The notes beneath the pieces are model-generated. The model made no database searches. It was not told the DNA's origin and worked only from the letters and a program-made list of their open reading frames with translations. Both the position numbers and the translations under genes were made by a program. Shown here piece after piece: positions 1 through 33,161 of a stretch of 33,161 bases of DNA. This stretch comes from Spirochaetota bacterium (lineage in GTDB: Bacteria; Spirochaetota; Spirochaetia; DTKZ01): positions 1 to 33,161 of the forward strand of contig JAOABU010000030.1 of NCBI GenBank assembly GCA_026418195.1. The letters are read 5' to 3'. The stretch's first letter is position 1; every line of letters begins with the position of its first letter.

Positions 1-19
1 AGATGTGTATAAGAGACAG
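1..19 (+). other. Tn5/Nextera mosaic-end adapter (artefact)
   Basis: The first 19 bases, AGATGTGTATAAGAGACAG, are identical to the Tn5 mosaic end used in Nextera tagmentation libraries. It is library sequence, not genome. In forward translation it yields the peptide start MCIRDS, a known signature of adapter contamination, so a plus-strand reading frame from base 3 is not a gene. The real sequence begins at about base 20, inside the phosphate butyryltransferase gene. Confidence 0.97.
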
Positions 20-644
20 CGCACCCCTTGATCTGACCCCTTCGATTCATTTGAGTCAGGAGGGCTGCATGAACGGTAGCGTCCATCTTTGGGTTCACCG
101 TCTCCACTGCAGCTACCACAGCTACTTTGGGCATGGTGACTCCGATTCTATGGAACATATCTACTGCATTGTTGAGGATGGAGATCTTATCCTCGAAAGA
201 GGGGGCCACATTCATTCCTGCATCAGTGACCGCAAATAGTTTGTGGTAGTAGGGAGAATGGAACAAACCGAGGTGGCTCAGCAACGCTCCAGATCGAAGC
301 CCCTTCTCCTTGTCCAGCACGGCTTTCAGAAGAGCAGCTGTCTGAACCAACCCCTTCATCAACACTTCAGCCTTTTTCTCTCGAATGAGACCTACCGCTT
401 TGACAGCGGCTTCCACAGGATCTGAAGCAGGAACAATTTCTGCTGCAGAGGGATCGAATCCAATCTCGCCCATCAGACGTTCGGTTTCCTGCTTTGATCC
501 TACGAGAATTGCTTCTACGATCCCCTCTTTAATGGCATCCCGGACAGCTTCCAGTACATGTTTATCCTCGGAGGCTGCCACAACGATCCGTCTTTTCTTG
601 CCTTGCTTGGCCTCTTCTACGAATTCTGCCAAACTCTTCCGCAT
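20..644 (-). CDS. ptb: Phosphate butyryltransferase / phosphate acetyltransferase family, 3' end missing
   Basis: The protein belongs to the PTA/PTB family, which swaps CoA and phosphate on acyl groups (butyryl-CoA + Pi to butyryl-phosphate + CoA) in fermentative energy metabolism in the cytoplasm. About 208 codons are present of a usual 300 or so. The contig end and adapter cut off the C-terminal third. Visible family features are an N-terminal Rossmann-like segment (VVAASEDKHVLEAV), the MKGLVQTAALLKAVL stretch, LRSGALLSH, TDAGMNVAPS, and AAVETVNPKMDATVHAA followed by RRGQIKGC. The spacing and wording fit Ptb rather than Pta, but acetyl versus butyryl preference cannot be settled from a fragment. 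The ATG at 644 has AGGGG about 6 nt upstream and a near-consensus promoter further up. The butyrate kinase expected next to it would lie beyond the contig end. Confidence 0.88.
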
Positions 645-677
645 AGGGTTCCCCTACAAGTAGATAGATTTAGGGGA

Positions 678-707
678 ATTATAAAGGTATGAATCGTATT
701 CCGTCAA
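678..707 (-). promoter_or_regulatory. Sigma-70 type promoter for ptb
   Basis: On the minus strand, TTGACG (702-707) is followed by 18 bases and a perfect TATAAT (678-683). Transcription would start near 671, giving a leader of about 27 nt that holds the AGGGG ribosome site of ptb. This is one of the strongest promoter matches in the window. Confidence 0.75.
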
Positions 708-722
708 GAAAAATGTTTCTTA

Positions 723-739
723 TGCAACATAATATTGCA
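723..739. promoter_or_regulatory. 17-bp near-perfect palindrome upstream of the ptb promoter
   Basis: TGCAACATAATATTGCA is a palindrome with one mismatched pair and a central base. It lies 15 bp upstream of the -35 box of ptb and 15 bp downstream of the GH31 stop codon. It could be an operator for a dimeric regulator of ptb. It is unlikely to be a terminator, because the stem is AT-rich and has no following T-run. No regulator family can be named with confidence. Confidence 0.35.
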
Positions 740-754
740 ATTTTAACAACATTT

Positions 755-3082
755 TCAATTCTTCAATACGGTTTCCCGAGTTCGTCTCAAGGTGAGATTC
801 TTGCCAGGTAGAGAATATACATACTTTTCGGTAAACAGATGTTCTTCTCGAATTCCATCTGTTACAATGACTTTCTCGAACCGATCGTACACAACGAAAC
901 TGATCCTGCAGGGTTTAAAGTGAAAAGCTTTTTCCGAAAGCTGAACCCGGATCGTATCTCCTTCTACGGTGACCGACATGGAGAACTCCGTTCGAATCCC
1001 TTTCCGATACCCATACGTTTCTCCATCGTCGAAGCAATACCGATACTTCCCTTCGCAAATCGAGCTCCTTCGGAGGAAAAGATGGAACTCTACAGCCGAA
1101 AGATCCTTCTCCATCAGAGAGGCTTCTGCCGGCTGTAGGGGAAGAATGGAACCTTCCCGTACGAAGATTGGAGTGCTGGAAGGTGCAGTTTTCACCTTCA
1201 ACCGCGTTCCTCCTTCTTCCCACTGATCCTTGAACCAATCGTACCAACGTATTCCCATTCCGGGAAGAAACACTTCCCGTTCTCTCCCCTCCAGAATAGG
1301 AGTATGGAGAAGAGATGGCCCCACAAAGAACTCTGTATCCAAGAAAGGGGCAGTTTCCTCTCTCTCCTCGGGGAACTCAAGGAAAAGTGGCCGTAGGATA
1401 GGTTCGCCCGTTTCCTCTTCTTGGACAAAGAGGTTGTATAGGTAGGGTAACAGCCGATACCGAAAGCGTATATAGTCACGGATGACAGGGAGTGCCTTTT
1501 CTCCGAACTGCCAGGGTTCCTGTGGCTTACTCCCCTTTACAGAGTGATTTCGGAACAGAGGGAATAGGAAACAAGCTTTGTACCAGTCCACTGCCAATTC
1601 CGGATCCGCATCCCCCCCAAATCCAGGGATATCCACCCCACAGAAGGGTTGTCCACTGAGGGAGAGTCCCAAGCAGAGAGGGATGGAGAGGGCCAGATGG
1701 TGGCGGTTCGACCAGTTATCTCCCCCCCAGATCCCTCCATACCGACTGGAAGAGACAAAGGCACTCCGACTTATCAGGAAGGGTCTACGGTTGGGGGAAC
1801 TTTTCATGAACCCCTCCCAGACGGCTTTCTGCATTCCTAAACAGTATGCGTTATGGTAGAAGGTATGGGGTTTCTCCCCCCTCTGGAACAGCATACTTTG
1901 TGGGTCCACTGGGCCCGTCGCAGGATCGTTCATATCGAGCCAGACCCCTTCCACACCGAAACTAAGGAACTTCCTTACTTTCTCAGCCCACCATTCCCGA
2001 GTTTCTGGAAGAGAGAAGTCGGGGAATACCGTTTCCCCCGGCCACACGAATCCAATGAAGGGTGTTCCTTCTGGGGTCAGGCATAGAAGATTCCTTTCTT
2101 TTGCTTCCCGATACACCTCGAAGGATTCTTCCTTCTTAATACCAGGGTCGAGGATAGGGACAACCCTTCGGGAACGTTTCCGTAAATCTTCTATCTGGTT
2201 CTTTGGATGGCTAAACTTTCTCTCGTCCCAACTAAAGACTCGAAACCCATCCATATAGTCGATGTCTAGCCACAGAGCGTCACAAGGAATATCATGGGTT
2301 TGGAATAGCCGATCCAATTCATCTAAATCTGTATAGCTACCATACCCCCACCTACTTTGATGGTACCCTAACGCCCATAAGGGTGGAAGGGGCACCTTAC
2401 CTTGGAGCTTTTGGAGTCGCGAGGTTACGATTCGAGGGTGATCGGCCACCAGAATGTACAATTCCGGTTTTCCCCCTTCTGCACCCAAGGAAAACCACTT
2501 GGGTAGTGAACTTGTCCCATGGAGAGAATCAGCAATAGCATCCTCAGCCATGAGAGAGGCAAAGGAAGGATAGGAGGTTGTAAGGAGTAGCCCTACCCAT
2601 GCAGCCCCTGTGTCTACTAGTACATAGGGAATGGAGGCGTACAGGGGGTCTGGATTCCCATCCCTATGGACAGTTGCGGGAAAATCGGCCCACACATCCG
2701 TATTGTAGAACTTGGTACGAATTCGGGATCGGTCCACTCGAAAGGCCTTTTCCCCTAGACCAAACATCCGGAATCCTTCGTTGGGCTCAAAGTTCACCAC
2801 CCAGCTCTGTCCTAAAGCGCCAAACCCTTTTCCCTCCAAGGTAGAGAGAACCCGTTCTTTTCCCCAGTACACCTCAAATCCGGTTCCTTTGGGAACTACG
2901 TTCCCCCTTCTTTCCCTACCCCACCCTGTCTTGGTCAACTCCACAGGGTTTTCCTCATCCCCCCTTGATTCTTCCCATACTACCCTATACACATCCTCTC
3001 CCAGATGGGTGATATCCATGCGAATCGAGGTTCCATGAAGATAGGTAAAGTTTACGGGGTGAAGGATTTTAGAAAAGTACAT
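755..3082 (-). CDS. GH31 family alpha-glucosidase
   Basis: This 775-residue glycoside hydrolase family 31 enzyme probably releases glucose or a related alpha-linked sugar from the non-reducing end of oligosaccharides. No signal peptide is visible, so it should act on imported sugars in the cytoplasm. The beta-sandwich N-terminal region covers roughly residues 1-230. The barrel contains WLDIDYMDG (271-279), the nucleophile motif WLDMND (Asp383) and the acid/base motif GGIWGGDN (Asp455), with RNHS near 511. All catalytic landmarks are intact and the length is normal. It is the last gene of a tight unit: its ATG lies 3 bp after the ribA stop. Substrate (maltose, isomaltose, xylosides) cannot be read from the sequence, although the WLDMND/GGDN pattern is typical of alpha-glucosidases. 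Confidence 0.9.
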   Translation of the reverse strand: MYFSKILHPVNFTYLHGTSIRMDITHLGEDVYRVVWEESRGDEENPVELTKTGWGRERRGNVVPKGTGFEVYWGKERVLSTLEGKGFGALGQSWVVNFEPNEGFRMFGLGEKAFRVDRSRIRTKFYNTDVWADFPATVHRDGNPDPLYASIPYVLVDTGAAWVGLLLTTSYPSFASLMAEDAIADSLHGTSSLPKWFSLGAEGGKPELYILVADHPRIVTSRLQKLQGKVPLPPLWALGYHQSRWGYGSYTDLDELDRLFQTHDIPCDALWLDIDYMDGFRVFSWDERKFSHPKNQIEDLRKRSRRVVPILDPGIKKEESFEVYREAKERNLLCLTPEGTPFIGFVWPGETVFPDFSLPETREWWAEKVRKFLSFGVEGVWLDMNDPATGPVDPQSMLFQRGEKPHTFYHNAYCLGMQKAVWEGFMKSSPNRRPFLISRSAFVSSSRYGGIWGGDNWSNRHHLALSIPLCLGLSLSGQPFCGVDIPGFGGDADPELAVDWYKACFLFPLFRNHSVKGSKPQEPWQFGEKALPVIRDYIRFRYRLLPYLYNLFVQEEETGEPILRPLFLEFPEEREETAPFLDTEFFVGPSLLHTPILEGREREVFLPGMGIRWYDWFKDQWEEGGTRLKVKTAPSSTPIFVREGSILPLQPAEASLMEKDLSAVEFHLFLRRSSICEGKYRYCFDDGETYGYRKGIRTEFSMSVTVEGDTIRVQLSEKAFHFKPCRISFVVYDRFEKVIVTDGIREEHLFTEKYVYSLPGKNLTLRRTRETVLKN

Positions 3083-3085
3083 ACA

Positions 3086-3811
3086 CTAAAATAGATGCCC
3101 CATTTTCTTTCGCTTCGTCTCAAGATACTGTTTGTCGTATGGGTTTGGAGGAATCACCAACGGAATCCGTTCGGTGATCTGAACCCCTTCCTTTCGCAAC
3201 TTTTCGATCTTGTCCGGATTGTTGGTGAGGAGGGCAACAGATTGAACTCCCAAAAGTTGAAGGATCTTAGCAGCTACCCGATAATCCCGTGCTTCCCCAG
3301 GATATCCTAAAAAATGGTTCGCTTCTACCGTATCAAGACCAAGATCCTGCAGTTGGTATGCCTTGATCTTGTTCAGTAACCCAATCCCTCTTCCTTCCTG
3401 CATCAGATAGATGAGAACCCCATCCTCTCTGCTACCAATAAATTTCAAGGCAGCTTCCAATTGATCCCTGCAATCACACCGCAGTGAACCCAGCACGTCT
3501 CCTGTATGACACTGGGAGTGAACCCGCAAAGGGACTCCTCTCTTCCCCTGTACATCCCCCCGAACAACAGCGGTATGCTCCTTGTCTTCCCTTCCATCGT
3601 AGAATCCATACAGGGTAAACTCTCCGAAGCGGGTAGGGAAATGGGCCCTCGCTACCAGTTGAACACAAAGGTCTTCCTCCATGCAGTACTGACCCATCCC
3701 CTTGCAGTAATACTCCTCAGGGACAAAATCGGGTTTCCCTTTCAGCTTCTTTAACAATTCTTCCCGGGAAACTAGCTGGTCACAGTGGGAAAACAATTCA
3801 TATTTTTCCAT
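3086..3811 (-). CDS. ribA: GTP cyclohydrolase II
   Basis: This 241-residue enzyme opens GTP to 2,5-diamino-6-ribosylamino-4-pyrimidinone 5'-phosphate, the first committed step of riboflavin synthesis, in the cytoplasm. The zinc ligands are present as Cys101, Cys112 and Cys114 within HSQCHTGDVLGSLRCDC, followed by EGRGIGLLNKIKAY (139-152) and the TNNPDKI segment near 196. It is about 45 residues longer than the E. coli enzyme. The extra part is an N-terminal stretch containing Cys10, Cys36, Cys43 and Cys49 that I do not recognise. No DHBP synthase domain is fused and no other rib gene is nearby. The start is 4 bp after the stop of the upstream ATPase, which suggests coupled translation. Confidence 0.93.
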   Translation of the reverse strand: MEKYELFSHCDQLVSREELLKKLKGKPDFVPEEYYCKGMGQYCMEEDLCVQLVARAHFPTRFGEFTLYGFYDGREDKEHTAVVRGDVQGKRGVPLRVHSQCHTGDVLGSLRCDCRDQLEAALKFIGSREDGVLIYLMQEGRGIGLLNKIKAYQLQDLGLDTVEANHFLGYPGEARDYRVAAKILQLLGVQSVALLTNNPDKIEKLRKEGVQITERIPLVIPPNPYDKQYLETKRKKMGHLF

Positions 3812-3815
3812 GAGA

Positions 3816-4520
3816 TCACTTTTTCTCTTCTACGATCATCAGGGTCTTAGGATCCAAATGGACGCTAAGATCTTTCATCGGATAGGAGTCTCGATCTTTC
3901 ACCAGGCGAACGAGGATATTCCCCTCTGATTCCCCGAGGGTAATGAGCACATCGATCAGATTTTCGAAGGGTTTCAAGGAGGGGGGGAAATCCCGATTCC
4001 AGATCTTTTCGTTTTCCGGTTTTACGGTCGCACTGAACCAGATCGTTACTCCTACTTCGTTGGCAAACTGTTTGATTAACCGAAGATCTTCAGAAGTAGC
4101 TAGAGCAAAATTATACCCATCCACAATGATCTGGTCTGCTGCAAAGTTCCCATCCCGTATCATTGCCGTGAGACTTCGAATAATCTGTTGCGTTTTAACC
4201 CCTTCCTGGTTGAAACTCATGATCACTCGATGCCGGATGATTTCATCGTGTACTTCCATTGCTGCGTTCAACTTACGAGCTACTTCCTTGAAAATGTCTT
4301 CGTACCAACTAATGATATGATCAGTTCGAGTTGAAAAGGAAACATGGATTACCTGTTTCCCCTGTAAGAGGGCATCGGTTGCGATATGTACCAAGCATCC
4401 TGTTTTACCGATTCCCTTCGGAGAGGCTACAACGGCTAGTTCGCCTTTCTTTAGCGGTTCCTTCAGGGACTTCTCGAGGGCCCGCAAAGGGCTACGACGG
4501 ATCAATTCTTTCCTTACCAT
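3816..4520 (-). CDS. RecA-fold P-loop ATPase of unknown role (RadA/KaiC/DnaB-like)
   Basis: This is a 234-residue cytoplasmic protein. Residues about 30-45 form a P-loop (SPKGIGKTG) with Ser instead of the usual Ala/Gly at its first position. A later hydrophobic strand ending in Asp (QIIVDGYNF) looks like Walker B. The order of strands, FSTRTDHIISWY after the P-loop and IWFSATVK after Walker B, resembles the RecA/RadA/DnaB-type ATPase core without extra domains. I cannot assign a cellular role. It is the first gene of a three-gene unit with ribA and the GH31 enzyme, each separated by 3-4 bp. ATG 4520 has GAGGGA upstream at a good distance. It could be a regulator or loader of a nucleic acid process, but the sequence gives no partner. 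Confidence 0.7.
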   Translation of the reverse strand: MVRKELIRRSPLRALEKSLKEPLKKGELAVVASPKGIGKTGCLVHIATDALLQGKQVIHVSFSTRTDHIISWYEDIFKEVARKLNAAMEVHDEIIRHRVIMSFNQEGVKTQQIIRSLTAMIRDGNFAADQIIVDGYNFALATSEDLRLIKQFANEVGVTIWFSATVKPENEKIWNRDFPPSLKPFENLIDVLITLGESEGNILVRLVKDRDSYPMKDLSVHLDPKTLMIVEEKK

Positions 4521-4542
4521 GCTTTTCCCTCACTTTTCTTTG

Positions 4543-4548
4543 ATTGTA
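4543..4548 (-). promoter_or_regulatory. Possible extended -10 promoter for the ATPase-ribA-GH31 unit
   Basis: On the minus strand TGATACAAT combines a TGn extension with a TACAAT -10 box, 22 bp upstream of the ATPase start codon in the 42-bp gap after EF-G. No convincing -35 box is visible. A start near 4536 would give a leader of about 16 nt including the GAGGGA ribosome site. Confidence 0.35.
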
Positions 4549-4562
4549 TCATGGATCGCTAC

Positions 4563-6647
4563 CTATTTCTGTTCCTTTCTCCGTTTTTCTTGATAAGCTT
4601 TCTTCAATTCTTCTGCAATGGTGTTGGGCACACGACCATACTTCAGGAACTCCATAGAAAACTCAGCTTTCCCCTGTGTCAGAGATCGTAGCACCGTAGA
4701 ATATCCAAACATCTCGCTTAAGGGGACCTCCGCTTCAATCCGGCAAAAGTTGTTATCCTCCGTAGAACTTACGATAATTCCTCTCCTCTGGTTCAAACTT
4801 CCAAAGATATTTCCCTGGAACTCGGAAGGACCTTCTACTGTCACCTTCATGATGGGTTCGAGAATAATGGGTTTGGCTTTCTCATACGCTTGGCGGAAGG
4901 CACCAATGGCTGCTTGCTGGAAGGCGATGTCCGATGAATCCACCGGATGAGTACTGCCGTCATTGATCACGCAACGGATGTTCACCACAGGGAATCCAAT
5001 CAACGTTCCTTTCGTTCGGGCCGCTTGGAAGCCTTTATCGCAGGAAGGGATGAACTCGTTGGGAATAACTCCCCCTTTGATCATATTCACGAACTCATAC
5101 TCCTTTTCCTCACAGGGTTCCATGTATCCCGCCACGCGACCGAACTGCCCAGCGCCTCCTGTTTGCTTTTTATGGGTGTAATCGAACTCAGCCCTCTGGG
5201 TAATCGTTTCCCTATAGGCTACCTGTGGCATCCCTGTTTCCACTTCTGCCCGGTACTCCCGTTTCATGCGTTCGATGTACACATCCAGGTGAAGTTCTCC
5301 CATTCCTTGGATGATGGTCTGGTTAGACTCTGGATCCACATAGGTTCGAAAGGTAGGATCCTCCTTGGTAAACCGACCTAAAGCTTTAGCCATCTGATCC
5401 GCCGAGGCTTTATCCTTCGGGAACACAGCCAACGAAATGACCGGTGCTGGAATATACATGGAAGTCATGGAATAGTTGATCCCTGGGCTGCAGAAGGTAT
5501 CACCCGAAGCGCAATCGATGCCGAACAACGCCACAATATCCCCGCATACTGCCTCGGTAATATCCTCCATCTCATGAGCATGCATCCGAATCAATCTTCC
5601 CACCTTAAACTTCCTTCGCAATCGAGGGTTGTACAATTCATCCCCCTTCCGAAGCATACCCTGGTAGATCCGAATGTAAGTCAACTGCCCATACTGCCCC
5701 TCCTCTAGCTTGAATGCCAGTGCCACGAGAGGCTCTTTGGGATCCGCTTTCAATACTACCTCTTTTTCTCCGTCGTTCAGATCTAGAGCCGTATTCTTGA
5801 CTTCGGAAGGATTGGGAAGGTAATGAACCACACCGTCTAATAAGGGTTGCACGCCCTTGTTTTTATAGGCCGAGCCCATAAATACAGGAATCAGCTTCCT
5901 TGTTAAGACACCTTTTCGAAGGGCAGCATAGATTTGCGATTCTGTTTCGGCCCCTTCCAGAAATGCTTCCGCCAGTTCATCGGAGAAGAGGGAAGCCGCA
6001 TCGATCAGCTCTTCCCTTCGTTTTTCCGCCTCTGCCCTCAATTCCGCAGGGATCTCGCGTTCCACCACCTCTTCTCCGTTAGGTCCTTCAAAGTACAGAG
6101 CCTTCATCTGGATCAAATCCACCACCCCCTGGAACTTGTCCTCTAATCCGATGGGAATCTGCACAAGTACCGCATTATGTCCCAGCTTGTCTCTGATCTG
6201 TTCCTTCACCTTGTAGGGATTCGCACCTGTGCGGTCCAGCTTATTGATGAAGGCTACAAAAGGAACGTTGTACCTCCGGAGTTGTCGGTCCACCGTGATC
6301 GACTGGGACTGTACCCCACCTACAGAGCAAAGCACGAGAATCGCTCCATCCAGGACTCGTAGCGATCGTTCTACTTCGATGGTGAAATCCACGTGCCCCG
6401 GAGTATCGATGATGTTAATCGTGTGCCCTTTCCAGGTAACGTTGGTAGAAGCGGATGTAATGGTAATTCCCCGCTCCCGTTCCAACTCCATGTAGTCCAT
6501 CGTGGCTCCATGTCCATCCTTGCCCTTGACTTCATGGATCATGTGAATCTTGTCGCAATAGTACAGGATCCGTTCCGTCAATGTGGTTTTGCCGGAATCG
6601 ATATGGGCGCTGATCCCGATGTTTCGCATTTTAGAGATGTCCATCAT
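4563..6647 (-). CDS. fusA: Elongation factor G, spdEFG1 / mitochondrial EF-G1-like
   Basis: This 694-residue translational GTPase drives tRNA-mRNA translocation on the ribosome. The G-domain motifs are intact: G1 AHIDSGKTT (14-22), G3 DTPGHVDF near 82, and G4 NKLD near 136. Domains II-V follow in the usual order, with GMGELHLDV in domain III and GQFGRV in domain IV. Two features mark the subfamily: Ser18 in the P-loop where ordinary EF-G has Ala, and [20 protein letters not shown], which matches mitochondrial EF-G1 and the bacterial spdEFG1 group. In Borrelia the corresponding factor is the translocase while a second EF-G serves recycling. That second factor is not in this window. Start 6647 is preceded by GAGGG. 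ATG 6644 immediately follows and is possible. Confidence 0.96.
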
Positions 6648-6735
6648 ACGTATTTTACCCTCTTACCTCTGAATAGAATGATCTACCCTAGCTTTGAATA
6701 CCGAGAACGTCATCAACTGCCTTAGGGATTGTGTG

Positions 6736-7677
6736 CTATTGAAATTCGTTGAAATACACACTGAATACCAGAAACACTTCCTTGCTCGTCATTTCTATTC
6801 CTTCCGTTTTCAACTTCTCTCGGGCTTCATCCATCGTTAGCTTCGGTTGCTGCTTTTTTAACTCGACGAGCCGGTTGATTCCTGCTTCGGAAGGTAGGCG
6901 TATACTACCGAAAAATCCACGATTGTTCAAGACTAGCAGGGCGTATCGGAGAAGTTGGAACTCTGCGTACAAGTCTCCAACCTTCCTTTCCAGGGTTTGT
7001 TGGGTCTGAACCTGTTGCACAACCTCCTGCTTCAACGAACCGAGGAGACCTCGGATTTCCTGTACCTCTTTGCCAAAGCGGGAGTTGATCTGTTCACCTT
7101 CGTTCAACAATCTGTCAATCCGCGCTTCTATATCCTGGAACCGTTTTAGGATGTATTCAGGATCCTGGGATTGAATGTACGCATAGGGATTCAATACCGC
7201 TGCGAGAATCTTTTCCGCGAATTCTTCTTCTTTGAAAAATTGTCCTTTGATTCGCAAGAACAGATTCTCCACGACGATACGAAAATCGAACTCAAGGAAA
7301 TCCGTATAAAAGAACTGTATTCCCGATGGCATGTAGATGGCGAGGTCTCGATCTTTGTATCGGAACGAACGGGGGACCAAAAGGATTTCTGTTCGTTCAT
7401 CGGCGAGAATCACCCGAATAGAGGAGGGAAGAAGTGTCGTAAACCCTTTGAAAATGGAAAGAATCCCTTGCAACCTCTCTTGATCGCTCTTCCGAATCTC
7501 TGTTCCCTTGAAGAAAACACTGAGATCTATATTCCCCGGTGCCCTGAACTGGTATACCGTATAGGGTCCCTCTTTCGATTGAGACTTAAGGTCCAAACCC
7601 CACGAAGTGAAATCCTGTGAATTGAGGAAGGCGATGGTACCGATAAACAGCACCATACTCCATACGAATCTCTTCAT
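6736..7677 (-). CDS. Exported coiled-coil protein of unknown function
   Basis: This 313-residue protein starts with a Sec-type signal peptide (Lys-Arg, then a hydrophobic run VWSMVLFIGTIAFLNS), so it should be periplasmic or surface-attached. No lipobox cysteine is present. Residues about 20-150 are a mixed alpha/beta region. Residues about 185-245 are heptad-like (IEARIDRLLNEGEQ, then QQVQTQQTLERKVGDLY) and should form a coiled coil. The last 50 residues are a compact charged helical tail. I do not recognise a family. It is the third gene after the cyclase and the membrane coiled-coil protein, 11 bp downstream of the latter. Its ribosome site (TAGGAG) overlaps that gene's stop codon, so the three are very likely co-expressed. 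Confidence 0.8.
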   Translation of the reverse strand: MKRFVWSMVLFIGTIAFLNSQDFTSWGLDLKSQSKEGPYTVYQFRAPGNIDLSVFFKGTEIRKSDQERLQGILSIFKGFTTLLPSSIRVILADERTEILLVPRSFRYKDRDLAIYMPSGIQFFYTDFLEFDFRIVVENLFLRIKGQFFKEEEFAEKILAAVLNPYAYIQSQDPEYILKRFQDIEARIDRLLNEGEQINSRFGKEVQEIRGLLGSLKQEVVQQVQTQQTLERKVGDLYAEFQLLRYALLVLNNRGFFGSIRLPSEAGINRLVELKKQQPKLTMDEAREKLKTEGIEMTSKEVFLVFSVYFNEFQ

Positions 7678-7688
7678 ATCGGTTTCTC

Positions 7689-9143
7689 CTACTGCTCTTC
7701 TACCATAACTTTATCGAAGGGGCGGATCGGATTCTGTGGATCTTTCAACTCCAGTACCACCCAGGAGGCCTTCCCCGCTTCCCCCTCATACCGAATCTTC
7801 CCGATGTATTCATCATCCCTGCGGAACACCCTTGCCACCGAGCCCGGAGTGACCACCCGAAGCTTATCCACTACGACCAATAGATTCCTTGGTTCCCTCG
7901 GATCCAGTACATACCCCTGTTCTCGATTCTGGATTAGCAACTGCTCTACTGCATACACGTATCGATTCAAACCCCGAATCGTTTCTTCCTGAGAACGCAG
8001 AGCCGCATTCTTCTGCTGGATCCCCCGATTGAATACCTCTAAGATCTGTTCGTATAGGATTGCCACTTCCTTCTGTCGGGCTTCTATCTGAGCAATAATC
8101 GAGGGAACCACATTCTGAAAAGGAATCTTCTTCAACTCTCCTAACACGGACCCCAATTCATTGAGTTTCTGGGAAAGCCGCGATAGGGCCCCTACATCAA
8201 GAAGCCCCTCTGCCGTGAGTAAAGAACTATTGAACCGGGGAAGTCGGGCCTGCAGAACTGCTGGATCGATGGAGGCAGTCAATAGGGGAGCTACAGCATC
8301 GCTTACCCCTGTAGGATTGTACTTTAGAATCAAGCTGGCAATTTCCCTTGCATGGTTTGCCTTTAGAACAGCAACCAGATCCTGCTGGTACTTCTTCAAC
8401 CCTTCAATTTCCCGGGTGTACCGTTGGTTCAGTTCCCGCAGTTCGTTCGCATGAGCCTTGAGGGTTCGCTCCATTTCCATCTCATAAAGCCGCCTCTGGT
8501 TGTTGAGGATTTCTTCCTGTTCCCTCGCTCGCTGAACCTGTCGAGCATCGTAGGAATCCATCTGTTTCTGGATACCCTGGATCTCCTTTTCCTTCGCTGC
8601 TATACGGGGAGCATAGGAAGCTTGAATTGCCTGAAGCTGCCGATTTAGCCTGAGCTGAGCTGCCTGCAGCCGTTCCGTTTTGGCTGGTTCTGTGAGATCG
8701 GTAGAAGTAGCGATCAGTTCGGATTCTCGCTGGAACCCTAAACGGGCCTGTTCGATTTCTGCCCTCTGGCTATCCTGTAAGTCTTCTAGATCCTTCTTTG
8801 CTTTGGAAAGGTCTTGTTCCAGCCGTTTCGCTGTGTCCAGAACATCCCGCAGGTTCACCGATTCGAAGGCCTGGGCTCCTACCTGCACCTCCCTACTTTT
8901 CTTTTCGATGTAGAGAGTCACCCCGACCGCACCTGCAAGAAAGAACAGGACGATTCCCGCCACTACAACGGGCACTAAAAGACTCCGGTTCTGTTTCGTC
9001 TTTGCAAACTCGGTCTCCAGGTTGTACTGAGCTTGTCTCTGTCGGAACTCACTGGCGAGTTCCTGTAGAAAGAGGGATTTGCTCTTTTCTACTAGGTCCC
9101 GAACGTCACTGTTGGTTCCTTCTATTTTTCTTTCATCGCCCAT
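7689..9143 (-). CDS. Single-pass membrane protein with long coiled coil, unknown function
   Basis: The protein has about 484 residues from the ATG at 9143. A charged cytoplasmic N-terminus of about 53 residues is followed by one membrane helix (about 54-79) and then a long Glu/Gln/Arg/Lys-rich helical region to about residue 270, strongly coiled-coil in character. A mixed middle and a small beta-rich C-terminal domain (about 420-484) follow. The topology puts the coiled coil and C-terminal domain outside the cytoplasm. A longer reading begins with GTG at 9167 but lacks a ribosome site. ATG 9143 has GGAA at 6 nt and overlaps the cyclase stop by 22 bp, so I prefer it. The family is not recognised. 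The context suggests a structural or sensory partner of the cyclase upstream. Confidence 0.78.
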   Translation of the reverse strand: MGDERKIEGTNSDVRDLVEKSKSLFLQELASEFRQRQAQYNLETEFAKTKQNRSLLVPVVVAGIVLFFLAGAVGVTLYIEKKSREVQVGAQAFESVNLRDVLDTAKRLEQDLSKAKKDLEDLQDSQRAEIEQARLGFQRESELIATSTDLTEPAKTERLQAAQLRLNRQLQAIQASYAPRIAAKEKEIQGIQKQMDSYDARQVQRAREQEEILNNQRRLYEMEMERTLKAHANELRELNQRYTREIEGLKKYQQDLVAVLKANHAREIASLILKYNPTGVSDAVAPLLTASIDPAVLQARLPRFNSSLLTAEGLLDVGALSRLSQKLNELGSVLGELKKIPFQNVVPSIIAQIEARQKEVAILYEQILEVFNRGIQQKNAALRSQEETIRGLNRYVYAVEQLLIQNREQGYVLDPREPRNLLVVVDKLRVVTPGSVARVFRRDDEYIGKIRYEGEAGKASWVVLELKDPQNPIRPFDKVMVEEQ

Positions 9144-10816
9144 ATACCATTCCAATCCTTTGGACACGGGTAGGCTCCGGTCCGGTCTCGAAATACTTCT
9201 GCGAGGGGCAGGGCACAGCGACTGAAGTTACGGTTTGCTTCAGCCCAATCCCCCTGATAGTATGCTTCCAGTCCGACTCGAAAGGTATCTAAATCTTTCT
9301 GGAGTTCTTCATCGATCAATGCCCGTTCTATGGGCCAGTAAATCTTTTTGCCAATCGTTTTTCCCTTCACCTGTACCTGGTCCAACTCCACGAACACGTA
9401 CTGATTCGTGGTAGATTCCACTTCCTCCCGAATGTAGTCTGATACAACTACCGGAACTTTGTAGATCCGGGTCAACCCTTCCAGTCGAGATGCGGAGTTC
9501 ACGTTATCCCCAATCACCGTATTGACCATCCTCTCGTAGGACCCAATGGTGCCGTAAAAGACTTCCCCTCCATCGATCCCAACACCCACTTCGAGAAGTA
9601 CCGCCCGATACACCCGTTCTTCCGCTTCCGTAAGAGCTCCCCTCCTCCTCACGATCTCCTCTCGACGTTTGGTCATCTCCTGACGAAGGGAGGAGGCTAC
9701 TTCTTGGATCTTAAAAGCGGCTTGTACAGCCTGGAGACTCTTTCGTTCCTGCTCCAGCAATCCGAAGACCGCTAATAGAGCATCTCCAATAATAGAGCCT
9801 ATATCCCCGTTGAACTGGTGGATGTATCGAATCGCTCGGTCGTAATGGAGGTTCAGGAGCTTGATGATATCAGTGCCCAGAGTTTCCGTCATAAAGGTGA
9901 ACCCTTTGATATCGGTAAACAGGATAGCCAGCTCTTTCTTGGCCCCTTCTAGTCGAATTTCCCGTTCTTTATAAGCCCGTTGAGCGGTATCACGTGCAAC
10001 GAACTTCTTGAAAATCGTCAACAGGTTATCGATCGTGTTGGAAAGAGAATTGAACGCTACTCCGAGGAAAGAGACATCATCGTTGGGTGCTCCTTCCAGA
10101 TTCAGGAGTGAGATTCGCTGTTCCTTCTGCATCGTCATAATCTCTTTAGTAAAGAGACCCACGAAGCGGAGGATAAACTTTAAGAGGAAAACTCCCACCA
10201 ATACGCAGATGAGGGTAATGGCCACGATCAGTCCTGCAATGTTCCAGAAAATCCTTCGAGACTCAGCGGAAAACTCGTTCAGTTCTTCTGCACGAACAAG
10301 GAACAGATCCCATTTGGGATTGTACTTGTACACTCCGAAATATTCTTCTCCTAGATAGTGAAAACTTATCGTACCTTCGGTTATCTGTTTTTCTTTGTGT
10401 TGAATCAGGTTCTGTAAAACGGTGCTATCGGGGAACCTGTTCCACCTTGGCTGTCTGGAAGCCATCACAGTAATTTCACCGTTAGCCTTCACCCCGAGAT
10501 AGAGGGATTTTTGACCTTTCAACTCTTTCTCTGCGTTCTTCTCCATGGCGGAAACCGCACCAGCAAGATCCTGATTGAAAAAGTAGATATCGTACTGATT
10601 GGTGGCAAAGATATAGTTGTCCTTTAGATCCTTTACCAGAAGTTCGTTCATCAACTTCACCAGTTCACCCCGATTCAGCATCAGGTTGATGTAGTTGGTG
10701 ATGAAATTGGAAAGGAGAAGGAAAATAGAAAACAGTGTAAGGATCTTTACGGTAAGGGGAACCACCCGTACGCCACTTACCTTGATGCCTAAGACGCTAT
10801 CAATCCATCTAGACAT
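9122..10816 (-). CDS. Membrane-bound class III adenylate/guanylate cyclase
   Basis: The 564-residue protein makes a cyclic nucleotide from ATP or GTP. It has a membrane helix at about 22-44, an extracellular sensor region (about 45-185), a second helix (about 191-213), a HAMP-like linker to about 275, and a C-terminal catalytic domain. The catalytic metal aspartates are visible as Asp302 in FTDIKGFT and Asp345 in GDALLAVFG. The transition-state residues are Asn440 and Arg444 in IGDNVNSASRLEG. The Lys usually found three residues before the GD of the second metal motif is Ser341 here. The loop before GVGIDGGEV is longer than usual (RREEIVRRRGALTEAEE). A GTG start at 10825 is possible, but ATG 10816 has AAGGTG 6 nt upstream. 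It is the first gene of a three-gene unit. Cyclase identity is firm; ATP versus GTP is open. Confidence 0.93.
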   Translation of the reverse strand: MSRWIDSVLGIKVSGVRVVPLTVKILTLFSIFLLLSNFITNYINLMLNRGELVKLMNELLVKDLKDNYIFATNQYDIYFFNQDLAGAVSAMEKNAEKELKGQKSLYLGVKANGEITVMASRQPRWNRFPDSTVLQNLIQHKEKQITEGTISFHYLGEEYFGVYKYNPKWDLFLVRAEELNEFSAESRRIFWNIAGLIVAITLICVLVGVFLLKFILRFVGLFTKEIMTMQKEQRISLLNLEGAPNDDVSFLGVAFNSLSNTIDNLLTIFKKFVARDTAQRAYKEREIRLEGAKKELAILFTDIKGFTFMTETLGTDIIKLLNLHYDRAIRYIHQFNGDIGSIIGDALLAVFGLLEQERKSLQAVQAAFKIQEVASSLRQEMTKRREEIVRRRGALTEAEERVYRAVLLEVGVGIDGGEVFYGTIGSYERMVNTVIGDNVNSASRLEGLTRIYKVPVVVSDYIREEVESTTNQYVFVELDQVQVKGKTIGKKIYWPIERALIDEELQKDLDTFRVGLEAYYQGDWAEANRNFSRCALPLAEVFRDRTGAYPCPKDWNGIWAMKEK

Positions 10817-10838
10817 ACTACCCACCTTCTACCTGAGA

Positions 10839-10844
10839 ATTATA
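10839..10844 (-). promoter_or_regulatory. -10 box of the cyclase operon promoter
   Basis: A perfect TATAAT lies on the minus strand 22 bp before the cyclase ATG, in an AT-rich stretch between this gene and the CBS-ACT gene. No good -35 box is visible 16-19 bp upstream, which may point to activator dependence. The leader would be about 16 nt and includes the AAGGTG ribosome site. Confidence 0.5.
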
Positions 10845-10909
10845 TCACTACTTTTTAAATAATAATTGATGGTTCGGTGGGTATCATTGAAAGAAAAGCG
10901 TTGGTGGTA

Positions 10910-11554
10910 TTATACTTCCCGAACGTCTATCAATTCCGTAAGGAAGGGTAAAATAGAGTTCTTTAATTCTTCCTGCGCTACCCCTTCCACCTTAATGAGT
11001 AGATATGCGGTAGATACATCTTCCCCGGGGAAGGTACCGATAGAGATGATGTTACCTCCCTTTTCAGCAATGACTCCCGTGATCTTTGCCAGTTGTCCCG
11101 GTACCTCTGGCATCAGAGCAGTGATGCGGACCCCCTTCTTCCTGGTTCCGAATAGATCTATGAACAATCGAAAGATATCTGACTCCGTTACGATTCCTAC
11201 GAGGACATCATCCCTCAATATCGGAAGCCCCCCGATATCGTTGTCCGCCATGATGTGGGCAGCATCCTCAATGAGTGTGTCTTCCTGGATGGCAATTACA
11301 TTCTTCGTCATCACTTCCTTTACAGGGAGTTTAGAAAGGAGGGCGCTCATTTCGAACACGCTAAGGGTAGTGGCTGGAGAAGGACTGGCGTATAGGAGAT
11401 CCTTCTCCGTGACAATGCCAATCAGTTTGTTGTGTTTATCTAGTACGGGAAGATGATGGATCTTTTCCCTCCGCATGATAGACTGCGCGTCCGTAACAGT
11501 AGTTTCCGGTTTAACTGTGATAGGATTGTGAGTCATGATATGTTTGATAAACAT
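10910..11554 (-). CDS. Two CBS domains plus ACT domain protein (AcuB-like)
   Basis: This 214-residue cytoplasmic protein has two CBS motifs, residues about 1-58 (MTHNPITVKPETTVTDA...HLPVLD...GIVTEKDLL) and about 77-135 (VMTKNVIAIQEDTLIEDA...GLPIL...GIVTESDIF). An ACT domain follows (about 143-213, VRITALMPEVPGQLAKI). CBS pairs bind adenosyl ligands such as AMP, ATP or S-adenosylmethionine, and ACT domains bind amino acids, so it is likely a metabolite sensor. Acetoin-utilisation AcuB has this architecture, but no acetoin genes are here. It lies downstream of the liv importer, with its own promoter, so sensing of an imported amino acid is plausible but unproven. The ATG at 11554 has AGGAGG 6 nt upstream. 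The GTG one codon earlier is less likely. Confidence 0.88.
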   Translation of the reverse strand: MFIKHIMTHNPITVKPETTVTDAQSIMRREKIHHLPVLDKHNKLIGIVTEKDLLYASPSPATTLSVFEMSALLSKLPVKEVMTKNVIAIQEDTLIEDAAHIMADNDIGGLPILRDDVLVGIVTESDIFRLFIDLFGTRKKGVRITALMPEVPGQLAKITGVIAEKGGNIISIGTFPGEDVSTAYLLIKVEGVAQEELKNSILPFLTELIDVREV

Positions 11555-11572
11555 CACGCTCCTCCTGTAGAA

Positions 11573-11601
11573 AATGTAGTCCTACGGAAGCGAAAAATCA
11601 A
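11573..11601 (-). promoter_or_regulatory. Promoter for the CBS-ACT gene
   Basis: On the minus strand TTGATT (11596-11601) is separated by 17 bp from TACATT (11573-11578). The start would fall about 12 nt before the coding sequence, just ahead of the AGGAGG ribosome site. This separates the CBS-ACT gene from the liv operon at least in part. No clear terminator follows livF. Confidence 0.45.
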
Positions 11602-11658
11602 ATTCCCATCCTTCACCTATCCGGTCTACCAATTGCAGGCCCCTAGGTGTATCCACTC

Positions 11659-12369
11659 TTATCCGCCCAAGTATGCCTTCTTCACTGCTTCGTTTTTCTG
11701 GAGTTCGGAAGCAGTCCCGGAATAGACGATGTTTCCCGTCTCGAACACGTATCCCCGATGAGCAATCTCCAAAGCGCGGTAGGCATTCTGCTCTACTAAA
11801 AGGATCGTTTTCCCTTGCCGATTGATTTCTCGAAGGATTCGGAAGATTTCATCTACTAGAACAGGAGCTAACCCCATGGAGGGCTCGTCCAGGAGCATCA
11901 CCTCGCCTTTCGTCATGAGGGCGCGTGCAACAGCCAACATCTGCTGCTCCCCTCCCGAAAGGGTACCAGCAGACTGTTTGGCCCGTTCTTTCAATCGGGG
12001 AAAGATCGTGAATACTTGTTCGAAATCTTGATCGATCTGGGAACGGTCCTTTCTGGTATAGGTGGCCAGCATAAGGTTTTCCCATACCGTGAGGTTGGTG
12101 AAGATTCCCCTTCCCTCTGGCACATGATTGATGCCTAGCTCCACAATCCGATGGGGAGGCAGGTCGGTAATATCCTGTCCTTGATAGAGGATTTTTCCGC
12201 GTTGCGGTTTCAACAACCCAGAGATAGTCCTGAGGGTGGTACTTTTACCTGCTCCATTCGCTCCGATGAGGGTAACGATTTCTCCCTTTTCCACGGCGAA
12301 ACTGATTCCTTTCACTGCTCGAATGGCTCCGTAGGACACCTCTAGGTCCTTCACTTCCAGCATGCTCAT
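11659..12369 (-). CDS. livF: Branched-chain amino acid ABC importer, ATPase LivF
   Basis: This 236-residue cytoplasmic ABC ATPase powers the HAAT-family importer together with LivG. Walker A is GANGAGKST (36-44), the ABC signature is LSGGEQQM, and Walker B is VMLLDEPSMGLAP. The PEGRGIFTNLTVWENL segment is typical of LivF. Its ATG overlaps the livG stop codon as ATGA, so translation is coupled. It is the last gene of the five-gene liv operon. Confidence 0.96.
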   Translation of the reverse strand: MSMLEVKDLEVSYGAIRAVKGISFAVEKGEIVTLIGANGAGKSTTLRTISGLLKPQRGKILYQGQDITDLPPHRIVELGINHVPEGRGIFTNLTVWENLMLATYTRKDRSQIDQDFEQVFTIFPRLKERAKQSAGTLSGGEQQMLAVARALMTKGEVMLLDEPSMGLAPVLVDEIFRILREINRQGKTILLVEQNAYRALEIAHRGYVFETGNIVYSGTASELQKNEAVKKAYLGG

Positions 12370-13133
12370 TCTAGTGCTCCCTCCCCTAGATAGGCTTCGA
12401 TCACCTTCGGGTTATTCTTGATCTCCTCGGGGGGACCTACGGCAATAGTTTTTCCAAAGTCAAGAACATGAATCCGTTCAGCTATCCCCATCACTACCGG
12501 CATCTGATGCTCGATGAGAAGGATGGAAAGACGGAACTCTTCGGCGATTTTTTTAATCAAGTGCATCAGTTCCAAAGCTTCTGCATTGTTCATTCCAGCG
12601 GCTGGCTCGTCCAGAAGAAGAAGCTTTGGTTCCGTGGCCAGAGCACGAGCAATTTCAAGTCTGCGTTGTTGTCCATATGGAAGGCTTCCAGCGGGCAGAT
12701 GCACCTTCGAGTCCAGATGGAAAATCGAGAGATATTCCAGAGCTTTTTCTTCCACCTCGTGTTCTTCCCGATGGAAGGAGGGGAACCTTCCCACTGCCGC
12801 AGTGATTCCATACTGCATCCGGTAATGGCGAGCAATGGTCACATTCTCCAGCACCGTCATGTTATTGAAAAGCCGAATGTTCTGGAAGGTGCGAACGATC
12901 CCTTTCGAAGTAATCACGTGAGGAGGCAACCCTGTGATATCCTCATCCTGAAAGAAGATCTTACCCATGGTGGGCTTGTAGAACCCCGTTACCAAGTTAA
13001 ACACCGTGGTTTTCCCCGCGCCGTTGGGACCAATCAACCCGATAATTTGACGAGGCCCGATCTCAATATTGAAATCGTCCACTGCCTTCAGTCCACCGAA
13101 GAAGTGGGTCAGATTAACGATTTTGAGTAGCAT
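12366..13133 (-). CDS. livG: Branched-chain amino acid ABC importer, ATPase LivG
   Basis: This 255-residue ABC ATPase is the partner of LivF. Walker A is GPNGAGKTT (35-43), the signature is the LivG-type LPYGQQRRLEIARAL, and Walker B is LLLLDEPAAGMN. The TFQNIRLFNNMTVLENV segment is also characteristic. Its start lies inside the last 20 bp of livM, and its ribosome site (GAGAG) is weak, so it probably relies on coupling with livM translation. Confidence 0.96.
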   Translation of the reverse strand: MLLKIVNLTHFFGGLKAVDDFNIEIGPRQIIGLIGPNGAGKTTVFNLVTGFYKPTMGKIFFQDEDITGLPPHVITSKGIVRTFQNIRLFNNMTVLENVTIARHYRMQYGITAAVGRFPSFHREEHEVEEKALEYLSIFHLDSKVHLPAGSLPYGQQRRLEIARALATEPKLLLLDEPAAGMNNAEALELMHLIKKIAEEFRLSILLIEHQMPVVMGIAERIHVLDFGKTIAVGPPEEIKNNPKVIEAYLGEGALE

Positions 13134-14121
13134 AGATTTTTCTCTCTCGTTCGGGGAGGAGGAAAAGGAACTCTCGTTGTCCCATCAACCCTCCCGGTCG
13201 CTTCAGCATTAAAATTACCAACAAGATTCCATACAGAACCATTCGGAGTTCGCCAATCGGCCTTAAAAACTCCGAAAGTCCTGTTAGAGCTACGGCAGCC
13301 ACGATGGTGCCAGAAATACTGCCCATTCCTCCCAAATACACGATAATGAGGTACTCTACCGAGTTCATGAACCCTCCCATTGTCGGGTGGAGAAGCTGGA
13401 TGAAATGGGCTAGCAAAGCTCCCCCGATCCCAGCGAAGGTGGAGCCTAGCACAAAGGCCATAACCTTGTACTTGGTGATGGGGATGCCCATCATGTGGGC
13501 CGCTACTTCGTTTTCCCGAATGGCGATGCAGGCCCTTCCATGCCGAGAAAAGACGAAGTTCCGAATGAAAAGTACGGTAAAGAGGGTAAAAAGAAAAATG
13601 ATGGTAAAATTCGATAACGGAGGGATCCCTAAAAGGCCTCTCGGTCCTCCTATGTCCAGTTCCCAGTTTCCGATCTTTTTCTTGAAGGTGATGAAATTGA
13701 ACACAACCCGGATGATCTCACCGAACCCGATGGTCACGATAGCTAGATAGTCATCCGTGAGCCTCAACACAGGAAGTCCAATAAGGAATCCGACCAAGGC
13801 AGACACACAAGCTGCAGCAAAAATCGCTAGGAGGAACAAAGGCAAAGCCTCCCAATAGGGTGTATCCTTGGTGATTCCAAAAAGAAGGGTTGTCATGAAT
13901 CCTGCCACATAACCCCCAACGATCATGAAACCTGCATGTCCTACAGAGAACAACCCTGTATACCCATTGATCAGGTTGAGGGAAACTCCAAGGATGATGT
14001 TGATCATCATGAGGTTGATGATCCGCAAAAGGTAGTCGTTCATGATCCCTACCGCACTGGTCACCATCACCAATGCATAGAAGGTCAATAAACCCAGAAT
14101 CGTATATGTCGTCAGTTTCAT
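13114..14121 (-). CDS. livM: Branched-chain amino acid ABC importer, permease LivM
   Basis: The inner-membrane permease has about 335 residues from the ATG at 14121, which has a strong AGGAAGGAC ribosome site overlapping the livH stop. An upstream in-frame extension to 14217 reads back through livH and is not plausible. The sequence is almost entirely hydrophobic, with about eight to ten helices. Family marks are LNLINGYTGLFSVGHAGFM near the N-terminus, DDYLAIVTIGFGEIIRV in the middle, and YLIIVYLGGMGSISGTIVAA near the C-terminus. It pairs with LivH as the transmembrane channel. The end, RERKIYATQNR, is short and charged. Confidence 0.95.
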   Translation of the reverse strand: MKLTTYTILGLLTFYALVMVTSAVGIMNDYLLRIINLMMINIILGVSLNLINGYTGLFSVGHAGFMIVGGYVAGFMTTLLFGITKDTPYWEALPLFLLAIFAAACVSALVGFLIGLPVLRLTDDYLAIVTIGFGEIIRVVFNFITFKKKIGNWELDIGGPRGLLGIPPLSNFTIIFLFTLFTVLFIRNFVFSRHGRACIAIRENEVAAHMMGIPITKYKVMAFVLGSTFAGIGGALLAHFIQLLHPTMGGFMNSVEYLIIVYLGGMGSISGTIVAAVALTGLSEFLRPIGELRMVLYGILLVILMLKRPGGLMGQREFLFLLPERERKIYATQNR

Positions 14122-14131
14122 GATGTCCTTC

Positions 14132-15271
14132 CTAGAGTTTTTCCCGCGGAGGTTCCCCGAAAATGCCTTGTGGTCGTAGTAGCAGAACCACAATGAGAAT
14201 GGCATACGCCACTCCATCCGCTAACGGTGTAAAATCGATCCGGCTCGGTCCATAGCTACTGGGGAGAAGGCCAATCGCGAACTGTTCCGCTACCCCCATG
14301 ATGATGCCACCCAGCATGGCACCTTCGATCGACCCGATTCCCCCTAATACTGCAGCAATAAACGCCTTAAGCCCTGGTTGCACTCCCATAAAAGCGGTAA
14401 GCCGAGGATAGGTAATGGCACTCAACACCCCAGCAGCCCCTGCTAATGCGGTTCCAATAATAAAGGTGATGGAAATGACACGGTTCACGTTCACGCCCAT
14501 AAGGGCTACCGCATCTTTATTGTTCTTGCTAGCCCGCATGGCCATTCCGGTCATCGTCCGGTTCACCAGGTACGAGAGCACTACCATCAGGATCACCGAT
14601 ACCAAGAAGTTCATGATCTGGATATTGGTGATATACACGGATTTATAGAGGGGTATTTTTTCCACGGTAATCAATCGGTCCACAGGATACGAAGCGAAAC
14701 TGGAACCTTTCCACCTCAGTTCTACCAGTAAGTCTCTCGCACTCCAGAACAGATAACCCACCAGTACAAGACTCACTATGGGAATCACGAACTTCATCGG
14801 TTTGAAGTTGGGCGATGCCTTTACAGGAAAGTTCAGATACTTCACTCCTAGAACATACAGGAGCAGGATGCCTGCTAGAAGAAAAGCGGCAATGGCCGAA
14901 CTCCGAACCGTTTCCCCGCTAGAGTAGGAAACGAAATTGCTAAGGAAGAAGGAAACTCCAATGGCAGTGATAAGGGCAGCCAACCTAGGTTTTTGCCGTA
15001 GGGGACGATACGCCAGTGCATCCATGGCTAACCCTAAAAGGGAACAGGTAACCATGGGTACCAGAAGAGCCAGTACGACAAGGATCGGTTGCGGCAATGA
15101 CACTGCGTTCACGAGGAAAAAAGAAATGAAGGCCCCGATCATGAACACTTCCCCGTAGGCAAAGTTTATGAGCCGCACTACTCCATATACCATCGTGTAC
15201 CCGAGGGCGATCAATGCATAGATCGTTCCCCGTTGTAAACCGAAAATCAGCTGGGACAGGAAGGTTTCCAT
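14132..15271 (-). CDS. livH: Branched-chain amino acid ABC importer, permease LivH with extra helices
   Basis: This inner-membrane permease has 379 residues, clearly longer than the usual 290-310. The N-terminal ALIALGYTMVYGVVRLINFAYG motif and the C-terminal GVQPGLKAFIAAVLGGIGSIEGA motif are typical of LivH. The extra length is an insertion at about residues 119-190, where the family normally has a short loop. It carries two additional hydrophobic helices (about 123-142 and 161-178) joined by a positively charged loop. The reading frame is clean on both sides, so this is not a frameshift. ATG 15271 has GAGG 7 nt upstream; a GTG directly before it is less likely. It follows livK after a hairpin. 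Confidence 0.93.
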   Translation of the reverse strand: METFLSQLIFGLQRGTIYALIALGYTMVYGVVRLINFAYGEVFMIGAFISFFLVNAVSLPQPILVVLALLVPMVTCSLLGLAMDALAYRPLRQKPRLAALITAIGVSFFLSNFVSYSSGETVRSSAIAAFLLAGILLLYVLGVKYLNFPVKASPNFKPMKFVIPIVSLVLVGYLFWSARDLLVELRWKGSSFASYPVDRLITVEKIPLYKSVYITNIQIMNFLVSVILMVVLSYLVNRTMTGMAMRASKNNKDAVALMGVNVNRVISITFIIGTALAGAAGVLSAITYPRLTAFMGVQPGLKAFIAAVLGGIGSIEGAMLGGIIMGVAEQFAIGLLPSSYGPSRIDFTPLADGVAYAILIVVLLLRPQGIFGEPPREKL

Positions 15272-15297
15272 CACGTACCTCGAACTTCAAAAATAGA

Positions 15298-15330
15298 GAA
15301 AGGCTGAAGAGCACTGCCCCCCAGCCTTTC
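15298..15330 (-). terminator. Hairpin with T-run between livK and livH (partial terminator)
   Basis: A 9-bp perfect stem (GAAAGGCTG at 15298-15306 with CAGCCTTTC at 15322-15330) encloses a 15-nt loop. In the minus-strand transcript it is followed by CTCTATTTTTG. It lies between the livK stop and the livH start, so it probably stops part of transcription or protects the livK 3' end. The effect would be more binding protein than membrane components. Confidence 0.7.
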
Positions 15331-15346
15331 CAAGATTCTTATCCCG

Positions 15347-16477
15347 CTACGGGTTTACCGAAGCCTTGTATACAGCCTGCCCATTCTTGCATTCCAGGAT
15401 AACGGCTCCCTTCACCGGGTTGCGGTTCTGATCGAACTTAACCACTCCTGTGAGGGTTTCAAGGTTCGTCTTTTCCATCGCATCCCGGATAGCTTTGGGA
15501 TCCGCACTCTTCGCTCGCTTAATGGCATCCACTACGATCATGGCAGCTTCGTAAGCCAGGGCGGCTAGCGCATCTGGATCCTTGTTGTACTTCGCTTTGT
15601 AGTCAGCTACAAACTTCTTCGCTGCCGGCACTTGGGAATCTTTGGAGAAGTGGTTTACGAAGAAGCCTCCTTCGATGGCTTTCCCCCCGATCTTAAATAA
15701 ATCGGGAGAATCCCAACCATCCCCACCCAGGAAGATCGCCTTGATTCCCATTTCCCGAGCCTGCTTAGCAATCAGACCGGCGTCGTTATAGTAGTTCGGA
15801 ATAAAGAGCACATCGGGATTGGTAGCTTTGATTTTTACGAGTTGCGCATTGAAATCGCTGGTACCCGCAGTGTAGCTCTCGAAGGCCGTGATTTTCCCAC
15901 CCATTTTGGTGAACTCGTCCCGGAACACCTCGGCTAGACCCTTCGTATAGTCGTTCCCTGAATCGTAGATCACTGCCGCAGTCTTCTTTCCAAGATCGTT
16001 GTAGGCAAACTTCGCTGCTACGAATCCCTGGAAAGGATCGATGAAGCACGCGCGGAAAATGTAGTTACCCACCAGCGTGACTGCGGGGTTGGTAGAGGTA
16101 GGACTAATCATCGGAACCCCTTTGTTCTGTGCAATGGGAGCGCCGGCAAGGGACACCTTGCTCATCACTGTCCCCACAATGGCTGACACCTTATTCTGAT
16201 CGATCAGTTTCGAGTACGCATTAGCCCCTTCCGTGGGATTCCCTTTGTCGTCCTCCACGAAGTACACGATCTTCATGCCTTCCACTCCACCGGCTGCATT
16301 CACCTGATCGAAGTACAGTTTGGCTCCATTGGCGGTGGATTCACCGAAGGTAGCTGCTTCGCCACTGATGGGTGCGATAATTCCGATTTTCACTTCCTTT
16401 GCCTGCTTCTGGCAACCACCCAGCACAAGGCCAAGTGCCACTGCCAAAGCAAGAAGGACTACTAGACTCTTCTTCAT
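15347..16477 (-). CDS. livK: Branched-chain amino acid binding lipoprotein
   Basis: This 376-residue solute-binding protein captures the substrate outside the inner membrane and delivers it to LivHM. The signal peptide ends in a lipobox, LGGC with Cys22, so it is a lipid-anchored protein. The type I periplasmic-binding fold follows: KIGIIAPISGEAATFGES near 30, ISPTSTNPAVT near 130, YDSGNDYTKGLAEVF near 170, and DGWDSPDL in the second lobe. The annotation as a leucine/isoleucine/valine or general amino acid binder rests on the neighbours; the exact ligand is open. It is the first gene of the liv operon, with AAAGGAG as ribosome site. Confidence 0.93.
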   Translation of the reverse strand: MKKSLVVLLALAVALGLVLGGCQKQAKEVKIGIIAPISGEAATFGESTANGAKLYFDQVNAAGGVEGMKIVYFVEDDKGNPTEGANAYSKLIDQNKVSAIVGTVMSKVSLAGAPIAQNKGVPMISPTSTNPAVTLVGNYIFRACFIDPFQGFVAAKFAYNDLGKKTAAVIYDSGNDYTKGLAEVFRDEFTKMGGKITAFESYTAGTSDFNAQLVKIKATNPDVLFIPNYYNDAGLIAKQAREMGIKAIFLGGDGWDSPDLFKIGGKAIEGGFFVNHFSKDSQVPAAKKFVADYKAKYNKDPDALAALAYEAAMIVVDAIKRAKSADPKAIRDAMEKTNLETLTGVVKFDQNRNPVKGAVILECKNGQAVYKASVNP

Positions 16478-16513
16478 AGGCGTCTCCTTTGATCTGAGAT
16501 TTTTCTTTACTAT

Positions 16514-16542
16514 ATAATGACAAAGAAAGTCCGATTTGTCTA
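16514..16542 (-). promoter_or_regulatory. Candidate promoter of the liv operon
   Basis: On the minus strand TAGACA (16537-16542) is followed by 17 bp and CATTAT (16514-16519). The expected start is about 30 nt before livK. The match is moderate, but it is the only reasonable one in the gap between the two transport operons. Confidence 0.4.
16519..16540. promoter_or_regulatory. Inverted repeat GACAAA-N10-TTTGTC overlapping the liv promoter
   Basis: Two 6-bp arms, GACAAA (16519-16524) and TTTGTC (16535-16540), are arranged as a perfect inverted repeat. They span the -35 to -10 interval of the candidate liv promoter. Such a placement suits a repressor that responds to amino acid supply. The arms are short, so chance is possible. 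Confidence 0.35.
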
Positions 16543-16565
16543 CAGGAGATGTTTTCTAATGATTC

Positions 16566-17480
16566 CTATCGACTATACGGCTCTCCTAAGGCCGCAGGAG
16601 CATGGAGGGACCGTTGATCCTTCCGTAACCCATCCATTAGGAGGACTAGGAGCGTTGCTACATAAGGGAGCATGGCCAGAAGGTTCGGAGGAACCCCTAT
16701 CGGCTGCAGAATGTACTGAGTAACAAAGATCCCTCCGAAAAGGAAGGCACCTAACATACCACGGAGGGGATTCCAGAGGGAAAAGATCGTCAAGCCCACC
16801 ACAATCCATCCCCGTCCCGCTACAATTCCCTCTGTCCATGAAGTGCTGTAGGACAGGGCTACATGGGCACCCGCTAAACCCGCAAAAGCACCTCCTCCTA
16901 CTGTGCAGAGGAAGCGGATCCTTTGAACTGGAACCCCCTGGCTCTCTGATGCCTTGGGATTTTCTCCTACCGAACGGATACGTATGCCTGAGCGGGTATA
17001 CCGTAGGAAAAACCAGGTTCCAAAGGCCAAGACTACCCCCGTATAGAACAACGGGTCTTGATGGAATATGAGTTCTCCCAAAAACGGTATCCTGCTTAGT
17101 AGGGGAAGTTCGACCTGTTCTAATCGTACGGGTAGTTGATGTCCAATGTACGGCTTTCCCAACACTCCGGCCAACCCAACCCCAAGCATGGAAAGGGCTA
17201 AACCGGAAACCGTTTGGTTCGCCTTTGCATATACGGTGAGAATTCCATGAAACACTGCCGCGGTTCCTCCCGCCAGTAGAGCAGCAAAAATACCCCAAAG
17301 CACGTTCCCCGTCCGAACGGTAACAATGAATCCTGCTACCGCTCCCAGGTTCATCATTCCCTCTACTCCTAGGTTGAGGATCCCTGAGCGTTCGGTAAGG
17401 ATTTCTCCTGTGGTACCCAGGAGTAAGGATGTTCCTGCCATGATGGTCCTATGCAGAGTGGATGCAACAAGCCCTACCAT
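16566..17480 (-). CDS. ABC importer permease, nucleoside/simple-sugar type (YufQ/NupQ-like)
   Basis: This 304-residue inner-membrane protein is the second permease of a BMP-type importer. Family signs are GTTGEILTERSGILNLGVEGMM (start of the conserved core), the NQTVSGLALSMLGVGL stretch, and RSVGENPKASESQGV, the coupling-helix region of this permease class. About eight to nine hydrophobic helices can be counted. It lies 27 bp after the other permease and is the last gene of the operon. The ribosome site is AAAGGGG. Substrate is inferred from relatives that move purine nucleosides; riboflavin importers of treponemes use a similar layout. Confidence 0.9.
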   Translation of the reverse strand: MVGLVASTLHRTIMAGTSLLLGTTGEILTERSGILNLGVEGMMNLGAVAGFIVTVRTGNVLWGIFAALLAGGTAAVFHGILTVYAKANQTVSGLALSMLGVGLAGVLGKPYIGHQLPVRLEQVELPLLSRIPFLGELIFHQDPLFYTGVVLAFGTWFFLRYTRSGIRIRSVGENPKASESQGVPVQRIRFLCTVGGGAFAGLAGAHVALSYSTSWTEGIVAGRGWIVVGLTIFSLWNPLRGMLGAFLFGGIFVTQYILQPIGVPPNLLAMLPYVATLLVLLMDGLRKDQRSLHAPAALGEPYSR

Positions 17481-17507
17481 TCTTTACCCCTTTCCTAATC
17501 TATCCCG

Positions 17508-18605
17508 TTATCTTCGACGAATCTGAACCACTGGCCGATAATTCAGAAAAAAATTACCTATCAGTAACACGAACAGGAGGATACCGTTAAAAATGTGCAC
17601 AGTAGCCGCTGGTAACCGCAGGGAGATCTGAATCGCATCCCCTCCTACGAGGATTCCGGCAAAGAATAGTCCCGAAAGCAAACTCCCTAATGGATTTAAC
17701 TTTCCTAACCAGGCGGTAATAATGGCAGTGAATCCATACCCGGCAGAAATATTCCCTGGATAGCTTAGATGGTGGTGAATCCCAGCCACCTCACCCACCC
17801 CAGCCATTCCCGCTACTCCTCCCGAGATGATCATGATCCACAAGGAGGTACGGAAAAAATCGATTCCCGCATACTTTGCTGCCTCAGGGCTTTCCCCCAC
17901 CACCCGCACTTCGTACCCGAACTTGGTGCGGTAGAGGAGGATGAACAGAGCCATAGAAATAACAATACCCAACACAAGGGTAACATAGTGGATCCGAGTA
18001 CCCGGAATCGTGCCCAGCAAGAGGTGTTTGGGAAGATCATCCGTATAGGGATACCCGTACTTCGTCGATCCTTTCCAGGGGCCCACAATGAGGTAGCTCA
18101 CGAACTCAGCTGCTACATAGTTCATCATGAGGGTGGAGATCACTTCGTTCATTCCGAACCGTACTTTGAGGATGGCAGGGATCACTCCCCAGAGAGCACC
18201 TCCTAGAAATCCCACGAAGAACATGAGAGGAATACCGAGAATGGGGGAAAGGGATGCGCCAAACTGCAGACCAAACCAGGTGCTGCATACCGCTCCCATC
18301 AACAGCTGGCTCTCCGCACCAATGTTCCAGAATTTTGCCTGGTAAGCCACACAGAGTCCACTGGAAATGAGGAAGAGGGGAATCCCTTTGGTCAGCGATT
18401 CCTTCCACCCGTACAAACTTCCGAAGGACCCTATAAAAATCTTCTGCAGGGCAAACACAGGATCCACACCAAGAAAGACGAAAACGAATCCAACCCAGAG
18501 AAATCCTATGCCCAGGGCTCCTATCAGAGTGAGGACTGACAAGAGAGGAGTTTGCTTCTTTCGGACTTCCCATTGCACAGAAACCTGTACTGTCCCCAGT
18601 TGCAT
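17508..18605 (-). CDS. ABC importer permease, nucleoside/simple-sugar type (YufP/NupP-like)
   Basis: This 365-residue inner-membrane permease is the partner of the protein encoded just downstream. Residues 1-20 are cytoplasmic and basic. About nine hydrophobic segments follow. Characteristic parts are FWNIGAESQLLMGA, ILKVRFGMNEVISTLMMNYVA and VRVVGESPEAAKYAGID (coupling region). The start lies 2 bp after the ATPase gene stop, so translation is coupled. Length and motif order are normal for the family. Confidence 0.9.
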   Translation of the reverse strand: MQLGTVQVSVQWEVRKKQTPLLSVLTLIGALGIGFLWVGFVFVFLGVDPVFALQKIFIGSFGSLYGWKESLTKGIPLFLISSGLCVAYQAKFWNIGAESQLLMGAVCSTWFGLQFGASLSPILGIPLMFFVGFLGGALWGVIPAILKVRFGMNEVISTLMMNYVAAEFVSYLIVGPWKGSTKYGYPYTDDLPKHLLLGTIPGTRIHYVTLVLGIVISMALFILLYRTKFGYEVRVVGESPEAAKYAGIDFFRTSLWIMIISGGVAGMAGVGEVAGIHHHLSYPGNISAGYGFTAIITAWLGKLNPLGSLLSGLFFAGILVGGDAIQISLRLPAATVHIFNGILLFVLLIGNFFLNYRPVVQIRRR

Positions 18606-18607
18606 GT

Positions 18608-20137
18608 TTAGCCTCGTACCCCACCCATTAAAAGGCCGATCTGATCAATGGTTGCTTCCTGTCGATCCAGGATTCCCATAATCCGACCTTCAAACATCAC
18701 AGCAATTCGATCACTCAATTCAAGGATCTCCTCAAGATCTTCGGAGACCAATAGAACCGCTTCCCCTTCTTCTCTCCGTTTCAGGAGTTGCTTTCGGATA
18801 TACTCCGTAGCCCCCACGTCCAACCCATACGTAGGATGGGAAGCCACGAGCAGGGCTGGCCCTGCAGACACTTCTCTTCCCACGATCAGTTTCTGAATGT
18901 TCCCTCCCGAAAGGTGCTTCATCGGTACCCGAATCGAGGGAGCGGCCACCGTAAAGTGTTCTACAATGTCTTCTGCATGGGATTTAATTTCTTCGTAGTC
19001 AAGGAACAACACATCCGCAAAGGGTGCAAAGTGGTGTCGTTTCAGCACGGCATTCTCATAAATCAAAAGGTTAGGAACCGTGCCAAACCGGATCCGTTCC
19101 TCCGGAATATGAGCCACTCCCTCTGCATGGATCACCCGCGCAGACTGATTCGTAATGTCCTTCCCTAGAATCTGGATCTTCCCACTCTCCACCTTGCGTA
19201 GTCCAGTAATAGCTTCCACCAGTTCCCGCTGCCCGTTCCCTGCTACCCCTGCGATTCCAACAATCTCCCTTCGATGGACAGTGAGGTCTACCTGGTTCAC
19301 GGCCACAGTACCTCGATCACTTCGTACCGTTACTCCCTCCACCTGAAGCACCACCTCCCCTCTAGGAGCAGGTTTCCAATCAAAGGAGAACACGACACTT
19401 CGGCCTACCATCATCCGGGCAAGCTCTTCCTTTGTGATGTCCTTTGTGTCCGCTTCCCCAACCACTTCACCCTTCCGAAGCACCACAACGCGATGGCAAA
19501 GATCGAGGATCTCTTCCAGTTTATGACTGATAATAACCACCCCATGCCCTTCACTAGCCATTCGACGCAGGATGGCAAACAGGTCTGCCGATTCCAGAGG
19601 AGTTAGTACAGAGGTTGGTTCGTCCAGGATCAACAAATCCGCTCCCCGCAGCAGCGCTTTTACGATTTCCACTCTCTGTTGTTCTCCTGCCGACAACTGC
19701 CATACCTTGGCACGGGGAGGCACTTTCAAACCATACAGTTCTTGGAACTGAAGGAGTTTTTGTTCCATCCCTCTCTGAGGAAAGAAAAAAGGAACCTCCA
19801 TATCACCGAGAGCGATATTTTCAACCACTGTATGGTTTTGAACCAACATAAAGTGTTGATGGACCATTCCGATTCCCGCGCGGATTGCATCCCGAGGGGA
19901 TCGAAAGGCGACCTCCTCCCCATCGATAAGGATCCTTCCCCCATCGGGGCGATACAACCCATAGAGGATATTCATGAGGGTAGTCTTTCCCGCTCCGTTT
20001 TCCCCTAAAAGGCCAAGGATTTCCCCCCCTCGGATGGTTAGATCGATGTTCCGATTGGCAGCTATACCCTGGAAATACTTTGAGATCTGTTCCATCTGAA
20101 CTATCTGGATCTTTTTGGGAGAGTTCTTGCCGGCCAT
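18608..20137 (-). CDS. ABC importer ATPase with two fused nucleotide-binding domains (YufO/NupO/RbsA-like)
   Basis: This 509-residue cytoplasmic protein has two ABC domains in one chain. The first has Walker A GENGAGKTT (near 44), signature LSAGEQQRVEI and Walker B LLILDEPTSVLTP. The second has the usual degenerate P-loop of this class, GVAGNGQRE, with signature LSGGNIQKLIVGRE and GLDVGATEYIRKQLL. That pattern (one active, one reduced site) is normal for RbsA/MglA-type ATPases. ATG 20137 lacks a clear ribosome site. It follows a strong hairpin after the lipoprotein gene, so its expression may be deliberately low. It serves the two permeases downstream. Confidence 0.93.
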   Translation of the reverse strand: MAGKNSPKKIQIVQMEQISKYFQGIAANRNIDLTIRGGEILGLLGENGAGKTTLMNILYGLYRPDGGRILIDGEEVAFRSPRDAIRAGIGMVHQHFMLVQNHTVVENIALGDMEVPFFFPQRGMEQKLLQFQELYGLKVPPRAKVWQLSAGEQQRVEIVKALLRGADLLILDEPTSVLTPLESADLFAILRRMASEGHGVVIISHKLEEILDLCHRVVVLRKGEVVGEADTKDITKEELARMMVGRSVVFSFDWKPAPRGEVVLQVEGVTVRSDRGTVAVNQVDLTVHRREIVGIAGVAGNGQRELVEAITGLRKVESGKIQILGKDITNQSARVIHAEGVAHIPEERIRFGTVPNLLIYENAVLKRHHFAPFADVLFLDYEEIKSHAEDIVEHFTVAAPSIRVPMKHLSGGNIQKLIVGREVSAGPALLVASHPTYGLDVGATEYIRKQLLKRREEGEAVLLVSEDLEEILELSDRIAVMFEGRIMGILDRQEATIDQIGLLMGGVRG

Positions 20138-20160
20138 TTTTTGTTCAACTCTAAAAACAC

Positions 20161-20186
20161 CTAGGGCCCCAAAGATGGGGCCCTAG
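20161..20186 (-). terminator. Strong hairpin between the BMP lipoprotein and ATPase genes
   Basis: CTAGGGCCCC (20161-20170) and GGGGCCCTAG (20177-20186) form a perfect 10-bp GC-rich stem with a 6-nt loop. In the minus-strand transcript it is followed by GTGTTTTTAG. It looks like an intrinsic terminator that must be partly read through if the ATPase and permeases are made from the same promoter. It occupies the same place as the hairpin after livK. Confidence 0.85.
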
Positions 20187-20216
20187 AAATGACACAACGT
20201 TGCTACTTCCGGATAC

Positions 20217-21425
20217 TTATTTTCGGGGGATCTCACCCACCACATTGTCTACGAAGTATTCGATACTGAGAAGGTGAGCAGGATCAGCCTTCTTGCCCGC
20301 TGGGATTCGTTCCACACCCTTTTGGTCCTTGATGGGACCTGTGAAGGGTTCAAACTGATTCGCCTTGAATTGCTCGTAGCGTTTCATCACATAATCGTAG
20401 GCATTCATCTCGCCTAGGTCCTTAGACTTGATTTTCTTGCTCTTTAAAAGGTCCACGAACTTTGGGTTGATGGGTTGTCCGATCTCTCCTCCCAGCAAGG
20501 CTACGTTCTCAGCAGCTAACCACCACAGATCGTAGTTGGTGAAATCCTTCTGCCCATTGTACACATCGGTTAGGATCTTTACGTACATGGGGCCCCAATC
20601 TACCAACTGTCCAGACACTACAGAATCCTCACCGAACTTTTGCATGGGGCTATAATGACTGAAGGTATACACCTTCTTACCCTTTTTCATGTGCTCCTGA
20701 CCTACCTCAATCACAGAGGGAGAATCTTCGGTAAAAGCAAGGACATCGGCACCCGCGGCAACCAGGGACTGGGCAGCTTCCTTCGCTTTTGCAGGATCGT
20801 ACCAAGAGAAGATCCATCGAACCTCTACCTTTGCTTTGGGATTCGCTTCCTTAACTCCTAGAGCATAGGCATCGATGTGGCGAATAACCTCGGAAATGGG
20901 GAAAGCGCCCACATACCCTACCTTGTTGGACTGAGTCAGAACCCCTGCCATCAGTCCATTGAGGTAGTACATCTGGTATAACTCTGCAAAATAGGTTCCC
21001 AGGTTAGATGCTCGCTTGAATCCTGAACAATGGAAAAAGAGGGTGTTCTTGTACTTTTCCGCAGCCTTTACCGTGTCATCCATGTATCCGAAGCTAGTAG
21101 TAAAAATCACATTACACTTTTCCTCGTTCACCAACCGATCGATGATCCGAATGGCATCCCCTTCTGGAACGCTCTCCACAATCACTGTTTCCAACCAGGG
21201 AAGCTTGCTTTGAGCGTACTTCCGACCCACGTCATGGGCATTGGACCATCCATAATCCCCTACCGGTCCAATGTAGATGAATCCCGCTTTCAGCTTCTTA
21301 GCTGGCTGTTCAGCTTTCTGGGCTTCTTTCGCAGGAGCCTCTTTTTTTCCACTACAACCTAGTAAGGTTCCGAACAGGAGCCCAGCGATGATCAATCCGA
21401 TTAAAACAGATACGATTTTCTTCAT
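20217..21425 (-). CDS. BMP-family solute-binding lipoprotein (nucleoside or similar ligand)
   Basis: This 402-residue protein has a signal peptide ending in the lipobox LLGC (Cys24), an Ala/Lys/Glu-rich linker (about 25-45) and a type I binding fold. KAGFIYIGPVGDYGWSNAHD marks the start of the BMP/COG1744 fold. GKVGYVGAFP-type wording (NKVGYVGAFPISEVIRHID) is in the middle, and LAFTEDSPSV in the hinge region. It is longer than treponemal PnrA and differs in the first ligand loop, so the ligand may not be a purine nucleoside. Riboflavin or other small rings are alternatives. It is the first gene of its operon, with AAGGAG and AAGG upstream of ATG 21425. Confidence 0.9.
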   Translation of the reverse strand: MKKIVSVLIGLIIAGLLFGTLLGCSGKKEAPAKEAQKAEQPAKKLKAGFIYIGPVGDYGWSNAHDVGRKYAQSKLPWLETVIVESVPEGDAIRIIDRLVNEEKCNVIFTTSFGYMDDTVKAAEKYKNTLFFHCSGFKRASNLGTYFAELYQMYYLNGLMAGVLTQSNKVGYVGAFPISEVIRHIDAYALGVKEANPKAKVEVRWIFSWYDPAKAKEAAQSLVAAGADVLAFTEDSPSVIEVGQEHMKKGKKVYTFSHYSPMQKFGEDSVVSGQLVDWGPMYVKILTDVYNGQKDFTNYDLWWLAAENVALLGGEIGQPINPKFVDLLKSKKIKSKDLGEMNAYDYVMKRYEQFKANQFEPFTGPIKDQKGVERIPAGKKADPAHLLSIEYFVDNVVGEIPRK

Positions 21426-21468
21426 CCTTCTTTTCTCCTTTCCTTGATTCTACATAGTATAGATTCGA

Positions 21469-21497
21469 AAAGTAGAGAGTTCCATGCAACTTGTCAA
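21469..21497 (-). promoter_or_regulatory. Promoter of the BMP importer operon
   Basis: On the minus strand a perfect TTGACA (21492-21497) is followed by 17 bp and TACTTT (21469-21474). The leader would be about 37 nt and carries the ribosome site. The weak -10 next to a consensus -35 leaves room for regulation. No riboswitch fold fits in so short a leader. Confidence 0.55.
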
Positions 21498-21515
21498 GGC
21501 AACAGAAATAAGAAC

Positions 21516-22103
21516 TTAAAGGAACACGATTCCAAGCACTGCGGAGAGGATGACCGCAGGAATAGGTTTTAATCCGAACGTACGGCTCCCGATGAGGATG
21601 GCAAGAAAAATGCCTACTGCAGGTAGAACCACGGTAATCCCTGGCAACCCTACCCAATCAAGCCCGATAGAACCCCGAAAGATGGGCAGCTCTGGCTGAT
21701 GGAGCATGGACATCCGAGCGAAAAACACTACCGCGCCTGCGATGAGCCCTATGGTCCCCGGCCGGATCCCAGAAAGAGTTCCTTGCACAGCCAAACTTTC
21801 CTTGAACATGCGGATACTATGGGCAACGAGGACAACTAAAATGAAGGAGGGCAGGGATACTCCAAAGGTTGCTACAGCTGATCCAAGAACTCCTGCAACG
21901 CGATACCCGATATAGGTAGCGGCATTCACCATAATGGGTCCGGGAGTCATCTGGGAAATTGCCACAATGTCAGCGAATTCCCTAACAGGCAACCATCCAT
22001 GGCTCGCGATTTCTCCTTCCAGAAGAGGAACCATCGCGTATCCTCCTCCGAACCCAAATAACCCGATCTTGAGAAAGACTCCAAAGAGTTCCAGATAGAT
22101 CAT
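21516..22103 (-). CDS. chrA: Chromate-transporter family half protein (CHR domain), second copy
   Basis: This 195-residue inner-membrane protein contains one CHR domain, with FLKIGLFGFGGGYAMVPLLE near the N-terminus, ISQMTPGPIMVNAATYIGY near 50-70, and SLPSFILVV. Short CHR proteins work in pairs of opposite membrane orientation. The partner gene directly upstream overlaps this one by 4 bp (ATGA). Chromate export is the named function of the family, but many pairs in anaerobes have no link to chromium, so the true substrate is unknown. Confidence 0.9.
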   Translation of the reverse strand: MIYLELFGVFLKIGLFGFGGGYAMVPLLEGEIASHGWLPVREFADIVAISQMTPGPIMVNAATYIGYRVAGVLGSAVATFGVSLPSFILVVLVAHSIRMFKESLAVQGTLSGIRPGTIGLIAGAVVFFARMSMLHQPELPIFRGSIGLDWVGLPGITVVLPAVGIFLAILIGSRTFGLKPIPAVILSAVLGIVFL

Positions 22104-22708
22104 GGATTATCCTTCTCCCGTAGTTGTTTTCGTCTTTGCTGCCATATGTAAGTTCCCAACCCCACTAGCGCGCTGGCGAGGATCACTACCACAGCTTGGA
22201 TTCTAACTATCACTAAAAGAAAAAAGGCTCCTATTCCTATACCCCAAGCCAGGTAGTTCTTTAGAATGGCTTTTCCTAGTTTGATCCCTGCTAGGAGAAT
22301 CAAAGCGGTCACTCCGGCGCGAACCCCTGCAAAGGCCTTCTGCACCCACAGATTCTCTTGAAACCTAAGAAGAACTGCAGCGATGCAGAGGATAACCAAA
22401 AAGGATGGCAGAATAACTCCCAAAGCTGCTACCAGTGCCCCCCGTATCCGATCCACCTTGTACCCAATATAGATTGAAGCGTTGATGGCAATGACTCCCG
22501 GTAAGGATTGAGCCACTGCAAACACATCTACAATTTCCACAGGATCCACCCATTTCCGATTTTGCACAAACTCTTGTTCCATCAATGGGAGCATGGCGTA
22601 GCCCCCTCCAATGGTGAATGCGCCGATCTTGAAGAAAGAAAGAAACATCGTAAGCAGATCTCCCACACTTCTTCGTTCTTCGAAGGTGGACCGCATTGAT
22701 GTACCCAT
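22100..22708 (-). CDS. chrA: Chromate-transporter family half protein (CHR domain), first copy
   Basis: This 202-residue inner-membrane protein is the partner of the downstream CHR protein. FFKIGAFTIGGGYAMLPLMEQE, AQSLPGVIAINASIYIGYK and LPSFLVILC match the same motifs in the other half. Basic residues in the tail (QQRRKQLREK) suggest a cytoplasmic C-terminus. The start at 22708 is preceded by AAGGAG, and the glycerate kinase gene ends 14 bp upstream. The four genes from the TPR protein to here look like one operon. Confidence 0.9.
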   Translation of the reverse strand: MGTSMRSTFEERRSVGDLLTMFLSFFKIGAFTIGGGYAMLPLMEQEFVQNRKWVDPVEIVDVFAVAQSLPGVIAINASIYIGYKVDRIRGALVAALGVILPSFLVILCIAAVLLRFQENLWVQKAFAGVRAGVTALILLAGIKLGKAILKNYLAWGIGIGAFFLLVIVRIQAVVVILASALVGLGTYIWQQRRKQLREKDNP

Positions 22709-22722
22709 ACCTTCTAATCTCC

Positions 22723-24102
22723 TTACGGAACTACCAGGATCTGCACGTCGCAGACGTTCGTATTAGTGGGGCCCGTTTTCAATAGAAACCCGATTCGATC
22801 GAAGTAATGGTAAGAGTCGTTCCGTTTCAGGTAGTCCTGCACGGAGAGACCTGCCCGTTTCCCCGCTGCCAACACTTCCGGATCAGCAAAGGCCCCTGCT
22901 GCATCGGTAGGGCCATCGTTTCCATCCGTGGAGGCGGCAAGGAACCAGATCCCCTCCGAACCTTCGGGATTAGATTCGATTTCGGCTAGGAAGGATAGCG
23001 CCATCTCTTGGTTTCGCCCCCCTTTCCCATCCCCCCGCAAGGTAACAGTGGTTTCCCCTCCTGCAATGATACAGGCAGGTCGCCCGACCAGGAGTTCCCG
23101 TCGTTTCACATCCCGTCCGATACCCATATACACTTTGGCAATTTCCCGGGCTTCCCCGATGATCTCCGATGACAGAACTACTGTACGGTACCCTAGTTCC
23201 TTGGCTTTTCGTTCCGCTGCCAGAAGGGCGCCATAGTTCGAACCGATCAGGATGTTGTGGACTTTCTCGAACACCGGATCCCCCTTCTTGGGAGTTTCCG
23301 GTAACTTTCCTTGAGCCCCTAACTGCAGGACTTTCCAAGCTAGAGGAGGCAATTGGGATACAATTCCGTACTTCTCCACCAGAGCTACCGCTTCTTGGAA
23401 TGTGGTTCCATCGGGGGCGGTCATTCCCGAAGCAATGGAATCCAATCGATCCCCCACCACATCGGATAGGATCAGGTTCACTGATTCCGCTGGGTACAGA
23501 AGTTGAGCTAATCTGCCCCCCTTGATTCCACTTAAATGTTTTCGGATACAGTTAATCTCCTGGATGGTAGCACCACAGGCCAGAAGGGCTTTGGTCGTCT
23601 TCTGCTTGTCCTCTAAGGTAAGTTTCTGTTCTCCTGTTTCGTCTTTCCAGTTATATGGAAAGGAGAGAAGAGCTGACCCCCCTCCAGAAATAAGGTTGAT
23701 CACTAGGGTTCTTGCATCCGCTTTTTGAGCAAGTGCGGCCACTGTTCTTCCCGCTTCTACGCTTCCCGTATCAGGAACAGGATGTCCCGCCTCGATCATG
23801 CGGATCCGTTTCAAAGCTTCCGTGTGTCCAGGCTTGACTGCAATGACCCCTTCGGTGATTCTAGAGCCAAAGATTTCCTCTACCGCTAGAGCCATTTTCG
23901 CCGTAGCTTTACCTGCACCTAATACTAGAATACGATCATAGCGGGACAGGTCCCATTTTATCTCTTCCCGATCCGAACGTACGACAAGAGTTTCCCCCTG
24001 TATCAGAACCCTCTCCTTGATCATCCTGTACGGATCCACTCGTTCCAGAGCCGCTTGAAACATTTCCCGCAAATGGGCACGAATACGATTCCCTTGCATC
24101 AT
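22723..24102 (-). CDS. gckA: Glycerate 2-kinase, MOFRL family (GckA/TtuD type)
   Basis: This 459-residue cytoplasmic enzyme phosphorylates D-glycerate to 2-phosphoglycerate, feeding lower glycolysis. The N-terminal DUF4147-type domain has LGAGKATAKMALAVEEIFG (61-79) and the loop LISGGGSALL (137-146). The C-terminal MOFRL part has IIAGGETTV, GKGGRNQEMAL and DGNDGPTDAAGAF. Length is normal. Older annotations call this family hydroxypyruvate reductase, but the kinase role is the better supported one. Its ATG overlaps the stop of the TPR gene (ATGATG), with AAGGAG upstream. Confidence 0.92.
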   Translation of the reverse strand: MMQGNRIRAHLREMFQAALERVDPYRMIKERVLIQGETLVVRSDREEIKWDLSRYDRILVLGAGKATAKMALAVEEIFGSRITEGVIAVKPGHTEALKRIRMIEAGHPVPDTGSVEAGRTVAALAQKADARTLVINLISGGGSALLSFPYNWKDETGEQKLTLEDKQKTTKALLACGATIQEINCIRKHLSGIKGGRLAQLLYPAESVNLILSDVVGDRLDSIASGMTAPDGTTFQEAVALVEKYGIVSQLPPLAWKVLQLGAQGKLPETPKKGDPVFEKVHNILIGSNYGALLAAERKAKELGYRTVVLSSEIIGEAREIAKVYMGIGRDVKRRELLVGRPACIIAGGETTVTLRGDGKGGRNQEMALSFLAEIESNPEGSEGIWFLAASTDGNDGPTDAAGAFADPEVLAAGKRAGLSVQDYLKRNDSYHYFDRIGFLLKTGPTNTNVCDVQILVVP

Positions 24103-24767
24103 CGCTTCTCCTTCCCCAGCATGGCCTGAGCCCGTTTAAGATTGTTATGTATGGCTGGAAGACTAGTATATTCCACTGCCCGTTGAAAATACTCTACTGC
24201 TCGGGCAGGGTTCTTCCGATAGTTCAATTCCACAGCTCCCCTGTTGTTCCAGGCTTGAAAATTGTACGGATCCAACTGTATTGCTCGTTCAAACTCTTCG
24301 CTCGCTGCTTCGAAACGCTTTTCGGCCATATAGGCATTCCCTCTCTTTAACGCCTGGTAACTTTTCATCGCTTTTTCAAAAGTATCTGGATCTGAGGCAT
24401 ACTCGATTCGTTTCTGAATGAGCTTACGGTCTGCCTCATGTTCGCATCCTGGAAGAGCCATCTGGTAGTACTTGGCACATTCAGCCCGTTTCCCCCATAG
24501 GTAATATAAGTCACCCAGTGTCTTCAAGCGGATGTAGGTTTCACCAAATCGTTCTAGTTCTCCAAGGAACTCCGCTTCCGCTTCTTCGTACCGTTCTTGA
24601 GCCAGACACACCAGACCGATGTTGTGCCCTATTCCCATTTTGTTCGGTTGCACAGTTCGGATCTTCCGGAAGTACTCTTCTGCTTTTGCATACCGACCAA
24701 ACACGAAATTATTCAGAGCTGCCCGTTCCCAGAACCGAAGAAATAGAAATCCAAACAGCCTCACCAT
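24099..24767 (-). CDS. TPR-repeat protein
   Basis: This 222-residue protein is built mainly of tetratricopeptide-like helix pairs. Clear units are at about 24-57 (ERYEEAEAEFLGELERF follows) and about 137-170 (ALKRGNAYMAEKRFEAASEE, then FERAIQLDPYNFQAWNNRGA), with another partial repeat to 205. TPR proteins are docking surfaces; no enzyme motif is present. The first 12 residues (VRLFGFLFLRFW) are hydrophobic with Arg and may touch the membrane, but this is not a clear signal peptide. ATG 24767 has no ribosome site and lies only 8 nt from a -10 box, so the message may be leaderless. It is the first gene of the unit with glycerate kinase and the CHR pair. Confidence 0.85.
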   Translation of the reverse strand: MVRLFGFLFLRFWERAALNNFVFGRYAKAEEYFRKIRTVQPNKMGIGHNIGLVCLAQERYEEAEAEFLGELERFGETYIRLKTLGDLYYLWGKRAECAKYYQMALPGCEHEADRKLIQKRIEYASDPDTFEKAMKSYQALKRGNAYMAEKRFEAASEEFERAIQLDPYNFQAWNNRGAVELNYRKNPARAVEYFQRAVEYTSLPAIHNNLKRAQAMLGKEKR

Positions 24768-24775
24768 GGAGAGGG

Positions 24776-24781
24776 ATCATA
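24776..24781 (-). promoter_or_regulatory. Extended -10 promoter for the TPR gene, implying a leaderless mRNA
   Basis: On the minus strand TGGTATGAT (TGn plus TATGAT at 24776-24781) lies 8 nt before ATG 24767. Transcription would begin at or within about two bases of the start codon. No Shine-Dalgarno site is present. No good -35 box is seen, as is usual for extended -10 promoters. Confidence 0.5.
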
Positions 24782-24814
24782 CCATAACCGCTTTTAAGGG
24801 AAAAGTGTTTTCAG

Positions 24815-24820
24815 TATAGT
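24815..24820 (+). promoter_or_regulatory. -10 box immediately before the AEC permease gene, implying a leaderless mRNA
   Basis: TATAGT at 24815-24820 is followed by 6 nt and then ATG 24827, so the normal start site coincides with the first base of the start codon. The -35 region, 17 bp upstream, is TTTTAA and weak. There is no ribosome site before the ATG. Confidence 0.5.
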
Positions 24821-24826
24821 GAATCC

Positions 24827-25771
24827 ATGCAGATAGCTTACATTCTATCCATCAGTTTTGGATCCGTTCTCCTAGGATACATCCTGAAAAGTCAAATCCT
24901 TTCTCCTCGAGTACTTTCCGACCGGTTGAAACAGGTAGCGGTAATGGTTCTCCTTCCTCTGGCTGCCATCAGTTCCCTCTGGAGCTTTGCCCCTGCGTCG
25001 GGAAAACTAGCCCTGTTGTCCCTGCTAGGGGCGGGCTCCCTGTTCCTCGGCGGAGTGGCTGCGATTTTCTGTATCCACTGGTTTCACATTGAACCCTACC
25101 GGGCAGGATCCTTCTTTTCCAGCAGCATGTTCTACAACATCAGCGCCCTTGCGGCTTTCATCGCTTTTGTCCTGTATGGGGAAGAAGGGTTCGCCTATAT
25201 TCAGATCTATGCCTTGTTCGAGCAGCCCATATACTACATCATTGGCTTTCCCTTGAGTTATGCCATCAGCAAGGCAGATCTCCACTCGTTTCGAGTTCAT
25301 CCCAGAGTCTTACTGGAAAAGAAGGTAGCCTTCTTTCCCCTTGGGGCTGTCCTGATCGGAACCCTCCTCCGATTGTCTGGGATCCCCAAACCGCAGTTCA
25401 TGTACCAGCTTTCCCACATCCTAGTTCCGGTTATCACTGTTTTTTTTGGCCTAGCCATAGGGCTGACCCTGAAGATCGGTGCCATCAGTCAATACCGGAA
25501 GGAAATCCTTCTCGTGCACCTCATCAAATTCCTCTTTGTCCCCGCATGTCTGATTCCTTTGGGGATCCTGATCGGATTTGGGTCCATTCGGGGCGGTCTA
25601 CCTTTGAAGACCCTTGTAATCGTCTCTTTCTCACCTGTAGCGTTCCTCGCTGCTATCCCTCCTGCCATTTACGGGTTCGATGTAGATTTGGCTAACTCCA
25701 CCTGGCTTACTTCAACCATTTCCTATATGGTACTCTTACCGGGAATCCTATTCCTGGCGACTCGAATCTAA
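24827..25771 (+). CDS. AEC-family (auxin efflux carrier-like) permease
   Basis: This 314-residue inner-membrane protein has about ten hydrophobic segments in two similar halves of five. The AEC/MdcF-like pattern is recognisable in the N-terminal LGYILKSQILSPRVLSDRLKQ followed by VMVLLPLAAISS, the mid-loop SMFYNISALAAFIAFVLYGEEG, and VITVFFGLAIGLTLK in the second half. Bacterial AEC proteins move small carboxylates such as malate or malonate, probably as secondary transporters. No neighbouring enzyme identifies the substrate, though the divergent glycerate kinase operon makes glycerate-like acids conceivable. It is transcribed divergently from the TPR gene over a 59-bp gap and probably from a leaderless message. 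Confidence 0.85.
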   Translation: MQIAYILSISFGSVLLGYILKSQILSPRVLSDRLKQVAVMVLLPLAAISSLWSFAPASGKLALLSLLGAGSLFLGGVAAIFCIHWFHIEPYRAGSFFSSSMFYNISALAAFIAFVLYGEEGFAYIQIYALFEQPIYYIIGFPLSYAISKADLHSFRVHPRVLLEKKVAFFPLGAVLIGTLLRLSGIPKPQFMYQLSHILVPVITVFFGLAIGLTLKIGAISQYRKEILLVHLIKFLFVPACLIPLGILIGFGSIRGGLPLKTLVIVSFSPVAFLAAIPPAIYGFDVDLANSTWLTSTISYMVLLPGILFLATRI

Positions 25772-25795
25772 CCAGATCCAGGAAATAACGAACCC

Positions 25796-25824
25796 TGGAC
25801 ACCCATCCCGCCGAACTCTATAAT
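25796..25824 (+). promoter_or_regulatory. Strong sigma-70 promoter for the Crp/Fnr-type gene
   Basis: TGGACA (25796-25801), 17 bp and a perfect TATAAT (25819-25824) form a near-consensus promoter. The start should fall near 25831, which leaves only 7 nt before ATG 25838. The gene is therefore transcribed separately from the AEC permease gene and has an unusually short leader. Confidence 0.75.
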
Positions 25825-25837
25825 TAGCATAGAAAGT

Positions 25838-26458
25838 ATGAGTGACAACCTTCTTTTCGATAAATACGGACATGTGATTCCAGCAGGTACGGTGATCTTC
25901 CGGGAGGGAGATGAAGGGAACGAGATGTTCATCATCCAAGAAGGGAAGGTTAAAATCAGTAAATCCATCGGCGACAAGGACCATGTGCTCGCTATACTGG
26001 GGAAAGGGGACTTTTTCGGTGAAATGGCCATTGTGAATCGGATCCGGAGAACCGCTACTGCGCAGACTGTCACCGACACCCACCTGTTGGCGTTCGACCG
26101 GCAGGGCTTTCGGAGCATGATCGAAAAGAACTCAAAAATAGCGATGAACATCATCGACAAACTTTGCCGCCGACTCCAACAAGCAAACATGCAGATCCAG
26201 CAATTAAAACGAAAGAACGCTCCTGCCCTCATAGCCCTTCATCTGGTATATGCCTTTGAAGGGGCTTCGCAGGATTCTATCCCTTTCGATAAAACCCTGG
26301 AAGAGATCTCCCTTTCTCTCGAGATGCCTCTCCAAGAAGTGGAAGGAATTGTGAAACGACTGGAAACAGAAGGAATCGTGAAGAAAGAGGGAAATTCTCT
26401 TCTTCTGGTAAATCCCCAAACTTTGCGGGAAAAATCAGGCACCGCATCGGAATTTTAG
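25838..26458 (+). CDS. Crp/Fnr-family transcription regulator or cyclic-nucleotide-binding protein
   Basis: This 206-residue cytoplasmic protein has a cyclic-nucleotide-binding beta-roll (about 10-100) with FREGDEGNEMFIIQEGKVKI and the phosphate-binding cassette GDFFGEMAIVNRIRRTATA. Glu62 and Arg71 of that cassette, the ribose and phosphate contacts, are kept. A long helix (about 100-125, CRRLQQANMQIQQL) gives the dimer interface. The C-terminal 60 residues look like a winged helix (KTLEEISLSLEMPLQEVEG, then IVKRLETEGIVKKEG). It has no Fnr-type cysteine cluster. A cAMP or cGMP receptor is the likely role, which pairs logically with the class III cyclase in this window. The DNA-recognition helix is less basic than in Crp, so DNA binding is probable but not certain. 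Confidence 0.85.
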   Translation: MSDNLLFDKYGHVIPAGTVIFREGDEGNEMFIIQEGKVKISKSIGDKDHVLAILGKGDFFGEMAIVNRIRRTATAQTVTDTHLLAFDRQGFRSMIEKNSKIAMNIIDKLCRRLQQANMQIQQLKRKNAPALIALHLVYAFEGASQDSIPFDKTLEEISLSLEMPLQEVEGIVKRLETEGIVKKEGNSLLLVNPQTLREKSGTASEF

Positions 26459-26460
26459 AC

Positions 26461-26515
26461 TTGATCGTAGTAGTTTTTTTAGTAAAAAACATAGATCTGT
26501 TCCCTGTATGGGGAC
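26461..26515 (+). promoter_or_regulatory. Candidate glmS promoter and leader hairpin
   Basis: TTGATC (26461-26466), 16 bp and TAAAAA (26483-26488) could be a promoter, giving a leader of about 60 nt. Within it GTTCCC (26499-26504) and GGGGAC (26510-26515) form a 6-bp stem with one G-U pair. The leader is too short and lacks the conserved core of the glmS ribozyme. Confidence 0.3.
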
Positions 26516-26557
26516 TCGGAGAAGCCCTTCAAGACTAAGCAAAGCAGAGGATAGGGT

Positions 26558-28384
26558 ATGTGCGGAATTATCGGATACTGTGGACCTGGCAAAACAGTGG
26601 ACATCCTTGTGGAAGCTCTGAAACGAATGGAATACCGGGGGTATGATTCGGCAGGAATTGCGGTAGGCGATTATACAGGTACCCTTACCGTGGTGAAACG
26701 AAAAGGAAAAATCGCCGATCTCCAGAAGGCGATTCCAACCTCCCTCCATGGGTCCTTCGGGATCGGGCATACCCGGTGGGCAACCCATGGGGAAGTAAAC
26801 GACATCAATGCCCATCCCCACCTGAACTGCGCGGGCGACATCGCGATTGCCCATAATGGAATCATCGAGAACTATGCAGCATTGAAGGGAAAACTCATAT
26901 CGGAAGGGCATGTGTTCCGTTCGGAAACGGACTCTGAGGTGATTGCTCATCTGATTTCCACCTTCTATGAAGGGGATCTGGAATTAGCGGTAAAGAAAAC
27001 CCTCAAGCTTCTGAAGGGAACCTACGGTATCGTCTGTATCCATGCGAAAGAACCCAATAAAATTGTGGGAGCTCGCAATGGATCTCCTCTTATCCTGGGG
27101 ATCGGAAACAAGGAAATGTTTCTGGCCTCTGACGTGACAGCCATGATCGCCTATACAAAACAAGTGATCTATCTGGAAGACGGGAATGTGGTAACCATCA
27201 CCCCAGACGGATACAAGTTGACCGATGGAACGGATAAGATTCTAGATCGTAAGATTGACTATATCTCCTGGGAACTGCAGGAAATCGAGAAAGACGGATA
27301 CGCTCACTTCATGGAAAAAGAAATCTTTGAGCAGCCAGAGTCCATCAAGCGGGCCATGCAAGGCCGTATCGACAAGGAGTACATGACAGCCAAGTTTGGC
27401 GGTCTCAATATGACGAATCGGGAACTTCTATCCATAGAACGAATCAAAATCATTGCAGCAGGGACTTCCTATCACGCGGGGTTGGTCGCTTCCTACTTAT
27501 TGGAATCCGTTGCCCGAATCCCTGCTTCGGCTGAACTCGCTTCTGAGCTACGTTACCGGAATCCTATCGTGGAAAGAAACACCCTCTACTTCGCTGTGTC
27601 CCAGTCGGGCGAAACAGCTGACACCCTCTATGCCATGCGGGAACTGAAACGCAAGGGAGCTCGAGTACTCGGGATCTGTAACGTGGTAGGATCTACCATT
27701 CCTCGGGAGTCGGATGGAGGTATCTATATTCACTCTGGACCGGAGATTGCGGTAGCTTCCACGAAAGCCTTTACCAGTCAGCTGGCCGTGTTCTACCTGT
27801 TTACCCTTCTCATTGCTCGGATGCGCGACATGTCGTATGAGATGGGAAAAGCCTTCATCCAACACTTAGAAGGGTTACCCCAATTGATCGCAAAAACACT
27901 ACAAACGAATTCCCATGTGAAGAACCTGGCAAAAAAGTATTCCATCTACCCAAACTTTCTCTTCCTAGGAAGAGGATTGAATTATCCAGTAGCGCTAGAA
28001 GGGGCACTTAAATTGAAAGAAATTTCCTACATTCATGCTGAAGGGTACAGCGCTGCAGAAATCAAGCATGGACCCATTGCTCTGATCAACGAAAACACCC
28101 CCAGCGTATTCCTGGTTCCCGACGACATGTTGCGGGAAAAAGTCATCTCCAACATGAAGGAAGTGAAAGCTAGGAGAGGGAAAGTGATTGCCCTAGCCGT
28201 GGAAGGAGACGAAGAGGTGGCTAGGATTGCCGACGATTGCATCTTCATCCCTTCCACCCATGAGTTACTGTACCCCTTCTTGATGGTGGTGCCTCTTCAA
28301 CTGTTTGCCTACCATTGCGCTTTGGAACTAGGTCATAATGTGGATCAGCCTAGGAACTTGGCTAAAAGCGTGACGGTGGAATGA
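26558..28384 (+). CDS. glmS: Glutamine-fructose-6-phosphate aminotransferase (isomerising)
   Basis: This 608-residue cytoplasmic enzyme makes glucosamine-6-phosphate from fructose-6-phosphate and glutamine, the entry step to peptidoglycan and amino sugars. Cys2 in MCGIIGY is the glutaminase nucleophile after Met removal. GHTRWATHGE (near 72), HNGIIENY and a conserved SETDSEVIAHL follow in the class II amidotransferase domain (about 1-240). Two SIS domains come next, with SQSGETADTLYAM, AVASTKAFTSQ and LGRGLNYPVALEGALKLKE. The tail ends NLAKSVTVE as in other GlmS proteins. All landmarks and the length are normal. GAGGAT precedes the ATG. The last 4 bp overlap the following gene. Confidence 0.97.
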   Translation: MCGIIGYCGPGKTVDILVEALKRMEYRGYDSAGIAVGDYTGTLTVVKRKGKIADLQKAIPTSLHGSFGIGHTRWATHGEVNDINAHPHLNCAGDIAIAHNGIIENYAALKGKLISEGHVFRSETDSEVIAHLISTFYEGDLELAVKKTLKLLKGTYGIVCIHAKEPNKIVGARNGSPLILGIGNKEMFLASDVTAMIAYTKQVIYLEDGNVVTITPDGYKLTDGTDKILDRKIDYISWELQEIEKDGYAHFMEKEIFEQPESIKRAMQGRIDKEYMTAKFGGLNMTNRELLSIERIKIIAAGTSYHAGLVASYLLESVARIPASAELASELRYRNPIVERNTLYFAVSQSGETADTLYAMRELKRKGARVLGICNVVGSTIPRESDGGIYIHSGPEIAVASTKAFTSQLAVFYLFTLLIARMRDMSYEMGKAFIQHLEGLPQLIAKTLQTNSHVKNLAKKYSIYPNFLFLGRGLNYPVALEGALKLKEISYIHAEGYSAAEIKHGPIALINENTPSVFLVPDDMLREKVISNMKEVKARRGKVIALAVEGDEEVARIADDCIFIPSTHELLYPFLMVVPLQLFAYHCALELGHNVDQPRNLAKSVTVE

Positions 28385-28980
28385 AACTTCCTATCTCCGT
28401 AGGAGCCCTTCTTTTCTTCGTTCAGTTTGTTTGTTCCTCTGGCTCTCCTTTTAGGCTGGAGGCGCAGGAATCAACCTCCGAGCAGACATCCTACGTTTCC
28501 TCAGAGTCAGGAGGTCCTCGAACGATGGACCAACTCCTAGCGCAACGGGTAGAGCAGAAATCTGAGAAACGTACGGATCCAAAAGCTATGCCAACCGACG
28601 AAAAGAGGGTAGTGTTTGTAGAGGGCCCTATCCTGGGAAGAGGGATCCCTTACCTAAGTGTCAACGCTATTCCCTACGAACTGGGCAGATACCAGTATCA
28701 AGGCATTTCTATCGATGTCTATTTCATTCGAAGATCTATCCCTCTGCTGGAATCCTGGATCCCTGTCCGATGTGGGGGATCCAATTTCTATCAGGTAAAA
28801 CCGGACAGCTCACTCGCTTTAATGGCCATATCTCCTAATGGTTTCAGCGTACTCTTCGTAATTCCTGCTGAACCCTGGCGATGTCAAATCCTGGAACCTC
28901 TCTGGAACCGCATTTCCAACCTATATCAAAACTTAGGCTCCAATGAACCTCCGTTTCCCGCATTTATCGAAACGAGATGA
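28381..28980 (+). CDS. Exported protein of unknown function, coupled to glmS
   Basis: The product has 199 residues. A signal peptide is likely (Lys2, hydrophobic run ISVGALLFFVQFVCSSG, cleavage perhaps after LEA near 27). No proper lipobox is seen, as Cys18 lies inside the hydrophobic stretch. Residues about 28-75 are Ser/Glu/Lys-rich and probably disordered. Residues about 75-190 look like a small beta-rich domain (VFVEGPILGRGIPYLSVNAI, then YFIRRSIPLLESWIPV). I do not recognise the family. The ATG overlaps the glmS stop as ATGA, which means coupled translation, so a role at the cell envelope linked to amino sugar supply is possible but only inferred. Confidence 0.75.
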   Translation: MKLPISVGALLFFVQFVCSSGSPFRLEAQESTSEQTSYVSSESGGPRTMDQLLAQRVEQKSEKRTDPKAMPTDEKRVVFVEGPILGRGIPYLSVNAIPYELGRYQYQGISIDVYFIRRSIPLLESWIPVRCGGSNFYQVKPDSSLALMAISPNGFSVLFVIPAEPWRCQILEPLWNRISNLYQNLGSNEPPFPAFIETR

Positions 28981-28989
28981 GGAGGTTCC

Positions 28990-29058
28990 CATACTTCTAT
29001 TGAGTCGAGGCAGTGGCCTTTTTAGAACCAAAAGAAAATCGCCGATGCTAGAAGTATG
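28990..29058 (+). repeat. Inverted repeat pairing the vWA gene start with its upstream region
   Basis: CATACTTCTA (28990-28999) and TAGAAGTATG (29049-29058) are perfect 10-bp inverted copies separated by 49 nt. The right arm includes the only plausible ribosome site and the ATG of the vWA gene. In RNA the arms could pair and hide the start codon. A weak 4-bp hairpin with a T-run (AGGC/GCCT then TTTTT) lies in the loop and may end the glmS transcript. Confidence 0.55.
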
Positions 29059-30249
29059 AAGAAAATCCTGACAGGAATCCTGTTTGGTTTGTGTCTCCTT
29101 CTTTTACCCTTACCTATTGGATTTACAGAAGAACCGAATACGGAAATACTTAACAAAAAGCCTACTCCCGAAGAGGGAAGCATAAGAGAGAAGGACCTTG
29201 AAGACCTTACCGTAACCCAGAGAGACTTACGCATAGAACTCAGTCTCGAAGGGGGATACCATCTTTGGATCAAGAAAAAACCGGGCATGGGATCCGTCCT
29301 GATTACCGAAACCACCGAAGATCCTGCTCGCAAGGTCGCTAGCTACGCCTACCGCGCAAAATCCTACAATCCCTACAACGGGGATGAAATCCGAATCCTG
29401 AATGGTCAAACCCTTCTTCCAGGTCCGGGAAGGTACTTTCTGGTGGATTCTACCCCCGAACCGGATGAAGTATTCGGTTTAGCCTTTCACATTTTCATTC
29501 CCTACGTTCTGGAATATGGGTACCCTTGGAGCCGGCAGGGAGAAATGGAAGTCGTAGATGGAACGTTTCTCAACATACGCGCCTTTGCGAAACCCCATGC
29601 AGATTACACAGGTCCATTCAAAGATAACCCCTTCGTGTTTCGCATCTTTCAACGTTCTATACCGCTACCAAAAATAGAAAAAATCATGCCCGACGTAAAA
29701 GTAGAGTTCTCCAAAATTACAGAGGAAACCAAAGGGGAGACCTTCGAGTCTACCGGTGAAAAGGACATGATAGACAAGATTGCCGCTATCATAGACAAGC
29801 AAAAAGGCAGAACCCTCGATATGGTGATCACCCTGGACACTACCCAGAGCATGGAAGACGACATCCCCCATATTCGAAAACTCCTTGTTCCGATGGTAGC
29901 CGAAAGGATTAAGGGATTCGATACAGTTCGGATTGGGCTCACCCTCTATCGAGACTACATGGAAGAGTACTTGACCCGTTCTCTACCCTTTACCAGTGAT
30001 CTGAATCAACTCCAAAGAATGGTAGATTCCGTGCGGGTTGCTGGAGGAAGGGATATCCCTGAAGCGGTTCACGAAGGAATCTACGCTGCCATCCATAATT
30101 ACAAATGGGAAGCGGAAAGCCGGGTGATCATCGTCATTGGAGATGCCCCTCCTCATCCTATTCCCCGAGGTAAAATCACCGAAGAAATGGTAAAAAAGGA
30201 TGCGGAAGAAAAGAAGATTCTAGTGTATACGATTATTCTCCCCCACTAG
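29056..30249 (+). CDS. Exported von Willebrand factor A domain protein
   Basis: The 397-residue protein has a Sec signal peptide (MKKILTGILFGLCLLLLPLP) and no clear lipobox, so it is periplasmic or surface-exposed. Residues about 50-200 are a beta-rich region of unknown type. Residues about 252-397 form a vWA domain. Its metal-ion-dependent adhesion site is DTTQS (261-265, a DxTxS variant). Asp333 in GGRDIPEA and Asp363 in IGDAPPHP lie where the remaining ligands or the end of the fourth strand are expected. vWA domains bind partner proteins in a metal-dependent way. No MoxR ATPase or other vWA partner gene is nearby. The start codon sits inside an inverted repeat and has only a weak ribosome site (TAGAAG). 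Confidence 0.87.
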   Translation: MKKILTGILFGLCLLLLPLPIGFTEEPNTEILNKKPTPEEGSIREKDLEDLTVTQRDLRIELSLEGGYHLWIKKKPGMGSVLITETTEDPARKVASYAYRAKSYNPYNGDEIRILNGQTLLPGPGRYFLVDSTPEPDEVFGLAFHIFIPYVLEYGYPWSRQGEMEVVDGTFLNIRAFAKPHADYTGPFKDNPFVFRIFQRSIPLPKIEKIMPDVKVEFSKITEETKGETFESTGEKDMIDKIAAIIDKQKGRTLDMVITLDTTQSMEDDIPHIRKLLVPMVAERIKGFDTVRIGLTLYRDYMEEYLTRSLPFTSDLNQLQRMVDSVRVAGGRDIPEAVHEGIYAAIHNYKWEAESRVIIVIGDAPPHPIPRGKITEEMVKKDAEEKKILVYTIILPH

Positions 30250-30263
30250 ATCCAGAGTGGATC

Positions 30264-30719
30264 CTATGGGTTAGGTGCTTTTCCCTGCGGAGTAGATTTT
30301 TCCTGGATCTTCCTTAACACTTTTTCCGCCAGTACTTTTGGCCACTGGGGAACGGAAAGGGGATTCTCTAACTTCTTATAAGTTTCCAATAGTTCCTCGA
30401 AGAGCTTCTTCGATTCAGAATACTGTTCCTTCTTGTATAGGATAAAGGCGATTTCATACCGGGCAGCTAATCCATTGGGCAGATCGTTTGGGTACCGTTC
30501 GAGGAACGTCCTATAGTACAGCAACGCATTGTCCCAGCGGTAATTGTCCGATTCCTCCTGAGCCCGTTGGAAGAACTGCATGGGAGTCAGCCCTTCCGGA
30601 ATTATGGGAGGAGTAGAACTACAAGAATTGAGAGCCCCAAAAATCAGGAATGAGATTCCTACAATGTGCCACACTCTTCCGGACTGTAAAAACCGCATAG
30701 GCTGGATCCTACCATACAT
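30264..30719 (-). CDS. Small TPR-type lipoprotein (BamD/YbgF-like fold)
   Basis: The product has 151 residues from ATG 30719, or 144 from ATG 30698. Both have an AGGA site, and the shorter form gives a more standard signal peptide. The hydrophobic run IVGISFLIFGA is followed by LNSC, a relaxed lipobox as spirochaetes often use, so it is probably lipid-anchored. The mature part has TPR-like helix pairs (FFQRAQEESDNYRWDNALLY, YRTFLERYPNDLP; then IAFILYKKEQYSESKKLFEE). That resembles one to two repeats of BamD-type outer-membrane assembly lipoproteins, but it is far shorter than BamD. The function is unknown. It is convergent with the vWA gene and divergent from the M20 gene. Confidence 0.75.
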   Translation of the reverse strand: MYGRIQPMRFLQSGRVWHIVGISFLIFGALNSCSSTPPIIPEGLTPMQFFQRAQEESDNYRWDNALLYYRTFLERYPNDLPNGLAARYEIAFILYKKEQYSESKKLFEELLETYKKLENPLSVPQWPKVLAEKVLRKIQEKSTPQGKAPNP

Positions 30720-30737
30720 TTATGGGTCCTAGCAAGG

Positions 30738-30767
30738 TTGACTTTACCCTAGGCTTCCAGGCATAGT
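30738..30767 (+). promoter_or_regulatory. Candidate promoter for the M20 amidohydrolase gene
   Basis: TTGACT (30738-30743), 18 bp and CATAGT (30762-30767) precede the gene. The start near 30774 leaves a leader of about 13 nt that holds ACGGAA before ATG 30787. The -35 match is five of six. Confidence 0.45.
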
Positions 30768-30786
30768 ACTAGGAACGGAACAGATC

Positions 30787-32115
30787 ATGCCTAGACTCAT
30801 CGAAAGTACGAAACAGAGAATCGAAGAAATATTTTCTCAACTAGAAAAAATTGGGAATCTTGGAGCCTCACGGGAAGAAGGATTTACTCGAGCTGCCTGG
30901 TCCAACGAGGAAACCCGAGGGATGGAGCTGATCCAGCGGATCGCTGAAAAAGCGGGGATGCGAGCTTCCTGGGATGGGATTGGGAATTTATTCCTTTCCA
31001 CACCCGTAGGAGCCCCTGAAACAGTCCAAGTGGGTTCTCACCTGGATACCGTTCCACATGGAGGCAACTACGACGGCGCAGCCGGTATCGTAGCGGGATT
31101 GGATGCTATTCTACAACTTCGTCCCATGTGGGAAAAACTAAAACGGCGATTGGAACTAGTGATCTGGCGAGGGGAAGAGTCCGCTTGCTACGGTGCTGTT
31201 TGCAAGGGAAGTCAAGCAGCGTTCGGGTTGAACGATCCATCCATTCTCAGTAGAACCTATCTGGGTCAAACGCTGGAAGAAGCGATTAGGTCCCAAGGAT
31301 TCGACCCTTCCTATATCCAAGAACGGAGGCCCACCGTCGATCAGGCTCGGATCGACTCTATCGCAGCTCATCTAGAGCTGCACATCGAACAGGCAAAGCG
31401 CCTAGAAACCGATGGGATTCCCATCGGTGTGGTCACCAGCATCCGGGGTACCATTCGGTTGCGGGTTCTGATCTTTGGGGAGGCCAACCATTCGGGTGGT
31501 ACACCCATGGGAATACGGTACCGGAAGGACGCAAATCTCGCCATGGCCTATATGCAGGTGGCTCTCCATGAAGAATGCACCTACGCGTTAGAGAAAGGAT
31601 TCGATATCGTGCAAACAGTGGGAGTCATCAATGCCGATGAAGATTACAACAAAAAGAATCCCCAGGTATGGGAGAACGCTCTCACCAAGGTGAGTCCATT
31701 TGGGTACTTCACCCTCGATGTGCGAAGTAACGACCCGCGGTTCTTGCCTAATTATATAAAAACTGCCGAAGAAATTATTCGAAAAAAAGCGGAACGATAC
31801 AACGTAAACGTACAGATTGAGCGGCTCCTATCCCTCGATCCGGTAGAACGATTAGACCCTTCAGTACAGGGTGTACTGGAAAGTGCCTGTAGAGATCTCA
31901 AGATCCCTTACTTGGTAATGCCTAGCGGTGCCCTACATGATGCTGCAGTCGTAGCAGGGGTTCGGAAGAGCAATGGAAGTCCCATCCCGGTAGGGATGCT
32001 CTTCATTCCCTGTAAGGACGGGATCAGTCATAATCCCGCAGAATACGCATCCGCTCAGGATATTGCCCGTGGTGCAGTGGTCCTATCCAACGCGTTATAC
32101 AGGCTGGCACGGTAA
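30787..32115 (+). CDS. M20-family amidohydrolase (N-carbamoyl amino acid / allantoate / ureidopropionate type)
   Basis: This 442-residue cytoplasmic metalloenzyme belongs to the hydantoinase/carbamoylase branch of peptidase family M20. Such enzymes cleave N-carbamoyl groups to give an amino acid, CO2 and ammonia. Likely metal ligands are His85 and Asp96 (GSHLDTVPHGGNYDGAAG), Glu130/Glu131 (WRGEES), His199 (HLELHIEQ) and His415 (DGISHNPAEY). The dimer-lid motif EANHSGGTPM (232-241) with His235 and GALHDAA with His384 are also kept. It is slightly longer than usual (about 410). The substrate cannot be assigned: N-carbamoyl-L-amino acids, allantoate or N-carbamoyl-beta-alanine are all handled by close relatives. 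It converges on pyrD with a 20-bp gap and has no catabolic partner gene here. Confidence 0.87.
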   Translation: MPRLIESTKQRIEEIFSQLEKIGNLGASREEGFTRAAWSNEETRGMELIQRIAEKAGMRASWDGIGNLFLSTPVGAPETVQVGSHLDTVPHGGNYDGAAGIVAGLDAILQLRPMWEKLKRRLELVIWRGEESACYGAVCKGSQAAFGLNDPSILSRTYLGQTLEEAIRSQGFDPSYIQERRPTVDQARIDSIAAHLELHIEQAKRLETDGIPIGVVTSIRGTIRLRVLIFGEANHSGGTPMGIRYRKDANLAMAYMQVALHEECTYALEKGFDIVQTVGVINADEDYNKKNPQVWENALTKVSPFGYFTLDVRSNDPRFLPNYIKTAEEIIRKKAERYNVNVQIERLLSLDPVERLDPSVQGVLESACRDLKIPYLVMPSGALHDAAVVAGVRKSNGSPIPVGMLFIPCKDGISHNPAEYASAQDIARGAVVLSNALYRLAR

Positions 32116-32135
32116 TTTTCTGCCTGACATACGAA

Positions 32136-33059
32136 TCATGCTCTGGTATGCGCCATCCCGATGATCTCTCGCACGGAGGAATATCCTTCTTCCAATAGGT
32201 AGGTTCGGATTCCCTCGATCGTTTTTTTCATGGTGAAGGGATCGATGAAATTGTACATTCCTACTGCCACGGCCGAGGCGCCAGCTAACAGGAACTCAAT
32301 CGCTGCTGTAGGACCATCGATCCCACCCATACCGATGATGGGGATTTTCACTGTTTCGTAAGCGGAATACACAGCCCACACAGCGAGGGGTCGTATCGCA
32401 GGTCCGGAAAGCCCGCCCGTGACGTTGCCCAACACAGGGCGTTTCCTCTTAATATCGATGGCCATTCCTTTGTAGGTGTTGATCATGGATAAGGCGGATG
32501 CTCCTGCGCCTTCTGCTGTGCGAGCCATATCCGCAATATCGGTCACCACAGGGGATAACTTGGCTATCACAGGTAGTTTCACTCTAGAAACCACGGCCGA
32601 AACTACCCGCTCAAGGGTTTTTTCTTCCGTCGACCAGGGAATACCGTCACTCAAGTTTGGGCAGGAAAGGTTCAGTTCCAACAGGTCCGCCATTCCCGTG
32701 GATTCGATCAGCTCGGATAGTTCGATCCATTCTTCCATCGTTTCCCCTGCAATGCTTACCACTACAGGAGGACCAAGTTTCCGGAGATTCGGCAGCTTGT
32801 CCCATATGAACGCTTCTGCCCCATCACAGGGAATGCCGATGGCATTCAGCATACCGCAAGGGGTCTCCCATATCCGGGGAGGAGGATTCCCAGGCCGAGG
32901 GTGGAGGAAAATCGTTTTATTGATCACCGCACCCAGCTCCGAAGGGGAGAAGAAATTGTCATGGATCTCATCTACCTCGTAAGCCCCAGAGGCGGGCATT
33001 ACGGGATTAGGGAAAGGGACTCCTGCGATCTCTACCGAAAGATCGGGCGATACTCTCAT
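32136..33059 (-). CDS. pyrD: Dihydroorotate dehydrogenase, class 1B catalytic subunit
   Basis: The 307-residue cytoplasmic flavoprotein oxidises dihydroorotate to orotate in pyrimidine synthesis. NPVMPASGAYE near 18-28, NLSCPN with the catalytic base Cys133, and IPIIGMGGIDG with LLAGASAVAVGMYNF (FMN phosphate site) are intact. A Cys base puts it in class 1. Partnership with PyrK, whose gene end directly precedes it, makes it class 1B, which passes electrons to NAD+. ATG 33059 overlaps the pyrK stop as ATGA. A longer reading to 33107 would run back through pyrK and is rejected. Confidence 0.94.
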   Translation of the reverse strand: MRVSPDLSVEIAGVPFPNPVMPASGAYEVDEIHDNFFSPSELGAVINKTIFLHPRPGNPPPRIWETPCGMLNAIGIPCDGAEAFIWDKLPNLRKLGPPVVVSIAGETMEEWIELSELIESTGMADLLELNLSCPNLSDGIPWSTEEKTLERVVSAVVSRVKLPVIAKLSPVVTDIADMARTAEGAGASALSMINTYKGMAIDIKRKRPVLGNVTGGLSGPAIRPLAVWAVYSAYETVKIPIIGMGGIDGPTAAIEFLLAGASAVAVGMYNFIDPFTMKKTIEGIRTYLLEEGYSSVREIIGMAHTRA

Positions 33060-33142
33060 GACGCTACTACCACGGTTCTGGAACGGAACACGGGACCATC
33101 CATACACACCAGGAAGTATCCATCCTCTCCATCCTTCTTCAC
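33056..33142 (-). CDS. pyrK: Dihydroorotate dehydrogenase electron-transfer subunit, C-terminal fragment
   Basis: The last 28 codons of a gene run from the contig edge to a TGA that overlaps the pyrD start. The translated end, DGYFLVCMDGPVFRSRTVVV plus AS, matches the C-terminus of PyrK, where a Cys of the 2Fe-2S cluster region is followed by DGPVF. PyrK carries FAD and a 2Fe-2S cluster and links PyrD to NAD+. The rest of the gene lies beyond the adapter. Confidence 0.8.
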   Translation of the reverse strand: MKKDGEDGYFLVCMDGPVFRSRTVVVAS

Positions 33143-33161
33143 CTGTCTCTTATACACATCT
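33143..33161 (-). other. Tn5/Nextera mosaic-end adapter (artefact)
   Basis: The last 19 bases, CTGTCTCTTATACACATCT, are the reverse complement of the Tn5 mosaic end at the left edge. The contig therefore carries adapter on both sides and its ends are not biological junctions. Confidence 0.97.

Follow-up and report, generated by a model that had tools for sequence, protein, structure and literature searches.

A recurrent spirochaete gene unit joining a class III cyclase without the substrate lysine to an overlapping coiled-coil gene: a candidate envelope sensing system

Results

The unit and its position in the window

We find that a gene for a membrane class III nucleotidyl cyclase (g1) and a gene for a single-pass coiled-coil protein (g2), usually followed by a gene for an exported protein (g3), form a unit that recurs across Spirochaetota, with the start of g2 held at one position inside the end of g1. 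The unit looks like an unnamed envelope sensing system. Neither g2 nor g3 has a family name, though the unit occurs in 83 of the 295 sampled genomes, and a search of open-access PMC for literature on the module found no paper.

The window, that is, the whole analysed stretch of 33,161 nucleotides (contig JAOABU010000030.1), carries g1, g2 and g3 consecutively on the minus strand (Table 1). The original prediction had set a three-gene module at 6736-10844, with a 22-bp overlap and an 11-bp gap; the three genes are there, and both the overlap and the gap (7678-7688) are exact, whereas the end at 10844 falls in the 5' flank of g1. The protein assignments made in that prediction were borne out as well: g1 matches PF00211 (E = 9.7e-19), g2 has one hydrophobic segment by hydropathy, and both g2 and g3 stay below every Pfam and NCBIfam cut-off.

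Table 1. Coordinates of the features discussed (window positions unless a locus is named)
Feature	Position	Strand	Remarks
g1, membrane class III nucleotidyl cyclase, 564 aa	9122..10816	-	ATG at 10816; in-frame GTG at 10825 a possible start
g1 second TM segment, about residues 190-211	10184..10249	-	hydropathy
g1 catalytic domain, residues 291-500	9317..9946	-	PF00211, alignment, conservation
g1 Ser341 codon, purine-selecting Lys position of adenylyl cyclases	9794..9796	-	alignment with PDB photoactivated cyclase chains
g1/g2 overlap, 22 nt	9122..9143	-	g1 tail IWAMKEK*, g2 start MGDERKI
g2, single-TM coiled-coil protein with C-terminal beta-barrel, 484 aa	7689..9143	-	
g2 TM segment, residues 55-73	8925..8981	-	hydropathy
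g2 C-terminal six-stranded beta domain, residues 406-484	7692..7928	-	AlphaFold2 model
g3, exported protein	6736..7677	-	
Collagen-repeat/g2-C-terminus proteins with g3	L085:4125-10401; L086:2-5149		no g1 alongside

The g1-g2(-g3) unit persists while the neighbouring genes change. In the window, an EF-G-like factor (4563-6647, minus strand) neighbours a 234-aa ATPase-like protein (3816-4520, minus strand) that shows a Walker-type motif by eye and has no Pfam match, and part of the class retains this pair next to the module. Of the 123 loci, 25 have a recognisable EF-G-like gene downstream, which is only a lower bound because many loci or their flanks are short.

Distribution and co-occurrence

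Among the 295 Spirochaetota genomes sampled (completeness filter 90%, some genomes still being incomplete), those with a g1 orthologue amount to about 28% and belong to 44 of 122 genera. The orthologue group is sharply delimited, no scores lying between E = 1e-52 (other cyclases) and 1e-198. Each of the 83 g1 genomes contains g2 as well, and none of the 49 genomes with g3 lacks g1 or g2. A protein search of 297 genomes belonging to the class found g2 relatives in 54, and a profile search found them phylum-wide. The original prediction thus stood up to the check set for it: the same gene order recurs across Spirochaetota in an undescribed unit whose partner genes match no known family and are almost never met apart from the cyclase, save for a few pairs of a g2 C-terminus and g3 that lack an adjacent cyclase (L085, L086). 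The third gene is less constant than the original prediction of a three-gene module implied: g1 and g2 are always found together in these genomes, whereas g3 was not detectable in 34 of the 83 g1 genomes (about 40%), family f25 (probably Treponemataceae) accounting for many of these. Hence g3 is an accessory to the g1-g2 pair.

The gene order in the fetched loci is g1-g2, usually with g3 next. Adjacent g2 was detected for 120 of the 123 distinct g1 genes in these loci, which come partly from g2-guided searches and count related genomes separately. A cyclase-only search, in which 80 loci were fetched without g2 guidance and 77 had usable downstream sequence, gave an adjacent g2 in 76 of the 77. 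There are exceptions: in L245 a g2-g3 pair lies upstream of the cyclase, and in L291 (G305:C47) the g1 orthologue has no g2 downstream, g2-g3-like genes being on another contig (L132). This genome is the only clear split of g1 from g2 seen.

GenBank titles that would place the module outside the phylum, in Bacillota, SAR324 or Caldithrix, were not accepted as evidence; the Leptospiraceae and Caldithrix loci match sampled genomes of the phylum by contig and position. We also dropped the identification of the trio with TP0485-TP0484-TP0483 of Treponema pallidum, a cyclase, a hypothetical protein and a fibronectin binder; genome G082, presumed to be of the same group, gave no match to g2 or g3, and the cyclase that it carries is a different one.

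The fixed overlap between g1 and g2

In 116 of 120 adjacent pairs, and in 73 of the loci from the cyclase-only search, g2 begins at the same place, its start codon lying exactly 22 nt before the g1 stop codon ends. Of these 116 starts, 114 are ATG, one is GTG and one is TTG. The bases of the start come from the codons for Ile (or Val) and Trp in a conserved g1 tail, W-x-G-I/V-W-x-M-x-x-K, and the Ile codon that creates the g2 ATG is ATA in 92 of 94 cases, compared with 19.5% ATA in the rest of g1 (P about 1e-62, with no correction for common descent). The module is not a chance arrangement, since both its gene order and the exact overlap are found again across the phylum.

A similar tail, W-D-G-V-x-x-M-x-x-K, closes other cyclases of these loci that have no g2, which indicates that the tail motif of g1 is older than the overlap. 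Letters resembling a Shine-Dalgarno sequence stand just upstream of the g2 start in 72 of 118 cases. From the sequence, the fixed overlap would fit translational coupling of the two genes at a set g1:g2 ratio. The overlap is released in the duplicate trios L139/L252, L140 and L240, and CTG stands in L139, L252 and L240 where other loci have ATG. The g1/g2 pair is an unusually clear example of an overlapping start codon kept at one position phylum-wide.

The cyclase and its catalytic site

By hydropathy, g1 has hydrophobic segments at about residues 18-43 and 193-211, with about 145 residues between them. The linker after the second segment (residues 214-290) is conserved and HAMP-like by eye. 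Pfam scans of 42 members found PF00211 in all 42 and neither HAMP nor a recognised sensor family in any. The conservation of the first TM segment and of the linker rivals that of the catalytic domain, and the g1 group is monophyletic with respect to the other cyclases of the same loci.

The residues that mark a class III nucleotidyl cyclase are in place: besides PF00211, g1 has both metal-binding aspartates (D302 and D345) and the transition-state Asn440 and Arg444, and these, like Thr433, are invariant in 123/123 g1. The purine-selecting Lys position is occupied by Ser in 117/123 and by Ala in 6/123, whereas each of the 42 further cyclases from these loci that can be aligned at this site keeps the Lys. 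None of the 123 g1 therefore has the canonical adenylyl cyclase signature, the Thr partner of the Lys being kept, and none has the Glu that guanylyl cyclases carry at this site (PMC4215837). In Mycobacterium avium Ma1120 this Lys is the ATP-selecting residue, and lysine mutants keep activity with altered specificity (PMC4215837). As the Lys is replaced, activity and product of g1 are uncertain; however, since the catalytic residues are invariant and lysine mutants of a class III cyclase stay active (PMC4215837), g1 is probably active as a cyclase, and its substrate recognition is most likely altered. The g1 group is a natural class III cyclase lineage with Ser or Ala at the substrate-lysine site.

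The partner proteins

The AlphaFold2 model of g2, which is of moderate confidence only (mean pLDDT 82.7, pTM 0.41), consists of an N-terminus, a TM helix, long helices and the six-stranded C-terminal domain. In a Foldseek comparison this domain is weakly similar to the barrel at the N-terminus of F1-ATPase subunits (E about 0.05, probability about 0.99, rmsd about 3). Residues 25-52, before the TM segment, and 79-110, after it, are better conserved than the rod. We infer that the N-terminus of g2 is cytoplasmic and that rod and barrel are extracytoplasmic. The conservation of the first TM segment and linker of g1, together with that of the membrane-flanking segments of g2, is what transmembrane signalling by the pair would lead one to expect.

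No Pfam or NCBIfam match of g2 recurs across members. Weak Pfam and PDB coiled-coil matches, including flagellin, DUF4407 and Phage_Mu_Gam, are scattered over single members and were rejected, as were g2 matches of E = 1e-4 to 1e-8 in family f20 (probably Borreliaceae), which we regard as coiled-coil background and which occur where there is no g1. The Borrelia P83/100 antigen family (PF05262) matched one stray member each in A4 and A5 and none of the window proteins.

The AlphaFold2 model of g3 is confident (mean pLDDT 94.3) and comprises a signal helix (residues 2-18), a beta-rich domain (22-172), a single helix of about 79 residues (173-251) and a helical C-terminus (256-313). Hydropathy gives no internal TM segment, the sequence contains no Cys, and no PDB fold match lies below E = 0.001.

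Variant and duplicated loci

The C-terminal 130-140 residues of g2 recur in L085 and L086 at the end of an exported collagen-type repeat protein; g3 follows this protein, and exported CarboxypepD_reg/SpaA-type proteins precede it. The genome of L086 (G067) has no g1 at E = 1e-60. As the C-terminal module of g2 here stands on exported proteins before g3, the end domain of g2 is probably extracytoplasmic and a partner of g3.

Duplication of the complete trio as one block is seen in some genomes. Diverged second copies that lack the 22-nt overlap occur in L138-L141, L240 and L252; in L138 and L140, where the next gene was examined, it encodes Big/Ig-like or InlB-type repeats, and some of the repeat proteins after paralogous trios have a lipoprotein-like N-terminus. 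Elsewhere a second cyclase lies directly after g3 (L039:7367-10609, L040:2803-4188 and L045:2605-4089); by eye, the second cyclases of L040 and L045 look like fusions of a response-regulator receiver with a cyclase.

Discussion

We consider it reasonably likely that the three proteins work as a signalling complex of the envelope and that the receptor cyclase g1 is under the control of g2, joined by g3 where that gene is present. In such a complex, g1 would be the inner-membrane receptor cyclase, with an extracytoplasmic sensor region, a linker and the class III catalytic domain, and g2, co-translated with g1, would sit next to it in the membrane through a TM segment of its own, with the coiled-coil rod and small barrel of g2 reaching into the periplasm. 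Exported g3, when present, would dock on the rod or the barrel. A periplasmic state would then alter g2 (or g2-g3), the change would reach the cyclase dimer through the conserved parts of g2 and g1 in and next to the membrane, and the resulting change in cyclic nucleotide synthesis would be read by CRP-type receptors. In the original suggestion this periplasmic state would be that of the cell wall or the surface. So understood, the original suggestion of a new signalling system gains support from the recurrent module, the fixed overlap and the lack of a known partner family, and the trio gives spirochaete cyclic-nucleotide signalling a defined candidate receptor complex. A more far-reaching version, which we hold only tentatively, is a spirochaete-wide system in which a multimeric g2 rod with a small-barrel tip gates, together with g3, the lysine-less class III cyclase; its product may not be plain cAMP, or selection may work in a different mode, and none of its partner families would be shared with a described system.

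The g2 and g3 proteins could instead form a structural or surface-assembly element, a stalk with its periplasmic partner, the cyclase being co-transcribed only to link its output and not regulated by either. The pairs of g2 C-terminus and g3 that stand without adjacent g1 beside collagen-repeat and CarboxypepD_reg/SpaA-type exported proteins speak for this, as does the position of paralogous trios before Ig-like/InlB-type repeat proteins, some with a lipoprotein-like N-terminus. However, g2 is found wherever g1 is, even after loss of g3, the predicted cytoplasmic juxtamembrane segment of g2 is conserved and the 22-nt coupling is constant, so that we regard a purely structural role as unlikely. 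It is less probable still that g1 is a degenerate cyclase serving as a nucleotide-binding or signal-receiving subunit, with g2 as the real effector: such decay would account for the loss of the substrate Lys in 123/123 g1, but the metal Asp pair, Asn, Arg and Thr are all invariant, and lysine-substituted class III mutants are active with changed specificity (PMC4215837).

Membership in the periplasmic flagellar apparatus of spirochaetes is the least probable reading. It would explain why fliF is present in 82 of 83 g1 genomes and g1 in only 1 of 28 fliF-negative genomes (Fisher p = 0.0014), a test that amounts to nearly one event because the listed fliF-negative genomes nearly all belong to one family (f9). 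Against it, 185 of 267 flagellated genomes have no g1, and no flagellar gene was recognised beside the module.

Among known systems, the logic of the envelope signalling complex proposed here appears most like that of YfiBNR (TpbB) of Pseudomonas aeruginosa, likewise a three-gene envelope module in which periplasmic partners control an inner-membrane second-messenger synthase (PMC2837407, PMC4655355). The likeness does not extend to the protein families. In YfiBNR the synthase YfiN is a diguanylate cyclase of the GGDEF type, the repressor YfiR is small and periplasmic, and YfiB is an outer-membrane lipoprotein (PMC2837407, PMC4655355), whereas the trio combines a class III cyclase with one bitopic coiled-coil protein and one exported protein and matches none of the YfiBNR families: Pfam scans of 42 g1 members found only PF00211 and no GGDEF, and g2 and g3 members gave no Pfam match to a YfiR-type repressor or an OmpA-like outer-membrane lipoprotein. 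With receptor-type class III cyclases (PF00211), g1 shares the catalytic domain, two TM segments and an extracytoplasmic sensor, and its W-x-G...M..K tail is also found on other cyclases in these loci; it differs from them in the Ser or Ala that replaces the purine-selecting Lys, in its obligate overlapping partner gene and in the absence of a Pfam sensor or HAMP domain. VtrA/VtrC of Vibrio parahaemolyticus are a co-transcribed periplasmic sensor pair of beta-rich partners whose output is a DNA-binding domain. Their chains came near the top of the g3 fold search, not significantly (E = 0.054, probability up to 0.60), and they have no sequence relation to the trio.

The genome has 17 matches to the cyclic-nucleotide-binding domain, one of them inside the window, on the contig of g1: a 206-aa protein at 25838-26458 on the plus strand (PF00027, E = 8.9e-26), a possible receptor.
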